DNA of 56,509 nucleotides from the IMG/VR virus record IMGVR_UViG_3300046804_003014, positions 1 to 56,509 of that record. One strand, written 5' to 3'. The notes beneath the pieces were generated by a model, which did no database searches, was not told the DNA's origin, and was given only the letters and a program-made list of their open reading frames with translations. Positions 1-56,509 of this stretch are shown here, piece after piece; position 1 is the first letter of the stretch, and each line of letters starts with the position of its first letter. Origin of the DNA: a virus. The position numbers and the translations under genes were made by a program.

Positions 1-3000
1 GTTCTACACTCAACATAATCTGCTAGTTTTTTATTCTTTAATTTTAAGAATTTTGATTTATTATCAACAACATCAACATCTAAAGTTAAATCATAGTTAT
101 TAATTGTATCTACTCTCTTTTCTTCTAAAATATCAAAAATACTTATACTATCAATTGTTGATGATCCGGCAGAAACATTGGAAGTAGATAATACCTCAGT
201 ATCGGCAAAATTCTTAAGACCACTGGTATGTAACAAGCGGTTCACTGGATTAATTAAAGTTTCAAATTCAATTGGACTCTTTACCGTATATGACAATGAT
301 TGATAATAGTCATTATCTGGAAGAACTTGGTAATCTTCATCTAATTTTCCAATATTGTCTGACCAACCATAATCTTGTCTTAGTGAATAGTTGACGTTAA
401 ATCTTCCATAGTTGTCAACTATGTCATTAATTGTAGCAATAGACCCACTTACAGAACCCTTGATAGTTTCATTGAAGTGTAATTTATAAGTACCATAAAC
501 TTTAATGTAATCACTTCCACTTTCAGTTACGGAAAGATCTACGCTTACAAATTGACCATTTGAGAGTACGAGTAAGTTTTCTCCTACTTGGAAGAGAGAA
601 GACTCCTGTGTAACTCTGAATCTTGGATAATCTGAATATTTAACTATAGAAGCATATGAATTTTGCGATGTCTTAGCAATGCCTGGATTTGTACTCAATC
701 CAGACAAATTAAACTCAACTTCTGCTGGGTTTGTATTTCTATAATCAGTTACAGTAAAGAATTGATAATCATAATTTGCCGAATTAAATCCATCACCAGA
801 AGTGTTATACTTTTGAATACCTTCAACAAAAATTTTCTCACCAACATTAAACGCTGATGTACTAAATCCAGAAATAGGTGTGACTAAAACGCAAGTTACA
901 ATTCCACTTGAAGATGAATATACAGTTCTAACTGTAACTCCATTACTGTTGTTGATAGCAACAATAGACTGTTCAGTTGCACCAAGTCCTTTTGGGGATT
1001 CAATGATGTTAACATCCGTAATTGATGTTCCATTTAGAGTTGCTTGTAATATTCCTGTGGTTACTTGATCTCCAGTCTCTGGATTGACAATGATAAGATC
1101 TGGAGCGGATGTATAATTTCTACCACCATAAGAAACTTCAACATTAGTGATTGTGTCCGAATTAATTAAAGACACTACAGGAGATACAAATGCTTCTGGT
1201 CTTAGAGTCTTGTCAGATGAATATTCAAATCCAGGATCTATAATTCTAACACTATCAATTCTGTTAATATTTCTAGATTGTGGTAAAATTTTAGCGTTAA
1301 GACCTTGAGTGGAAGCAATACTTACAAAAGTTGGAAGTTTCTTATATCCAAACCCACCAAATGTAATTTGGAATTTATCAACTCCACCTCTAGCGGTGGT
1401 TGAATTTGTCGAATATTCTAATACATCAGTATTGGAGGGAGTGTATGATAAAGACTCTGGTATTTCTTTTAATGAAAGATTAAATGATGTTGTGCCAACA
1501 CCAAATACTTGATAAGTTCCATTATACTTACTATCAACATAAGTAATTTTGGAATAATTTGATACATCAGTATCAGATGTACTAATAAATCCAGATCTCT
1601 CAATGTTATAGAACAAGTTAGATGGATTATCTAAAGAATAATTTAAGGTCAGAGAAGCATTTGTAGAAACACCTATTGTTCCCACACCACTAATGATAAA
1701 TGAATCTGTACTTCCTGTAGAAACAAATTCATTCTTAAACTCTGAGTCGTAGAATAATTTAAACTTACTACCTGCCAGTGAAGGATCTGTGAGATCAAAA
1801 ACTAAATTATTATTTTTTGTTACAAATAGTTCTGGATTAATCAATGATAATTGGTGATTGGATCCACCTGTTGAACCTAAACTTACAACTGTTGGTGGAT
1901 AGTTTATCGCATCATAATAAGTTTGAGTTAACTGAATATTGTTGTCATCTATTCTATAGACGAAATATTCACCAGTACCCAAACCACTGGAGATTAAGTT
2001 TGAATCATAAAATACTTTATCACCAGTTTTTAATCTATGTGAGTTGATTGTAATTTTATTATTGGTTAAATCAACAGATGATGAAGAAAATCCTACAGGA
2101 TTAATCAGAATTTTATTTCTAGAAGAACTATACTTGACTATTACTGATGCTGACGTTCCAACACCAACAGACCCATTTGGATTTACGCTTAATCTAATTG
2201 AATCACCATTTACTAAAGAATGTGCAGTTGAAACAGAAACTCTAGTATTAATCTTTTGAAGAGTTCCAGTTACTTGAGTATCATTTGAATCAAGTAAGTA
2301 ATCAAACTCATTAGATCCATTATTTACAAAGAATAGACCATTTGTACTAGTAGTAAGTCCAACTTGAGTTACAATTCCAATATAATCTCTTGATTTATTG
2401 ATTATGTAAACTGTTTGACTATTTCCACTACTTGGTAGATTAAATTTTACCCCACCAGAAGAATTAGATACTGTTAGAGCAAGTCCAACTGATGGTTTGG
2501 TAAATGTAACCGCTTGATTTGTTCTAAATGGATGATTAGGTAAATATATGCTTTGTGATGGTATTGAAACCACCTCAAGTAACTCACCCTTAGTATAATT
2601 TACAGAAGTTCCAATTCCAACAACTGTACCAACACCAACTGTTTCTTTTGGATTGAAATAGTATCTGTCATCTACTTTAGATTCAAAATAATCAGATTTT
2701 ACTGGTAGTGTTAAGTAACTTGGAATTAAATCCACATACGTTGATGCGGTATGAGCAGATCCAGATACTCCTCTCTTAACTCTTAAGATATTTTTATCAG
2801 TAAACTTGTTAAGAACAAAGAGTCTTTCAGTTCCTATTCCAATGCTACTGCCAATAGAAATAGAACTTGGAATGTTGGATAAGTAAATATCAGTTACAAC
2901 ACCAGCAGTGGCATTAGAAGATATTTCTTTATAAACTACTGTTCTGACAGTATTGACGCCGATAATATGAGAACCTGTTAAAGATTTTATTGATGTTGAA

Positions 3001-6000
3001 AGTCCAGATATTACAACCCCATCACCACTTAGTAAAGAGTGTGATGTTGAGATATAGGCAGAAACTTGATTTGGATTATCCCAAATAAAGATTACATTAT
3101 TATATCCCTCAACAGTTGTTTGAATGCTAGTAATATCTTTGCCAGTCAAACTGCTAACATAAGCACTTAAACCGCCACCATTTGTTCCTGTATTATCAAA
3201 CTCAACAGAATCACCTATTTTATAATTACTACCAGATTCAACAATTTGGAATGATTCAACAGATCCCTTAGTTACAGAATCAACAATTGCTGTTTGATCA
3301 ACATATTCATTTGATTCAATAATAAAATCATTATCGGCATATGTATCCGATACTTTATATGGGAAAGTATTTCTGATTAGATTTGAACTGTTAAAATCAA
3401 ATGTACTCTGATCAATGATAAAATTCTCATTTATTGGATTTGATCTGTAAGTATTTCCTATGAAATAAGGATACTTAGGATCTAAAGTACCAGTTGATGT
3501 ATTTGTGCTTATTCCAGCAAAATACGCATAGACTCCATCTGGATATTCTGGTGTTTTACAATATCTACCATTATTTTCATCAAGATCACCAGAATCTGTG
3601 AATGAATAATCCTCAACAAAAAATCCTACAGCAAAAGCAGAAGGTCTATCAACTACATTAGATGAACTAGAGGAATAACCAGTTTGTAGTAGTCTTATAC
3701 CAGAATTTTCATCAGATGGATTACTATATCCATATGGCCCATAAATTGGATTACCATCATATGCCCATCCAATAATTGGTGAATGATCTAATCCACTATC
3801 ACCAAAATAATTTTTACCGATATTTGTAGAATATCCGACAAAAGAATATTCTAGTTGATCATTATATTGAACTAATTTTTCAAATCCATATCTGGCAAAA
3901 TTATTAATTGATAATCCTCTAATTTTTGGTTCAATGATTGCTCCAGATCCAGGTGCTGTTACCTTAATTGTAGTTTTGTCTGATGTGTAATTGACCCCAG
4001 AATTAAGAACGATAACTTGTGAAATATACCCATTTTGTACAATTGCTCTTAACTTTGCACCAATACCATCACCTTGTACTTCTAAATCTGGAGCAGCGTT
4101 ATATTCAGATCCCCTACTTTGAATTTCAACAGAAACAATTCTGCCATTATTGATGATTGGTTTTAATTGACCATTCTTACCATTTTTAATGGTTACAGTT
4201 GGTTTCTTTTGAAGATTTAAGATATCGGATCCATATCCAGATCCACCCTCATAAACATAAGCATCAATGATTGATCCACGTACAATTGGTGTTGCTGTTA
4301 TGACTCCAGAGGTTCCAGAATACTCAACATTAATATTAACTTGAATTGGAGGATATTCAAAATTATGATATCCAGATCCAATAGATGCTAACTTAATATA
4401 ATTTTTACGAGTATAATTGGAAGTTATAGTTCCACCAACTCCAGCATTTGCCAGTCTAAATGCGTTATCATTTAATTTAATGACGTAATATTGATTTGCT
4501 GTAGAAAGACCTGATATTGTTGTTCCTGTGCTAGAATATACAACTTTTTCACCATCACCAAATCCATGATTAGTGAAATTAATAGATGAATCTATTGTAG
4601 ATATTCCTACAGGTTTTACAATTAGTTTTCTATTTCCATATCCACTTCCTGGATTGATTACCTTAACCGATTGTAAAGTATTTTTATCATCATAAATTCT
4701 AAATTTATGAACACCGACATTACTTGCTGTTGTAAATCCTACTGTATTAATTCCAACATAATAATCTGAGAAAGTCTGATGTAATTTTATAGTTGTTGGA
4801 TTTACAACTTTTGCATAATATACTGACCCACTTTGTAGAGTTTTATTTTGATCAGTGTTCAATCCAGCAAATGTGCCAATACTTACTGGATTATTTCCAT
4901 TTTTGTTGTATACAATTGCCTGACCATTTGATAAATTATGATTATTAATAAATGTTATGGTTTCATTGGTAACATCTATTCCACCAGACTCTGTATTGAG
5001 TCTGGCATCAAAAGACAATTCTCTATATCTTTTTCCGATGATTGGTTGTAATATTGATCCACTACCATTTCCACCGGTTACAGTTATTGAAACTACATTA
5101 TTAATATCAAAATCTTGTGGATCAACATAAACTGCTGTTATGATACCACTAATAACTGGACGAACTAAACAAGTTGTTCCAGATCCTGGATTTGAAATTT
5201 GAATAGTAGGTGGATTAATTACGTCGTAATTTGATCCGTTATTTAATATTTCTACATTTTCTATTGAACCGTAATAAATTTTATCATTAGACTTATAGTT
5301 TGTAATTTCAACACCATTAATTAACATTCCAACTGTTCCAGGAACAGTTTCTATTCCGTATCCAGATTCAATATTTGGATTTAGTGCGAATTTCTTAAGT
5401 GACTTTTGTGGTCCTATCTTTTTGCCGCTGTTTTCTAATAATGTAAAAGTATGACTACCAGTTCCGGATGAAAGTGGTTCAAACTCAACATAGTCATCAA
5501 TGGGTATGAAAGATCTTGATGAATAAAGTCTAATTTGGTTTTTATTTGTTAAGACCTTCACATAATAAATTCCAGATGAAAGTCCCGTAATAGCAGTCGT
5601 CTGTGGAGAATAATAAACAGCATCACCAGTAATAAAAGGAACATCAGTATCAAAAGATAAAATTGAATACTTTAAAGTTGATGGATTATATCCTTGGATA
5701 CGTGATCCTGTTGCTTCAGTTAAAGTGGCTTTAGAAATATTTTTAGTTATTTCATACGATGGTAAAGAGTTAGAAGCAACATAAAAATATTGATCAGAAT
5801 CATTATAAACATTCTGAATATCTGATGTGATTACATTGTTTCCATAAACAATTTCTGCGCCAGAACTACTAGCTTTATTTAAATTTCTTCTGATATCATA
5901 AGAAAGACCAACTACAGGTGTAAATCCTGCTAAGTTGTCAAGTAAAATTTCTCTTGTTAGTGTATTAATATTTTTTACTGTGGCACCACTAACTACAACG

Positions 6001-6081
6001 TTTTGAGTTCCTCTTACTAAAACATCTACACTATCAGTTTCTTTTAAACTTGACTTATCAATTTCAGAGTATAGAGTGAAA
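1..6081 (-). CDS. Giant virion structural protein with YHYH motif, main C-terminal part (partial, frame-shifted)
   Basis: One frame stays open from about 6098 (just after an in-frame TAG at 6099-6101) to the left edge, some 2,025 codons. The product is rich in Gly, Ser and Thr with recurring GSGY, GNG and INPGSGYG-type beta repeats, as expected of a baseplate or tail-fibre-attachment protein. Around 3720-3790 it has a block with WAYDGNPIYGPYGY, the hallmark of YHYH-domain proteins common in cyanophage virions. The frame has no ATG until 5327, about 250 codons in, while the preceding 470-aa frame runs straight into it at 6079-6085. I therefore read it as the continuation of that gene after a -1 shift, not as a separate gene. 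The C-terminus lies outside the window. Confidence 0.85.
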
Positions 6082-7456
6082 GAGATCCAGAAATTTCTCT
6101 AATTTGATATCTTGATGATGTATTATAAATCCAAGAGTTTGAAAAAATTTGTTTTTTATTTTTATCTTCTTCTGGATTTAGAATTTTTTCACCAAGATTT
6201 TTGACAAAAATTCTTTCTCCTTCTGAAGATAATTTGATGTCTGATGTTGGGACAAATTCAGATAGAACTCCAGTAATTCTAAGTTCTACTTTTTTGGTTA
6301 AATCGCCATTTTCATACCCATAAACAGTTTCATCAGATCTTAAATCCGACGTTGAATTGATAGCAGAAGTTACACCACTACAGTTCAAAAACTGGTTGAT
6401 TGTTTTATCAGTATATGTAATATTATTGCCACTAGAAATAACACTACCTGATGTGCTAAATCCAATTGTTGAGTCAACTGTAATCACAGAAGCTCCAACA
6501 GAAACATTTCCTATAACTTTTGTTTTACCAGGAATAGTAAATGTGCCTTCAATTAAATCCTTTTCATCAAATCCAACAAATAATCCTAGTTTGTAATATG
6601 TTTTTCCTCTTCTACTGACAATTTCAACTTCAGATACAGAAGCTTGAGTATTGACATCAGTAGACTTTCTAATTGTCTGTCCAACAAGATTGTTTGGATC
6701 ACCAGAGATTCTTTCTGCAAGTACAATTTCTCTTCTAATAAATTGAGCAGAAGATGGCTTTAAAATATATTGCTCAAGATCAATTACTTTTGGAGTAACT
6801 CCATATAAAACATTAAAAAGAATTCTAAAAGATTCTTCCGTTCCTTTTGACTGATAGAATGATTTAGATTCTTTAATAAAATTACTTACGTCTAAATTAG
6901 AAACAAAATCAACATTTTCTAATCCAGGAGTTAGGGTATATTTAATTTTTTTGTAAAATTCTTTTAGGAATAAAGAACTTAAATTATAAACAATTTTTCC
7001 AGAAGTGTGAGATGCTGCGGAAGAAGTTGAAAATACAAGCTCTCCAGGAGAGTTGTCAGCATGATAGGATGTAATTCCACTAAACCCACGAACACATCCA
7101 GTAAAAGTATTAGTTGTTATTCCAGTGTAAGTAATGATTTCATCGTCAATCTTAAAAAGACCATACTGATTTGGAAATCCCTTGGTACTTGTTACATTAA
7201 CAGTTGAACTAGTAGAGGTGATACTTTCAGACAAAAAAGTCTGACCAGTAATTACTTCTGGTGTTAAGTTATCTAATTTCAGATACTGGTCTAAGTTATC
7301 TACAATATCAACTGTTCCACCAGAAAATTCTTGTGAAATATAATACTGCTTTAAAAATTCTGATGCCTTTGGACTTTCTGATAAAATATATTCTGGAAGT
7401 TGATTTTCAACAATCTGTTGTATCTGTACTCTTGTTTCAAACCCTGTTGCTATCAT
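6044..7456 (-). CDS. N-terminal part of the giant virion structural protein (ends at apparent frameshift)
   Basis: 470 codons, starting 1 base after the gp6 stop. The N-terminus (TRVQIQQIVENQLPEYILSE) followed by a YYISQEFSGGTVDI region is, from memory, the typical start of the giant cyanophage baseplate protein that follows gp6. The frame ends at TAA 6044. Its last 13 residues look random, while the -1 frame at the same place reads FTLYSEIDKSSLK and continues for 2,000 codons. Likely tail-baseplate location. I infer a broken or frame-shifted single gene; a real two-gene split is less likely because the second part lacks a start codon. Confidence 0.8.
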   Translation of the reverse strand: MIATGFETRVQIQQIVENQLPEYILSESPKASEFLKQYYISQEFSGGTVDIVDNLDQYLKLDNLTPEVITGQTFLSESITSTSSTVNVTSTKGFPNQYGLFKIDDEIITYTGITTNTFTGCVRGFSGITSYHADNSPGELVFSTSSAASHTSGKIVYNLSSLFLKEFYKKIKYTLTPGLENVDFVSNLDVSNFIKESKSFYQSKGTEESFRILFNVLYGVTPKVIDLEQYILKPSSAQFIRREIVLAERISGDPNNLVGQTIRKSTDVNTQASVSEVEIVSRRGKTYYKLGLFVGFDEKDLIEGTFTIPGKTKVIGNVSVGASVITVDSTIGFSTSGSVISSGNNITYTDKTINQFLNCSGVTSAINSTSDLRSDETVYGYENGDLTKKVELRITGVLSEFVPTSDIKLSSEGERIFVKNLGEKILNPEEDKNKKQIFSNSWIYNTSSRYQIREISGSLSLYTLKLISQV

Positions 7457-7457
7457 C

Positions 7458-9365
7458 TTATATCCTCTTTAGTTCTCCGTTTAGATAGTTTGAAGTTACC
7501 TTAAATCCAATGCCAGATATTTGCTCTCCAGAAGAAATTGTATCCTTAACCATATTTATGGTACTATCTGCAACACTAAAACTCAAATATAAATCCTTAA
7601 GTCCAATAACATCATTAGATTCTGGGTATGCTTGAACTTGAATAATATTATTTGCCATATCTGTGGCAGTTATATTAATTGTTGTTAAAAGTATTTCTCC
7701 AGTTGTGTAGTTTACTGTTCCAGCAGACTTAATGACAACAGTATTATCAATACCATTTGGATTTGGTTTAACAATTGAAATATCCCCCATACCACTACCA
7801 TCAAGATTTCCGTTCACATCTTTTTTAGGAACATCTGTCAGATATACTATATCCGCTTCTCCAGAAATTCTAAATCCAGTACTCTTGATATTAAATCCTT
7901 TTGAATTGATATGAAACTGGTTTCCAAAGCAAAGTTCATATTGGGCAAAATCATTTACGGCAGCTTTTAGATTTCTTCTAATAACGACTCTAGTAATATT
8001 AGAAGTAATCGCAGTATCAACATCATCAATAATTCTAACTAACTTACTATACTTAAATCTACCACCAAACTTATTGACATCTGTTGAAGAAGCATAAGTT
8101 GTAAGAGCATTTACCACTCTAGTCTTAAGATCGTTCACATTAGAAACTTTAGGAGAATCATAGTAAACCGCAGAGTCTATCTCCACATAAAGAACCTTAA
8201 GGTCAATAATTGACTGATTGATACCTGTTAGAGAATAGTTCTTAAGTTTGTTTAAGATCTGCTGCTTATCAAAGTCGGAAACATAATCACCATTCTTTGG
8301 TTTAATGCTAATCAAAACCGTTCCAAATTGAGGTGGATCTAATTCTTCTCCACCAACAACTGAAACTGATTCTGTATTTGGATAAATCTTTTGAATGATG
8401 GACTCATAATCTCTTCCTGTAACCGCTCTATACTGCGATGAATAAAGACGAGGAGCAAAGTATTTGATAGAATCAATACTCTCAATCTCTCCACCATTAG
8501 AAGACGATGCTGTAGTGATAACTGAAACTGTTGATGAAGGAGTTACAATCTCATCAGATGATCCTCTTAGAGAACCAGAGAATGAAAACAGAGAAGCACC
8601 ATTACCATCTTTACCATCAGTAACAATATAAGTTACAGTAATGACTGTTCCGTTTTCTAACTTTTTACCAAAGATACCATCACCAAATAGAAGTTCATAT
8701 TTTTCGTCTTTGATTTCTTGAATCAAATAAGTTTCCGATGAACTTTGAACATTTAAAATATTATCAACCAGTGTATACTCTCTTCCTAGTCCAGTATCAG
8801 AAATACCTTTGACATAAACAACGATTGTAGAGGTATCAATGTAAGGATTATCAAGAATAAATCTTTGATCTAATGATCCATCTACCACAAACTGATTGCG
8901 AAGAAATGTTCCTTGATAGATGTTAATGTCTGAAAATGATGCAACACCATTTGTTACTGTGGTGGTGATATTTTCAGGAACTGAGAATGTATAGGTTGTG
9001 TCATCAACACCACCAACGCATACTAATCCCGCCTGTAGAGTCAGTGTTGGACTTGTTGTGGTAGTTGGCACATTAAAAGATACGACTGCCTTAGAGGCGG
9101 TTCTAGAGCGTGGTACGTATCCAATATTTCTTGCTAATGAAACAACATTTTCTCTCAAGGTTGCCGAGTCTAAAAAAGACTCATTCACAACCATGTTAGA
9201 GTTAAATGCGGTGATATATGTATTATACGCTAACGTGTCAATCAGTACAGAGAAGTTTGACCCTTCAAAGTCAAAGTCTGTGAAGTTTGAATTCGCACGA
9301 AGATAGTCCTTGATTGAGGTCTTGATCTGATCAAAGTCTAAATTAGTAAACTGTGTAAAAGGCAT
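7458..9365 (-). CDS. 6: Baseplate wedge subunit gp6
   Basis: 635 aa. It is the T4 gp6-type wedge protein (baseplate J-like family) that forms the inner ring of the baseplate. The N-terminus (FTNLDFDQIKTSIKDYLRAN) and the following NFSVLIDTLAYNTYI and ENVVSLARNIGYVPRS segments are characteristic of the family in cyanophages. Length is close to T4 gp6 (about 660 aa). It sits directly after gp25 with 1 base between them and directly before the giant YHYH protein, the usual baseplate operon order. The start is ATG at 9365. Confidence 0.95.
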   Translation of the reverse strand: MPFTQFTNLDFDQIKTSIKDYLRANSNFTDFDFEGSNFSVLIDTLAYNTYITAFNSNMVVNESFLDSATLRENVVSLARNIGYVPRSRTASKAVVSFNVPTTTTSPTLTLQAGLVCVGGVDDTTYTFSVPENITTTVTNGVASFSDINIYQGTFLRNQFVVDGSLDQRFILDNPYIDTSTIVVYVKGISDTGLGREYTLVDNILNVQSSSETYLIQEIKDEKYELLFGDGIFGKKLENGTVITVTYIVTDGKDGNGASLFSFSGSLRGSSDEIVTPSSTVSVITTASSSNGGEIESIDSIKYFAPRLYSSQYRAVTGRDYESIIQKIYPNTESVSVVGGEELDPPQFGTVLISIKPKNGDYVSDFDKQQILNKLKNYSLTGINQSIIDLKVLYVEIDSAVYYDSPKVSNVNDLKTRVVNALTTYASSTDVNKFGGRFKYSKLVRIIDDVDTAITSNITRVVIRRNLKAAVNDFAQYELCFGNQFHINSKGFNIKSTGFRISGEADIVYLTDVPKKDVNGNLDGSGMGDISIVKPNPNGIDNTVVIKSAGTVNYTTGEILLTTINITATDMANNIIQVQAYPESNDVIGLKDLYLSFSVADSTINMVKDTISSGEQISGIGFKVTSNYLNGELKRI

Positions 9366-9366
9366 T

Positions 9367-9768
9367 TTATCTTGTTGCCTCTAAGATAAATGTAAATTCT
9401 TGAGTCGGGAAGTCCTGTCCAATAATATCAAAGAAGATCGTTGCTTCAAATTCGTTTGTATCTGGTCTAGGATTCACCTCAACATTTACATTATTAATTC
9501 TTGGTTCAAAGTTTTGTAGTGCCAGTTCAATTTGTCTTTGAATGATTGAGGCAGTACCAAAATCAACAAACTCAAAAAGACTACTACGTACATCAGATCC
9601 AAAATTTGGATTAAAAAACTTTTCTGTAGGAATCGTTTCTACAATATTTCTGACCGATCTTTTGATCGCATTCTCATTTTTTAATATTGGTAAATCCTTT
9701 GTGACCGGATGAGGTTCAAAGGATAAACTAATATCTTTAAATGATCTAGATATCCTTTGTATTGCCAT
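9367..9768 (-). CDS. 25: Baseplate wedge subunit gp25
   Basis: 133 aa, matching the length of T4 gp25 (132 aa). It belongs to the GPW/gp25 family, the sheath-initiation protein at the wedge. Visible features are the N-terminal RISRSFKDISLSF, a central NIVETIPTEKFFNPNFGSDV with the conserved E-R/K-F-xP-x-G signature, and the C-terminal FFDIIGQDFPTQEFTFILEA strand pair. A TATAAATA late-type box lies 20 bases upstream. It is followed by gp6 with 1 base between. Confidence 0.95.
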   Translation of the reverse strand: MAIQRISRSFKDISLSFEPHPVTKDLPILKNENAIKRSVRNIVETIPTEKFFNPNFGSDVRSSLFEFVDFGTASIIQRQIELALQNFEPRINNVNVEVNPRPDTNEFEATIFFDIIGQDFPTQEFTFILEATR

Positions 9769-9788
9769 CGGACAAAAGTTTCTTGCTT

Positions 9789-9796
9789 TATTTATA
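9789..9796 (-). promoter_or_regulatory. T4-type late promoter of gp25-gp6-giant structural gene
   Basis: Reads TATAAATA on the minus strand, identical to the T4 late promoter -10 box. It lies 20 bases before the gp25 ATG, so it probably drives the baseplate operon late in infection. Confidence 0.75.
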
Positions 9797-9798
9797 TC

Positions 9799-10041
9799 CT
9801 ATTTCCAAGGAGAACCATAGGTTGGTTCAGTACCATAACTCCAATCATCATAGTCTTCATCATTACGAATCTTTTCGTGAAGTTCAGTTTGTTTTCTTAA
9901 ATCATGTTTTGGTGCAGAATCATGCATCACTTCTTGAATGATTCTTTGTGGTGGTGTTGATTCATAATCTGTGATGAGTTTTGTGGTCCCCCACATTTCT
10001 CTCATGTAATTTTGATCTCTATCTACGGGTAAATTAGACAT
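9799..10041 (-). CDS. Small conserved hydrophilic protein
   Basis: 80 aa, acidic and polar, ending DDWSYGTEPTYGSPWK. ATG at 10041 has an AGGAG-like site (CAGGAGCTAAA) just upstream. No domain recognised. Its place between speD and the gp25 operon and its charged, unstructured look resemble small proteins found next to cyanophage baseplate genes. Function unknown. Confidence 0.75.
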   Translation of the reverse strand: MSNLPVDRDQNYMREMWGTTKLITDYESTPPQRIIQEVMHDSAPKHDLRKQTELHEKIRNDEDYDDWSYGTEPTYGSPWK

Positions 10042-10081
10042 TTTAGCTCCTGTTTTAACTGAATAAAACAGAACTTTTATA

Positions 10082-10101
10082 AAGGAGGTTGCTATCTCCT
10101 T
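10082..10101 (-). terminator. Hairpin after speD
   Basis: Minus strand AAGGAG / CTCCTT arms with an 8-base loop, followed by TATAAAAG. It sits between the speD stop and the next start. It could be a weak terminator or a processing stem; the T-run is short. Confidence 0.45.
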
Positions 10102-10109
10102 ATTACTAT

Positions 10110-10451
10110 TTAACGATCAACTTCACGCAACGAATAAGAGTATGAATTGAGGTATTTTAGAATTTCTAAGGCGATCAAACGTGGATTTCCTTCACCACAT
10201 GTGTATACATCAACTGCCAAACATCCATTTTCTGGCCAAGTATGACAGGAAACATGACTTTCAGAGAGGGCAATTACGACCGTACACCCTTGTGGAAGAA
10301 AACAGTGTGAAAATGTATTCAAAATTGTCATCTTCGCACGTTCAATGCCCTTAATCATGACGCTCTGTAGAGATTCTACGTCATTAATCAGGTCAAAATC
10401 CACATTATACACCTCTAGGAGCAGGTGTTTACCCATTGAAAACTGTTCCAA
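10110..10451 (-). CDS. speD: S-adenosylmethionine decarboxylase proenzyme
   Basis: 113 aa, the prokaryotic class 1B size. The enzyme cleaves itself to make a pyruvoyl cofactor and decarboxylates S-adenosylmethionine for spermidine synthesis. The site LSESHVSCHTWPE is present: predicted self-cleavage is between Glu64 and Ser65, with His70 and Cys85 (TCGEG) matching the catalytic residues of the Thermotoga enzyme. N-terminal GKHLLLEVYN is also typical. Known as an auxiliary metabolic gene in T4-like cyanophages. The expected catalytic residues are all there, so it is probably active. An AATAAATA late-type box lies 23 bases upstream of the ATG. Confidence 0.96.
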   Translation of the reverse strand: MEQFSMGKHLLLEVYNVDFDLINDVESLQSVMIKGIERAKMTILNTFSHCFLPQGCTVVIALSESHVSCHTWPENGCLAVDVYTCGEGNPRLIALEILKYLNSYSYSLREVDR

Positions 10452-10473
10452 CTCAATTTTTTAGCAAAAAATG

Positions 10474-10481
10474 TATTTATT
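10474..10481 (-). promoter_or_regulatory. Late-type promoter box upstream of speD
   Basis: AATAAATA on the minus strand, one mismatch to TATAAATA, 23 bases before the speD ATG and overlapping the stop of the preceding gene. Confidence 0.5.
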
Positions 10482-11076
10482 TGATCCAAAAACCTCTTCT
10501 ATGGAAGTCCGAATCTTGAACATACTCATAATTTTCAAAATTTTCTTGATTATTTTCTTCCCAATTTGGTATTGCGATTGTATTCCCATAGCGAAAGTCT
10601 GGATTTTGGCGAAAATGAACTTCAATTAACTGATTTCCAATGAATTCGCAGTTAATCCATTCATAGTTTCCATGTAATTGATCCAAAATCTTCGGAAATT
10701 TAACATCTCTATCAACTTTTTCCCATTTATCCCACTTATAAAGAGGATTTTCTGATTTTCTTGTTCCTAAGATGACTAGTTCTGCTTGTTGGTGATGAAA
10801 ATCTACGCTTAGATGTTCTCCTTCAAAGATCTCACACCAGAATTCAGAGGGATGTATGTCATCTGTTTGCTTTTCAATCCATTCTTTACGAGCAAAGCGA
10901 CTCATTCCAAACAAATTAAACGAGGGGCGGACAATATAAAAGTCGGGATTAGGTACTGTAGTTCCCGCAGGACCACAAGCATAACCTAAAACCCGACTTA
11001 AAAAGAGTTTGTTATAAACCCAGAGGTCCGATGGATGTATTTGATTCCATTCATCGTCACACTCTAGGAAATACAT
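10477..11076 (-). CDS. Conserved cyanophage protein of unknown function, about 199 aa
   Basis: The first Met codon is ATG at 11076, whose A is shared with the TGA of the preceding 51-aa gene (TGATG), so I choose it over the TTG one codon earlier. The N-terminus contains HPSDLWVYNKLFLSRVLGYACGPAG (seen at roughly residues 14-39) and then a YIVRPSFNLFGMSRFARKEW block. These resemble a family I remember in T4-like cyanophages, without assigned function. Rich in Trp and aromatic residues. No catalytic motif that I can name. Confidence 0.8.
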   Translation of the reverse strand: MYFLECDDEWNQIHPSDLWVYNKLFLSRVLGYACGPAGTTVPNPDFYIVRPSFNLFGMSRFARKEWIEKQTDDIHPSEFWCEIFEGEHLSVDFHHQQAELVILGTRKSENPLYKWDKWEKVDRDVKFPKILDQLHGNYEWINCEFIGNQLIEVHFRQNPDFRYGNTIAIPNWEENNQENFENYEYVQDSDFHRRGFWIK

Positions 11077-11231
11077 CAACCTTTACCCTGACCCCTATAC
11101 TTCTTACGAGCCCCGTTACGAGAAGAAGCGGCATACTTCGTTCCCATACCAGCTCCTTGACGAGACTTTTTGGGCGGACCAGGAATATAAGAGCTATTTT
11201 TATTCAGACCACCTTTTGCTTTTGCTGCCAT
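11076..11231 (-). CDS. Small basic Gly/Lys-rich protein, 51 aa
   Basis: Too short for most gene callers. It begins MAAKAKGGLNKNSSYIPGPP and ends with a run of Arg, Lys and Gly (KYRGQGKG). The net charge is strongly positive, which suggests nucleic-acid or virion binding. Its stop overlaps the next start by one base and its start lies inside the end of the upstream gene, so translation is probably coupled. I remember similar short SYIPGPPKKSRQG proteins in cyanophages. Confidence 0.8.
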   Translation of the reverse strand: MAAKAKGGLNKNSSYIPGPPKKSRQGAGMGTKYAASSRNGARKKYRGQGKG

Positions 11232-11401
11232 ACGTTGTTATTCTCCAATAAAATTTCAGTTTCAAGATCTTCAGGTCGTGGAGTACCTGTCTGATAATAT
11301 TCTATCGACAGATCCTCCATGACATTGAAATATTCTTCTTCTGTAAGACTTGAATAGATTCTTCTCCCCTTACAGAGAATATTATAGAGTTCGTTAGCCA
11401 T
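11204..11401 (-). CDS. Small conserved acidic protein, 65 aa
   Basis: Start chosen at ATG 11401 because it overlaps the stop of the glycosyltransferase-like gene (TGATG); a longer frame to 11449 would lie inside that gene. Sequence starts MANELYNILCKGRRIYSSLT, followed by EEEYFNVMEDLSIEYYQTGTPRPEDL. Predicted helical, no known domain. Conserved in cyanophages from memory. Confidence 0.8.
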   Translation of the reverse strand: MANELYNILCKGRRIYSSLTEEEYFNVMEDLSIEYYQTGTPRPEDLETEILLENNNVWQQKQKVV

Positions 11402-12153
11402 CAAATGATTCTTGTTTTCTCGTGACCAACTCTGATACGAGGATCGCACCAGATTTCAAAGCCTGCTTCCTTTGCGTCTAAACAGAATGATACGTCTTCT
11501 CCACACATATCTTGTACTTCACCAGATTCAAAGACTTGCATCTTCGGAGCAAACCAAGGATACTTCATCTCAGAGTGTTCAAAGACTCCATTTTTAATTA
11601 ACAACCAACCAAATCCTGCGTAATCAACAGTGAATGGTTTACGACGCTTAGAGATACTCTCAAGGGTTTCATGATTCATCACACCACCATTGTTACGGAA
11701 ATCATCTTCTTCCATCCAATGTGCTACAGAAGTCGTGTGTCCATCTTCTGTACAATACCATCCAGAAGCAATGTCCTTATCCATCAGAACCAGTTGCCAG
11801 AACTTCTCAGTATTAAAGACAATATCACTATCAATCCACAACTGCCAATCATATTTCAGTTTACCGTCCCAGGGAATCTGATCAGGTCCACGAAGTACAT
11901 TTGCTCCAAGACACTTACAACGGGCAAAGTTTACCATTGAAGAGTAGTCTTGAGAAATCTGAATACTTGCGCCTGCCTGTACCAGATCAAAACAAAGTTG
12001 AACAAAGTTCTTTAAGTAAGTATATGAGACTCCTCTTCCAGGTAGACAGAATACAATAGTCTTACCCTTTACCATCTCACGGGCAAGATTGTAGTCCCAC
12101 TCTGGTTCTGAGGCAGTCGGCGTTTTTGCTTTTACGGTAAATCCTTTAGCCAT
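11401..12153 (-). CDS. Glycosyltransferase-like protein (GT-A type)
   Basis: 250 aa. The pattern WQLWIDSDIVF with Asp108-Ser-Asp110 is a DxD-type metal and nucleotide-sugar site. Upstream, FCLPGRGVSYTYLKNFVQLC and QDYSSMVNFARCKCL match nucleotide-sugar binding strands and helices. Downstream, CGEDVSFCLDAKEAGFEIWCDP is the usual E/DD..fc.ra...G acceptor-site pattern. It could modify virion proteins, lipopolysaccharide or DNA; the substrate cannot be read from sequence. It begins a run of four genes coupled by one-base stop/start overlaps. Confidence 0.85.
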   Translation of the reverse strand: MAKGFTVKAKTPTASEPEWDYNLAREMVKGKTIVFCLPGRGVSYTYLKNFVQLCFDLVQAGASIQISQDYSSMVNFARCKCLGANVLRGPDQIPWDGKLKYDWQLWIDSDIVFNTEKFWQLVLMDKDIASGWYCTEDGHTTSVAHWMEEDDFRNNGGVMNHETLESISKRRKPFTVDYAGFGWLLIKNGVFEHSEMKYPWFAPKMQVFESGEVQDMCGEDVSFCLDAKEAGFEIWCDPRIRVGHEKTRII

Positions 12154-12200
12154 AATAGAATGCGTTTACATCAAGATCATACAGTATTATGTAGCGATTG

Positions 12201-12377
12201 TCAATCACCTTCCTTTTCGGTTATTACGAGATCTCCACCCTCAATTGATAGACGAACTTCTGTGTCTTCATACCATGAAAGTTCGTTCGTGACCCACTCA
12301 GGTATCACAATATAATAGTCACCAGTGATTGGATCGACTTGTACGGACTGAAAATTTTCTCCGGAATTTTTTTTCAT
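12201..12377 (-). CDS. AbrB/SpoVT-like small DNA-binding-type protein
   Basis: ATG at 12377 gives 58 aa; a GTG-initiated extension to 12443 lacks a ribosome site. The core DPITGDYYIVIPEWVTNELS then WYEDTEVRLSIEGGDLVITEKE has the swapped-hairpin pattern of AbrB/MazE antitoxin domains (I-P-x-x, then L/W.....V.....G.L.I). A TATAAATC late-like box sits at 12403-12410, 26 bases upstream. Could be a transcription regulator or antitoxin-like protein. No toxin gene is adjacent. Confidence 0.7.
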   Translation of the reverse strand: MKKNSGENFQSVQVDPITGDYYIVIPEWVTNELSWYEDTEVRLSIEGGDLVITEKEGD

Positions 12378-12522
12378 TTTGAGTATATGAATTTTCTTTT
12401 TAGATTTATATAGCTCTTTAGATATCACTCGCTTCCGTAACACTTTGTAGGTTAGGGGGACCCATGGTTTTTATATAACGGCGGCGCCCCCCGCACGACC
12501 GCAACCCCGGGGCACTGCTGCT

Positions 12523-12726
12523 TCACGAACGAACACGGGGCACATAGTTACAATGAAGACCCGCAAGTTCCCAGGCAGGATAACCATCAATGCCCGCACG
12601 ATTGAGTGAACGACCGAACGTATCATCACGGTGACTGTTAAGTTGCGGACGACCCTTAGCAACATTGGTGCTCACCCATACGGTCTGGCGGGTGTTAAGA
12701 TCGGATGCGATGTTGTAGAGTGCCAT
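12523..12726 (-). CDS. Small protein of unknown function, 67 aa
   Basis: Begins MALYNIASDLNTRQTVWVST, then DDTFGRSLNRAGIDGYPAWEL and a C-terminal HCNYVPRVR. GC-richer than the flanking late genes. The stop is followed by GC-rich hairpins (12450-12520). A longer overlapping frame at 12471-12665 has low-complexity composition and is probably a shadow. Function unknown. Confidence 0.65.
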   Translation of the reverse strand: MALYNIASDLNTRQTVWVSTNVAKGRPQLNSHRDDTFGRSLNRAGIDGYPAWELAGLHCNYVPRVRS

Positions 12727-12760
12727 GAGAAGAAAGTGTGAGGGACGGTGTTAACGAAGT

Positions 12761-13048
12761 TCAGACATGAGCGCAGGCAAAGTGTGGAACTGGTTGCGCC
12801 TGACTGAACACGCCGTAGAACATATCCCATGCGGGAGTATCAACGACGAAGGTGTGAATGTCCGCCTGATCGCATACCCAATCGTATGCCATATCAGCAC
12901 TGGCATTTGTATCAATCACGAAATCGTAGAGTCCTTCGATTGCACCACGGAATGCATCATTCTCAACCAGTGACATCCAGGATTTGCCAGTTTCAGTATC
13001 TTTGATCATGACTTTGCCAGTGATGCTATAAACGGTTTCGATGCTCAT
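12761..13048 (-). CDS. Hypothetical acidic protein, 95 aa
   Basis: ATG 13048 (MSIETVYSITGKVMIKDTET) is chosen over an upstream in-frame ATG that overlaps the promoter-like TACAAT at 13069-13074. The middle, FRGAIEGLYDFVIDTNASAD, is helical. The C-terminus carries aromatic residues and AQPVPHFACAHV. No family recognised. Confidence 0.65.
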   Translation of the reverse strand: MSIETVYSITGKVMIKDTETGKSWMSLVENDAFRGAIEGLYDFVIDTNASADMAYDWVCDQADIHTFVVDTPAWDMFYGVFSQAQPVPHFACAHV

Positions 13049-13127
13049 GTGTGTTTCGTTTGGTGTCCCCATATTGTAGAACCCCCACCCGACGAATCGG
13101 AGTGAGGGTGTGCCACTAATTAGACTG

Positions 13128-13265
13128 TCACCAGATAACGGGATTGCCCTGATGATCGGTTACAGTTCCCTGCTCATTGTCGTTTGCGATTGATTCCAGG
13201 ATCTGGAGGATTTGATCGCCATTGTTACCTTGACGGAGCAGAGAAATTGCCAGGGATTGAGTCAT
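13128..13265 (-). CDS. Tiny conserved protein, 45 aa
   Basis: MTQSLAISLLRQGNNGDQIL, then QILESIANDNEQGTVTD and NPVIW. One amphipathic helix. From memory, similar MTQSLA(L/I)SLLRQG proteins recur in cyanophages. The stop TGA forms the start of a CAGT...TGGCACA intergenic element. Confidence 0.7.
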   Translation of the reverse strand: MTQSLAISLLRQGNNGDQILQILESIANDNEQGTVTDHQGNPVIW

Positions 13266-13301
13266 TTGAAAAAAGAGTTAGAGTGAACGAAGGGAGGTGA
13301 T

Positions 13302-13475
13302 TCAGGCAGCGATCAGAACATCATCCTCCCAGCGGGTAGCAGTCAAGATCTCATCATAGATGCGATCAGCAACCGACTCAACATAGCGGCGGTCTGCCTT
13401 AAGAATTGCTGCCTTACATTGTGCGGCGATCTCATCAATGGAGATGGCACGATCAGTGGAAGGATTGTAACGCAT
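13302..13475 (-). CDS. Small helical protein, 57 aa
   Basis: ATG 13475 (MRYNPSTDRAISIDEIAAQC) is preferred. The upstream extension to 13559 is Pro/Thr-rich and covers a GC-rich hairpin and a TACAAT -10 box (13500-13506), so it is unlikely to be coding. Ends WEDDVLIAA. Function unknown. Confidence 0.65.
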   Translation of the reverse strand: MRYNPSTDRAISIDEIAAQCKAAILKADRRYVESVADRIYDEILTATRWEDDVLIAA

Positions 13476-13559
13476 TGGGTTCGTTGTTTGAACTGAAAGA
13501 ATTGTAGGATGGGATGGGGTGGAATGGGGGGCGGTGTGTGCCACCCCCTTGACTGTCAC

Positions 13560-13877
13560 TCAGGCAATTCGCATACCTGAGAAGAAAGGAATCACGCCGT
13601 AATCTTTAGACTGAAAGAACCACTGATAGTTCTTCTGAAAGATACCTTCGCCAGGGATTCCGTGCTCAGAAAGAATAGCATTCAGGCGGGATTTGGTAGT
13701 GTTTGAACGATACCCACCATCAAACAATTCGATCCAGGTTTCGCCAATCCGAGCGATCAGATTGCCGTGCAGGTAGACATCAGAAACATCAGAACATGAG
13801 ATGACCTCAGTGTTATCAAGTTTGAAATCTTCGCTGGCAGTGATAGCAGCGTTCATCAGGCGTTCGATCTTCCGCAT
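13560..13877 (-). CDS. Conserved protein with YLHGNLIA motif, 105 aa
   Basis: ATG 13877 (MRKIERLMNAAITASEDFKL). The body reads SDVYLHGNLIARIGETWIEL, FDGGYRSNTTKSRLNAILSEHG and a C-terminal FQKNYQWFFQ. From memory this is widely found in cyanophages and some Synechococcus genomes. The compact alternating strands suggest a small beta-rich fold. Function unknown. The GC-rich cassette it belongs to may be of host or plasmid origin. Confidence 0.75.
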   Translation of the reverse strand: MRKIERLMNAAITASEDFKLDNTEVISCSDVSDVYLHGNLIARIGETWIELFDGGYRSNTTKSRLNAILSEHGIPGEGIFQKNYQWFFQSKDYGVIPFFSGMRIA

Positions 13878-13914
13878 GGGTTCGGGTCGTTTGGTATGCA
13901 GTAAGTCTACAGGG

Positions 13915-14034
13915 TCAGTCACGGATCCAGGAGGCAGCGAGTGACAGTGCATCAGCTGTCACATGGCGGATCGGTGCCAGGGGTTGCCATAGGATCATCA
14001 GAGCAACCGCAATCAGGAACCAATTCTTATGCAT
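13915..14034 (-). CDS. Small membrane or exported protein, 39 aa
   Basis: MHKNWFLIAVALMILWQPLA is a short positive start followed by a hydrophobic segment, then PIRHVTADALSLAASWIRD. This is a signal-anchor layout. Its ATG overlaps the stop of the nuclease gene (TGATG at 14032-14036), so it is probably translated from the same message. Confidence 0.7.
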   Translation of the reverse strand: MHKNWFLIAVALMILWQPLAPIRHVTADALSLAASWIRD

Positions 14035-14570
14035 CAGAACTCAAAGTTCACCACACGATCTTCACAGTAACCACGGCGGGCATGAGTGAAGTAATCCGTC
14101 TTATCTTTGCCACCCGATTGAGTGAACATGTTGCGGATGTAGAAGTCAAACCCACGCTCATCTTCCTGCCACTCATTGAGTTGCTGATACTGCTTCAGAG
14201 TTACATTCAACTCGGCAATCAGTTTGTTATACAATTCCCGCTTTTCTTTGCTCACCACATCATCAGCAAAGAATACCGTGGTTTCGTTATACTTTTTGCT
14301 GCTGAACACGTAGATAACACCTTCCTTCGGCAATCCACCATTGTAGGTAGGATGTGCCTGTTTGGAAGATTTACACTCAATGTCGTAAGTTTTGCCGTTG
14401 TAGTGTACACGGAAATCAGGAGAGTTTTGAATACCATTCGGTTGATATTCATACTCCAGGTTATACTTTTTCAGCAGTTCTTCTACCTGCTGTTCGTGAT
14501 AGGAATTGTCTTGAGAATTGCTGGCATATTTGAGATCCAGGCACTCAATGAAGAATTGATTCAGAGTCAT
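14034..14570 (-). CDS. PD-(D/E)XK endonuclease, type II restriction-like
   Basis: 178 aa. Seen directly: a helix with Glu26/Glu31, then NSPDFRVHYNGKTYDIECKS, which places Pro51-Asp52 and Glu65-x-Lys67 exactly as in the PD-(D/E)XK nuclease core, followed by an IYVFSSKKYNETTVFFADD strand-loop. Size and layout fit a stand-alone type II restriction-like enzyme. No modification gene is next to it, but a DNA methyltransferase lies 10 kb upstream. It may degrade host DNA or attack competing phages. The catalytic residues are intact. Confidence 0.8.
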   Translation of the reverse strand: MTLNQFFIECLDLKYASNSQDNSYHEQQVEELLKKYNLEYEYQPNGIQNSPDFRVHYNGKTYDIECKSSKQAHPTYNGGLPKEGVIYVFSSKKYNETTVFFADDVVSKEKRELYNKLIAELNVTLKQYQQLNEWQEDERGFDFYIRNMFTQSGGKDKTDYFTHARRGYCEDRVVNFEF

Positions 14571-14636
14571 CTCGAAAATTGCTTTCGTTGATTACTTTGT
14601 AAGAATAGAACGGATTAGGGCATCTGTCTACGGGGT

Positions 14637-14662
14637 GTGTGCCACCTTCTCAACTGGCACAC
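14637..14662 (-). terminator. Perfect 8-bp hairpin spanning the stop of the ligase-like gene
   Basis: Arms GTGTGCCA and TGGCACAC with a 10-base loop that contains the TGA stop codon. GC-rich, not followed by a T-run. It belongs to the repeated CAGTT...TGGCACA element of this region. Confidence 0.55.
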
Positions 14663-15546
14663 TGAAAGCGGCGGTTGTTGAAGTTAGCGTTAGAAAAGAC
14701 CTCACGATTCACCAGTTTGAACATACCAAACTCATTGGTGAGAACGTAACCCTCAGCATCAATCCTGTTGCCGTACAGGTATGCTGCGGGACCCTGATTG
14801 CGGCAGAGGTACAAACAATCATCTTTGATTGACTTCACCAATGCCCACAAACGCAGCAGGTTAGCATCACAATCAAAGTCGTCGGGGTTGACTTCTTCAC
14901 CAGTACGAATGCAGGCATTGATCTGTTGTTTGATCTTTGCCGCTTCCTTATCAGTTACGAACTCACAGGCAGTAGACATTTGACGGGCAAAGTCACAGAT
15001 TTCTTCTACATCAGCGAACGATTCTTGCCCGTGCTGAATGTATGCTTCAGGTTTCACAAATTTCACGTAGGGAGTATCCGTGATGGTAAACTTCATCGGA
15101 TACGCTACAGCATCACGAAGATCTTTGTCGGCAATGTAGTAAGTATGGGGAGCGACAATGATCTTCTCAGAAACTACCTCAGGAAACTGATAAGTGATCG
15201 TGTTAGGAGTATACTCAGTGTCACCACCGAAACCAATAAAATCACCTTGAAAGATACCGCTTGAATGAGGCAACCAGTCAAAACAAGCGTGCAGAATGTT
15301 TGCAACTTCGCCTTGATAGAATTGATTGATCTCATCATGCGAATGTGCGATCCGAATTTTAACTTTGTTAAAGACTGCTTTGGTGCCAACGAAGAACTCA
15401 CCATTGGCGGGATTAATACCCCACACAATAGCAGGTGCACCGTCAATCTTTACACTCAGATTGCCACGGGCAGTGAACCAATCCAGAACAGTAAGGTCAC
15501 CCGTGAGGATAGAATCTTCGGGGTGTTCGATGTGTTTGTTTTGCAT
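14650..15546 (-). CDS. Covalent nucleotidyltransferase (DNA/RNA ligase-like)
   Basis: 298 aa. The residues of the ligase/capping-enzyme superfamily appear in order: motif I Lys33-Ile-Asp-Gly36 (SVKIDGAPAIVWG), GEFFVGTKAVFNK after it, a motif III-like GIFQGDFIGF at 97-106, motif IV Glu265-Gly-Tyr-Val (AEGYVL) and motif V around Lys277 (FKLVNRE). Lys33 would be the AMP- or GMP-bearing lysine. It is clearly divergent from T4 DNA ligase and Rnl1/Rnl2, with an insert of about 140 residues before motif IV. It might be an RNA ligase, a DNA nick-sealing enzyme or a protein-modifying nucleotidyltransferase. Neighbour of the PD-(D/E)XK nuclease. Confidence 0.75.
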   Translation of the reverse strand: MQNKHIEHPEDSILTGDLTVLDWFTARGNLSVKIDGAPAIVWGINPANGEFFVGTKAVFNKVKIRIAHSHDEINQFYQGEVANILHACFDWLPHSSGIFQGDFIGFGGDTEYTPNTITYQFPEVVSEKIIVAPHTYYIADKDLRDAVAYPMKFTITDTPYVKFVKPEAYIQHGQESFADVEEICDFARQMSTACEFVTDKEAAKIKQQINACIRTGEEVNPDDFDCDANLLRLWALVKSIKDDCLYLCRNQGPAAYLYGNRIDAEGYVLTNEFGMFKLVNREVFSNANFNNRRFQCAS

Positions 15547-15562
15547 GATCTTAGTATGGCAC

Positions 15563-15587
15563 GAAAAAAGGGGAGTCGCAACCCCCC
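15563..15587 (-). terminator. Rho-independent terminator
   Basis: Minus strand GGGG-loop-CCCC stem (GGGGTTGCGACTCCCC) followed by TTTTTT. An outer pair GTGGCAC / GTGCCAT encloses it. It separates the 82-aa gene from the ligase-like gene. Confidence 0.85.
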
Positions 15588-15596
15588 TTGTGCCAC

Positions 15597-15845
15597 TTAG
15601 TCAGGTGTCACAATGTCTGGACCATCAGTAATCTTTACACCGAAACTTTCCAGGGTTTCTTCATCATACAACTCAAGAATCTCACCAATCAACTGTTCTT
15701 CATCATAGGCAGAATAGCACTCGTAAAGTGTATCAAACACGAACTGTTCCATCGTCTTCATGTCCATCGAATCCATCACGAATTCGGCATACTTCTCACA
15801 AAGTTCGGAGAAGTCATCGGTCCAGGTTTTAACGTTGTTGGTCAT
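15597..15845 (-). CDS. Acidic conserved protein, 82 aa
   Basis: Rich in Asp, Glu and Tyr (FVFDTLYECYSAYDEEQLIG). All-helical prediction. Last of a coupled run: its ATG overlaps the preceding stop (ATGA, 15842-15845). No family recognised. Acidic small proteins of this type are common in phage host-takeover regions. Confidence 0.75.
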   Translation of the reverse strand: MTNNVKTWTDDFSELCEKYAEFVMDSMDMKTMEQFVFDTLYECYSAYDEEQLIGEILELYDEETLESFGVKITDGPDIVTPD

Positions 15846-15997
15846 TTCAGAAGTTGGGTGAAGTTAGAAACAACAATCTGGCAGGCAAGGTCTTGAACTT
15901 CGGAGAGGTAATCTGCCTGACCGAACTGTGATTCTAGCAGGCAGATCAGATCCTCTTGGATTTGTTCACGAACTGAAATAATGTCAGTTTGGGTCAT
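15842..15997 (-). CDS. Small helical protein, 51 aa
   Basis: MTQTDIISVREQIQEDLICL and then LESQFGQADYLSEVQDLACQ. Start and stop overlap both neighbours (TGATG at 15995-15999; ATGA at the end). Unknown function. Confidence 0.75.
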   Translation of the reverse strand: MTQTDIISVREQIQEDLICLLESQFGQADYLSEVQDLACQIVVSNFTQLLK

Positions 15998-16266
15998 CAG
16001 TTAGCGTAGAGGGGCAGTTTCTTACGGTCACGGATTGAATCATCAATCACCTCACCAATCTGTTCGTAAATGTAGTCGGAACCTCCTACATCACAGAGCA
16101 CATCTTCAGTGAGTTCTTTAGAGAAACGCACTTCATCGCAGTTTTCACCAACGATCTCAAATACATCATCTTGAGTGAATACAAACGCAGCGCAAACTGC
16201 GTTCTCACCTTGACGCTCAATCAGTTGGTTGATAGAGTCACGAAGTTCAGAAAGTGTACGGTACAT
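15997..16266 (-). CDS. Conserved acidic protein, 89 aa
   Basis: ATG 16266 (MYRTLSELRDSINQLIERQG) is preferred to an upstream extension that overlaps the previous gene. Contains FVFTQDDVFEIVGENCDEVR and YIYEQIGEVIDDSIRDR. From memory, close relatives are common in cyanophages. Function unknown. Confidence 0.75.
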   Translation of the reverse strand: MYRTLSELRDSINQLIERQGENAVCAAFVFTQDDVFEIVGENCDEVRFSKELTEDVLCDVGGSDYIYEQIGEVIDDSIRDRKKLPLYAN

Positions 16267-16268
16267 AA

Positions 16269-16466
16269 TCAGGAAAGAACGTGGCGAAAGTTCAGGGATT
16301 TGATGCACCAACCATAAGCGGTGGTGATTTCTTCTACTAAATCATCTTCATCAGATGCCTCCCAGATTTGACTCAATGCCTCATCAAAGAGGTCAGATTT
16401 GTAATCATCATCCAGTTCATCTTCATCATCAAAATCAAACTCAATGTCGATGATTTGGTAGAGCAT
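16269..16466 (-). CDS. Very acidic small protein, 65 aa
   Basis: The N-terminus DIEFDFDDEDELDDDYKSDL is almost entirely acidic, followed by a helix FDEALSQIWEASDEDDLVEE. Such a composition can mimic DNA or bind host proteins, but this is only inference. Coupled to neighbours by overlaps. Confidence 0.7.
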   Translation of the reverse strand: MLYQIIDIEFDFDDEDELDDDYKSDLFDEALSQIWEASDEDDLVEEITTAYGWCIKSLNFRHVLS

Positions 16467-16615
16467 CAGTAGGTGACGAATGAAGAAACTTTATCATACA
16501 ACTTGGCAACATCTACGCCGAGTTGTTCACTACATTCTTCCCAATCATCGTGAAACTCAATGAGATCCAGCAGAGCACGAATCTCATCTTGAGTGAGTTC
16601 AATCATTTCTGCCAT
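16466..16615 (-). CDS. Small acidic protein, 49 aa
   Basis: MAEMIELTQDEIRALLDLIE followed by FHDDWEECSEQLGVD and KVSSFVTY. Stop TGA at 16466-16468 overlaps the next ATG. One or two helices; unknown function. Confidence 0.7.
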   Translation of the reverse strand: MAEMIELTQDEIRALLDLIEFHDDWEECSEQLGVDVAKLYDKVSSFVTY

Positions 16616-16620
16616 TGTTC

Positions 16621-16746
16621 TCAATAATCGTAGTTTGCGTTCAGATACTCATTGACATCAAACTTTTCATCTTTGAGTTCAGGAATGTCGAGGTCAAAAA
16701 TCTCACCAGGCATGTCCTGAATCTCAGACCAGAGTTCATCAAACAT
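16621..16746 (-). CDS. Tiny acidic protein, 41 aa
   Basis: MFDELWSEIQDMPGEIFDLD then IPELKDEKFDVNEYLNANYD. Preceded by TACATTACATTTG, a -10-like word also found before the DUF7249-type gene. First gene of the coupled run 16746-15597. Confidence 0.7.
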   Translation of the reverse strand: MFDELWSEIQDMPGEIFDLDIPELKDEKFDVNEYLNANYDY

Positions 16747-16784
16747 TGAAATCTCTCAGCGACAAATGTAATGTATCAGAGATC

Positions 16785-16804
16785 GGGGGGCATCGCAACC
16801 CCCC
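16785..16804 (-). terminator. G6/C6 hairpin after the DUF7249-type gene
   Basis: GGGGGG and CCCCCC arms with an 8-base loop (TTGCGATG). No T-run follows. It is directly preceded by TGGCACAA and followed by a TACATT promoter-like box, a terminator-promoter module. Confidence 0.6.
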
Positions 16805-16814
16805 TTGTGCCAGT

Positions 16815-17042
16815 TTAGAGATCGTCCAGCATTTCGTTAATCTCTAAACCGTCAATCTTAGGATCATCCCAACGGCAACCATCTGGGGTTTCTTTGCTAC
16901 CACAATCCCGCAGCAATTGAACTAGTTCCTGATAGTTACTGCAGGTCTTGGCAGCATCATACAAACCCTCATCATTGCCGATCCAGAGTGCAACATTCCA
17001 CGTTTCCCAATTTGCCCAACCGTTATAAGTTGCAGTGCTCAT
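16815..17042 (-). CDS. DUF7249-type protein (NGWANWETWNVALWI)
   Basis: 75 aa. The N-terminal NGWANWETWNVALWIGNDEG is a conserved signature of a small family that I recall in cyanobacteria, their phages and other phages. Ends DGLEINEMLDDL. Function unknown. A good AGGAG site lies before ATG 17042 (GAAGGAGACCAATG). Confidence 0.85.
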   Translation of the reverse strand: MSTATYNGWANWETWNVALWIGNDEGLYDAAKTCSNYQELVQLLRDCGSKETPDGCRWDDPKIDGLEINEMLDDL

Positions 17043-17100
17043 TGGTCTCCTTCAGGTGAACGAATGTAATGTAAACCAGATTCAAACGAACCGCAAGGGG

Positions 17101-17128
17101 GTGTGTGCCAGTTCCCCAACCGTCACAC
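17101..17128 (-). terminator. 10-bp interrupted hairpin over a stop codon
   Basis: GTGTG-a-CGGTT-GGGG-AACTG-g-CACAC on the minus strand. The TGA stop of the 44-aa gene lies within it. Member of the repeated 3'-end element family. Confidence 0.55.
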
Positions 17129-17257
17129 GAACTCGGCCAAATAGTAATCTAACGGCAGCTCAAGTTCAGCCGCTTTCTGTTCCCATTCATCCCATTCTTC
17201 AGGGGATGCATCATTCAGGAAATCTTCCCGAGTATATTCAAAAGCAGGGCCACACAT
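17123..17257 (-). CDS. Tiny protein with AAEL-DYY-EFV tail, 44 aa
   Basis: MCGPAFEYTREDFLNDASPE, then a C-terminus KAAELELPLDYYLAEFV. The same tail pattern (KAAELNVPVDYYISEFV) ends the gene at 21192-21410, so the two are partial paralogues. Function unknown. Confidence 0.7.
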   Translation of the reverse strand: MCGPAFEYTREDFLNDASPEEWDEWEQKAAELELPLDYYLAEFV

Positions 17258-17259
17258 AA

Positions 17260-17418
17260 TCAAATCACCGAAACGTTAACTTCTTTGATGTTCAAACCAC
17301 AGAGTTGGTTGTAGACACGCTTGCTGATAATATCACAAGCATTCTTTAACCTTGAACGTTCGTACCAAATAGTACACAAACCATCGTAAGTTTCAACACG
17401 AATCCTGATGTCTTTCAA
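17260..17418 (-). CDS. Small basic protein, probable TTG start
   Basis: The open frame extends to 17493 but that part covers a GC-rich hairpin. The most likely start is TTG 17418 (KDIRIRVETYDGLCTIWYE), giving 53 aa ending NIKEVNVSVI. Its stop lies 2 bases before the next ATG, which supports a real gene. Function unknown; start uncertain. Confidence 0.5.
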   Translation of the reverse strand: MKDIRIRVETYDGLCTIWYERSRLKNACDIISKRVYNQLCGLNIKEVNVSVI

Positions 17419-17464
17419 GGTGAATTCCCGACGACAGAGGTACAATATCCGATCTTGCCGCTCA

Positions 17465-17482
17465 GCACAACCCCCCTTGTGC
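17465..17482 (-). terminator. GCACAA-GGGGGG-TTGTGC hairpin
   Basis: Perfect 6-bp stem with a six-G loop. It follows CAGTTGAGAGAGTGG, as in the sister elements. Likely a terminator or RNA-stability stem at the boundary of the 17.5 kb regulatory region. Confidence 0.5.
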
Positions 17483-17501
17483 CACTCTCTCAACTGTCCT
17501 C

Positions 17502-17554
17502 ATTCTCAATAAGATCTAGTTATTGAGAATCAATAAGTCTTATAATTGAGAATC
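17502..17554. repeat. ATTGAGAATC inverted repeat plus third copy
   Basis: ATTCTCAATAA (17502-17512) and TTATTGAGAAT (17520-17530) form a perfect 11-bp inverted repeat around GATCTAG. A third ATTGAGAATC lies at 17545-17554. The same word forms a larger dyad at 18238-18273. Candidate operator or hairpin pair. The stretch 17494-17578 has no gene. Confidence 0.65.
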
Positions 17555-17578
17555 GATCCAATTCTTAAACTGTCACAC

Positions 17579-17737
17579 TCAGAAGATATCGGTGAAATCT
17601 TTGATGCTAACATGTATATCTTCGTCATCTTCTAGGTGTAACATCTCCCGCCAGGGGATATCATCTAGTTCTAGATCATCATAACACATGAGATCTAGAG
17701 TAACACGTACCATGCGCTTTGTATGTGTGGCAGCCAT
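17579..17737 (-). CDS. Small acidic protein, 52 aa
   Basis: MAATHTKRMVRVTLDLMCYD, then DDLELDDIPWREMLHLEDDE and SIKDFTDIF. The W-(R/K)-E-(M/V)-L-x-L-E/D-x-D-E pattern resembles small cyanophage proteins I remember. Function unknown. Confidence 0.7.
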   Translation of the reverse strand: MAATHTKRMVRVTLDLMCYDDLELDDIPWREMLHLEDDEDIHVSIKDFTDIF

Positions 17738-17768
17738 GTGAAACTCGTGCGATGTTTACTAGATTATA

Positions 17769-17918
17769 TCATGCATAGTGACGATACGCAAGTGATTCAT
17801 AATCTTGCCCATCTCGTGCGTAATCCTCGTCGAGATCTAGATCTTGTGCATAATACTCGTCTAGATCGTATGAATAGTCTGTTGCGTATGTGTAGTCGAG
17901 ATCGTAGTCGTCGTACAT
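17769..17918 (-). CDS. Tyr/Asp-rich small protein, 49 aa
   Basis: MYDDYDLDYTYATDYSYDLD continuing with more Asp, Tyr and Ala, ending ESLAYRHYA. Composition about half Asp plus Tyr. Expressed from a consensus promoter (17950-17979) crowded with CTCGTCGAG palindromes, one of which lies inside the coding region (17826-17834). A strongly acidic, aromatic peptide made from a strong promoter suggests a host-targeting role, which is inference. Confidence 0.7.
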   Translation of the reverse strand: MYDDYDLDYTYATDYSYDLDEYYAQDLDLDEDYARDGQDYESLAYRHYA

Positions 17919-17921
17919 AAG

Positions 17922-18030
17922 CTCGTCGAGATTTGTATGATGCTTAATGATTATAGCAGATATCTCGTCGAGTTGTCAATGAGTATTCTAGACGAGATTC
18001 TCATAAGAGTATATATGTATTCTCGTCGAG
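17922..18030. promoter_or_regulatory. CTCGTCGAG palindrome array
   Basis: Three copies of the 9-bp palindrome CTCGTCGAG at 17922-17930, 17964-17972 and 18022-18030, with a fourth inside the downstream gene at 17826-17834. The middle copy fills the spacer between the -35 and -10 boxes of the promoter at 17950-17979, and the first lies in the leader. This is what an operator set looks like. Confidence 0.6.
17950..17979 (-). promoter_or_regulatory. Sigma70-type promoter of the Tyr/Asp-rich gene
   Basis: TTGACA (17974-17979) and TATAAT (17950-17955) with an 18-base spacer; both hexamers are perfect consensus. The ATG is 31 bases further on. Confidence 0.85.
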
Positions 18031-18119
18031 ATTTGTGTGGGTTTGGGGATTTTTGTGGCGCCGTGGGACTTGACAAACTGCGCTTCTTATGATACGCTCG
18101 CTAAACTCACAAGTCTTGG

Positions 18120-18208
18120 AGGCATTTATAAGCATTTAAGACACTTATAAGACCAGGCATTTATAAGCATTTAAGACACTTATAAGACCAGGCATTTATA
18201 AGCATTTA
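18120..18208. repeat. 35-bp tandem repeat, about 2.5 copies
   Basis: Two exact 35-bp copies (18120-18154, 18155-18189) and a partial third to 18208. Each unit holds TTATAAG...CTTATAA, a 7-bp inverted repeat. Lies in a 434-bp gene-free stretch (17919-18352). It could be iterons for a replication or regulatory protein. Confidence 0.85.
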
Positions 18209-18237
18209 GAAGACTTATTCTCAACTATTATACTCAA

Positions 18238-18273
18238 TTGATTCTCAATAAAATACAACTAATTGAGAATCAA
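18238..18273. repeat. Perfect 12-bp inverted repeat
   Basis: TTGATTCTCAAT and ATTGAGAATCAA around a 12-base A-rich spacer. AT-rich, no T-run, so not a typical terminator. The remaining sequence to 18352 is very AT-rich and shows no gene. Confidence 0.7.
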
Positions 18274-18352
18274 ATAAAATACTAATAAATGTTTTTTATT
18301 ATATTTTTTAATTAAATTTAACCTTATAATGTATCAAATTATACCAAATTAC

Positions 18353-18778
18353 TCATTCTGGTATAAAATCCCACATCTCTCCATTCCACTTCCATTTACG
18401 CTCTTTCCAACCATAAACCTGTCCTAATTCTGGTTGAGCAGGAAACCTAGGACCATCACTTTCAGTCTGTGGATTCTGTACCTTATCCACTACTTTATCA
18501 AACTCACCATTTAACCAATCAGCATCAGAAACCATCCACTTATCAATCGGACAAGAGTCTAATGCGAATGATGCCTTATGATCTAAGAAACAACCACAAT
18601 GCTTACACCTTACCTGTGTTGGATCATAATACTCACACTGTTTACAAATATCTAATCGTTGTTGTTTTACCTCTGGTGATACAAACAAAGCATTAGATGA
18701 GAATGCCTGTTTAACAACTTCAAATGTAAACTTAGCAAGGTTCTTTCCTTGCTCTGGTAATGATGGATATTCAGTCAT
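18353..18778 (-). CDS. Zinc-ribbon protein, cyanophage conserved
   Basis: 141 aa. Cysteines at 45, 48, 58, 61, 63 and 76 form a CxxC...CxxCxC metal site (ICKQCEYYDPTQVRCKHCGC). The C-terminus is aromatic (YGWKERKWKWNGEMWDF). N-terminal PSLPEQGKNLAKFTFEVV is, from memory, typical of a cyanophage family often near tail genes. It lies 3 bases after the adhesin stop, so probably one transcript. Role unknown; could be virion-associated or a regulator. Confidence 0.8.
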   Translation of the reverse strand: MTEYPSLPEQGKNLAKFTFEVVKQAFSSNALFVSPEVKQQRLDICKQCEYYDPTQVRCKHCGCFLDHKASFALDSCPIDKWMVSDADWLNGEFDKVVDKVQNPQTESDGPRFPAQPELGQVYGWKERKWKWNGEMWDFIPE

Positions 18779-18781
18779 TTG

Positions 18782-19900
18782 TTATGGTTGATATGCTCCC
18801 TTAATTGTAGCAGAATTTATCGTTCCTGTCACGCTGTAATTACTACCTGTGATTGCTCTTCCTGCTGATCCTCCTGATCCTGTATTGTTTGTACTTCCAC
18901 CATCTGATCCCCAGTCTCCACCATTACCACCAGTCTCTCCAGTTTGACCATCTGCACCTAAACTTGGGCATCCACCAGTTTGTCCTACTGTTCCTGTTGA
19001 TCCATCAGTTCTGGACTGACCATAACCTCTACCTAATCCACCATCACCACCTTCTCCACCAGTAGCACCAGGGACACTATAGTAAATCGTTCTACGGCAG
19101 GTTGATCTCTTATTATTATCTCTACATCCACCCTTACCACAGTTACATCCTCCTTGGTCAAAACAGTTGATTCGTTCATCTCCACCACATCCAGGACATC
19201 CATTACAGTTGGTTCCCGTATCATAGGTTTCATAATAGAAACATGTGCCAGATGCTCCATTGTCACCTGTCCTTCCTTTTTCTCCTCCAGCACCTCCACC
19301 ATAAATGTTAGCGGTGCTATTGACGATCACAGTTACGGCAGATCCAGTGGATTGAACATACATCGCAGGGCCACCATTACCACCACTGATATTACCTGAC
19401 GTACCATTGGATCCGCCAGCACCATAGATTCCACCTGCTACATTGACCTCTAAGTTATAAGTCTCTGCCTGAAGATAAGTGGCATATTGTGAAACATTAG
19501 AAGAACCCATTGTACCGTTGAGATACATGTACTTCCGAACATTCTTATTGAGATTAGAGTTCCAGGACTGTGTACCGATATTGAATCCAGGTGATGATGG
19601 TGATGCTCCATTATCATCAGTTCCAGTCTGTGTGATGAAGTAATACTTAATCGAATTACGAAACTGTGATGCCTTCCAATTATTTGATGTGGTTACATTT
19701 GCATTCTCAGTCGCATCAGGTACGGTTGGATTTGTATCAGTCGTACTGGTGACTCTTCTTAACTGTGACGCTTTGATTGGCAGCGTATCTGAAGAGAAAC
19801 TACCATTGGGTTGTTGTGCCCGAAAGTTTGTTCTTAGGGATGAAAAGGAAATACTTCCAGAGGTGTAATATGGTCCTGCTTTGGTGACTGTCGCTGACAT
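18782..19900 (-). CDS. Glycine-rich tail-fibre adhesin with Cys-rich insert
   Basis: 372 aa. The N-terminal half (SISFSSLRTNFRAQQPNGSF, then TLPIKASQLRRVTST) is a fibre-attachment region seen in cyanophage fibres. The C-terminal half is a series of Gly-rich runs (GAGGSNGTSGNISGGNGGPA, GGGAGGEKGRTGDNGASG, GGEGGDGGLGRGYG) like the polyglycine-II layers of the T4-like gp38/S16 adhesins that bind the host receptor. Between the Gly runs, at about residues 217-275, nine cysteines occur. Probably sits at the fibre tip and sets host range. A CTAAATA late-like box lies upstream. Confidence 0.8.
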   Translation of the reverse strand: MSATVTKAGPYYTSGSISFSSLRTNFRAQQPNGSFSSDTLPIKASQLRRVTSTTDTNPTVPDATENANVTTSNNWKASQFRNSIKYYFITQTGTDDNGASPSSPGFNIGTQSWNSNLNKNVRKYMYLNGTMGSSNVSQYATYLQAETYNLEVNVAGGIYGAGGSNGTSGNISGGNGGPAMYVQSTGSAVTVIVNSTANIYGGGAGGEKGRTGDNGASGTCFYYETYDTGTNCNGCPGCGGDERINCFDQGGCNCGKGGCRDNNKRSTCRRTIYYSVPGATGGEGGDGGLGRGYGQSRTDGSTGTVGQTGGCPSLGADGQTGETGGNGGDWGSDGGSTNNTGSGGSAGRAITGSNYSVTGTINSATIKGAYQP

Positions 19901-20118
19901 TCGGTTGAACTATGAACCTGTGTGTCATTATTTAGATTCGGGACTTCATCATTCCAGTGTCTTATGACCCCCGCAACAATGAAAGCATTAGTAATGAGAT
20001 AAGTACAGAATATAACAGTCCGTATACCAGCAATGTGATCTGATTCTCTGTCATTTTTAGATGCCTTCTCTCCTAATGCCTTTGCCCACCATCGCCATAG
20101 ATTACGTTTACTTTTCAT
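19834..20118 (-). CDS. Small membrane protein overlapping the adhesin start
   Basis: 94 codons. MKSKRNLWRWWAKALGEKAS is a basic head, followed by a membrane segment GIRTVIFCTYLITNAFIVAGVI and RHWND. From memory the cyanophage family usually ends soon after HWN. Here the frame continues 66 bases into the adhesin gene, so the C-terminal tail may be recent. Probably an inner-membrane protein. Confidence 0.75.
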   Translation of the reverse strand: MKSKRNLWRWWAKALGEKASKNDRESDHIAGIRTVIFCTYLITNAFIVAGVIRHWNDEVPNLNNDTQVHSSTECQRQSPKQDHITPLEVFPFHP

Positions 20119-20350
20119 CGTAGATATGATTACGGGTTTTCACATATTTAAGTTCTTTCCAGGACTCAGGATAACAAATCACCAGAGTTCGTTCATTACG
20201 ATGATGTGTACCTTTGTGTATATCATCTGGATGCTTTGGCCAGACTTGTGCTTCAATTGTAATGTATGAACTATCCTTGAAATAAACCCATCCTTCTACA
20301 CCCTTACCGTTTTCCCACTGAACATAATCATTAACTTTTGGTTCATACAT
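20108..20350 (-). CDS. Conserved protein with EGWVYFKDSSYITIE, 80 aa
   Basis: ATG 20350 (MYEPKVNDYVQWENGKGVEG) is chosen over an upstream frame that lies in the preceding gene. Contains HHRNERTLVICYPESWKELK. The GWVYF..YITIE / V.CY...W.EL.YV pattern is one I remember in cyanophages; it appears beta-rich and small. Function unknown. Overlaps both neighbours. Confidence 0.8.
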   Translation of the reverse strand: MYEPKVNDYVQWENGKGVEGWVYFKDSSYITIEAQVWPKHPDDIHKGTHHRNERTLVICYPESWKELKYVKTRNHIYDEK

Positions 20351-20621
20351 AGGCTGCTTCAAGTGGAGTTTGTTTGATTGGCATCGCAGAATACGGTGTG
20401 GTACGCTCAATATCTACTTGCTTTCCAACTGTCTTTGAGTTGATTGGAGCATAGTATTTTCGATTCTTTGTATTGTAAAATCCCCATATACAAGAGACTC
20501 GATCACCAAGGTTATAGTCAAAATGGCGATTAAAATGAATCCAGATTCCAATAATATTGCTTTTGAATTGTCGTTGCTCATAATAGTAACCTTCGGGAGG
20601 TTGATGAGGAAACTCAATCAT
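20343..20621 (-). CDS. Conserved protein with WGFYNTKxRxYYAPINS, 92 aa
   Basis: ATG 20621 overlaps the stop of the 54-aa gene. MIEFPHQPPEGYYYEQRQFK, then IIGIWIHFNRHFDYNLGDRV and CIWGFYNTKNRKYYAPINSK. From memory found widely in T4-like cyanophages beside the preceding family. No enzymatic motif. Confidence 0.8.
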   Translation of the reverse strand: MIEFPHQPPEGYYYEQRQFKSNIIGIWIHFNRHFDYNLGDRVSCIWGFYNTKNRKYYAPINSKTVGKQVDIERTTPYSAMPIKQTPLEAAYV

Positions 20622-20778
20622 TGTCGGCAACTGCTCGCAGATGATTTGGGTTCACACCTTCGGAAACATAATAATTCAGTAGAGTATCACATTGTTCTTT
20701 GGTCAGTTTGGTTGCCTTTGAATCAATGAGTTCCCATTCATTGGTGAACAGTTGAAGAATCTTATAAAGTTGTTCCAT
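20614..20778 (-). CDS. Small helical protein, 54 aa
   Basis: MEQLYKILQLFTNEWELIDS, then KATKLTKEQCDTLLNYYVSE and HLRAVADND. Coupled to the next gene by a stop/start overlap. Unknown function. Confidence 0.7.
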   Translation of the reverse strand: MEQLYKILQLFTNEWELIDSKATKLTKEQCDTLLNYYVSEGVNPNHLRAVADND

Positions 20779-20780
20779 AA

Positions 20781-21011
20781 TCAGGTCGTAAAAGCATCAA
20801 TAATACCAGATTCGTAATCATCCACCAGTTTGAATTTCTGTGCCTTGACAACATTGGGCATGATCAGATTCTGATAGTTTTCATCAAAACCTTCTTCATT
20901 GGCAAGTAATTCAAATGCCTCAGTGTCATCTTCTGCGATCAGATTGACGACTCCACCATATTCACTGGAAGGAAACGGCACCCAGTAATCAACAATGTAC
21001 AGACTTTTCAT
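20781..21011 (-). CDS. Conserved protein with VDYWVPFPSSEYGG, 76 aa
   Basis: MKSLYIVDYWVPFPSSEYGG, then AEDDTEAFELLANEEGFDEN. Proteins of this type recur in cyanophages as I remember. It is followed 3 bases later by the 54-aa gene. Small alpha/beta fold; role unknown. Confidence 0.75.
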   Translation of the reverse strand: MKSLYIVDYWVPFPSSEYGGVVNLIAEDDTEAFELLANEEGFDENYQNLIMPNVVKAQKFKLVDDYESGIIDAFTT

Positions 21012-21024
21012 TTTCTTTGGTAAA

Positions 21025-21195
21025 TTACTCCTTTATTTTAGATGAATGGGTTAAATTTGTCAACTGACGCTGAAGTTCATACTTAATAGGCAAAAGATGT
21101 GAATACAAATACTGTTGATACTCATTACCCTCCAGCAGTGATGTTAAATTATCAATCTGATGAATACCCAGCACCATCTTCATTTCTTCGGTCAT
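21025..21195 (-). CDS. Small helical protein ending YELQRQLTNLTHSS, 56 aa
   Basis: MTEEMKMVLGIHQIDNLTSL, then LEGNEYQQYLYSHLLPIKYE. The ATG overlaps the stop of the next upstream gene (ATGA-type). Conserved in cyanophages from memory. Unknown function. Confidence 0.75.
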   Translation of the reverse strand: MTEEMKMVLGIHQIDNLTSLLEGNEYQQYLYSHLLPIKYELQRQLTNLTHSSKIKE

Positions 21196-21410
21196 ACAAA
21201 CTCCGAAATGTAGTAATCAACAGGAACATTGAGTTCTGCCGCTTTGGTCTCAAAATAACTCTTTGTGTATTGTCGTGATGCTTCACGCCGCACATAATTC
21301 TGGACTTCAACATCGGCATGTTTCATGAAGTCCTCAAAGGCAGTCATAAACTGCTTAATGTCTTCATCGTTCATTGGCACATCCAACAGTTTGACAGTAA
21401 TAGGCATCAT
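21192..21410 (-). CDS. Small protein with AAEL-DYY-EFV tail, 72 aa
   Basis: Start at the double ATG 21410/21407 (MMPITVKLLDVPMNDEDIKQ). Ends KAAELNVPVDYYISEFV, the same tail as the 44-aa gene at 17123-17257. Its N-terminus overlaps the membrane-protein gene upstream. Function unknown. Confidence 0.7.
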   Translation of the reverse strand: MMPITVKLLDVPMNDEDIKQFMTAFEDFMKHADVEVQNYVRREASRQYTKSYFETKAAELNVPVDYYISEFV

Positions 21411-21501
21411 ACATTTTCTGATCCCGTTGTACCAGAAAGGCATTGTATCCGATGATTGCCACCAGTGCTACAATGCCATAGGCAATATATTTTCCTTTCA
21501 T
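21364..21501 (-). CDS. Small membrane protein, 45 aa
   Basis: MKGKYIAYGIVALVAIIGYN is a basic start and a single membrane helix, then FLVQRDQKMYDAYY and a Cys-containing tail. It overlaps the following gene by 47 bases in another frame and its ATG overlaps the preceding stop. Similar one-helix proteins occur in cyanophages. Confidence 0.7.
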   Translation of the reverse strand: MKGKYIAYGIVALVAIIGYNAFLVQRDQKMYDAYYCQTVGCANER

Positions 21502-21764
21502 CAGCAGGCACCATAGAAAGGGTTACCAGTTTGAGGAGAATCTTGGTTGTCACCCGTCACCACATAATCATATGCCAGACGCTCACGAATCGCCAGTGCT
21601 TTCTCCACACGGTTCAGATACTTCTTGGAGATTTGGTCAATACCTTTCCAGGACAGAATCTGCATACACCATTCGGCGCTGATGTCACCATAAGGGGTCT
21701 GAACAGGATAGAAACCGACCAGCATCGTGCCGTCTTTAGATTGGAGGGTGGGGAAGTCAGGCAT
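21501..21764 (-). CDS. Hypothetical protein, 87 aa
   Basis: MPDFPTLQSKDGTMLVGFYP, then VQTPYGDISAEWCMQILSWK and a helix KKYLNRVEKALAIRERLAYD. Expressed from the TATAAT box at 21790-21795 with the shared GGTAATC leader. No family recognised. Confidence 0.7.
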   Translation of the reverse strand: MPDFPTLQSKDGTMLVGFYPVQTPYGDISAEWCMQILSWKGIDQISKKYLNRVEKALAIRERLAYDYVVTGDNQDSPQTGNPFYGAC

Positions 21765-21797
21765 TGGGGTGTCTCCCGATTACCTCTGTATTATAGG

Positions 21798-22001
21798 TCA
21801 GAAGGACGGCACCACATCGTTGCGTAGACCAGTTTGAGAACTGTCCATCTGATCATAGAGCGAGTAGAGTTTGTTATACAGTGCTGGCACACTTCCATAT
21901 TCCCGAGCAATCAATCGTTCATCACTGATATTCAGTAACTGAAGTGCTGATAGAATCACACCAATTTCATGAACATTCAGATTTACATTTGTTTCGGTCA
22001 T
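21798..22001 (-). CDS. Conserved helical protein, 67 aa
   Basis: MTETNVNLNVHEIGVILSAL, then IAREYGSVPALYNKLYSLYD and GLRNDVVPSF. The (E/K)YGSVPALYN core is one I recognise from cyanophage small proteins. Coupled to the upstream gene by ATGA. Unknown function. Confidence 0.75.
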   Translation of the reverse strand: MTETNVNLNVHEIGVILSALQLLNISDERLIAREYGSVPALYNKLYSLYDQMDSSQTGLRNDVVPSF

Positions 22002-22219
22002 TTCTTTTCAGTCTCCTTTACGGGTTTAGGCGCAGTGTAAGGAACTCTGCCAGTCTCATTATACATCAGAATGTCGTATTTGAACTTACACTCCAATGGT
22101 TTTTGATTACACAGTTTCAGTACATCGTTATAGGATGACTGACTGTAAAAAGCACCACCAGTAATGAATCCAAGCACAGCGGTTAGAATAAAACTTGGAT
22201 AAACAACAACTTCTTTCAT
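21998..22219 (-). CDS. Small membrane or exported protein, 73 aa
   Basis: N-terminal hydrophobic segment VVVYPSFILTAVLGFITGGA, then two cysteines (LCNQKPLECKFKYD), which may form a periplasmic disulphide, and a charged tail. Lies between a secreted-protein gene and a cytosolic small protein, 3 bases after the former. Unknown function. Confidence 0.7.
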   Translation of the reverse strand: MKEVVVYPSFILTAVLGFITGGAFYSQSSYNDVLKLCNQKPLECKFKYDILMYNETGRVPYTAPKPVKETEKK

Positions 22220-22222
22220 GAT

Positions 22223-22603
22223 TTAATCCCAAGAAACATTTTGAACTAAGAAACCAGGCATTACATAGGTCCATGCTCCCAGTTCATTATTACCACCAAC
22301 TTTATACTCCCACTTATACTCAAATTTGTTATGACTATCCCAGGTCATGTATCCTTTCTCTTTATCAAATCGCCCCTTAATCGTCAGAGCATGTTTATTG
22401 GAAAAGATATTACGAGTGCGAAGCGCACCACCAGTCTCACGGGTTTCTACAACTTTACAGACATCAGGATAAGTTTGAAGTCCTGCCTCTAATAGGCAAG
22501 GAGTTTCATATGTAAATGGGCGATACACCTTGGGTTTAGGTGGAGCAGTCTGTGCGAATACAGGAGCAGTCAACAATGCAGCAGCAAGAAGTAAAGATTT
22601 CAT
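22223..22603 (-). CDS. Secreted/periplasmic protein with signal peptide
   Basis: 126 aa. MKSLLLAAALLTAPVFAQTA is a textbook Sec signal peptide with an AxA-type cleavage site near residue 17-18. The mature part has two Cys (TPCLLEAG...DVCKVVETRE) and a beta-rich C-terminus (WDSHNKFEYKWEYKVGG). A strong AAGGAGG ribosome site lies 9 bases before the ATG. A phage protein sent to the periplasm could act on the envelope or in superinfection exclusion, which is inference. Confidence 0.8.
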   Translation of the reverse strand: MKSLLLAAALLTAPVFAQTAPPKPKVYRPFTYETPCLLEAGLQTYPDVCKVVETRETGGALRTRNIFSNKHALTIKGRFDKEKGYMTWDSHNKFEYKWEYKVGGNNELGAWTYVMPGFLVQNVSWD

Positions 22604-22755
22604 AGGTGTCCTCCTTTCTTATTATATTCTATCATAGCACGGCGGGCACTGTATGCTTCAAACTCAGATGGAAATGATGCGATAGTACGACCATTATCTG
22701 CCCAGTACAAATACCAACGGTTGGCAAACTGTTTAATGAGAATTGGTTTGTTCAT
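22600..22755 (-). CDS. Small basic protein, 51 aa
   Basis: MNKPILIKQFANRWYLYWAD, then NGRTIASFPSEFEAYSARRA. Ends inside the ribosome site of the secreted protein; TGA overlaps its ATG. W-Y-L-Y-W and R-A-R patterns suggest a small beta-alpha unit. Function unknown. Confidence 0.7.
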   Translation of the reverse strand: MNKPILIKQFANRWYLYWADNGRTIASFPSEFEAYSARRAMIEYNKKGGHL

Positions 22756-22913
22756 CAGTCCTCAGGATAAAGTTTCCAACCATCAGGGTAAAGACCCATC
22801 TCTTCACAGCGTACCTCATAGGCAATACGTTGTAAACACAGCAGATCCATCGATTCAACTGCTTTCATAATAGAGCGGCGAATCTGGGCGTCTTGAGCGT
22901 CGTCAGCAATCAT
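22755..22913 (-). CDS. Small helical protein, 52 aa
   Basis: ATG 22913 (MIADDAQDAQIRRSIMKAVE) is preferred because the longer frame to 23009 includes the promoter at 22938-22967 and lies in the peptidase gene. Ends EEMGLYPDGWKLYPED. Unknown function. Confidence 0.7.
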   Translation of the reverse strand: MIADDAQDAQIRRSIMKAVESMDLLCLQRIAYEVRCEEMGLYPDGWKLYPED

Positions 22914-22937
22914 TGTGGTTCCCTTGATTACCTCTGT

Positions 22938-22967
22938 ATTATACTGCCAAGCACAGGCGGTTGCCAA
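22938..22967 (-). promoter_or_regulatory. Promoter with shared GGTAATCAAG leader
   Basis: TTGGCA (22962-22967), 18-base spacer, TATAAT (22938-22943), then ACAGAGGTAATCAAGGGAA before the ATG at 22913. It overlaps the end of the metallopeptidase gene. Confidence 0.7.
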
Positions 22968-23415
22968 AGAACTGTGCCACCTGTGGGACCGTCCACCCAT
23001 TTTTATCAAATAGGTATTCCAGATATAGGGTTTCTTCTTGCTCCCGTGCCTCTATTTCGTGTGCCTGATGCCAATAGTCCACATTTTCCATACATTCTTT
23101 ACCATAATACATTTTTCCGCTTCGCAACCGCAGTGAACCGACTACCCACTGCCGCAGGTGCGTCAGCTCATGTAAAAGAGTTTTTATATACAACTCCTCA
23201 TCCATATGGGTGTTCAGTTCAATCAGAAAGTGACGAGGGCGATAGGTTTCACCCACAACATCACAATACCCATAAACCTGCTCACGATTTAGACCACGAT
23301 GAACAATATCCACTGTGATCTTGTGGCGTGGGAAGAATCGATTCAGAAACCAAGAGGTAACATCCTCACAGACCCGTTTGCGATAACCATATCCAGAATG
23401 CGTGATGTAAGACAT
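22939..23415 (-). CDS. SprT-like zinc metallopeptidase
   Basis: ATG 23415 gives 158 aa. His82-Glu-x-x-His86 (LLHELTHLRQW) is the zinc and catalytic motif. A downstream helix YWHQAHEIEAREQEETLY offers a third ligand in the style of SprT/ImmA-type peptidases. Size fits the SprT-like domain. Such enzymes act in DNA-protein crosslink repair or cleave repressors; the target here is unknown. Confidence 0.75.
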   Translation of the reverse strand: MSYITHSGYGYRKRVCEDVTSWFLNRFFPRHKITVDIVHRGLNREQVYGYCDVVGETYRPRHFLIELNTHMDEELYIKTLLHELTHLRQWVVGSLRLRSGKMYYGKECMENVDYWHQAHEIEAREQEETLYLEYLFDKNGWTVPQVAQFFGNRLCLAV

Positions 23416-23479
23416 TGACCCCAATGTAGAAACCAAATGAACGAAGAAACAAACAGGAGTTTTTCTTTAGCAGTCATAA

Positions 23480-23920
23480 TCAACGAGCGTAAAGATAACC
23501 ACCTGCCCAGTCAGCATTCTCAAGCAACCATTCACGCTGCTCAATGATACGCAGGTCGTAGCGAACACCTTTGGCGGGTGCTTTCCAAGATGCAGACTTA
23601 TACACTTGACCAGTCTTTTTATCTACAAAAGCATGGACAGAGCGGGAACCATTAGCACTCATAATGATTTTGTGATACTTACGACCCGTCTCAGGGTAGA
23701 AGTCATAATCACAAGTGCCTTGCTTGAGTTTATCAATCTGCTTTTGATGATACTCATGAGTATCAGCATCATCAACAAACTTCTGGTGAGACTTGATGCT
23801 GTAATCGATGTAGTTCTGGCGCAGTGCCTCGCAGAGGGCATAGGTGTGCCCCAGAACTGCCTCTGCGATGTTCTTCCGTGCCTCTGCTTGGGCAGAATAC
23901 TCAGCGAAGGTGGTGGTCAT
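23480..23920 (-). CDS. Conserved protein with SVHAFVDKKTGQVYK, 146 aa
   Basis: ATG 23920 (MTTTFAEYSAQAEARKNIAE). C-terminal half GRKYHKIIM, HAFVDKKTGQVYKSASWKAP and GVRYDLRIIEQRE is a block I remember from many cyanophages. Its promoter is the TATAAT at 23942-23947. Lys/Trp-rich core may bind nucleic acid; function unknown. Confidence 0.8.
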   Translation of the reverse strand: MTTTFAEYSAQAEARKNIAEAVLGHTYALCEALRQNYIDYSIKSHQKFVDDADTHEYHQKQIDKLKQGTCDYDFYPETGRKYHKIIMSANGSRSVHAFVDKKTGQVYKSASWKAPAKGVRYDLRIIEQREWLLENADWAGGYLYAR

Positions 23921-23973
23921 TGCTTGGTTGCGTATGAACGTATTATAGCGGCACCTAGGCACCGCTGAGAGGG

Positions 23974-24099
23974 TCAGTATGCCAGTTCAGGATCTGGCAC
24001 CCAATAGTCGTCGTTCTCCAAATATCCCATCCAGTCTGATGGTTCAGACCCGTAGATCTCAATCTCACGCAGTTCTTCAATCAGTTCAGACAGATCCAT
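23974..24099 (-). CDS. Tiny acidic protein, 41 aa
   Basis: MDLSELIEELREIEIYGSEP, then SDWMGYLENDDYWVPDPELA. Preceded by the TATAAT at 24123-24128 and followed by a GC-rich hairpin in front of the next TATAAT. Unknown function. Confidence 0.7.
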   Translation of the reverse strand: MDLSELIEELREIEIYGSEPSDWMGYLENDDYWVPDPELAY

Positions 24100-24133
24100 G
24101 AGAGTTCCTCAACTACTTCAGTATTATAGCAGA

Positions 24134-24544
24134 TCAGACTGCCAATGCGCCAGTGGGAATTTCAACACCTTCCAAATAGGAATCGTGCCAGTCACAAGTA
24201 TCGTAGCACAACCAACCTTCGGACTGAGTATAAACATAAGCAAACTCTTCACCATTTTGAAGAAATTCCATCAGATCTTTATCATGGCGAGGAGGAGTAT
24301 CTTCACCACGCTGAGAGTAATACTGAGGACCATAAACACCCTTCACACCAGTATCATCCCAACGCTCATCAGTCCAGCAGGATGACATGTCGCCACCATC
24401 AATCAGTTCTGCAGCAAGAGAACGAGCATTGTAGTGAGTCTTCAGCATACGACCCAACCACTCAGGATAACCATCCCAATGGTGGTACACAGAGAGCACA
24501 GAACCGTTCTTGAGTTCAATACCAATGCGAGCACGAGTTGCCAT
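24134..24544 (-). CDS. Conserved protein with MATRARIGIEL / SVYHHWDGYP, 136 aa
   Basis: The N-terminal ATRARIGIELKNGSVLSVYH and HHWDGYPEWLGRML, a central LIDGGDMSSCWTDERWDD and YGPQYYSQRGEDTPPRHDKD are hallmark strings of a family I recall across cyanophages and other phages. The acidic, aromatic core resembles a ligand-binding rather than a structural protein. The stop comes 6 bases before the next TATAAT. Function unknown. Confidence 0.85.
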   Translation of the reverse strand: MATRARIGIELKNGSVLSVYHHWDGYPEWLGRMLKTHYNARSLAAELIDGGDMSSCWTDERWDDTGVKGVYGPQYYSQRGEDTPPRHDKDLMEFLQNGEEFAYVYTQSEGWLCYDTCDWHDSYLEGVEIPTGALAV

Positions 24545-24568
24545 TGGGGGCGTTTGTTGATTACCTTG

Positions 24569-25453
24569 TTAGTATAGGGCATCCACCAGCGGATTCTGTG
24601 CCTGTTGTGCCAGTTCTTGATCTGCACACCGCCTGGTTGCGATTTCTGTATAGTGAGCACTAAGATCCATACCCACAAAGTTTCTATTTTCCCGAATGGC
24701 GGCGACTCCAGTGCTTCCACTACCACAGAACGGGTCCAGCACCGTAGAATTGGCAGGAGAATAGATCTTGATAAGATATGCCATCAAATCCACTGGTTTG
24801 ACTGTAGGATGGTCGTTATCAATTCCTTTCTCCTTACGTGTGGCACGTGGAGCATAAAAATACTTTTGATGCTCCGATTGAACCTCACCGATGATGTTGG
24901 AAGGATACCTACCAGCAGGGTTTGCGTCTACAGTTCCATACTCAGCACCACTACCTGTAGTGTTACCATCACGCCCAAATGTGCGACGTTTAGCACCCTG
25001 AGCAACCCAACCTTTGGGTGGTTCTTTCTCCCAGGGCACACGGGTATGCTCTGTATCAATCAGACCACATCCCCATTCTTCAAAATTACTTTGGAGTGAA
25101 CCTTTGTATGGTTTTTGTGCCACCACAATTGGTTCGTGTGCTGGTTTTAGACGGTTAAACTTTGGCATCTTGGTGGTTGTCATCCACATAATCTGATCCT
25201 TAATTGTAAATCCAGCATCCTCTACATTACATGCCAGACGATGATACAATTCAGGTGAACAGAAAGCTAGACAAAACGCACCAGGACGAAGTGTACGGTA
25301 CACTTCACGCCAAATATCTACACTCGGAACAGAGTGATCCCAGTGATCCATACCCATACCGTAAGGGGGATCAGTTATACAAGAATGGAATGTATTTTCT
25401 TCGTAACCAGCAAGAACTTCCTTACAATCTCCAGTCAGAATTGAAAAGGTCAC
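24569..25453 (-). CDS. DNA methyltransferase, beta-type (N6-adenine or N4-cytosine)
   Basis: Motif IV Asp28-Pro-Pro-Tyr31 (ITDPPYGMGMDHWD) comes first, then a long target-recognition region, then HPTVKP and motif I DPFCGSGSTGVAA: the beta-class order. It transfers methyl from S-adenosylmethionine to an exocyclic amino group. No ATG fits: the frame upstream runs through a terminator, so I choose GTG 25453 (TFSILTGDCKEVL), giving 294 aa; TTG 25462 is the alternative. Target unknown. It may protect phage DNA or pair with the PD-(D/E)XK nuclease at 14034-14570. Confidence 0.9.
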   Translation of the reverse strand: MTFSILTGDCKEVLAGYEENTFHSCITDPPYGMGMDHWDHSVPSVDIWREVYRTLRPGAFCLAFCSPELYHRLACNVEDAGFTIKDQIMWMTTTKMPKFNRLKPAHEPIVVAQKPYKGSLQSNFEEWGCGLIDTEHTRVPWEKEPPKGWVAQGAKRRTFGRDGNTTGSGAEYGTVDANPAGRYPSNIIGEVQSEHQKYFYAPRATRKEKGIDNDHPTVKPVDLMAYLIKIYSPANSTVLDPFCGSGSTGVAAIRENRNFVGMDLSAHYTEIATRRCADQELAQQAQNPLVDALY

Positions 25454-25484
25454 GAGATCCAAGTTAACAATTCTAAATTTACCA

Positions 25485-25512
25485 TAAAAAAAGAGGGTTG
25501 TCAACCCTCTTA
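25485..25512 (-). terminator. Rho-independent terminator after the CP12-like gene
   Basis: Minus strand AAGAGGGTTG / CAACCCTCTT stem, 3-base-scale loop, followed by TTTTTTT. Ideal intrinsic terminator 4 bases after the CP12-like stop. Confidence 0.92.
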
Positions 25513-25515
25513 CAA

Positions 25516-25728
25516 TCAATCGTCGTAAACTCTACATTCCAATGCCTCAGGATGAGCATCACAATAAAGTTCTAATGGTGTAGGATCATGTAAGTCTTCA
25601 GGATGATGTTCTTTATATGCTTTGAGTGCTTCTAATTCCTCTTCAGTGTGTCTTCTTGACTGTGGAGAAATCATGGGATCATTCAGAAGATCCTCATCCT
25701 TCTGAATGTGTTGGTCTATGTTTTCCAT
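25516..25728 (-). CDS. cp12: CP12-like protein (Calvin-cycle inhibitor type)
   Basis: ATG 25728 (MENIDQHIQKDEDLLNDPMI) gives 70 aa. The C-terminus LELYCDAHPEALECRVYDD is the CP12 signature: Cys56 and Cys65 with the ECR-YDD tail that inserts in the GAPDH active site. The N-terminal Cys pair of plant CP12 is absent, as in phage and some cyanobacterial forms, and the middle is a helix with acidic residues. Cyanophage CP12 is thought to block GAPDH/PRK and divert carbon to the pentose phosphate pathway. An AATAAATA box (25750-25757) lies 22 bases upstream and an ideal terminator follows. Confidence 0.88.
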   Translation of the reverse strand: MENIDQHIQKDEDLLNDPMISPQSRRHTEEELEALKAYKEHHPEDLHDPTPLELYCDAHPEALECRVYDD

Positions 25729-25749
25729 GGTTTTGTATCGTGTTGACAA

Positions 25750-25757
25750 TATTTATT
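25750..25757 (-). promoter_or_regulatory. Late-type box upstream of the CP12-like gene
   Basis: AATAAATA on the minus strand, followed by TTGTCAACACG and the gene start. One mismatch to TATAAATA. It overlaps the stop of the 58-aa gene. Confidence 0.5.
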
Positions 25758-25934
25758 TTATTTTGGTGAGTTATCCTCTTTACCTTCAAGAGAACGAACC
25801 ATCAATTCGGTGAATTTTTCCATTTTTTCAGCAGAAACTGTCTGTGGAGCATATGTGATGGCATCTTTAAGTGCCATAAGTTCGCTCCATTCTTCTTTAT
25901 TCAGAACTTCTGTGCCAGTTTTTGCAAGAGTCAT
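25758..25934 (-). CDS. Conserved small protein, 58 aa
   Basis: MTLAKTGTEVLNKEEWSELM, then ALKDAITYAPQTVSAEKMEK and FTELMVRSLEGKEDN. I recognise this string from cyanophages. Helical; unknown function. TATATT-like boxes occur in the 80-bp gap upstream. Confidence 0.8.
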   Translation of the reverse strand: MTLAKTGTEVLNKEEWSELMALKDAITYAPQTVSAEKMEKFTELMVRSLEGKEDNSPK

Positions 25935-26013
25935 GAGTTTTTTGCGATGTGCCCCAATGTTAGCATTTCAATATACTATTATCTAGTAACTTAATGTTTT
26001 CTTTGGGATCAAG

Positions 26014-26232
26014 TTACAAATCTTTATGTTTATTGTATGATCTCCAATCATGTTCATCAAATTCACTTAGGTGTCTCTGCATGATTATCATTCCATCTAC
26101 ATTACAAGCATATAATGTAGAGTTGTAATGGCAAGAAGTCCAGGTGAGCATCAAATAATCATAAAGATCAGAATGTTCTTCTTTATGTGGTTCTACAAGA
26201 TTAATCAGTTCTTGTAGCATCTCCCGACTCAT
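26014..26232 (-). CDS. Hypothetical protein, about 72 aa
   Basis: Several in-frame Met codons (26244, 26232, 26223) make the start uncertain; I take 26232 (MSREMLQELINLVEPHKEEH). Continues YDYLMLTWTSCHYNSTLYAC and DGMIIMQRHLSEFDEHDWRS. Overlaps the preceding gene by about 30 bases. Function unknown. Confidence 0.7.
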   Translation of the reverse strand: MSREMLQELINLVEPHKEEHSDLYDYLMLTWTSCHYNSTLYACNVDGMIIMQRHLSEFDEHDWRSYNKHKDL

Positions 26233-26614
26233 TAGTCGTTTCATTATCTTTCTCCAAGAAAGAGTCAAGTGTATCTAGATCACTTAAAAGTTCTCTGTCA
26301 CGTTTCTTATCGTGATAATAAGTCCAGAGAGCATTATGAACATCCATTAAATGATTTACCCAGAAACCAACGGGATAGATTCCAAGTTTATCCATCAGTC
26401 CACGATGAGAGGTTCCTTCGCTTTCTGCTTTACACATAATGTAAGTGACTGCTTCTACCATATCAAGTTTGTCTTCTTCAGACAGCATATGATATTTGCC
26501 AATGGCACGTTGCTGTGCCTCTTCATTTGCTTTTTGAAGTTCTTTACAAGCATCAGAATCCCACCATTTCTGAAGAGACTTTTTCAGTTGTTGATTTTCT
26601 TCTTTTTCAGTCAT
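26201..26614 (-). CDS. Conserved protein with SHRGLxxxLGIYPxGFWVxHLMDVHNALW, 137 aa
   Basis: ATG 26614 (MTEKEENQQLKKSLQKWWDS). The core RGLMDKLGIYPVGFWVNHLM and DVHNALWTYYHDKKRDREL, plus EAVTYIMCKAESEG, is a family I recall from T4-like cyanophages. All-helical. Overlaps the upstream gene by 8 bases. Unknown function. Confidence 0.8.
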   Translation of the reverse strand: MTEKEENQQLKKSLQKWWDSDACKELQKANEEAQQRAIGKYHMLSEEDKLDMVEAVTYIMCKAESEGTSHRGLMDKLGIYPVGFWVNHLMDVHNALWTYYHDKKRDRELLSDLDTLDSFLEKDNETTNESGDATRTD

Positions 26615-26837
26615 CTTTTCCAAAGATAGTTCCAAAGAAACCAGAGTCGCCTGGTTTACGGTTTTCAAGTTTATCCAACAGAGAATCAGTTGTTTGTAAT
26701 GATTCAATGCGACTAATAAGATCAGCAATCACAGAACATACCATAGGTCGTTCTTGACGGGCAGCATATGCCAGAGCATTTCGCAGAGATTGTTCTGCTT
26801 CTTTCAGCGATTCTTCAACAGATTGTGATAGTGCCAT
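26607..26837 (-). CDS. Conserved helical protein, 76 aa
   Basis: MALSQSVEESLKEAEQSLRN, then ALAYAARQERPMVCSVIADL and ISRIESLQ. Conserved in cyanophages from memory. A single long helical hairpin is likely. Overlaps both neighbours. Unknown function. Confidence 0.8.
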   Translation of the reverse strand: MALSQSVEESLKEAEQSLRNALAYAARQERPMVCSVIADLISRIESLQTTDSLLDKLENRKPGDSGFFGTIFGKDD

Positions 26838-27043
26838 ACTTCAGGATTCTCCAAGTCTTTACAACGGGGGTAGAAAATGCCATCACGGTAGCAAGCATCT
26901 TCTGGGTTTTGTCTATCATATTTTACCACATTTGCTGGATAATCTCTAATGTTACAGAGTTCTCCTTGTCTGCGGAGGTAGTTATCTAGGCACATACCAC
27001 CAACAAATGGGGCAAGACCTTGTAGCATATAGAGTGTATACAT
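26804..27043 (-). CDS. Small protein with several Cys, 79 aa
   Basis: ATG 27043 overlaps the TGA of the upstream gene (TGATG). MYTLYMLQGLAPFVGGMCLD, then LRRQGELCNIRDYPANVVKY and ACYRDGIFYPRCKDLENPEV. Hydrophobic head and four Cys suggest an exported or membrane-anchored protein, unproven. Confidence 0.7.
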   Translation of the reverse strand: MYTLYMLQGLAPFVGGMCLDNYLRRQGELCNIRDYPANVVKYDRQNPEDACYRDGIFYPRCKDLENPEVWHYHNLLKNR

Positions 27044-27672
27044 CAAACTTTACGAAGGGTATAAGATCCATTCTCATTATCTACCCATTCAACCTCATCA
27101 CCTTCTTTCAGTTTTGCAACTTCTAACAAGTCTTGCGGGAAAGAAACAAAATACTCTGTTTCATCAGTATCAATATCTTTTGCCTCTTCAACAGGAAGTA
27201 TCCATTTCTTTTTAGAAACTTTAGGTGTCCAATCATATCCACCTTCTTGACGAATCCGTTCTACTTCAACATCAAGTTCTGCTTTATCACACATTGCTGT
27301 TATTTCTTCATCACTATATTGGAGACCGTATTCTTTTGGATAATAGTTTTCTTCCCAGAAACTATTCCAAGCACCTTGACATTCAGGTGACTGATCATCC
27401 TTGTCACAAGTCAAAGGTTCATTCCTCACATCACCATCACGCAAGTCACCTACGGTTGCTTGCCAGGCAAGTTTGAACTTCTCATCAAATTCTTTCAGAT
27501 AATACTCAAGATATTCATAAGCAGCAGACATCATCATCTCCGCCTTATCATACTGATGCTCTTGAATTTTATCTATTGCAGCATCAATAATCTCACGAGC
27601 AGAACAAATCTTGGATGTTACCATCTCAAGATCATTCATCGTGCGCCAAACTTTCTGATACTCAACAGTCAT
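27043..27672 (-). CDS. Two-part protein: helical N-terminus, AbrB-like C-terminus
   Basis: 209 aa. Residues 1-70 are helical with paired Met (YDKAEMMMSAAYEYLEYYLK). The middle is acidic with WNSFWEENYYPKEYG. The last 50 residues (FVSFPQDLLEVAKLKEGDEV, EWVDNENGSYTLRKV) match the swapped-hairpin AbrB/MazE fold, as does the gene at 12201-12377. Could be a DNA-binding regulator. The combination is unusual. Confidence 0.75.
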   Translation of the reverse strand: MTVEYQKVWRTMNDLEMVTSKICSAREIIDAAIDKIQEHQYDKAEMMMSAAYEYLEYYLKEFDEKFKLAWQATVGDLRDGDVRNEPLTCDKDDQSPECQGAWNSFWEENYYPKEYGLQYSDEEITAMCDKAELDVEVERIRQEGGYDWTPKVSKKKWILPVEEAKDIDTDETEYFVSFPQDLLEVAKLKEGDEVEWVDNENGSYTLRKV

Positions 27673-27823
27673 TCAGGTGGTCCTTGATTGCTTGTTCTAC
27701 TATAATCTGAATTTCTTTGGATGTCAACCCATTCAACCAGGACCAGTTGGGATCTTCCTTGTCCCAATCCATTGTGAATGAACCATCTTCATTTTGTGTT
27801 ATTTTAAGAGAATCAGCACTCAT
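27662..27823 (-). CDS. Conserved small protein, 53 aa
   Basis: MSADSLKITQNEDGSFTMDW, then DKEDPNWSWLNGLTSKEIQI. Recognised from cyanophages. The S-F-T-M-x-W-D-x-x-D-P-x-W-x-W core is well conserved there. Overlaps the next gene. Unknown function. Confidence 0.8.
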   Translation of the reverse strand: MSADSLKITQNEDGSFTMDWDKEDPNWSWLNGLTSKEIQIIVEQAIKDHLNDC

Positions 27824-27998
27824 CGCAGTCAGTATCCTTATGCTTTTTACGAATTTTTTTAAGTTGTTTTAGTTCTTCCTTGATCATTTTATAAGCAGCA
27901 TCAGAATCAATTTTGTCACCCATTTCCATCGCAATGATAACATCGACACGGGTTCCAAAATGTGCTAATGCTTTCTCAAAACAATCTAACTCATACAT
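27813..27998 (-). CDS. Small basic helical protein, 61 aa
   Basis: ATG 27998 (MYELDCFEKALAHFGTRVDV). Ends with a Lys-rich helix ELKQLKKIRKKHKDTDCDEC. Could bind nucleic acid. Unknown. Confidence 0.7.
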   Translation of the reverse strand: MYELDCFEKALAHFGTRVDVIIAMEMGDKIDSDAAYKMIKEELKQLKKIRKKHKDTDCDEC

Positions 27999-28266
27999 CA
28001 GTGTTAATCCTACAGTGCTCGGCAAGAATATCTATGCGAGCATCAAGAGAATTTTCCATCCGATAGAGTTCATTTGTTGTATTGACGTTTTCTTCTTCAA
28101 GAACTTTGATACGTTCTTCTAACTTAATAACGTGTTGAGTCAACTGTTGAAGAAGTTCAATCAAAGAATATTCACCATCATGTTGATCATAACAGACAAT
28201 TTTATAACGTTCTTTAACTTTATCATTATCAGAAAAGAACCAATTAATAAAACGTTTAATCATCAT
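27991..28266 (-). CDS. Coiled-coil protein, 91 aa
   Basis: MMIKRFINWFFSDNDKVKER, then KIVCYDQHDGEYSLIELLQQ and a heptad region HVIKLEERIKVLEEENVNTT. Likely oligomer. Conserved in cyanophages from memory. Function unknown. Confidence 0.75.
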   Translation of the reverse strand: MMIKRFINWFFSDNDKVKERYKIVCYDQHDGEYSLIELLQQLTQHVIKLEERIKVLEEENVNTTNELYRMENSLDARIDILAEHCRINTDV

Positions 28267-28400
28267 AATATACCTACAGATTTCAAATACCTTTGATACG
28301 CCATAAAGCGTTGTAAAGATGGAGTTACACCAAGACTTTCACAGCACCTGATATAAGAAATAAACTCATACCATGGTGCTGTAGGGTCAGTGTCGCTCAC
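28263..28400 (-). CDS. Tiny protein with GTG start, 45 aa
   Basis: GTG 28400 overlaps the TGA of the gene before (GTGA). (V)SDTDPTAPWYEFISYIRCC, then ESLGVTPSLQRFMAYQRYLK. The four-base overlaps at both ends support it despite its size and non-ATG start. Confidence 0.7.
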   Translation of the reverse strand: MSDTDPTAPWYEFISYIRCCESLGVTPSLQRFMAYQRYLKSVGIL

Positions 28401-28603
28401 AACTTACCTCCTACCTCACCCTCATAAGTTCGGGACGTAGAGAAACCTTCCTGCCGTCCTTTAAGATAAAAACGGGTCGCTGAGATACAGATGTCTTCAG
28501 TGAGAGATGTGATAAGTCCGTTACCATCTTTATCTGTTGAATCCCAAAGTCCATACTTTTTTTGCTCAACATAAAAGGCATCATCAATTAGTTTCTTTTC
28601 CAT
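28397..28603 (-). CDS. Conserved protein with LWDSTDKDGNGLI, 68 aa
   Basis: MEKKLIDDAFYVEQKKYGLW, then DSTDKDGNGLITSLTEDICI and ATRFYLKGRQEGF...VGGKL. The DSTDKDGNG loop resembles a calcium-binding EF-hand loop (D-x-[DS]-x-[DN]-G) but a full EF-hand is not evident. Recurrent in cyanophages from memory. Confidence 0.75.
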   Translation of the reverse strand: MEKKLIDDAFYVEQKKYGLWDSTDKDGNGLITSLTEDICISATRFYLKGRQEGFSTSRTYEGEVGGKL

Positions 28604-28748
28604 TTTTCAATTCAGGATGAGGAGCATAAAGAGGACCTTCATAATTACCAGCAAACTTAGCAAGTTCTTCTACTGCTTTTACAGTTTCTGGAGTTTCTTC
28701 CCACTCCCAAGAGTTTCCATTTTTATCAATAAAAGTTCTTACAGTCAT
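28584..28748 (-). CDS. Small acidic protein, 54 aa
   Basis: MTVRTFIDKNGNSWEWEETP, then ETVKAVEELAKFAGNYEGPL. Overlaps both neighbours (ATGA before, 20 bases after). The IDKNGNSWEWEETPE motif is typical of cyanophage small proteins I recall. Unknown function. Confidence 0.75.
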   Translation of the reverse strand: MTVRTFIDKNGNSWEWEETPETVKAVEELAKFAGNYEGPLYAPHPELKNGKETN

Positions 28749-28924
28749 TTTTGATCCTCATACTTGTAACTGAGTTTAATGTCTTTTTTCTTTAGTTTGT
28801 AGCGGTCAATGTGTTTTTGGCGGTGAGATTCACTTTCAAAGTAACACTTACGAGTTTCATTTCCATCCTTATAAACAAGTTTCCAGGGGAACTGGTCAAA
28901 GGGAAATTCTTCGGTGTAGTCCAT
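28745..28924 (-). CDS. Small basic protein, 59 aa
   Basis: MDYTEEFPFDQFPWKLVYKD, then ETRKCYFESESHRQKHIDRY, followed by a Lys-rich end. Overlaps neighbours by 1 and 4 bases. Unknown function. Confidence 0.75.
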   Translation of the reverse strand: MDYTEEFPFDQFPWKLVYKDGNETRKCYFESESHRQKHIDRYKLKKKDIKLSYKYEDQK

Positions 28925-29085
28925 CAGGTAGGTTGTTCAACACGTTGAGTATACACGGAATCAAACAGTTCGTCAAGTATCTCAGAACATTCATTATACT
29001 CTTTACTGTTTAGCACAGTCTTATCATATTGATACCGACGCACAGCATTGTAGATGAGTTTATATTGTTCAGGTGTGAAGTTCAT
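28924..29085 (-). CDS. Conserved small protein, 53 aa
   Basis: MNFTPEQYKLIYNAVRRYQY, then DELFDSVYTQRVEQPT. A recurrent cyanophage family by memory. Helical. Coupled on both sides. Confidence 0.8.
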   Translation of the reverse strand: MNFTPEQYKLIYNAVRRYQYDKTVLNSKEYNECSEILDELFDSVYTQRVEQPT

Positions 29086-29252
29086 TCTGTTCCTCCATAA
29101 AGTCGTTGTCCTTCTTCATAACCCATTCTATAGGCGGTTCTCAACCATTCCATCATAGCAATTTGATCTTTAGCATCATAATCACTCCAAAAACGTTCAG
29201 CACGGAAACTATAACCTTCTTGTTCATAAAACCAATCATTAAATCCTTCCAT
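29082..29252 (-). CDS. Small acidic aromatic protein, 56 aa
   Basis: MEGFNDWFYEQEGYSFRAER, then FWSDYDAKDQIAMMEWLRTA and GYEEGQRLYGG. Coupled to neighbours. Function unknown. Confidence 0.7.
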   Translation of the reverse strand: MEGFNDWFYEQEGYSFRAERFWSDYDAKDQIAMMEWLRTAYRMGYEEGQRLYGGTE

Positions 29253-29728
29253 CACATTTCTCCAAGAGTATGAATGACTGGTTTTTCGTGTGCTAGGATG
29301 CGATACAGGTCTTCATTCTGTGCCGCTGAAATAGGAATAAATTCAGTCTTGTCATCAAACTCATCATCACGAATCGCTTGGTTGATGACTATTGATCCTT
29401 CTTCTCCTGACCAGGATCTATGGTAAGTTCTTTGAGGAATGACCAGAGCACCAGAACTACGATTAAGATGAACGATGTGATAAGGATACCTCCAATCAGG
29501 ATTGACCAGTTCAAATGTGCGAATACCAGACAGAACACGGTTGTGGTCTACCTGGTGGTAATGAATATAAAACTGTTTTGCTCCTACAATATCATCAGGA
29601 GGACTAATAGCAGGACCTTCATGAACCACGAGGTCTGATGCATTAGATCCCTCCACAGAAATATCATAAAAGATAACTGACTGGGTTTCACGGAATACTC
29701 TGTGCTTCTTGAAAGTTACTTCGCTCAT
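29252..29728 (-). CDS. Conserved cupin-like protein, 158 aa
   Basis: Beta-rich with ISVEGSNASDLVVHEGPAIS, QFYIHYHQVDHNRVLSGIRT (HxH...H pattern), FELVNPDWRYPYHIVHLNRS and YHRSWSGEEGSIVINQAIRD. The HYHQVDHNR histidines and the GS.V.NQA strand suggest an RmlC-like cupin barrel with a metal or sugar site. I recall near-identical blocks in cyanophages. Enzymatic role unproven. Confidence 0.75.
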   Translation of the reverse strand: MSEVTFKKHRVFRETQSVIFYDISVEGSNASDLVVHEGPAISPPDDIVGAKQFYIHYHQVDHNRVLSGIRTFELVNPDWRYPYHIVHLNRSSGALVIPQRTYHRSWSGEEGSIVINQAIRDDEFDDKTEFIPISAAQNEDLYRILAHEKPVIHTLGEM

Positions 29729-29922
29729 TAGTCGTAAAGGTTTTGCTCCTGTTGTACTCTATCTAGGTGATGATATAGAGTCGCTTTAGAATACTTAAAC
29801 TCCTTAAAACGACGTGGATTATTCTTCTCCATCTTATGAAGCATATTGATCCATTGATAGCGACTATCCACTATCCAACCATAGCGACGCTCATCGTGAA
29901 GTAAATCAAAAATAGAAATCAT
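29728..29922 (-). CDS. Small basic protein, 64 aa
   Basis: MISIFDLLHDERRYGWIVDS, then RYQWINMLHKMEKNNPRRFK and EFKYSKATLYHHLDRVQQEQ. Conserved by memory. Helix-rich, maybe DNA binding, unproven. Confidence 0.75.
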   Translation of the reverse strand: MISIFDLLHDERRYGWIVDSRYQWINMLHKMEKNNPRRFKEFKYSKATLYHHLDRVQQEQNLYD

Positions 29923-30113
29923 TTGAACCCCTTACTCTTTTTCTGTGGAATATCAAGAACTTCAACGTGACTTAAAAACTGGTCTGGTGTTTGAAACCAA
30001 TGTGCCTGAACATCCATATAGTCCTCTAAAACAATGGACTGACCATTGCTATAGATCAACTTATAGTGGTGCCTGTCGTAGGGTTTATCACAAGTTTGTT
30101 TGAATGTAATCAT
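29919..30113 (-). CDS. Conserved protein with FKQTCDKPYDRHHYK, 64 aa
   Basis: ATG 30113 (MITFKQTCDKPYDRHHYKLI). Continues SNGQSIVLEDYMDVQAHWFQ and FLSHVEVLDI. Clearly recurrent in cyanophages from memory; small beta-rich fold. Overlaps the membrane-protein stop (ATGA). Confidence 0.8.
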   Translation of the reverse strand: MITFKQTCDKPYDRHHYKLIYSNGQSIVLEDYMDVQAHWFQTPDQFLSHVEVLDIPQKKSKGFK

Positions 30114-30301
30114 TGATCTTTCTCCTTTACTATACAAGAAGTCAAACTACATTTCAAGTCACCAGAACCACCAACAACAGTAGAAGTGTGCTGTGGGGTC
30201 TTCATATTCACATCAATGTAAATCGCATACACATAAACGAATGATGCGACTACACCAATCGCAGAGAAACCCCATACAATACCAGTAAATAAACTTCTCA
30301 T
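30110..30301 (-). CDS. Small membrane protein, 63 aa
   Basis: MRSLFTGIVWGFSAIGVVAS and FVYVYAIYIDV form one membrane helix; the tail holds two Cys. Starts 1 base after the preceding stop. Function unknown. Confidence 0.7.
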   Translation of the reverse strand: MRSLFTGIVWGFSAIGVVASFVYVYAIYIDVNMKTPQHTSTVVGGSGDLKCSLTSCIVKEKDQ

Positions 30302-30544
30302 TTAACTTCTACCTCTTAAGTTCCAAGGGTCAACACCATCGGGAATAGGAGCATCCCAATCACCAGTTTCATCACTCCACCAATAATTCAGTTTATCACC
30401 ATTCGCAGAAATATTCAAGTGATAGGTTTTACCATTTTGAGTATAAACCCCGACCCATAAGGTGCGTTCGTTCATACTTTCCAGGTGAAACATCTTCACA
30501 TCTTCCAGCACAATTTCGTCTGGGTTTTCTGTAAATCTACTCAT
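30302..30544 (-). CDS. Hypothetical protein, 80 aa
   Basis: MSRFTENPDEIVLEDVKMFH, then RTLWVGVYTQNGKTYHLNIS and WSDETGDWDAPIPDGVDPWN. Beta-rich and acidic; relatives in cyanophages remembered. Function unknown. Confidence 0.7.
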   Translation of the reverse strand: MSRFTENPDEIVLEDVKMFHLESMNERTLWVGVYTQNGKTYHLNISANGDKLNYWWSDETGDWDAPIPDGVDPWNLRGRS

Positions 30545-31062
30545 CGTAGTTTCCTCTTAATTTTGTCAAGACAATCGTTGAATCCTTCTACACTACACTC
30601 CACATAAGCATTTTGAGAACCAGCAGCAGATTGGGGTTTAGGCAACCACAAACTGATTTCATCTAACAATATGTTAATACAAGTTGGCACATCTAAATCA
30701 ATATTATCTGTGACCGAATCCAAATACCATTGAGCAATCACATCATAAAGAGTTTGTGGTTTGGTAGAAGATGAAACCACACCTTGTTTGACTGCTTCAC
30801 GGAATGCTTCTTTCAGTCCATCAGCAACTTGTTCTGGTGTTTGTGGTGTTGGTTCCCATTCACTTACTTTTTCTTCCTTTGCGGCATTATAACCTGCTTG
30901 GAATGCATCCCACCTATCTCCACCAAACTCCCAAGTGTCTGTAGGATACTCACCCCACCAATCTTTGTATGCTTCTTCTACTGGTGATTTCGTTTGTGAA
31001 AGTTCTTCAAGTTTCTTTTTAAGCACTTTGATTTGTGCTTTTACTTCTTCAATTTCAGTCAT
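30541..31062 (-). CDS. Coiled-coil protein with duplicated C-terminal module
   Basis: 173 aa. A coiled-coil head (EEVKAQIKVLKKKLEELSQT), a middle with WGEYPTDTWEFGGDRWDAFQ and AGYNAAKEEK, then a C-terminal module LYDVIAQWYLDSVTDNIDLD ... SAAGSQNAYVECSVEGFNDC. The last 70 residues are nearly repeated in the gene at 31857-32093. No known domain. Confidence 0.8.
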   Translation of the reverse strand: MTEIEEVKAQIKVLKKKLEELSQTKSPVEEAYKDWWGEYPTDTWEFGGDRWDAFQAGYNAAKEEKVSEWEPTPQTPEQVADGLKEAFREAVKQGVVSSSTKPQTLYDVIAQWYLDSVTDNIDLDVPTCINILLDEISLWLPKPQSAAGSQNAYVECSVEGFNDCLDKIKRKLR

Positions 31063-31198
31063 TGGTTTCTCTCCGTTGTTGTCCTAGTTCCCAACCCATT
31101 TCACATTTATTACAACCTTCTCCAATACATTCCCATCCATTGTGGCACTTCTCACATCCTTTACCACCACACTCATTACAAACAGGATGACTATCCAT
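31055..31198 (-). CDS. Cys-rich zinc-finger-like protein, 47 aa
   Basis: MDSHPVCNECGGKGCEKCHN then GWECIGEGCNKCEMGWELGQ. CxxCxGxGCxxC repeats resemble the DnaJ zinc-finger half. Eight Cys could bind two zinc ions. Overlaps the 173-aa gene start. Perhaps a zinc-binding adaptor; unproven. Confidence 0.75.
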   Translation of the reverse strand: MDSHPVCNECGGKGCEKCHNGWECIGEGCNKCEMGWELGQQRRETND

Positions 31199-31475
31199 CT
31201 TTCTTCACCCAAGTACAAGCAAAACAAATCCTCGTCATAAACCTCACAAACCTATTAGGCACTTTTCCTTCTACTGGAGTATAAGCAATACCATCACCAG
31301 GAGAACCACCAAACAGATAACAAGTCCAGTTAGATAGTTTTGGATTATGAATGTATAAACTTGGAGGTGATGAGACAACATAATCAGATTTTACTGGTTG
31401 TCCTACGTTATTCTCCCAGACATCAACATCCCAAGGTGATGAGATATTCTTTTCAGGTTTCCATTCGTTAGTCAT
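31191..31475 (-). CDS. Hypothetical protein, 94 aa
   Basis: MTNEWKPEKNISSPWDVDVW, then SLYIHNPKLSNWTCYLFGGS and NRFVRFMTRICFACTWVKKD. Aromatic and beta-rich. Coupled to neighbours. Relatives in cyanophages remembered; no function. Confidence 0.75.
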   Translation of the reverse strand: MTNEWKPEKNISSPWDVDVWENNVGQPVKSDYVVSSPPSLYIHNPKLSNWTCYLFGGSPGDGIAYTPVEGKVPNRFVRFMTRICFACTWVKKDG

Positions 31476-31636
31476 TCAAATACCTCAACTTTACTAATAC
31501 TTACACTTTGAGATTGATAATAAACTTTCAGTTGTTGTTTAGTCATTGGAGTATTGACTGGAAAACTAATCCAAACACTTGCTCCATCTACATTACTATA
31601 CAATGTGACTGCGTATCTGTTCATTTCATTTACCAT
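31472..31636 (-). CDS. Small beta-rich protein, 54 aa
   Basis: MVNEMNRYAVTLYSNVDGAS, then VWISFPVNTPMTKQQLKVYY. A beta-beta-alpha-beta fold is likely. ATG 31621 (MNRYAVTLYS) is a second possible start. Coupled by overlaps. Confidence 0.7.
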   Translation of the reverse strand: MVNEMNRYAVTLYSNVDGASVWISFPVNTPMTKQQLKVYYQSQSVSISKVEVFE

Positions 31637-31860
31637 CGTCCTAACCTCAGTTTGCGTTCAGGTGAAAGATAAGGATTGTAAGGGTCATCATAAGGATAGA
31701 TGTATTCTGTCATCCAACCCCAAGATAATCCCTCCCAGAAGTCACCATATCCATACTTATGCCCATCATTATAACAATCAAGGATATAAGGAAGGTGATG
31801 GAAGCCCTCCACAAACCACTCCCACTTACTCATATTGTAATAGGTGTCTCTGTCAGTCAT
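31630..31860 (-). CDS. Aromatic-rich hypothetical protein, 76 aa
   Basis: MTDRDTYYNMSKWEWFVEGF, then DGHKYGYGDFWEGLSWGWMT. Many Trp and Tyr. Coupled to neighbours. Unknown. Confidence 0.7.
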   Translation of the reverse strand: MTDRDTYYNMSKWEWFVEGFHHLPYILDCYNDGHKYGYGDFWEGLSWGWMTEYIYPYDDPYNPYLSPERKLRLGRW

Positions 31861-32093
31861 CGTAGTTTACCCTTGATTTTAGTGAGACAATCGTTGAAGC
31901 CTTCTACTGTACATTCAACATAAACATTTTGAGAACCAGCAGCAGATTGTTCTTTGGGTAACCATTCTTCAATTCTATTCACAAGGTCTTCAACACAAGT
32001 TGGCACATCTAAATCAATATTATCTGTGACTGAATCCAAAGACCATTGAGCAATCACATCATAAAGAGTTGGTTTATTCAGTTCGTCAATCAT
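31857..32093 (-). CDS. Stand-alone copy of the IAQW-DSVTDNIDLD module, 78 aa
   Basis: TLYDVIAQWSLDSVTDNIDL, EWLPKEQSAAGSQNVYVECT and VEGFNDCLTKIKGKLR closely match the C-terminus of the 173-aa protein at 30541-31062. The DNA is also alike (about 75 bases nearly identical in the LDVPTC part), so it is a recent duplication or gene conversion. Function unknown. Confidence 0.8.
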   Translation of the reverse strand: MIDELNKPTLYDVIAQWSLDSVTDNIDLDVPTCVEDLVNRIEEWLPKEQSAAGSQNVYVECTVEGFNDCLTKIKGKLR

Positions 32094-32239
32094 TCTGCCT
32101 CCTCATAAGCATCCTGAACCATCTCTGCGATTTCCATTACTTCTGTCTTCATTTCGGCAGGTGCGGTCTTTGCGATCTCATCATAAAACAGAGTAAGGGC
32201 AGTCGTCAATAGAACCAGTTGGCGTTTTGTGAAGTTCAT
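32090..32239 (-). CDS. Small helical protein, 49 aa
   Basis: MNFTKRQLVLLTTALTLFYD, then EIAKTAPAEMKTEVMEIAEM. Coupled to the next gene by ATGA. Unknown. Confidence 0.7.
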   Translation of the reverse strand: MNFTKRQLVLLTTALTLFYDEIAKTAPAEMKTEVMEIAEMVQDAYEEAE

Positions 32240-32284
32240 TTTAGTTGTTTTTCTGATAAATGGCGTTTATTCGGAATCCTGATA

Positions 32285-32698
32285 TTATACCAGACTTTTC
32301 AATACTTTACGGATGAACTGAATAGAACCATAAAACTCTTCACCATCTTGCCCACCAATCACAATCCAATCAACTTCTTCCAGAGCAAGTTTGATTCTTT
32401 CTTCTCTGGTGAGTTCTTCTAATGCTTCGTTGATGAGTTCTCTTCGTTCAGCAATCTGAAGCATTTCTTCGTGGGTCATTTCTTTGATGTGTAACTGTGT
32501 TTCTGGACTTTTACATCCTCCCCAATAAGGGTCTTCAACTGCGAAAGTTTCTTTTCCTTTATCATAAAGCCTCAACTTACCATCACTCATAAGTTCTCGG
32601 ATTTTCTGTTTGCCGTATTCTGTGAGTTCTTGTTTCTTGGTGCGGAGTTCTTGGACTTCTTCTGGTGTAAGATCCACCCAGGGCATATCATCGTTCAT
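32285..32698 (-). CDS. Charged helical protein, 137 aa
   Basis: MNDDMPWVDLTPEEVQELRT, KEMTHEEMLQIAERRELINE, and C-terminal IVIGGQDGEEFYGSIQFIRK. Mostly charged helix. The TATAAT box at 32284-32289 overlaps its stop and serves the next gene. Function unknown. Confidence 0.7.
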   Translation of the reverse strand: MNDDMPWVDLTPEEVQELRTKKQELTEYGKQKIRELMSDGKLRLYDKGKETFAVEDPYWGGCKSPETQLHIKEMTHEEMLQIAERRELINEALEELTREERIKLALEEVDWIVIGGQDGEEFYGSIQFIRKVLKSLV

Positions 32699-32969
32699 AC
32701 TTCTCCTCCACTTCTTTCACACGTTCCATAAAACTATCATCTCCGTGATCTCCACTATACAGATAGTCAATGTGCCTCATAATCTCTGCCATCTTTCTCA
32801 TCTTGGGAATTTGTGCTTTCAAATACTCAAGCACTTCAGGTTCGTGGTTAGGCTTCCAACCATACTCATCTTCTTTGTCATTATTCCAAATCTCTTCTTC
32901 AAGTTCATCAGCAAATTGTGCTACCTTGTAGTAGTCGTAACCGCAATCAGTAAAGTGTCCACCGCTCAT
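32688..32969 (-). CDS. SGGHF-family protein, 93 aa
   Basis: MSGGHFTDCGYDYYKVAQFA, then DELEEEIWNNDKEDEYGWKP and LKAQIPKMRKMAEIMRHIDY. A SGGHF-start family known from many phages and bacteria, helical and of unknown function. Coupled to neighbours. Confidence 0.8.
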   Translation of the reverse strand: MSGGHFTDCGYDYYKVAQFADELEEEIWNNDKEDEYGWKPNHEPEVLEYLKAQIPKMRKMAEIMRHIDYLYSGDHGDDSFMERVKEVEEKYER

Positions 32970-33160
32970 GATTGTGCCTCTATAATGGATTTGATTTGTT
33001 GAAGGTCTTCTATGCGTTGCTTACATAGGTCATACTGCTCACAATACCAATCATAATCTCCACATTCATAATTGGTTGATTCACGAATATCCCATTCAAT
33101 ACACTGAAGATGCCCTTCTTGGTCTTGAATGAAATAGTTCAGGGTATCAAGTAAAGTCAT
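32966..33160 (-). CDS. Small acidic protein, 64 aa
   Basis: MTLLDTLNYFIQDQEGHLQC, then IEWDIRESTNYECGDYDWYC and DLCKQRIEDLQQIKSIIEAQ. Helical, several Cys. Unknown. Confidence 0.7.
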   Translation of the reverse strand: MTLLDTLNYFIQDQEGHLQCIEWDIRESTNYECGDYDWYCEQYDLCKQRIEDLQQIKSIIEAQS

Positions 33161-33333
33161 TCCTCATCCTCTTCATATGGAAATAGTTCATCATACTCTT
33201 CATCAGTCAGAGTAAGATACTGAACATTAGCGTTCTTGTGCTCTTCGGCATATACTAACTGATAGTGTGCGAAAGAAGAAGGGTCTGAACTAGCAAACTC
33301 TAGCAGACCATCAACAAAGCAAAGGTAGTTCAT
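33157..33333 (-). CDS. Small acidic protein, 58 aa
   Basis: ATG 33333 (MNYLCFVDGLLEFASSDPSS) overlaps the stop of the upstream gene (ATGA-type). Ends YDELFPYEEDEE. Unknown. Confidence 0.7.
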   Translation of the reverse strand: MNYLCFVDGLLEFASSDPSSFAHYQLVYAEEHKNANVQYLTLTDEEYDELFPYEEDEE

Positions 33334-33530
33334 AATACCTCCCAATCACATTCCCAATGACAATCGTTGCTTACATTAACCCAGAAGAAGTATTTCTGGT
33401 TCTCTGATGCGAGAAACAGCATACCATCACCTTTGTCCTGCTCCACAATACAGATGGCGTTGTTGTCCATCATATTCGCAAGACGGTTTTTGGCTTTGCT
33501 GGATTTAGGTTTTACAGTCACTCTTCGCAT
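33330..33530 (-). CDS. Conserved protein with VKPKSSKAKNRLANMM, 66 aa
   Basis: A basic head MRRVTVKPKSSKAKNRLANM, then ICIVEQDKGDGMLFLASENQ and KYFFWVNVSNDCHWEC. I recall the KSSKAKNRLANxM start from cyanophages and marine genomes. Small alpha/beta; unknown. Confidence 0.8.
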   Translation of the reverse strand: MRRVTVKPKSSKAKNRLANMMDNNAICIVEQDKGDGMLFLASENQKYFFWVNVSNDCHWECDWEVL

Positions 33531-33922
33531 TGTTCTTCCTCATCAGTCAGGACAGTTCCCATAGGACCTTTTTTGATACGCTCCCACTCTTTTTCTGCTT
33601 CAAGCATATCATCAAACTTCTTCTTCAGGTCTTCACCCAAAGTCAGGTCAAACTCATCAGCAACCTTACGCATATTTTCTACACTCCTATCTTCAGTAAA
33701 TGCGAGACCACAAGCACCTTTCATAATGTTGAGATCATCGTGTCCCATCGCACGGGCAACGGTTGCGAAGAAACGAAACAGTTGATAAGTGTTAAGGTCT
33801 TCGGCAGGAACCTGAAAAGTATAATGCTCTTCGGGGAGCATCATATCATCAAACCCACTGCTGTAATGGGTGGAGGTCCATTCAGTATCGAAAGAAACCT
33901 TGAGGGTTGCCTTGTAAGTCAT
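33518..33922 (-). CDS. Conserved protein, 134 aa
   Basis: MTYKATLKVSFDTEWTSTHY, then YQLFRFFATVARAMGHDDLN and CGLAFTEDRSVENMRKVADE. The A-R-A-M-G-(H/F)-x-D-x-x-I-M-K-G-A-x-x-L-A core is a remembered cyanophage signature. Preceded by the TATAAT at 33944-33949. Unknown function. Confidence 0.75.
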   Translation of the reverse strand: MTYKATLKVSFDTEWTSTHYSSGFDDMMLPEEHYTFQVPAEDLNTYQLFRFFATVARAMGHDDLNIMKGACGLAFTEDRSVENMRKVADEFDLTLGEDLKKKFDDMLEAEKEWERIKKGPMGTVLTDEEEQCEE

Positions 33923-33989
33923 TGGTCTGTTTTGAATATACTCATTATAGGGGTAGTTTCACCCATTTTGGGGGTGAGTGGACAGTTCA

Positions 33990-34319
33990 TCAAGTGTCCT
34001 CGTCTTCTAACAATTCTTCCAGTTCTTTCATAAAGTCTTCGGTCATCGGAATGAGTTTCTCTTCTCCACGATCAATACGATCACACATTTCCATCAGATA
34101 CTCAAGAAACTCTTTGGGATAAGTTTCATCAAGGTTTATACTTGTCCAGAACCATTGATAACATTCCTCATAAGGATCGTCCTCTTTCAGTAGAGCATAG
34201 TTCTCATAATTTCCAGTGATGAGGTCTCTCCACATCTTGAAGTTGTTCCACATCTCTCTCCAACCAGTCAACCAGCAGTGTCCGAAATAATACTCAAACC
34301 AATTCAGTTTCTTGCTCAT
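33990..34319 (-). CDS. Trp-rich hypothetical protein, 109 aa
   Basis: MSKKLNWFEYYFGHCWLTGW, then REMWNNFKMWRDLITGNYEN and CDRIDRGEEKLIPMTEDFMK. Overlaps the upstream gene by 4 bases. GC-rich stem plus TATAAT follow its stop. Unknown. Confidence 0.7.
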   Translation of the reverse strand: MSKKLNWFEYYFGHCWLTGWREMWNNFKMWRDLITGNYENYALLKEDDPYEECYQWFWTSINLDETYPKEFLEYLMEMCDRIDRGEEKLIPMTEDFMKELEELLEDEDT

Positions 34320-34627
34320 TCCTCTGGTTTACCATCAGGCCAAACATCATCAAGTGAGGTATCTACTTGAAATCCCTCATCATTCTCATCACTATAATAC
34401 CATCTCCAAGTGCGGGAGAGAATATCTACATCTAAACCAAACTTATAAACCCAGAAGCAAGTAGAGAGTGTGCTACCATACCCAGACTTAATTTGAACAT
34501 AGGGCCAAGTAGGAATATCGTTCCAACCGATTGATACTTGAAGTAGTGACCAGTCCCTTACATCCAACACCTGAAAACACCAGTCGTGCCCAAAGTCATA
34601 CTTGTGAGTGTATCTAAACAGTTTCAT
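34316..34627 (-). CDS. Conserved beta-rich protein, 103 aa
   Basis: MKLFRYTHKYDFGHDWCFQV, then LDVRDWSLLQVSIGWNDIPT, WPYVQIKSGYGSTLSTCFWV and DILSRTWRWYYSDENDEG. The S-x-x-W-x-D-x-P-x-x-P-Y-x-Q-x-x-x-G layout is remembered from cyanophages. Unknown function. Confidence 0.75.
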   Translation of the reverse strand: MKLFRYTHKYDFGHDWCFQVLDVRDWSLLQVSIGWNDIPTWPYVQIKSGYGSTLSTCFWVYKFGLDVDILSRTWRWYYSDENDEGFQVDTSLDDVWPDGKPEE

Positions 34628-34806
34628 ACCATTTTCCTCTTATCAGTATCAAAGGTTGTCCATTTTGCTATTTTAAGACACATCAGCACAGTTTGGTGTT
34701 CACGCTGATACAAGTTCCAGTCACCTTTACATTTCGCAGCATATCTTCTACGATAGGCACAAGTCCAAACATTATAATAGATTTTTGCTTTTTCAGTTAG
34801 GGTCAT
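34624..34806 (-). CDS. Small basic protein, 60 aa
   Basis: MTLTEKAKIYYNVWTCAYRR, then RYAAKCKGDWNLYQREHQTV and LKIAKWTTFD. Helical, net positive. Coupled to neighbours. Unknown. Confidence 0.7.
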   Translation of the reverse strand: MTLTEKAKIYYNVWTCAYRRRYAAKCKGDWNLYQREHQTVLMCLKIAKWTTFDTDKRKMV

Positions 34807-34978
34807 CTATCTTTTCACCACATATCCACTGGTTTCCTTCCCGATGGACTTCATAATATCCAGTCCAGTCACACTTCACATAGAGATAATGTGTTCCGTC
34901 CTCCCTCTCACAAATAAAGTCACACTTGTGAGGAGAATACAGACGCATCTCAAGCACCTTATCGTTTTTGTTCAGCAT
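34793..34978 (-). CDS. Small protein with several Cys and His, 61 aa
   Basis: ATG 34978 (MLNKNDKVLEMRLYSPHKCD). Continues FICEREDGTHYLYVKCDWTG and NQWICGEKIDD. Could bind a metal. Overlaps neighbours by 13-20 bases. Unknown. Confidence 0.65.
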   Translation of the reverse strand: MLNKNDKVLEMRLYSPHKCDFICEREDGTHYLYVKCDWTGYYEVHREGNQWICGEKIDDPN

Positions 34979-35096
34979 ATTCAATCACGATTTTCTTGTG
35001 CTCTTTATACTTATCAGTCACAAGAACAGTATAAAGTTTTCCACCAAGTTCTTCTGCTACCTTTTCAAGCAGGGTCAGTTGTTCATTAGTCATCAT
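34959..35096 (-). CDS. Tiny helical protein, 45 aa
   Basis: MMTNEQLTLLEKVAEELGGK, then LYTVLVTDKYKEHKKIVIEY. ATG 35093 is an equal start. Unknown. Confidence 0.65.
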   Translation of the reverse strand: MMTNEQLTLLEKVAEELGGKLYTVLVTDKYKEHKKIVIEYAEQKR

Positions 35097-35107
35097 TAAT
35101 TTTAAAT

Positions 35108-35311
35108 TTATGGAAGTGCGTGTCTTCTTTCTAAATCAGTGTGCATTTCAGCATCTTGACTATGCTTGGTACGAATTGCTTCTCTTTGACGCCAGAAACC
35201 CTGCTTCATTCTTTGAACTGATCTCTGATAGTTCAAATTGCTTGCCATTTGTTTTTTTGCTGTCATACTTGGAGAACCTGCTTGCTCCAAGAATTCCTGA
35301 AAAGTTTTCAT
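35108..35311 (-). CDS. Conserved basic protein, 67 aa
   Basis: MKTFQEFLEQAGSPSMTAKK, then QMASNLNYQRSVQRMKQGFW. The MK(T/S)F.EFL start recurs in small T4-like phage proteins. Preceded by a late-type AATAAATA box (35327-35334). Possibly virion associated, unproven. Confidence 0.75.
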   Translation of the reverse strand: MKTFQEFLEQAGSPSMTAKKQMASNLNYQRSVQRMKQGFWRQREAIRTKHSQDAEMHTDLERRHALP

Positions 35312-35325
35312 CTTAAACTTTTTAG

Positions 35326-35532
35326 TTATTTATTTGTGAGAAACTTTATCCCATTCAGAACTTCTTGAAACTTCTCAGCACGAGTCTTATGCTCCGCAGC
35401 ACTCTGTCCAAGCACATCCACAATATCCTGTAGAACCACGTCTGCTGGAGCATCAGTATCAAAGTATTGTTGGATTGCTTCGGCAAGATACCTCCGCCGT
35501 GTCCACTCTACACTGTAGGGTTTGTAGTCCAT
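35326..35532 (-). CDS. Conserved protein MDYKPYSVEW, 68 aa
   Basis: ATG 35532 (MDYKPYSVEWTRRRYLAEAI) is chosen; the upstream frame lies in the preceding gene. Continues QQYFDTDAPADVVLQDIVDV. Clear cyanophage family from memory. Helical. Confidence 0.8.
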   Translation of the reverse strand: MDYKPYSVEWTRRRYLAEAIQQYFDTDAPADVVLQDIVDVLGQSAAEHKTRAEKFQEVLNGIKFLTNK

Positions 35533-35566
35533 AATCAAAGAGTTATATGCTGCGATTATAAGGTAT

Positions 35567-35713
35567 CTAGGTGTTGTTGTCAAGCTCTGCTAGGTAATCT
35601 GTCCACCATTGTGGGTCTTTCTGATACTTCCAGTTGGGTACTTCTTTCCCATTCTCAAAATACCATTTCCAAATTGCTGTATCAATGACTTCAGCGACTT
35701 CAATCCTCTTCAT
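35567..35713 (-). CDS. Small Trp-rich protein, 48 aa
   Basis: ATG 35713 (MKRIEVAEVIDTAIWKWYFE) chosen; the longer frame overlaps the membrane gene heavily. Ends WKYQKDPQWWTDYLAELD. Unknown. Confidence 0.65.
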   Translation of the reverse strand: MKRIEVAEVIDTAIWKWYFENGKEVPNWKYQKDPQWWTDYLAELDNNT

Positions 35714-35888
35714 TCTCCTGGTCAACATCTCCATATGGATTTTCCACATAGGGTCCGTGTTCCCGCTTGGCATCTTCTCGGACATAATTGACTTCTGATA
35801 CGCTAGAGGACAACCATAGAGATAGTTTCATCACCAACCATATCACACCCAGAGGTAAAAAGCAAGCGATTAATACAAGAGGTTTCAT
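35700..35888 (-). CDS. Small membrane protein, 62 aa
   Basis: MKPLVLIACFLPLGVIWLVM is a signal-anchor followed by an acidic tail (VEN, YGDVDQENEED). Overlaps the upstream stop. Unknown. Confidence 0.7.
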   Translation of the reverse strand: MKPLVLIACFLPLGVIWLVMKLSLWLSSSVSEVNYVREDAKREHGPYVENPYGDVDQENEED

Positions 35889-36103
35889 TCTTTTTCTATC
35901 TCAAGACACTTTTCAAACTTATCTCTCAACTCGTTTATCTTGACTTGATGCTGAAACTCCATAATGTGATCTTTTATTTCTTTCTCTTCATCAGTCAGTT
36001 CCAACCGATGCTTGAGTTTAATATCAACAAGACGCACCATTTCCATATAGAACTCGGTGCCTTTGTGTATAAACTCTTCGTAGGTCAATCTCTTGTTCTC
36101 CAA
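35885..36103 (-). CDS. Charged helical protein, 72 aa
   Basis: MENKRLTYEEFIHKGTEFYM, then KHRLELTDEEKEIKDHIMEF and KINELRDKFEKCLEIEKE. Likely helical hairpin. Unknown. Confidence 0.7.
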   Translation of the reverse strand: MENKRLTYEEFIHKGTEFYMEMVRLVDIKLKHRLELTDEEKEIKDHIMEFQHQVKINELRDKFEKCLEIEKE

Positions 36104-36402
36104 TCGGTTTCGTCTTCGTCACGCTTAAACCAATCGTGTAGATCATCTGGACCATCAAAACCTCTGCGACCAAAGCGTTCGTGACCTAAACCACCAATAT
36201 CCATTTGGTTGAGAAAGTCATCCATCTCATCCATTTCAGGATTTTCTGCTCTTCTTCTTGCCTGACGGAGCATTGTACCAGCAGAGCGATTTGCCTTCGC
36301 AAGTTTTTCTGCCCAAATCATATCTTCTAAACTAACCTCCTCATGTAGAACAATCTTTTCACAGATTGATTCCAATCTCAATCTATACTGTGTAGAGAGC
36401 AT
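36085..36402 (-). CDS. Conserved protein with DMIWAEKLAKANRSA, 105 aa
   Basis: ICEKIVLHEEVSLEDMIWAE and KLAKANRSAGTMLRQARRRA, then an acidic tail ending DETDWRTRD. I recognise this from many T4-like cyanophages; function not assigned. A late-type AATAAATA box lies at 36424-36431, 21 bases upstream. Confidence 0.85.
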   Translation of the reverse strand: MLSTQYRLRLESICEKIVLHEEVSLEDMIWAEKLAKANRSAGTMLRQARRRAENPEMDEMDDFLNQMDIGGLGHERFGRRGFDGPDDLHDWFKRDEDETDWRTRD

Positions 36403-36422
36403 AAGATTTTCCAGATATAAGT

Positions 36423-36659
36423 TTATTTATTTTTAGAATTTAATTCATCCATCAACTCTTTGGCAAGTTGATTTGAGCGTTTCCACATTGAATATTTTGC
36501 CCACGGTGTTCTCGGATTATTCTTTAACCACCAGATTTGTCTGATAATCCTGTTTTTTGTAATGTCAAAAACATATACAAAAGCATCAGCAACATTTCTG
36601 TCGCTGATGATTACATAGGCAACTATGGAAAATATAGCAACCCAGGCATAGTAGGTCAT
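36423..36659 (-). CDS. Small membrane protein, 78 aa
   Basis: MTYYAWVAIFSIVAYVIISD gives one membrane helix, then ADAFVYVFDITKNRIIRQIW and a basic tail. Conserved in cyanophages from memory. Its ATG overlaps the preceding stop. Confidence 0.75.
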   Translation of the reverse strand: MTYYAWVAIFSIVAYVIISDRNVADAFVYVFDITKNRIIRQIWWLKNNPRTPWAKYSMWKRSNQLAKELMDELNSKNK

Positions 36660-36826
36660 TGTCTTAGTGTTTTAAGATATTCTAACACATTCTCACGAAC
36701 TGCCATGAGTTCATTGTAACACTTTTGATTATGGGCACACTGCCTCAATTCATGATCTGGTTTGTGTACACTTTCAATAAACAGATCCAGTCCTCGGTTC
36801 CATTTAATGTCGGGTGCTTCATCCAT
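36656..36826 (-). CDS. Small helical protein, 56 aa
   Basis: MDEAPDIKWNRGLDLFIESV, then HKPDHELRQCAHNQKCYNEL and REN. Coupled by ATGA to the membrane gene. Unknown. Confidence 0.7.
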   Translation of the reverse strand: MDEAPDIKWNRGLDLFIESVHKPDHELRQCAHNQKCYNELMAVRENVLEYLKTLRQ

Positions 36827-36849
36827 AATGTGTCTTACAGTTGTACTAT

Positions 36850-37101
36850 TTAACCAAAAAATTGCTCAACGGTTGTGGTTTTTTTCTTTGATGCTTTAAC
36901 CTGTTTCAGAATATAAGTCTTTGCCATTGCGTAAGTATTGGCAAGGTGAACTTGCTGTCCATTATGAATGATGATAAACTTTTTACCATAAGGAACAGCA
37001 GCCCACATTCCGTCCTTAGTTACATAACCCTCTGGATCTTTTGGTTTAGGATCAAGAACACCAGGACGAGGAATAAATGGTTTGAGAAAATTTTCACTCA
37101 T
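36850..37101 (-). CDS. Conserved basic protein, 83 aa
   Basis: MSENFLKPFIPRPGVLDPKP, then WAAVPYGKKFIIIHNGQQVH and Lys-rich end. Strand-rich core plus basic tail. Coupled to the 47-aa gene upstream (ATGA). Unknown; recurrent in cyanophages. Confidence 0.75.
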   Translation of the reverse strand: MSENFLKPFIPRPGVLDPKPKDPEGYVTKDGMWAAVPYGKKFIIIHNGQQVHLANTYAMAKTYILKQVKASKKKTTTVEQFFG

Positions 37102-37241
37102 CCGAAAACAGCAGTCACACCAACAACTTTAGCACTTGGGTTACGTGCCAGAGCAGTCCGCTTGGCATCTTCATAGTCACGTGCCTCAACAATCTCATCA
37201 AAGACTTTACCAGCGACATAGAGTTGGACTTTGCAGCGCAT
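37098..37241 (-). CDS. Conserved small protein, 47 aa
   Basis: MRCKVQLYVAGKVFDEIVEA, then RDYEDAKRTALARNPSAKVV. A beta-alpha-beta unit; the A(R)DY..AKRTALARNP.AKVV string is well remembered from cyanophages. Strong AGGAGG site upstream. Driven by the promoter at 37268-37296. Confidence 0.85.
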   Translation of the reverse strand: MRCKVQLYVAGKVFDEIVEARDYEDAKRTALARNPSAKVVGVTAVFG

Positions 37242-37267
37242 TGGGGGATTCCTCCTTGTGTATGAGT

Positions 37268-37296
37268 ATTATAGCAGAAAAATCAGCGCCTGACAA
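37268..37296 (-). promoter_or_regulatory. Promoter overlapping the helicase terminator hairpin
   Basis: TTGTCA (37291-37296), 17-base spacer, TATAAT (37268-37273). The -35 sits inside the hairpin CAGCG/CGCTG (37284-37301) that is followed by ATTTTT, so terminator and promoter are fused. Confidence 0.8.
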
Positions 37297-38464
37297 CGCT
37301 GATGGCAGGTTGACCCTGGTGGAAAACGGTGTCTACGACCGCCTGAACGCTCTTGGCGGTGCTGATGCCCACCTTGTCATAAACAGGCACACAGACCAGT
37401 CCAAAGGTCTTCTGGGCGCCTCCCAGACGGATCACACGCCCGATGCTCTGGGAGATACCGATGTAGTCCATATTCCGCATGAACAGAACTGCCTCCAGAC
37501 CCTGAACGTTGATGCCCTCGGACAGAATGCTATGATGAAGAACCACAAACTTCTTAGAAGAGTCACGACCCCAGGCGTTGAGAGTGTCAAAGAACACCTC
37601 ACGGTTAACCTTCTGACCATCAATCACAGCACCAGTCTTGGACGTGATATACATCCAAGAATAACCACGCTCTTTGAGATCAGAGCAGAAGTCAGACTGT
37701 GAAACCAGATTGATGATCTGTTTGGTAGAACGAGCACAGATCAGGATCTTATCCAGACCGTTATCGTCAATCGTCTCCAGCAGGTTAGCAGAGTCACGGT
37801 CAGCGATCATCTGCTTGTCCTGAACCATCTCAAGTTGCTTCACGACAACTTTAGGGGGCAAGATGTAGCCTTGATCCACCAGTTCGGGGGCAGGAACATT
37901 ACAAATGACATTGCCGTAGACCTCTGGCATATTCATACCAGGTTTGGAAACAGTAGCAGAATGCTTAGGAGTAGCAGTGAAGAAATAGCAGCGGTCAGCA
38001 ACAGAAGAGAAGTGCTCCGTAGCAGGGAAAAAGTTACGCTGAACAGAGTTGTGTGCCTCATCAAAGTAAATGGTATCGACAGTAATATCCGCCTGCTGAA
38101 GACGCTGAAGAGAATTATAGGTAGTAAAGATCAACTTATGACCAGGAGTTGCTTCTACCCAAGTGCGAATTACATTATGGCGAGTGCTGCTGAAGTGATG
38201 AGTCTCACCACTGTGGACGTGCAGCACGTGAGCATTGGTGATAAACTCAAGGAACTCACTAGACAATTGCTCTGCCAGCAAGATGCGGGGGCAGCACACT
38301 ACAATGGTCTGGGGAGTATCTTTCAGAAACTGGTAAATGGCATCAAAGATCATCGTAGGAGTCTTCCCAGCGCCAGTCGGCATGATCAGTTGACCCAGTT
38401 GATGCTGTTCCATGGCATCAAGACCACGTTGCTGGTGAGGTCGGAGTTCGAACACAGGTCTCAT
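37283..38464 (-). CDS. Superfamily 2 DNA/RNA helicase
   Basis: 393 aa. RPHQQRGLDAM Q-motif-like start, Walker A MPTGAGKT (Lys34), FDEAHNS (DEAH, about residue 136), motif III FTATP, and motif VI QSIGRVIRLG near residue 350. It is an ATP-driven nucleic-acid translocase of the restriction-helicase (ResIII/UvsW-like) type. It is shorter than T4 UvsW (about 500 aa) and lacks an obvious N-terminal domain. Could act in recombination, replication restart or counter-defence. A TATAAT box is 14 bases before its ATG. Confidence 0.9.
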   Translation of the reverse strand: MRPVFELRPHQQRGLDAMEQHQLGQLIMPTGAGKTPTMIFDAIYQFLKDTPQTIVVCCPRILLAEQLSSEFLEFITNAHVLHVHSGETHHFSSTRHNVIRTWVEATPGHKLIFTTYNSLQRLQQADITVDTIYFDEAHNSVQRNFFPATEHFSSVADRCYFFTATPKHSATVSKPGMNMPEVYGNVICNVPAPELVDQGYILPPKVVVKQLEMVQDKQMIADRDSANLLETIDDNGLDKILICARSTKQIINLVSQSDFCSDLKERGYSWMYITSKTGAVIDGQKVNREVFFDTLNAWGRDSSKKFVVLHHSILSEGINVQGLEAVLFMRNMDYIGISQSIGRVIRLGGAQKTFGLVCVPVYDKVGISTAKSVQAVVDTVFHQGQPAISVVRR

Positions 38465-38485
38465 TGCGTATGAAACTATTATAGC

Positions 38486-38556
38486 AGAAAACCGCCCCTG
38501 GTGCGACCCAGTGGACGGTTCTTAAAGTGTCTTAGACTCTCATCTCCAACCCAGAC
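38486..38556 (-). ncRNA. Candidate small RNA between tail fibre and helicase
   Basis: A TTGACA-17-TAGACT promoter (38563-38591) is followed about 70 bases later by a long hairpin with TTTT (AACCGTCC...GGGCGGTT, 38490-38520). No ATG frame of useful length lies between. A short transcript is predicted; it could equally be a leader or the terminator of the tail-fibre gene. Confidence 0.4.
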
Positions 38557-38562
38557 AAAGCT

Positions 38563-38591
38563 AGTCTAGTGGTATTTGAGGATTATGTCAA
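38563..38591 (-). promoter_or_regulatory. Promoter in the 130-bp gap before the helicase
   Basis: TTGACA at 38586-38591 and TAGACT at 38563-38568, spacer 17 bases, starting 4 bases after the tail-fibre stop. Confidence 0.65.
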
Positions 38592-38594
38592 GTC

Positions 38595-40490
38595 TTACCA
38601 GAAATCATTCCAAGCAGATCCATCATAACCCTGATGTTTTCCAGTGCTGGAATTAAAGATAATCGCACCAGCAGCAACAGATGCTGGGGTAATTGCGTTT
38701 CTTTGTGCTGTTGTCAGAACTGGAGGATAGAATACACCTCTTAACGATGCTGTAAGATTCGCAAAACGTAAGTCAATTGGACCAATAGGAAGATCAGAGT
38801 TAATACCAACAGCGCCGATTCCACGAATAATCAGATTATTATTGTAGATATTTGCTTGACCAAAGACTTGAAGGGCGCCAGCATTCAGAGTACCATTTGC
38901 TGGATCATTAATTTGTCCTAATGGAGCCGTGGTTCCGATGCCAACCTTTTCAGTGATACCTACAGTACCACCAACATAAAGTCTTGGATCAAAGTTAGGA
39001 CTTGTGGTAAGAATACCAATTCTGCTAAAGAATCCTGTTTGTCCTCTTGCGTCCAAACCAACAGCTGGAGTTGTAAGTCCAATACCGACTGAAGAAACAC
39101 CAGTTACATTCAGTTGAGAAAGTGTGGTAATTCCTGATGAGTTATTAAGATTAACATTCGCAAGAACACCGCCAGCACCACCTAGAACTGCTTTAGTTGC
39201 TCCTGATCCAATAGTAAGAGTTCCAAGTACCTCAGCACCACCGCCAAAGTAAGCGGTTCCTGTGACAGTAGAAGTTCCTACAACGTGTAAGGTATTGTCT
39301 GGATTTGTTTTACCCAGACCCAACCTACCACCGTAAGTTAAGGTCATTAACTCAGCATTGGTCTGACCATAAATCCAGTTAAAGTTTCCAGTTCCTACAC
39401 CAGCACCGCCAGCGTGAATATACTGATTAAATGAACCAGTGGATCTGTTCAGAACATCAAAAGTTCCTAGAGCATTTCCAAATCTTAATACAGTAGAACT
39501 ATTACCAAGACCTACTGATTGTCCAATACTGATTCTTGCTTCACCAGTGTTACTTAAAACTTCAACAGTTGTATTTCCATTCTTACGAACTTGAATTTCT
39601 GATGTTGGATTTGCTGTTCCAACTCCAATCAATCCAGCATTAGTTGCGGTAAATCCTGTTCCACCAGTTCCAACATTCAGGGTGTTTGCGATTGTGGTGA
39701 CACCAACTGGAGATTGAATAACTTCAATCGTATCCGTTACAATTCTAGTAGCAGTAATGATGCCAACATTAATATTTGGAGTTCCTGAAAGTGATGATGC
39801 GCTTTGTGCTACACCAGTCAGGTTTCCAGTTACATTTCCTGTGACTGATCCAACAAATCCACCAGTTGCGGTGATGATTCCTGATACACTGATGTTCGCT
39901 GGAAGTTTAGCATTATCAATGGTTGGAAGGAAAGTATTAAGAATTGTTCCGTTTGTAATATTATCTGCGTTTAGATTAGTGATATTGGTTCCAAAACCAG
40001 CAAAAGCATACGCTGTGACGACTCCAGATGCCCTTATATCGCCTGTTGAATTGAATCCTACCCCTCTACCACCAGTGTTTGGATTAGCACCAATCTGGAA
40101 GGTGTTACGGGGATCTGTTGTCCCCACACCAACATTGCCGGCAGCATAGATTGATGTAAAACCAAGACCTACATCAATATCAACCCATTGTGATGTTGGG
40201 AGATTAGAAAGAGTTGCACCATTACCATAAAAAGCAGTGGCTGTAATGACGCCACTGCTTGCCGAAGCACTGATATTATTACCAACTCTAAGTTCTGTGG
40301 TTGTTGATACTCCAGTTACAAATAGATTAGTGGTAGTTACAACTCCTACCGCACGAATATTTCCATTTACATCCAATGTTTGGGTCGGAACTGTGCTTCC
40401 AATTCCGACCTGACCACCACGAACGACGAGATCATCATCATCAACCTGGACACCATCCCTAAAATTAAAAGTCTTTCTAATATTAGACAT
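38595..40490 (-). CDS. Tail fibre protein, 631 aa
   Basis: Starts MSNIRKTFNFRDGVQVDDDD, a fibre-attachment start typical of cyanophage fibres. It consists of repeated VGIGST/VGVGTTDP-type turns with V-x-G strands (for example VGIGLTTPAVGLDARG), a trimeric beta-helix shaft pattern. Ends GYDGSAWNDFW, a common C-terminal fibre tail. Likely long or side tail fibre, host contact. A GATAAATA late box is 15 bases upstream. No chaperone domain is visible. Confidence 0.88.
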   Translation of the reverse strand: MSNIRKTFNFRDGVQVDDDDLVVRGGQVGIGSTVPTQTLDVNGNIRAVGVVTTTNLFVTGVSTTTELRVGNNISASASSGVITATAFYGNGATLSNLPTSQWVDIDVGLGFTSIYAAGNVGVGTTDPRNTFQIGANPNTGGRGVGFNSTGDIRASGVVTAYAFAGFGTNITNLNADNITNGTILNTFLPTIDNAKLPANISVSGIITATGGFVGSVTGNVTGNLTGVAQSASSLSGTPNINVGIITATRIVTDTIEVIQSPVGVTTIANTLNVGTGGTGFTATNAGLIGVGTANPTSEIQVRKNGNTTVEVLSNTGEARISIGQSVGLGNSSTVLRFGNALGTFDVLNRSTGSFNQYIHAGGAGVGTGNFNWIYGQTNAELMTLTYGGRLGLGKTNPDNTLHVVGTSTVTGTAYFGGGAEVLGTLTIGSGATKAVLGGAGGVLANVNLNNSSGITTLSQLNVTGVSSVGIGLTTPAVGLDARGQTGFFSRIGILTTSPNFDPRLYVGGTVGITEKVGIGTTAPLGQINDPANGTLNAGALQVFGQANIYNNNLIIRGIGAVGINSDLPIGPIDLRFANLTASLRGVFYPPVLTTAQRNAITPASVAAGAIIFNSSTGKHQGYDGSAWNDFW

Positions 40491-40503
40491 CTTGGTTTTT
40501 TAG

Positions 40504-43500
40504 TTATTTATCGTTCAGTTTTTGCTGAAGATCATCAACTTTATGAGAAAGTTCCTTGATCGCTTCAATCAGAAGTGGTGTGATCTTTTCATATTGGACT
40601 GCCTTGAATCCATTCTCTCTTGTTGTGACAATTTCTGGAAGAACCTTCTCAATTTCCTGTGCGATGACACCAATGTCTCTACCAGTATGTGAAGATTGAT
40701 TATTCCAATCAAAACTGTTTCCACTGATAGAAAGAACCTTCGCAAGTGGATCTTCAATTGGAGTAATATTGTCCTTCAATCTTTCGTCAGAACTGTAGAA
40801 TGCTGTAATATCGTCAGTTACATTCAAGCTTCCAGTGATGATCGTGTTATCATTAATGTTAAGTTGACCACCATTGCTGTCCAGAGTCAGTTGTCCAGTT
40901 GAAGTGTCAATTGTGTTGTCACCAGCAACACCAATTCTGATGTTATCAATTGTCGCACCATCATTGGCATCAATCAGATTGTTGAATGTACTGACGCCCG
41001 TGATTGTCATACCACGGGACACGCCGAATGTTCCTGCTACAGAAACATTTCCACCAACGTTCAAGTTCTTTTCAAGTCCAAGACCACCATCAACAATCAG
41101 AGCACCAGTATCTTTGTTGGTTGAGTTTGTTGTGTTAGTGATCTCAACAGTATTATTAATCTTCAGAGATCCGTTGATGATGGTGTCATCATTAATCTTG
41201 ATTTCTTGGTTGAAAGTAACAGGTCCATCAAATTGTGAAAGAACTGTGCCAGAGTTTCCACCCTCAACAATCAATCTCTCTTTAATAACAACCTCATCAA
41301 ATACAACAGATAATCTTGAAGGATCTTGTCCAGTGATTGTTGGAGTTGGAATATCAAAGGTCTTCTGTTCGCCAGAGGATGATGAATACTTGGTATTGCC
41401 GATGAAGAAGTCTCCATCACTGTTCATACCAGTATAAACAACGGTTCCACAAGATCTTTCTTGTGCCTGAACGAGGAAGTCTTCTCTTTCTGTCAGAGTT
41501 TTGACTTGAACTTGTGGTAGACCAGTTGAATAGTTACCAGGACCATAACCAAGGTATTCAAAGGTATGTCCAGAAGCACGAATGATAGATGGTCTACGGA
41601 ATTCAACTGCAAGTGGTTTGATTTTTTTAATCAGTGATCCACCAGAATGATTCTGTTTTGTAGTTCCTAGAGCACCACGAATGACTGTAACTTCATTAAG
41701 ACTTGCACCAGACAATGTAGAGCTGGTGATTCTCATAATCTCATTATCAATCTGAATATAAGATCCAAGTGGGAATCTTGTTACTGTTCCAATTCCAGAA
41801 TTGGTTGTCTGAACGTGGAATGTAGTATCGTTTGTGACGTTTGAGAGTAGAGTTAGGGTTTCTCCACCATAGAACGAAATACCACGAGCACCTAGACTTT
41901 CTGTTGAAGAATCAGATGTTCCTTCATTTGCCGATAAACCGTGCCTCAAGATATAAAGAGGAGACAGAGATCTATTAGTTGTTGCTGAGAACGTATTAAC
42001 ACCAACTCTTTCCTTGACTAGGAAGTCCCCAATATTATTATTTGAACTATCTAGAACTCTAAATCTATTTCCGGATACAAGAGCATGACCTGATGAACAA
42101 TTAAATGTGGTGACTCCACTTACAGAGTCATAAGAACTTGTTGAGACACGAATGGATGGTCCAAGATCAATCGCATATTGGTTTGTTGTGATTCTTGGAT
42201 CACCATTTGTAATCGCAATCGCAACTGTTGTGGTTGAAGGAACCGACGAGATTCTGTAGTAACCATCAGAGGTGGTTCCAATACCAGTAATTTGAAGAAC
42301 ATCACCAATGTTTGTAGAAATGCCAGAAGTTGTAACGGTAAGTCCAGCACCTGTTCCACCACCGATCAGTGATGTATCAAAGTCAAGTTGTTCATTGTTC
42401 GTGTATCCTGAACCACCATCAATGATTTCTGCTGATCTAATACTTCCACCAGAAATAGTGACTTTTGCTGTTGCACCATCCCAGTTGCTGGTTCCATCAT
42501 TAAACAGTTTGACGTTATAGAAGGTTCCGTTTGTATATCCAGAACCACCTGTCAGAGCACTGTAAGTAATAATTCCACTAAATCCGTGCTCTCTTTCAAA
42601 TGTAATTGTGGCAATACCAGCAGTGGCACTTGTAAATGAAGTGGAAACACCAGAGATCTTAAGACCAATACCAAAATCTCTGACAAATTTATCGGTTGCT
42701 TCTCTGGTAATACTCTTCTTCAGATCATTGGTTGAAACATCGCCAAGAGGACTTCTCTTCGCAAATGTTTTTGCTGATCTTGGATTATCATCTACATTAT
42801 CTTTGTCAAGTTGTGGATAGAGATCTACGACATTTTGACTATACTTAAGACCCGTGAACTCAGTTGGAATCGCATTATCTGCTTTCAGAACATAGAGATG
42901 ATAGATTCCATCTTGAGTGTTATAGATGTAAGGAGTGATGACTTCACTTCTATAAACATAGTAGTTGGACTTAAGATCATTTCTCTCAAATCTTGGTAGA
43001 GCCGTGCTTCTTGTAGATACATCGTTTGTGAATGTTCCTACGCTATGAGTAGTTCCATTTACATCAGTGGTTGAATATTGGAATCTCTTATCATCAATAA
43101 TTGATGTAACTTCAAATGTTCCATTGTATCCAACATCATTTGTTCCAGCAGTGTTTGTAGTACTGGTTACGTTACGGACAATAATTTGCTCACCAACATT
43201 TAGATTGTGTGGAAGTTCTGCGAGAACTGTTACTGTGTTGGTAGAAACAGAACAAGTGCTAATGAATCTTGGATTTCTGTTGTAAGCATAATCTGTATCA
43301 CTGATTGATGTGAGCGTAAAGTCATTGTTTGTTCTAGCACCAGTGCTGCTAGATTCTTGAATGATAAATCCTTCGCTAGGATTTTTTGCGTTAATTGATT
43401 CTTTTGGAATAACTGCACGAACCTTATAGAGTTTTTCGTCCAGAGATCTTGGATCATCCTTTCTCTTGACAAAAGATACATTGGTTCTTGAAGTCAGATT

Positions 43501-45792
43501 TGCGACTCCCTGAGAAGCAATCGCAGAATAGATTTGGTTGTTTGATTGTGCTTTTACGAACCAGTTAGAGCGTAAAGTATCCCATTGAACTGGAGATCCA
43601 ATATCTCCAGCACTCTTATCAGAAACTCTACTTACAATACTGAGTTTTGATCCACCATAAACAGTGATCGCAGATCCATTTTCTGCGTTTGTTTGTGATG
43701 ATGCGAGTTTGATTTCGGTGGACGATTGGCGAATCGCATAATAAAGAGTATTGTCTAGAATGTTTTCTGGTAGATCACCATCATCGCTGAAGATTCTAAT
43801 TGTTTCACCAGTCTGAATCTGGTGTGTTCCAAGCGTAAAGATATTAGATGTTGGACCAGAAAGAACAGGATAGTTCTTTTCTGATACACTTCCCCCTTGA
43901 GCAATAGTTGTTCCTGATCCAAGAACATTGTCAAGCATACAGATTGATGCTTCGCTTGTTCCTGAACCAATATTTACATACAGTTTATCATTCTGTCTGG
44001 CACCAATTCTATAACCTTGAATGATGATTGGTGGAGCATCGTCCTGGTCATTGTATCCAAACAGATACAGGTGACTTGAAATACCAACAGAGGTTGTCAG
44101 TCCAACATCAAGTGAGATCCAGTCAATATTAACCTCTTCTTCTACATTTGCTCTTGGAGTAATGATAGAGGTTATATAGGCATTATTATCTTTCGCAAAT
44201 GCTTCTTTTTTGAATCCGTCTGCTGCCAGTGAGATCTGACCGAAGTTGGAGTTGGAGTTGGTGATAGAACCATCACCACCAGATTGAGCATCAAAGTGTT
44301 TGTTGAAACCAATCGCAAACACAGAAACGATCTGAACGAACGCATCGTTAGTGATTTTGATGTGACTTGTTTCCCAACCGTGTCTATAAATTGCGTCAGC
44401 ATCTAAGTGATAGACTGTTGCTGGATCAAGAGATGATGCTGCTGCAGAAAGAGCAGATCCCTTTGTTAAGTTAACAGTCAGACCTTCATAGAGTCTAGAA
44501 GTCTTATTGTATTTTACGAATGAACGGTCGTCTTTTTGTAGCGAAACAGCAGTAAACTGTGCGACAACCATTGAACGGAAACCAGATGCCTTGCTACCAT
44601 CTGCGTGCATTCCATTCATACCCCATACGGATCTCAGAGATACGTTGAAAACGTATGGAGAAGCACCTGAAACAGTATCAGTTTCAATGGTTACTGTTCC
44701 AGAGGCAACACCTGGAGATGCTGGGAGATTGTCTCTAACAAATGGAAGCAGGTATGTAAACTGGGTAGCACTGATTACATTCTGAACTTTGGTTGAGATG
44801 TTATAATCTAGAGTGCTGATTCCATTGATCTTGATTGGGGTTCCAGCAGTGAATCCGTGTGCTGAACTGGTTGTTACGGTAATAACAGTTCCTGGGGTTG
44901 ATCCATCTCCAGAAATAATCGCAGAGATATTGACTGGATCAGGAGCAAAAGCACCAACAATTTCCCATTCTGGACGCTGTTTTGCGAATCCAAGAGTATC
45001 TGATGGGTACTTTTGATCAATATCTCTACCAGACGCACTGTTAAATGCGTTTGATAGTTTGCTGTAATACATGTCAAGATCGGTGATCGCATATCCTTGT
45101 GGGACATTGACACCATCAGCATACTCAAAACAAGTCAGTTTGTGGTGAGAGAAAGTTGGTTTTGACTGATTATTTGATGAGAAATCAGCATCATCGGTAT
45201 AAACCAGACCAGTTTCATCACCATCAAACAGAGAGAACTGCCAGAAGTAACAAGCACCAGTAATTCTAAAGATTGCTGACTTTGCTACGCTAGTATCAGT
45301 TGGGTTTGGAACATATTTTGGACGCAGTTTGGTCTTTCTTAGGTCAAGACCAACAATAGATGTGCCTCTAGGAACAACGACACCACCATTGATACTGTTA
45401 AACTTATAGAGAATATTGTCGTTCTGGGTTAAATCAAAATTAGATGATAGTGTAAGAGACAGAGTATCTTGTGCTGCGGTCTCTGCTCCTGATGGTGATA
45501 CAGCAGTTGCTACACCACCTACATCTTTAATCGCAAAACCAGGTCTGTTGTCAATGACGTGCTCGCCAGGAAACAGAAGAATGGTTGTCTTTTCGGTAAT
45601 ATCGTTATTGCTGCCTCTTAAGTATGAGAATCTTGCTGACTCAAGAAGGGCTCTTTGAATTGTTTTAAAAGGTTGGGTTAGGGAGTTTCCCTGATTTGAA
45701 ATACTATCAGTAGCATCAATGTCATTTGGGTTAACATAGAGAATTCTTCCCTCTGTATTCTTAACAAAATTCTCTAACTTGTTGAGAGGCAT
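40504..45792 (-). CDS. Large tail fibre with S74 intramolecular chaperone, 1,762 aa
   Basis: N-terminus MPLNKLENFVKNTEGRILYV then NPNDIDATDSISNQGNSL is the usual start of long cyanophage fibre proteins. The middle contains Ser/Thr/Gly beta structure with GGSGYTNGT repeats. The last 90 residues hold SSDERLKDNI, a GRDIGVIAQEIEKVLPEIV block and a coiled coil: the endosialidase C-terminal chaperone (Peptidase S74), which folds the trimer and cleaves itself off at the Ser-Asp-Glu-Arg region. A GATAAATA box at 45825-45832 precedes it. Likely receptor-binding fibre or structural spike. Confidence 0.92.
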   Translation of the reverse strand: MPLNKLENFVKNTEGRILYVNPNDIDATDSISNQGNSLTQPFKTIQRALLESARFSYLRGSNNDITEKTTILLFPGEHVIDNRPGFAIKDVGGVATAVSPSGAETAAQDTLSLTLSSNFDLTQNDNILYKFNSINGGVVVPRGTSIVGLDLRKTKLRPKYVPNPTDTSVAKSAIFRITGACYFWQFSLFDGDETGLVYTDDADFSSNNQSKPTFSHHKLTCFEYADGVNVPQGYAITDLDMYYSKLSNAFNSASGRDIDQKYPSDTLGFAKQRPEWEIVGAFAPDPVNISAIISGDGSTPGTVITVTTSSAHGFTAGTPIKINGISTLDYNISTKVQNVISATQFTYLLPFVRDNLPASPGVASGTVTIETDTVSGASPYVFNVSLRSVWGMNGMHADGSKASGFRSMVVAQFTAVSLQKDDRSFVKYNKTSRLYEGLTVNLTKGSALSAAASSLDPATVYHLDADAIYRHGWETSHIKITNDAFVQIVSVFAIGFNKHFDAQSGGDGSITNSNSNFGQISLAADGFKKEAFAKDNNAYITSIITPRANVEEEVNIDWISLDVGLTTSVGISSHLYLFGYNDQDDAPPIIIQGYRIGARQNDKLYVNIGSGTSEASICMLDNVLGSGTTIAQGGSVSEKNYPVLSGPTSNIFTLGTHQIQTGETIRIFSDDGDLPENILDNTLYYAIRQSSTEIKLASSQTNAENGSAITVYGGSKLSIVSRVSDKSAGDIGSPVQWDTLRSNWFVKAQSNNQIYSAIASQGVANLTSRTNVSFVKRKDDPRSLDEKLYKVRAVIPKESINAKNPSEGFIIQESSSTGARTNNDFTLTSISDTDYAYNRNPRFISTCSVSTNTVTVLAELPHNLNVGEQIIVRNVTSTTNTAGTNDVGYNGTFEVTSIIDDKRFQYSTTDVNGTTHSVGTFTNDVSTRSTALPRFERNDLKSNYYVYRSEVITPYIYNTQDGIYHLYVLKADNAIPTEFTGLKYSQNVVDLYPQLDKDNVDDNPRSAKTFAKRSPLGDVSTNDLKKSITREATDKFVRDFGIGLKISGVSTSFTSATAGIATITFEREHGFSGIITYSALTGGSGYTNGTFYNVKLFNDGTSNWDGATAKVTISGGSIRSAEIIDGGSGYTNNEQLDFDTSLIGGGTGAGLTVTTSGISTNIGDVLQITGIGTTSDGYYRISSVPSTTTVAIAITNGDPRITTNQYAIDLGPSIRVSTSSYDSVSGVTTFNCSSGHALVSGNRFRVLDSSNNNIGDFLVKERVGVNTFSATTNRSLSPLYILRHGLSANEGTSDSSTESLGARGISFYGGETLTLLSNVTNDTTFHVQTTNSGIGTVTRFPLGSYIQIDNEIMRITSSTLSGASLNEVTVIRGALGTTKQNHSGGSLIKKIKPLAVEFRRPSIIRASGHTFEYLGYGPGNYSTGLPQVQVKTLTEREDFLVQAQERSCGTVVYTGMNSDGDFFIGNTKYSSSSGEQKTFDIPTPTITGQDPSRLSVVFDEVVIKERLIVEGGNSGTVLSQFDGPVTFNQEIKINDDTIINGSLKINNTVEITNTTNSTNKDTGALIVDGGLGLEKNLNVGGNVSVAGTFGVSRGMTITGVSTFNNLIDANDGATIDNIRIGVAGDNTIDTSTGQLTLDSNGGQLNINDNTIITGSLNVTDDITAFYSSDERLKDNITPIEDPLAKVLSISGNSFDWNNQSSHTGRDIGVIAQEIEKVLPEIVTTRENGFKAVQYEKITPLLIEAIKELSHKVDDLQQKLNDK
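40505..40512 (-). promoter_or_regulatory. Late promoter box of the 631-aa tail fibre
   Basis: GATAAATA on the minus strand, 15 bases before the ATG at 40490 and overlapping the end of the large fibre gene. Confidence 0.6.
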
Positions 45793-45824
45793 CGGATTAT
45801 ATTCGCCAAAATATTTCTATCTTT

Positions 45825-45832
45825 TATTTATC
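45825..45832 (-). promoter_or_regulatory. Late promoter box of the large tail fibre
   Basis: GATAAATA on the minus strand, about 33 bases before ATG 45792. Confidence 0.6.
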
Positions 45833-46130
45833 CCATTAAATCTTCCTCGTCATACGCAATAACATCGTCTGGCATATCCTCTGGATTCTCCAATTCCACT
45901 GGGAAAAAGCAGGGATGAACCTCTTCGTCTATCAAATAAAAAGAAGTTCGGTATAAGTCTTCTGGTTCAAATGATCTGTTCTTGTCCGCTGCTCTACACA
46001 AATCCTGATCATATAAATGTCCATCAGGCATCTCATCAAACGTAAAAGGGACATGATTAATGAAATACATTTTCACAATCATACTGCCATTATTGTACCA
46101 GCAGTATGCGTGATCTATGCGATAAGACAT
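45828..46130 (-). CDS. Acidic hypothetical protein, 100 aa
   Basis: MSYRIDHAYCWYNNGSMIVK, then FDEMPDGHLYDQDLCRAADK and an acidic tail (IAYDEEDLMG). Preceded by a late-type AATAAATA at 46151-46158. Lies directly before the large fibre, so it may be a fibre-related small protein; unproven. Confidence 0.7.
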   Translation of the reverse strand: MSYRIDHAYCWYNNGSMIVKMYFINHVPFTFDEMPDGHLYDQDLCRAADKNRSFEPEDLYRTSFYLIDEEVHPCFFPVELENPEDMPDDVIAYDEEDLMG

Positions 46131-46150
46131 AGGAAAATTCCCATATCTTG

Positions 46151-46158
46151 TATTTATT
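46151..46158 (-). promoter_or_regulatory. Late-type promoter box before the 100-aa gene
   Basis: AATAAATA on the minus strand, 20 bases before ATG 46130; overlaps the end of the HNH gene. Confidence 0.5.
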
Positions 46159-46477
46159 TTTCATTGTGAATGTATCGATGACAATTAGCACAGACACATA
46201 TACACTTGGTTATCTCTTCTTGTAAAGATTGATAGTTTCCAGACTTTATAAAATACCCTATCATTCCTTCCTTTTCTTCTGGATTTATATGATGTAAGTC
46301 CATAACGTAATGTGGATGTTCTTCGCCACATCTAGCACAAGGGACATTTTTAGCGTCTATAACCATTTGTTTTCTTTTTTGTAAAGATACATCTCCTTTT
46401 TTTCCAGACTTCTCATATTTTTTCTGGGCCCAAAGTCTCTGTGCTTCTCTTTGCTTTTCTTTATCTTTGTAAGGCAT
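46154..46477 (-). CDS. HNH endonuclease, free-standing
   Basis: 107 aa. A basic head (KDKEKQREAQRLWAQKKYEK), then zinc pair Cys47-Ala-Arg-Cys50, the HNH core DLHHINPEEKE with His62-His63, and second pair CICVCANCHRYIH. Complete HNH catalytic core. Freestanding HNH genes next to tRNAs and tail genes behave as homing endonucleases in T-even phages, so this is likely mobile. Confidence 0.88.
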   Translation of the reverse strand: MPYKDKEKQREAQRLWAQKKYEKSGKKGDVSLQKRKQMVIDAKNVPCARCGEEHPHYVMDLHHINPEEKEGMIGYFIKSGNYQSLQEEITKCICVCANCHRYIHNEK

Positions 46478-46523
46478 AGGGTTCGATATAACTAATAGTT
46501 ATTTAGAACCTTTTATATTATAA

Positions 46524-46598
46524 TAGCGGTGGCGAGATTCGAACTCGCACTGTATTGATTTTAAGTCAACTGCCTGCTGCCGATTGGGCTACACCGCC
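46524..46598 (-). tRNA. tRNA-Leu (anticodon TAA)
   Basis: Acceptor arms GGCGGTG / CACCGCT (first pair G-T), U8-A9, T arm GCGAG-TTCGAAT-CTCGC, and a 7-base anticodon loop CTTAAAA giving TAA. CCA is not encoded. Reads UUA, which AT-rich phages use more than their hosts do. Confidence 0.9.
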
Positions 46599-46637
46599 AA
46601 TGAGACCATAATAACTCAAAGAGTCTTTATGGTCAAG

Positions 46638-46711
46638 TGCCCGTTAGTGGAATTGAACCACTCTAAATTCGATTATGAGTCGAGTCCTTTCAACCAGATA
46701 GGTAAACGGGC
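46638..46711 (-). tRNA. tRNA with CAT anticodon (Met or lysidine-type Ile)
   Basis: 74 nt. Acceptor arms GCCCGTT / AACGGGC are perfect; T arm AGTGG-TTCAATT-CCACT; anticodon loop CTCATAA. CAT may be elongator Met or tRNA-Ile2 with lysidine; identity cannot be decided by eye. Confidence 0.85.
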
Positions 46712-46715
46712 ACGA

Positions 46716-46803
46716 TACGAGTGCCTGGATTCGAACCAGGTCAAAGCCGCTAATCTGGCGGAAAGGCGTTATAAGTGCCCTCTGACTACCAAGTCTCACT
46801 CGC
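46716..46803 (-). tRNA. Class II tRNA-like gene, apparent TAT anticodon
   Basis: 88 nt. Acceptor GCGAGTG / CACTCGT, T arm CCTGG-TTCGAAT-CCAGG, and a long variable arm with CCGC/GCGG stem as in Leu, Ser or Tyr tRNAs. The 7-base loop CTTATAA gives TAT, with an A-C mismatch closing the anticodon stem and A instead of U at position 8. Odd or degenerate; specificity uncertain. Confidence 0.65.
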
Positions 46804-46813
46804 AATACAAATA

Positions 46814-46987
46814 CTACGGAGCTTCGTTGTTTAATTCGGTGTGTATTCGTATCAGTTCATCATCTGCGGGCATCATAACTGCTGCCTGCCCTGCTTCATT
46901 TACGATTCCTATGTTCTCGCCTTTCTCTACACGATTCATAAGTTCATCCCATCGTTCTTGAAACTCTTCCACAGTGAAAACTTCCAT
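46814..46987 (-). CDS. Phd/YefM-like antitoxin-type protein, 57 aa
   Basis: MEVFTVEEFQERWDELMNRV then EKGENIGIVNEAGQAAVMMP: the Phd pattern of an N-terminal (V)xEF...W/L..LL..VE.GE.I.I....G..AV..P. Such proteins bind DNA and neutralise a toxin or repress an operon. No Doc-like or other toxin gene is adjacent. Known in cyanophages as an orphan by memory. A CTAAATA late-like box lies upstream. Confidence 0.8.
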   Translation of the reverse strand: MEVFTVEEFQERWDELMNRVEKGENIGIVNEAGQAAVMMPADDELIRIHTELNNEAP

Positions 46988-47001
46988 TTTTGTTTTTGTA
47001 T

Positions 47002-47211
47002 TTAGTTGTTATCCTGACCATAGACTGCAAGGTCGGCATACTCAATCTGCTCAGGATCCAGTTGGGCGGTGACAACTTCCAGAACGTTCATAAACTCCTG
47101 AACAGTCTCACACTCTACCAGACGCTCGCTACCTTGATCGCTCAACAGAAGAAAGGAACGAGTACAGACATCAATCACAATACCTTGGACGGTTTCTTGT
47201 GCGGTGCTCAT
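47002..47211 (-). CDS. Conserved small protein, 69 aa
   Basis: MSTAQETVQGIVIDVCTRSF, then LLLSDQGSERLVECETVQEF and YADLAVYGQ. Strand-rich. Under a consensus TTGACA/TATAAT promoter, so expected to be expressed early and strongly. Recurrent in cyanophages from memory; function unknown. Confidence 0.8.
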   Translation of the reverse strand: MSTAQETVQGIVIDVCTRSFLLLSDQGSERLVECETVQEFMNVLEVVTAQLDPEQIEYADLAVYGQDNN

Positions 47212-47236
47212 TGGGGGTTTTCTTGATTACCCACAT

Positions 47237-47265
47237 ATTATAGGGCACCTAGGCGCCCCTGTCAA
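47237..47265 (-). promoter_or_regulatory. Perfect consensus promoter before the 69-aa gene
   Basis: TTGACA (47260-47265), 17-base spacer, TATAAT (47237-47242). The spacer GGGGCGCCTAGGTGCCC is a near-palindrome. Followed by GGTAATCAAG and ATG 47211. Confidence 0.9.
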
Positions 47266-47270
47266 GGGTC

Positions 47271-48236
47271 TTAAGAAAGATTTTGGATTGCCGTGATGAT
47301 GCTGTTGTTTGCTGTTGTCCTGTTTTCTATTTGTCGTTTATGATTATTGATTCCCCAGTTTTGTAAATCTTTTTCTGTCTTTTTTGTTTTTATGATATTA
47401 AGATCTGATCTCAAAGCATCTCTTTGTGCTCTGATTGTTACGATTTGACTTTGTAAACTTGTAATTGAGTTCGCAATCGCAATACATCTATCAGCACCAG
47501 CAGTTCCAGTCAATGATGTATTTGTTGCCCCTGGAGAAACTCCAACACCATCATAAGTCCAGTTCCAAGTTGCGGTTGTATTGATTCCTGTCGCATTGAA
47601 TGTTCTACTTAAATGATTGGATTGTGTGGTTGAAATATCAAATCGTGCTGTTCCAGCAGAACTACCACCATCATCACTCTTTGAGTTTGTATATCCATAT
47701 CCAACAAGAGTAGATGATAATGTAGAAGTTGTTGAAGTAAAAGGATTCAAGACTCCATAGTTTGGTGATGGACCTTCCATATCAACATATCTGCTGATGT
47801 TCTCCTTATCATACAGATAATTTGTATTAACACCAAAGAAACTTGTGACGCCAGTATTCAGTGTGCTCTTTGCGATTCCTGGCCAACAGTTACGATTAAT
47901 TGCCTCGGTTGAGAGAGTAACAATCTGATCTTTTAGAGTATTGATTTGAGCATTAAACTCAAGAATTCTATTATCTACGGTCGCACAGAACTCTCTTAAA
48001 ACTATTGCGTCTTGTTTGATTTGCTCGTAAGTCTCATCAACAACGTTCTCATCTTTCGCAGGGTTCTCTTCTATAATTTCATCCTTGACCCACTGACCAC
48101 TTTCATTCTGGTAGGCATTGATTTTGGTGATCGTAGGTGAAATTTCTACATTTGTTTGAGGACTCGTAGCTAGACCAATCTGAGTCTGTTCTCTCTGGAG
48201 AATCTCAATCGCACTTTTTGCCGCACCCTCTGCCAT
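47271..48236 (-). CDS. Structural protein with coiled-coil ends, 321 aa
   Basis: Helical N-terminus (EQIKQDAIVLREFCATVDNR then ILEFNAQINTLKDQIVTLST), Ser/Thr/Gly beta middle (NPFTSTTSTLSSTLVGYGYT, TWNWTYDGVGVSP), helical C-terminus (SITSLQSQIVTIRAQRDALR). This coil-beta-coil order suggests a fibrous virion part. Adjacent to the S74 fibre. A late-type AATAAATA lies 24 bases upstream (48260-48267). Confidence 0.75.
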   Translation of the reverse strand: MAEGAAKSAIEILQREQTQIGLATSPQTNVEISPTITKINAYQNESGQWVKDEIIEENPAKDENVVDETYEQIKQDAIVLREFCATVDNRILEFNAQINTLKDQIVTLSTEAINRNCWPGIAKSTLNTGVTSFFGVNTNYLYDKENISRYVDMEGPSPNYGVLNPFTSTTSTLSSTLVGYGYTNSKSDDGGSSAGTARFDISTTQSNHLSRTFNATGINTTATWNWTYDGVGVSPGATNTSLTGTAGADRCIAIANSITSLQSQIVTIRAQRDALRSDLNIIKTKKTEKDLQNWGINNHKRQIENRTTANNSIITAIQNLS

Positions 48237-48258
48237 TTGAATAATCTAGTAGATTTTG

Positions 48259-49107
48259 TTATTTATTGGACTCTAGTTCGGAGACCCTTTGCTTTAGGTC
48301 TTCAATCTGCTGCTGTTGCTCTTTCATTCCTTCAATTAAAAGAGCAACTAGATTTTCATATCTGACGCTTTTGAGTTCTTGACCCTCTACCTTTTCAACA
48401 CTTACAACTTCTGGAACAATCTCTTCAACTTCTTGAGCAATTAAACCTATCTGTCTACTCTGTTCTTCTGCTAATGATGGAACAACTTCAGGGTTCCAAT
48501 CAAAAGAAACACCTCTTAAACCCAATACCTTATCTAAAGAACTTTCTAGTTCAACTACATTAACTTTTGCTCTCTCATCAGAGCAAGGTGCAACACAAAT
48601 TGCGGATCCATTTAACACCCAACTTCCCGTCAGAGAACCCAGTGATGGATTCATTGTCAAATAAACATTGAATCCACAGAATGCCTGGAAAAGATTTGCC
48701 GTGTTGATCGTTGAAGACAAAGCATTAACATAAAAGTCTGGTGTTACAGTGTCTTCTTTTGGAACAACTTTTCCTCTGAATAAGTTGAGACCTGATAGAA
48801 TCGCAGAAACAGAAATATCAGAAGCACCTAAATTGACTTTGGTTCCGATTGATACGTCAGCACCAACCGTTGTATGAGCACCGGTAAAAAGACCAATACC
48901 AGAAAAGTTAGTTGTAAAGGGAGCAGCAGAAGGTCCACCAACAATAGATCCAGTTCCAATTAATGGTGTTGCACCTGGACCAAAATATCCCTGATAGATT
49001 GATGCTGTACCAGGAAATGCCGATCTAATTATTCCAGGAAGTTGTAGAGCATCTCCAAATGCTGGATGAACGACCGATAGATTAAAGGAATCTGAATTAG
49101 CAAACAT
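48259..49107 (-). CDS. Short tail fibre or spike with S74 chaperone, 282 aa
   Basis: N-terminal beta part (VHPAFGDALQLPGIIRSAFP, VGADVSIGTKVNLGASDISV), then CSDERAKVNV at the presumed self-cleavage site and a C-terminal chaperone (RQIGLIAQEVEEIVPEVVSV and a final coiled coil). This is the same chaperone fold as the 1,762-aa fibre but divergent. It starts 1 base after the beta-helix gene stops, so likely the distal part of the tail tip. Confidence 0.85.
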   Translation of the reverse strand: MFANSDSFNLSVVHPAFGDALQLPGIIRSAFPGTASIYQGYFGPGATPLIGTGSIVGGPSAAPFTTNFSGIGLFTGAHTTVGADVSIGTKVNLGASDISVSAILSGLNLFRGKVVPKEDTVTPDFYVNALSSTINTANLFQAFCGFNVYLTMNPSLGSLTGSWVLNGSAICVAPCSDERAKVNVVELESSLDKVLGLRGVSFDWNPEVVPSLAEEQSRQIGLIAQEVEEIVPEVVSVEKVEGQELKSVRYENLVALLIEGMKEQQQQIEDLKQRVSELESNK

Positions 49108-49108
49108 T

Positions 49109-49705
49109 TTACTTACAACTCTCGCCTACACCCTTGAGTAAATCCGCAAATAATCCAGGAATTAAAGCATTTAGTACTTCAGAAAGTGGAGATCCTCCTT
49201 CTTGAATTTCACCTACGACATTGATGAAGTGATCTGTGACTAGATTAATTTCTGCTTGTCCCCTAACACAAACTTTCGTCCCTGATAGAGTCAGTTGTTC
49301 TCCACTATCAATTGTGATTCCACCATTTGCCTTAAGTAAGAAAGCACCATCATCAGTATCAAATCCACGAGATTCAATGAAGATGTTTCTGGCAAGTATC
49401 TTGACGTTTCCTGATGGGGCACATAAGACTAGATCCCCATTCTCACAATAGACACCATATCCTACTGCTTCTTCTTCTGCCTTATCACGACCCTTTAAAG
49501 CATTATGACCGCAGGTGACAATATGACTTCCTTGTATATGTTCTGTCTTGCTGCCATCATTTGTATACTTACACGTTGAATTAGAAGGAACAGCAAGTCT
49601 GAACTCTGTTCCATCATCAACTTCCTTTGGACCACCTGGACCAAAAAAGGCTGATCCATGAGCTCCATCATAAAGTATATACTCTGGTGGTCTTTTCTTT
49701 GCCAT
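49109..49705 (-). CDS. gp5C-like beta-helix tail-tip protein, 198 aa
   Basis: Regular short beta repeats: GNVKILARNIFIESRGF, GAFLLKANGGITIDSGEQLT, LSGTKVCVRGQAEINLVTD. These resemble the triple-stranded beta-helix that forms the gp5 C-terminus or VgrG spike in T4. Coupled to the RlpA-like gene by overlap at 49705. I infer it is the spike part of the hub, split from the OB and lytic parts. Confidence 0.7.
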   Translation of the reverse strand: MAKKRPPEYILYDGAHGSAFFGPGGPKEVDDGTEFRLAVPSNSTCKYTNDGSKTEHIQGSHIVTCGHNALKGRDKAEEEAVGYGVYCENGDLVLCAPSGNVKILARNIFIESRGFDTDDGAFLLKANGGITIDSGEQLTLSGTKVCVRGQAEINLVTDHFINVVGEIQEGGSPLSEVLNALIPGLFADLLKGVGESCK

Positions 49706-52143
49706 TACTTTAATACACAGTCAATAACTTTAATGAGTCTTGCGGGATCAAAATCAGGTTGCTCTTGGAGATATTGATCTCTATTGATAAATCTCATCAC
49801 AGGACGAACTTTTAATCCTGCTCCAGTATCACTATTTATTGTGATCTCCGGAACTTCACCAAATCCACAACCAGAAGAAAGGACTTCCATCGCAACAATC
49901 TGACCAACTTCTGTAATCTGAACCTTAACTTGTAGTCCAGCAACATCAGGAGTAATAGAAACAGTATCAGTTGGAGAATATCCGATACCAGTGTCTAGAA
50001 TCTGAATCTCATCTAAACAGGTTACATATTCTCTTGTCACAACTTCTTCATTTGGTAGAAGTTGTCCTACTGGTTGCCCAAACTCTGTAATTCCTGAAGG
50101 TGTATTCAAGTATCTGGATCCACCGTTGACCATTACAACCTGAACAACTTCACCTTCATTGTTGATGACAGTATATCCTGATGCTCCATATCCACCACTT
50201 CCAGAGGGATTTCCATCAGAACACGTATCTTTAAACGTTACAAATGGTGGTGCAGTATATCCTCGTCCACCATAAGATAAGTCTACACCAACTACTTCAC
50301 CAATAGAGTTAATAACAGCATTTCCAACCGCACCTACTCCTCCACCACCAAAGAATTCAACTTTTGGTGGTCCACAACGGAAAGCGCCTGGGAAACATTG
50401 AACGCCTGGTGGAGGAGTGCCACTCGCAAGATCACTTCCCTCAATTCTTTCATCACCAAAGATACTGACCCCTGGTAAAAGACCACCAATCGCAGAATCA
50501 ACACCACCTAATATAGCATCTTCAAGTTGATTAGCATCTGGAATTGGTAAGAAGTTATTATTGAAATCTTCTATTGCTGATGGTGTAACTCCTGCTCCTG
50601 GAATCCAAGATTTAATTTGTGGACACTTTGGTTTGGCACAAAGGAATGATTCAAACCCAAGAATAAAATCAATTGCTTCAAATACCTTTCCAGCAATTTG
50701 AGCAACACCACCTAATACATCATTGATCGCAGATACGACAGGTTGAATGGCCTCATCAATTTTAGCAGATAGATTATTGATTAGAGCATTTGTGAATTGT
50801 TCTACGGCACAGATAGGAGCATTGATGACATTACCAATCATCGCATATAAGAAATCAACGACGAGATTTGTAAGTCCCTTAATAATTTCATTAAACTTAC
50901 AAATGATGGAATCAATGATTGCTTTGATAAATGTATTCTTAAGTGCTTTTGACAATTTCTTTAGAATTCTATCAATCGTTTTTTCAATCAACTTACGAAG
51001 AAGATTCAGAATATAATTACGCATTCTCTGGACAAGTAGTTTCAAGATTGATGCGATGATCTGACTTGTTTTAGAAACAAGATTAGTAATATTCTGTATT
51101 TTGTTAATTGTTCCTTTTACATAAACATTGTAATACTTCTTGATCGTCTTTAATGTTTCAAAGAAGTTTAACAAAGCATTATTGATTCCTGAGAGGGTAC
51201 TTTTTCCACAGGGATCTGGTAGTTCCTGGATCTGTTTCTCAAGTTCTGCCTCAAGTGCTCTTAGTGCTGTATAGTTATATCCATCTCTACACTTCTTTTC
51301 TTCGGGAGACCAAGATGTGGTTGTTTCTGATGCTACTGGGCAGTCTTCTCTTGCCCAATCTTGTCTTTTTCTTATTTCTGCTAGTAATTCTGCCTGATAA
51401 GTTTTTATCTTTTTGAGTTTTTCAAGTTCTTCAGGTGTTAAATCTAGATTTTCTGCTTCTCTTTGTTGAAATTCTTTTTCTAGTTGTGTGTATTGATCCT
51501 CCAGAAATTTAAATTGATCCTGAAGTTCATTGAATGTAAACTCAGAGTAATCAACATTATAAGTTGTTGATTCTGTTCTTCCTGACGAAGTTGTTGTGCT
51601 ATCTTCTAAAGGAACGGCATTTGGAGGAAGATTATTTGTAGAGTATGGAGTTCCATCTGGTGGAGTAACAATGTATAAAGTTTTTCCATTAGGACTTGTA
51701 CCACTCTCCACATAAGTTGGATTTTGAGTTGTCGTTGTTTCTGGTGGATTTGATATTTCTTCTGCGATTGCTCTTTCTTGTAAAGAATTTAATTGTGGTC
51801 TATCAAGTTGTCTTACAGCACCAGTTCTTGTATTTTTAGTGACTTGAGTGGTTAAAAGAGTTCCTGTTCCTGAACTTGGTCCTGTTTTAAGACCTATGAG
51901 TTCTGCTGCTTTTTCAGTTAGATCATAATCCCTACCAGAAATAAAAGGACCTCTGTCTTTTACGGTAAGAACAATTGATTTTCCATTCTGAGGATTGGTA
52001 AATCTTATTTTTGTTCCAAATGGTAGAGTTTTATGTGCCACCCAAATACTATCTCTTTGTAAGACAGTTCCATCCGCTGTTTTATTACCATAAAATCCAG
52101 GACCATACCAACTGGCAACACCTCTTGGTCTTACATCTGCCAT
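49705..52143 (-). CDS. RlpA-like tail-associated lytic protein, 812 aa
   Basis: The first 90 residues are an RlpA-like double-psi beta-barrel (ASWYGPGFYGNKTADGT at 10-26; TLPFGTKIRFTNPQNGK at 39-55; VKDRGPF with Asp63; DYDLTEKAAELIGL at 72-85). RlpA proteins cut peptidoglycan lacking stem peptides. The middle is Glu/Gln coiled coil and long amphipathic helices (370-480), then glycine-rich segments with GGRGYTAPP-type repeats. So a lytic domain is fused to a large structural protein. It likely digests the wall during injection. A late-type AATAAATA is at 52169-52176. Confidence 0.85.
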   Translation of the reverse strand: MADVRPRGVASWYGPGFYGNKTADGTVLQRDSIWVAHKTLPFGTKIRFTNPQNGKSIVLTVKDRGPFISGRDYDLTEKAAELIGLKTGPSSGTGTLLTTQVTKNTRTGAVRQLDRPQLNSLQERAIAEEISNPPETTTTQNPTYVESGTSPNGKTLYIVTPPDGTPYSTNNLPPNAVPLEDSTTTSSGRTESTTYNVDYSEFTFNELQDQFKFLEDQYTQLEKEFQQREAENLDLTPEELEKLKKIKTYQAELLAEIRKRQDWAREDCPVASETTTSWSPEEKKCRDGYNYTALRALEAELEKQIQELPDPCGKSTLSGINNALLNFFETLKTIKKYYNVYVKGTINKIQNITNLVSKTSQIIASILKLLVQRMRNYILNLLRKLIEKTIDRILKKLSKALKNTFIKAIIDSIICKFNEIIKGLTNLVVDFLYAMIGNVINAPICAVEQFTNALINNLSAKIDEAIQPVVSAINDVLGGVAQIAGKVFEAIDFILGFESFLCAKPKCPQIKSWIPGAGVTPSAIEDFNNNFLPIPDANQLEDAILGGVDSAIGGLLPGVSIFGDERIEGSDLASGTPPPGVQCFPGAFRCGPPKVEFFGGGGVGAVGNAVINSIGEVVGVDLSYGGRGYTAPPFVTFKDTCSDGNPSGSGGYGASGYTVINNEGEVVQVVMVNGGSRYLNTPSGITEFGQPVGQLLPNEEVVTREYVTCLDEIQILDTGIGYSPTDTVSITPDVAGLQVKVQITEVGQIVAMEVLSSGCGFGEVPEITINSDTGAGLKVRPVMRFINRDQYLQEQPDFDPARLIKVIDCVLK

Positions 52144-52174
52144 TTATCAATCTACCTCCTTGTTCTGATATTTA

Positions 52175-52852
52175 TTAGGCACCACGAACTTGTCCACCAA
52201 CACCATTGATACGATTAATAATAGCATCAATTTGTTCTCTCGGAACTGGACCAAGTTCTCCTCTTTGAATAGATCGGAGAAGTAATTTATCTTCTGCTCT
52301 ATCTTGTGGGGTATAATCTCTGGCAATTTCCGTTGACGTTGATAACTTACTCGTATCAAGTGTCATAGAGTCTTTTGCTTGTTCAAATTCCTGTTTTGTT
52401 GGTTGTGCTGGTGTTAGTGGTTTGTTACCGCCTCTCATCTGCCCACTGTAAGGAGGGAAAGAATTATATCGTGTAATGTTCTCAAATTCAGTTGATTTTC
52501 TTTCTTTGACTATTTGTAGTGACGTACTGTTTTCATAAGTTCCTCTACCTAATACCGCAGTAATTACAGGAACTTGATTGAGCGGATCTAAAAAGTATCC
52601 ACGAACCCATTCACCACCAGTCAAACCTGTTGACCCTCTACTGGCATTTCCTTGAGATGTTGGTCGTTCTACAATTGCCCAAGGTAGTTGTTCGTCTGGT
52701 GTAATTGCTCCAGATTTATTGTGAATTCCAACGATTCTGACTTTAACTCTATCTCCCCAACCGTCTGGGTCGGTCTTATCTAGAGTTTGATTGGGTGGTA
52801 CTTGTCCAATAAACCATTGATAATTAAGACCAGCAAATCCGATATTTTCCAT
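52175..52852 (-). CDS. 5: Baseplate hub gp5-type OB-fold protein, 225 aa
   Basis: The N-terminal half matches the T4 gp5 OB-fold domain by layout: LNYQWFIGQVPPN..DP.GWGDRVKVRIVGIH, EQLPWAIVERPTSQGNASRG, STGLTGGEWVRGYFLDPLNQ, compared with T4 NWFVGVVEDR...GRVRVRVVGLH...EKLPWMSV. It should plug the gp27-type ring. The C-terminal 110 residues are mostly helical (EIARDYTPQDRAEDKLLLRS). There is no lysozyme domain, unlike T4 gp5. Confidence 0.88.
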   Translation of the reverse strand: MENIGFAGLNYQWFIGQVPPNQTLDKTDPDGWGDRVKVRIVGIHNKSGAITPDEQLPWAIVERPTSQGNASRGSTGLTGGEWVRGYFLDPLNQVPVITAVLGRGTYENSTSLQIVKERKSTEFENITRYNSFPPYSGQMRGGNKPLTPAQPTKQEFEQAKDSMTLDTSKLSTSTEIARDYTPQDRAEDKLLLRSIQRGELGPVPREQIDAIINRINGVGGQVRGA

Positions 52853-54153
52853 CAGTTTGTATACAATCCGTAGGTATCTCTTACTAAGGTTAATGATGTA
52901 ATTGACTTTCCACCAGCACTAAAGTCAAAACTATGGCACAAATGTAATATTAAGTATTTACCACTCAAATGCTGATCAAATGGTGATTCGTTCTTATTAC
53001 CTAAAGTTACATATTGAAACTGACATTCAATTACATCACCAGCAACTAAATCTGGATTACAAGGAACATTAATTTGAACGACTTGATTGAACAGTAAATT
53101 ATACCTTGTCGTTGCCTCTGCCTGCCATCTTTTTGGATCATTATTGGTTCTGATAGATATTCCATCATCCAAAGCACCCACATCTAGAATATGGTAGTGA
53201 GTTCTTGTGAAATTGTCAAATTCTTCTGGGACATTTGGTTTTTTACCCAAATAGTTATTAAGATTTTTTTCTCTTAATTTTATAACGATCTCATCATACT
53301 TGAATGTTCTTGGATCAAAAAAGATATTTCTAGAAGAATAGACTCCAGATCTTAAAGCATTTAAGACACTTTGATTTTTTGATTGAGTCATTGACAGAAT
53401 CTTAAAGTCTGCCAATGGATCATCATCTCTTAAAACAGAAGTTTGTCTATAAACATACTTTGCTTGTTTAGAAATCAAATTTGAAATTGATTTAAAATTA
53501 AATCCATTTTTAGTCTCATAGAAAAAATATCCAGGATCACCGTTTGTTTTTTGACCACCAGGAGATTCTGCTGGAACAGATTTTGATGCTAGATTGAGTA
53601 AAATAAAAAATGGATCTTCAGTATTACCTATAAAATTATAATTATTTTCAGTTTGATCTATATCAATACGAGTTTGTGGAACATTGAAATATTCTTTTAA
53701 AATTTTCTGTGCCGATTCTGAAATCTTATGTGTATATTTTTTGTAAATCTGCGATTTCTCATTCTCAAAAGAATATGGAGAAACTAGAGATATCATATAT
53801 GATTCTCTATTTGATTCTTTGGCAAATCCAGGTGCTCCATCAACACGTAATGGAAACTTTTGAAAATCTAAAGTTCCACGACTATTGGTTATTTTAAATT
53901 GAACTTCTTCATTTCCGGTGATTGGTAAAGAACTTAATAATGTACCTGGTATTTGTTGTTTATTTTGATCACCAGATACTGAATTACCAGAAGGAACACC
54001 AGTGTCAACAACTAGCATATTTCCAGTGACGATTGGTGATAATAGACTCTCATAATATTGAAAAGCAATCGCTTTTGGTGGTCCTATTTCAACCCTCTGA
54101 TTATCTTTTACAATCGTGAGTGCTTCTACTTGAGCTCTTTTTAGTGCTGACAT
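52852..54153 (-). CDS. Baseplate hub protein, gp27-type role, 433 aa
   Basis: Overlaps the gp5-OB start by one base. Contains a swapped-domain hub layout: N-terminal VEIGPPKAIAFQYYESLLSP, central NRESYMISLVSPYSFENEKS and a C-terminal barrel (VNVPCNPDLVAGDVIECQFQ-like region, LSGKYLILHLCHSFDFSAGG). In other phages the last part carries the S-G-x-Y-L-I...H signature of hub proteins. Assignment rests on position and this signature. Confidence 0.65.
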   Translation of the reverse strand: MSALKRAQVEALTIVKDNQRVEIGPPKAIAFQYYESLLSPIVTGNMLVVDTGVPSGNSVSGDQNKQQIPGTLLSSLPITGNEEVQFKITNSRGTLDFQKFPLRVDGAPGFAKESNRESYMISLVSPYSFENEKSQIYKKYTHKISESAQKILKEYFNVPQTRIDIDQTENNYNFIGNTEDPFFILLNLASKSVPAESPGGQKTNGDPGYFFYETKNGFNFKSISNLISKQAKYVYRQTSVLRDDDPLADFKILSMTQSKNQSVLNALRSGVYSSRNIFFDPRTFKYDEIVIKLREKNLNNYLGKKPNVPEEFDNFTRTHYHILDVGALDDGISIRTNNDPKRWQAEATTRYNLLFNQVVQINVPCNPDLVAGDVIECQFQYVTLGNKNESPFDQHLSGKYLILHLCHSFDFSAGGKSITSLTLVRDTYGLYTN

Positions 54154-55830
54154 TTACGTTGTTGGATTCCAAATACCGGATAATGGTGCAAAACTAGGAG
54201 ATTCTGATGGGAATGGATCTTTTCTACCACTATTTACCACAACAGTTCTTGTCTTTCCTTGCTGGATAATTTGTTGAGTTGTATTGACCATAACAATTTG
54301 AATATCTTCTTCTTCCTCTAAAAGAAAGGACGTTTGTGGTGAAATTACAGGACCTTGTTGTCCAGGTTGAACTTGATAAGGTGATACTGGTGCTTGTTGA
54401 ATTTGTTGTTGTCTTTTTTGTTGCTGTAAAAGTTGTTGTAAGTTTGTAGGTCCAGCATTTAAATGATTCAAAGTGTATTGTGATCCATCTGGTGCTTGGA
54501 TATAAACTTGATTACCATAACCACTACCAGAATCTGGCATAAATTTTAAAAATTTTAGTCCACCAGTCAAAGTAATTCTCTGGTCAGGATTTCCAGCATA
54601 ATCTTCACCTTTATGAGGTCTCCCCCATCTAAAACCAATTCCAGAAGTAAATTTCAATCTACTTGTCATTGGAACACCTTCTACTAAGATATTCTTTTTC
54701 ACATCAGCAGGTATGCCAAGATTATAATCACCAACTCTTTCAATGTGAATGTGTGATCCATCTGGACCTACAGGATCAGTGTATCCAGTATATCCAACTG
54801 TTCCAATAACCTCGTTTGTATTGATAGCAACCGTTCCTGTTTGACCTGTTGTTGGTATTGGTTGCTGTGATGCTGGAGAGCTCATTGGTGTCGTTTTAAA
54901 TGGTTTAGTCAATTGTAAATCTCTTAACTGTGTTAAGAAAGTTTCAAAAGACTTATTTACCCCATTAAAAGTATCACTAGATGATTCAAGTAATAGATAA
55001 TTTTCTTTATTTTCTTTTGATAGATTAAAGAATTCTCCAAAAGCATTATATGATTGCCTTGCTTGTCTCAGTTTTGGAGATCCACCAGGTCTTGCGTATG
55101 GTGAAGAAGTGACTTTTGTATCAACAGTTCCTCTTGAAACATTTGCTTTATCTGCTGGACCACTTTTACCTGTCACTCCTTTTGATGGAATATTTGAAAT
55201 TGTTCCACCTTTTGCCTTTCCTTGTGGTGTTTTTTGTGATTGAGGATTAGGTTGACCAGATTGTCTTGAATTGGGTGTGCCACCAGATTTGGAATTTAAA
55301 TCTTTATTGAATTTTGTATATTGTTCATTCAATGGATCAATAATTTTGTTCATATCCAAGATCAATTGTTCTAATTGATTCTTTCCTTCAATCAATTTAT
55401 TTTTTGTAGTCTCTGGTAAACTTTGAATAATACTAATGAACCCATTGACACCGTTTACTGTGGTAGTAATGACTCCAACAACTGAATTAGCAACATCAAT
55501 CAGACTTTTTCCAACTTCAGAGACTTTACTAACAATCGCAGGTAAATTATTGATCGCTATACCAATTAGAATAATTCCAAAAAATTCTTTGACTTTATCA
55601 AAGAAACTCATTGGACCGGCAATAATTCTAGACTTTATATTTTCAATAAGTCCTTTTCCAGGTGTCTCTAATTTTTTTTCTTTATCTAATGCTTGTGATT
55701 TCTTTTCTCTATCAACCAATAACTTATTTTCATCAAGTCTTAGTTTCCTTAACTGTTTATTGTAACTAATTAAGGAACTTTTTATATTAGTAGAATTTAT
55801 TTTTAACTGCTGTAACTGTTGAGTTTCCAT
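54154..55830 (-). CDS. Tail protein with circularly permuted M23/LytM-like domain, 558 aa
   Basis: N-terminus is coiled coil (residues 1-60), then a hydrophobic region (FFGIILIGIAINNLPAIVSK) and Ala/Val helices. A low-complexity Gln/Pro/Ser linker (about 190-260) follows. Residues 350-460 carry all M23 peptidase residues in permuted order: GSHIHIERV (His360, His362), PHKGEDYAG (His406, Asp410), GYGNQVYIQAPDGSQYTLNH (His456 in NHL). In LytM the order is HxxxD, HL, HxH. Probably cuts peptide cross-links. The end is a Gln-rich linker. Confidence 0.7.
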   Translation of the reverse strand: METQQLQQLKINSTNIKSSLISYNKQLRKLRLDENKLLVDREKKSQALDKEKKLETPGKGLIENIKSRIIAGPMSFFDKVKEFFGIILIGIAINNLPAIVSKVSEVGKSLIDVANSVVGVITTTVNGVNGFISIIQSLPETTKNKLIEGKNQLEQLILDMNKIIDPLNEQYTKFNKDLNSKSGGTPNSRQSGQPNPQSQKTPQGKAKGGTISNIPSKGVTGKSGPADKANVSRGTVDTKVTSSPYARPGGSPKLRQARQSYNAFGEFFNLSKENKENYLLLESSSDTFNGVNKSFETFLTQLRDLQLTKPFKTTPMSSPASQQPIPTTGQTGTVAINTNEVIGTVGYTGYTDPVGPDGSHIHIERVGDYNLGIPADVKKNILVEGVPMTSRLKFTSGIGFRWGRPHKGEDYAGNPDQRITLTGGLKFLKFMPDSGSGYGNQVYIQAPDGSQYTLNHLNAGPTNLQQLLQQQKRQQQIQQAPVSPYQVQPGQQGPVISPQTSFLLEEEEDIQIVMVNTTQQIIQQGKTRTVVVNSGRKDPFPSESPSFAPLSGIWNPTT

Positions 55831-55833
55831 ACG

Positions 55834-56509
55834 TTATACAAAAATACCATATATCTTTGAGGTTATTCTCATATAAGGATTCATCATATTGACAGATCCA
55901 ACTGATGGTTCTTCCGTCGCTGTTCCTCCAGATGGTTGAACTAGTTCATCTCCACCACCCTGAACTATTGGTGGTTTAGACATCGGTATTATAATTGGTT
56001 CTTTTGAAGATCTCTTAGATTTTTTAGTTCTTTCTACATTAATTGCTTTTATTATTGGTCTTAGTTGTTTCACTGATGAAGGTTGAATAACTTCTTCCCT
56101 ATCAGGAATCATTGGAAATGCCTTTGGAACTACAGGTCCATTACCTGGATTTTGTTTATTTTTTATTTTACCAAGTTTAATTTCATTAGTAAATTTATCT
56201 AAACTTTCAGTAAATTTATTTAATTGATACTGAAGACCATATATTACCACCTTTAACATTTTATTACCATCAAGCATCTCACGGACACCATTACTGAATG
56301 TATACCACAATCTACCACCAGCATCATTAATGTCTTTCAACAATGGTCTGAAGAGCATTGCCATAGACGATTTAATGACTTCTTCTCCAGGAGCCAATCT
56401 TGCTGGAACACTATCAACTTTTCCAGATCCTTTACCACCAACAGTACCACCGGTAGAAAATTTTTGAATGATGTTTGGATATTGATTAATTATATTTGAT
56501 TTAAAATTA
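55834..56509 (-). CDS. Tape-measure-like or tail-lumen protein, C-terminal part (partial)
   Basis: Open to the right edge: upstream of the first internal start codon the frame reads GGTVGGKGSGKVDSVPARLA then PGEEVIKSSMAMLF. The DSVPA(R/M)LxPGEEV(I) motif marks tape-measure or tail-lumen proteins. Followed by hydrophobic helices and a proline-rich tail ending YGIFV. The stop lies 3 bases before the M23-like gene. A TTG internal start would shorten it; a continuing gene is more likely. Confidence 0.7.
   Translation of the reverse strand, partial: NFKSNIINQYPNIIQKFSTGGTVGGKGSGKVDSVPARLAPGEEVIKSSMAMLFRPLLKDINDAGGRLWYTFSNGVREMLDGNKMLKVVIYGLQYQLNKFTESLDKFTNEIKLGKIKNKQNPGNGPVVPKAFPMIPDREEVIQPSSVKQLRPIIKAINVERTKKSKRSSKEPIIIPMSKPPIVQGGGDELVQPSGGTATEEPSVGSVNMMNPYMRITSKIYGIFV

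Follow-up and report, generated by a model that had tools for sequence, protein, structure and literature searches.

Sequence-profile comparisons and predicted structures support the view that a phage tail protein carries an M23 peptidase domain in circularly permuted form, with the two halves of the domain in reversed order along the chain. The protein is encoded on the minus strand at 54154-55830 of the window, by which we mean the whole stretch of 56,509 nucleotides that was analyzed (IMG/VR virus record IMGVR_UViG_3300046804_003014), and its gene lies within a cluster of baseplate hub genes. The domain appears to be a topological variant of the known M23 family, undescribed in the open-access papers searched.

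Active-site motifs and homology to M23

The open reading frame begins with ATG, and its stop codon immediately precedes the start of the tail gene that follows. The 558-aa product consists of an N-terminal charged/hydrophobic region, a Pro/Ser/Gly-rich linker, the permuted M23 domain and a C-terminal Gln/Pro-rich tail. It has four histidines (360, 362, 406, and 456), every one of them inside an M23 active-site motif: GSHIHIE (358-364), HKGED (406-410), and NHL (455-457). Along the chain HxH (H360/H362) comes first, followed by HxxxD (H406/D410) and then HL (H456), and both this order and the residue numbers are exactly those given in an earlier sequence-only reading of the same DNA. The features of the gene are as follows, all on the minus strand.

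54154..55830, minus strand: tail/hub-region protein, 558 aa, carrying the permuted M23 domain (open reading frame with full-length IMG/VR homologues)
54448..54831, minus strand: predicted circularly permuted M23 domain, residues ~334-461 (alignments A1, A2, and A4; profile matches; AlphaFold2 model)
54697..54813, minus strand: half that is C-terminal in canonical M23, here first (IG-VG-TG strand and HxH strand)
54751-54753, minus strand: H360, presumed catalytic, within the first half
54745-54747, minus strand: H362, presumed zinc ligand, within the first half
54643..54738, minus strand: new joint, ERVGDYNLGIPADVKKNILVEGVPMTSRLKFT, connecting the HxH strand with the beginning of the HxxxD half (alignment A4)
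54448..54657, minus strand: half that is N-terminal in canonical M23, here last (HxxxD, GYGN, HL)
54613-54615, minus strand: H406, presumed zinc ligand, within the last half
54601-54603, minus strand: D410, presumed zinc ligand, within the last half
54463-54465, minus strand: H456, presumed catalytic, within the last half

The sequence around the motifs, IGTVGYTGY..GSHIHIE, then GFRWGRPHKGEDYA, then GSGYGNQVYIQAPDGSQYTLNHL, is typical of M23, as had been suggested from the flanking residues. The window protein has the residues by which M23 domains are recognized, namely HxxxD (H406, D410), HxH in a G-P/S-H-x-H-x-E context (H360, H362), and the HL histidine (H456), but the M23 chain order of HxxxD, then H(L), then HxH is found neither in it nor in any of 35 aligned relatives. 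A second HxH downstream, in canonical order, had been named beforehand as one observation that would speak against permutation; it was looked for, and the window protein has neither a histidine nor an HxH beyond residue 456, so that there is no candidate for a canonical downstream motif.

For comparison with ordinary M23 domains, a canonical profile was built from phage proteins (ACG-2014f, Syn1, P23-45, L107, L110, L115, and MT836576). In hhalign, positions 1-33 of the permuted profile aligned with positions 91-123 of the canonical one (score 79.9) and positions 59-120 with positions 19-83 (score 53.9), giving two non-overlapping halves in reverse order with E values of 1.5e-13 and 8.7e-9. 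Doubling either profile merged the reversed pair into one continuous alignment (score 122.8 or 124.4). Such fusion of reversed matches is the signature of circular permutation.

The same pattern was obtained with solved structures. An hmmsearch against the M23 chain 3slu gave two swapped stretches (E 2.8e-13), in which positions 60-119 of the permuted profile matched chain residues 240-297 and positions 4-25 matched residues 308-329. The matched parts are only ten residues apart (298-307), and this short gap would put the new termini in the loop that follows the catalytic-His strand and leads to the VxxGxxIG strand. With the window-group profile, the first (HxH) half aligned to residues 305-330 of 3slu and the last (HxxxD) half to 242-297; a reversed pair was also found on 6muk, and on 9gy1, 6smk, and 9m7n the pair had a weaker second stretch. 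Pfam PF01551 is matched by all 35 family members. Matches to it come in two stretches, the best of which lies near one end of the profile in some relatives and near the other end in others (residues 3-25 to profile positions 65-87 in L067, and residues 671-729 to positions 2-58 in L100). The window protein itself scores 18.2 bits over positions 2-56, the HxxxD half, which is below the gathering score of 28.7, while L067 (45.7) and L043 (40.1) lie above it. Halves of the window domain taken in isolation gave weak or no Pfam matches.

AlphaFold2 predicted compact, mostly beta domains with strands at the positions expected, both for the window domain (alignment A2; pLDDT 84.0, pTM 0.80) and for that of L067 (alignment A4; pLDDT 87.6, pTM 0.84). 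A Foldseek search of viral predicted structures (BFVD) returned the virion protein of S-TIM5 (H6WFX6; TM 0.66, E 3e-6) and the internal virion protein of P60 (L0CQF1; TM 0.66, E 4e-6), both of which are also permuted by sequence, together with a tape-measure fragment from an uncultured source (TM 0.55, E < 1e-4). Against the PDB, the 50 best matches of both models included no M23 structure, only unrelated low-score matches. This weighs against the M23 reading on the structural side, even though poor scores are expected for a permuted domain given that Foldseek depends on sequence order and that the halves are short. Circular permutation, proposed at the outset from motif order and flanking sequence, is supported by the reversed profile matches and their fusion, the reversed pair on solved chains, the two-stretch PF01551 matches, the order kept in 35 distinct sequences and the confident single-domain models.

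Relatives and distribution of the swapped order

Relatives were collected from IMG/VR scans that used the window protein, profile A1 of the domain, and a profile built from relatives closer to canonical M23; IMG/VR homologues match the window protein along its full length. In a motif census, 87 of the 100 IMG/VR loci retrieved showed the permuted order, six the canonical order and none both, a ratio that is uninformative on prevalence because the scans were seeded with the permuted family. The 87 permuted loci represent 35 distinct site sequences, some contigs having been counted more than once. In alignment A4 (35 distinct sequences, mean column identity 46%), the order HxH, HxxxD, HL is kept in all 35. 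The five metal and catalytic residues, all present in the window protein as previously noted, are invariant in alignments of 19 and 35 sequences. The joint is conserved as well, with a G(K/V)P(L/M) element recurring among cyanophage forms (alignment A4) and a comparable joint visible in the sequences of the Acinetobacter and Moraxella forms. The relative L043 has textbook M23 halves in swapped order, VVGRIGSTGRSTGPHLHIETGDGY ... GKPLSSYNMGDGLGAGRNHRGFDYPIRSGAPITLKG ... NAGYGNSIIITDGNGRQYLLGHLSSGP.

A tblastn search of 50,697 phage records with the whole window protein and with L015 gave no match, and cultured phages were reached only by searching with the domain from L043, a relative closer to canonical M23. 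A profile search of genome contigs with alignment A2 and one narrow peptide pattern gave no matches, a negative too narrow in scope to indicate absence. Permuted M23 domains were found in the cultured Aurunvirus phages S-TIM5, S-TIM54, and S-TIM66 and in P60 gp33, as well as in tape-measure proteins of an Acinetobacter Vieuvirus (YP_009593409.1) and Moraxella phage Mcat20 (AKI27839.1). In the Acinetobacter, Moraxella and P60 forms HxD replaces HxH; these lie in tape-measure or internal virion proteins, at L063:3998-4345, at L064:3998-4336 and at the C-terminus of P60 gp33 (L117). A scan with the Acinetobacter/Moraxella profile identified 369 IMG/VR relatives (the best 80 of the 369 are listed), the profile has full-length matches in the genomes of seven Acinetobacter species, and the Acinetobacter form likewise gives swapped matches on solved M23 chains.

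The proteins that carry the domain are of unrelated kinds, in phages of the myo-, podo-, and siphophage types. It is fused directly to a double-psi beta-barrel (DPBB) domain in L040 and L100 and to Phage_lysozyme2 in L032 and L106, lies beside Phage_lysozyme2 in S-TIM5 and S-TIM54, and is placed after a glucosaminidase in L043. Its position beside differing catalytic domains indicates a mobile module that has been repeatedly paired with glycan-cutting domains, and similar joints across several forms make a single permutation event probable. On balance we favor the interpretation that the permuted domains form a previously unrecognized branch of M23 that arose by one permutation event and spread as a mobile module through the injected tail proteins of cyanomyoviruses, Aurunvirus, a P60-like podophage, and Acinetobacter/Moraxella siphophages. 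This branch would comprise an HxH form and an HxD form, and its metal chemistry or substrate may differ from those of canonical M23.

Several further sequences touch on the history of the domain. Ahead of the intact permuted M23, S-TIM5 (L116, residues ~430-464) and L061 have an M23-like stretch that is degenerate (VKEGDKVEIGQIIG; PF01551 positions 45-79). This stretch in Aurunvirus virion proteins is possibly a trace of duplication; as an intermediate in a tandem-duplication origin of the permutation, the S-TIM5 stretch was too weak to call, and that origin was set aside. L107-L112 are canonical-order, cyanophage-like M23 tail proteins in which the residues that follow HLHIE (ETGxGY...IDGLNNLI) look similar to the permuted family's joint, making them candidate close unpermuted relatives. 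Residues 660-720 of a solved 'Internal protein' of 1058 aa (PDB 9k2v chain E) match the HxxxD half of the permuted profile; the HxH half was not found in this chain by sequence. This chain is possibly a permuted M23 for which a solved structure already exists.

The hub gene cluster and the proposed action at entry

The permuted-M23 gene belongs to a hub gene cluster in which it adjoins gp27-like and gp5-like genes, and this synteny agrees with its initial description as a tail protein. The neighbors are as follows.

52852..54153, minus strand: gp27-like baseplate hub protein, immediately downstream (phrog_350 tail protein, E 8e-88)
52175..52852, minus strand: gp5-like OB (N-terminal hub) protein (phrog_1922 baseplate hub subunit and tail lysozyme, E 1e-28)
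49705..52143, minus strand: gp5-like hub/spike protein with an N-terminal DPBB (RlpA-like lytic transglycosylase) domain (PF03330, E 6e-13; phrog_1922, E 3e-57)
55834..56508, minus strand: end of a large, tape-measure-like upstream tail protein that runs off the window (weak tape-measure PHROG matches, best E 4e-7)

The gp27-like protein matches 437 phage records, nearly all of them cyanophages, and from these matches the host of the source phage is probably a cyanobacterium. The corresponding position in cultured cyanophages is held by large proteins after gp26/gp51. In cultured Kyanoviridae the syntenic slot contains a canonical M23 in Syn1 and also in ACG-2014f, where a lysozyme-like region lies alongside; other occupants, putative wall hydrolases on a reading of their sequences, look M15-like in Bellamy, CHAP-like in S-SCSM2R and amidase/SleB-like in ACG-2014b.

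Elsewhere in the window, a large open reading frame at 3-5561 (minus strand) that runs off the window end carries a YHYH domain (PF14240) amid structural genes. A protein at 48259-49107 (minus strand) ends in a Peptidase_S74 (endosialidase chaperone) domain, which the C-terminal end of the large protein at 40504-45792 resembles by eye. Between tail genes, a small open reading frame at 46154-46477 (minus strand) has CxxCG...H residues and is HNH-endonuclease-like, with no Pfam match at 0.001.

We consider it likely that the window protein is a virion component of the tail or hub of a T4-like cyanophage, in which a permuted M23 zinc peptidase acts at entry alongside an RlpA-like domain. The chain would begin with the part that is normally last, the IG-VG-TG strand and the HxH strand, from which a new linker would lead to the normal start (HxxxD, GYGN, HL), leaving the new ends of the domain in a loop that, in canonical M23, connects the catalytic HL histidine to the VxxGxxIG strand. 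By analogy with LytM (PMC9662197), the polypeptide would then fold back on itself with H362, H406, and D410 as zinc ligands and catalytic roles for H360 and H456. The enzyme would be delivered with the hub or through the tail lumen at infection; the related proteins of S-TIM5, S-TIM54, S-TIM66, and P60 are annotated as virion structural proteins. There the permuted M23 would cut the peptide cross-links of host peptidoglycan, and the RlpA-like domain of the gp5-like protein at 49705..52143, the proposed partner enzyme, would cut glycan strands. Cooperation of the two activities is supported by the fusions of DPBB with permuted M23 in L040 and L100. The DPBB of the gp5-like protein is also very similar (GPGFYGNKTADGT) to the one fused behind permuted M23 in L040, a likeness that suggests module exchange between hub proteins.

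By analogy, the window domain may be an active peptidoglycan endopeptidase. The domain might instead be permuted and non-enzymatic, an M23-like structural or wall-binding tail module, an explanation that we regard as unlikely. Degenerate M23 proteins exist. EnvC, listed as a LytM factor (PMC9662197), is one such precedent, and the second histidine of HxH is lost in the related Acinetobacter, Moraxella, and P60 permuted forms, meaning that the wider group as a whole need not have kept activity. Against loss of function in the window group, 35 sequences so divergent that mean column identity is only 46% all keep the five active-site residues unchanged, and the permuted domain co-occurs with other cell-wall hydrolase domains.

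There is little to recommend a domain swap, in which the HxH half of one subunit would complete the HxxxD half of its neighbor and the site would form only on assembly. The T4 hub proteins gp27 and gp5 are trimers, and a linker of ~25 residues might permit such an exchange, but in the AlphaFold2 models a single chain already forms one compact domain (pTM 0.80-0.84), and the occurrence of the module in unrelated myo-, podo-, and siphophage contexts makes it independent of any one oligomer. An endolysin that releases progeny late in infection, rather than an entry enzyme, is also quite improbable: M23 endolysins do occur in cyanophages, for example PaV-LD ORF123 (PMC9096620), but this gene directly adjoins hub genes, its product has long structural regions, and permuted relatives are annotated as virion structural (S-TIM5, S-TIM54, S-TIM66, P60) or tape-measure proteins. 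Although the source is an uncultured contig, it is scarcely credible that the motifs arose by chance or that a chimera or rearranged contig swapped the halves of an ordinary M23 gene, given PF01551 matches in 35 of 35 members, two significant swapped profile matches, a conserved joint, and the same order in 87 IMG/VR loci (35 distinct site sequences, with contigs partly counted more than once) and in four cultured phages.

Known systems and meaning of the permuted branch

Members of the M23 family are usually described as starting with H(x)nD and ending with HxH. The window domain has both halves in common with M23B enzymes of the LytM/lysostaphin/NMB0315 type (PF01551; PDB 2b0p/4zyb, 3slu), and the permuted family shares with them the HxxxD, HxH, and HL residues and the GYGN and VG-TG-GPHLHIE context. 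It differs in having the halves swapped, a new conserved joint of ~25 residues, and termini newly placed in the loop that precedes VxxGxxIG in canonical M23. Being homologous to M23 and lacking its chain order, the family is best filed as a permuted branch and not as ordinary M23B. The Kyanoviridae tail proteins ACG-2014f US44_12 and Syn1_013 occupy the same slot directly upstream of the gp27-like hub gene and, as in the window, carry M23 within a large tail protein, but in the normal order HxxxD ... HM ... GPHLHFE. The Aurunvirus virion protein (S-TIM5 YP_007006114.1; S-TIM66; S-TIM54) and P60 gp33 resemble the window protein in having a permuted M23 by sequence, with a lysozyme-like domain alongside; the carrier protein differs and P60 has HxD for HxH. 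Their annotations do not mention permutation. The tape-measure proteins of Acinetobacter Vieuvirus and Moraxella phage have the permuted order and a similar joint (G-K-x-L ... S-x-x-G-x-R-K), but differ in their HxD and in their siphophage-type context.

Circularly permuted members are known from another peptidoglycan-hydrolase superfamily, NlpC/P60 (the LRAT/YaeF group and Tox-Act1; PMC12994826, PMC6403190), whose fold and chemistry are unrelated to those of M23 and in which permutation accompanied a shift to lipid substrates. A full-text search of open-access papers found no published permuted M23, LytM or lysostaphin, and the string 'permut' does not occur in a 2022 review of M23 (PMC9662197); an earlier description outside the open-access literature is possible.

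Few cell-wall hydrolases have been studied as much as M23 enzymes. A conserved permuted branch implies that ordinary profile searches under-score or split such domains, and several copies in cultured phages are called hypothetical or structural. The branch offers a testable system for the effect of moved chain ends on an M23 enzyme, and the precedent of NlpC/P60, whose permuted members moved to lipid substrates, raises the question of what permuted M23 acts upon. Furthermore, these findings point to a previously unrecognized, predicted entry enzyme in cyanophages and Acinetobacter prophages.
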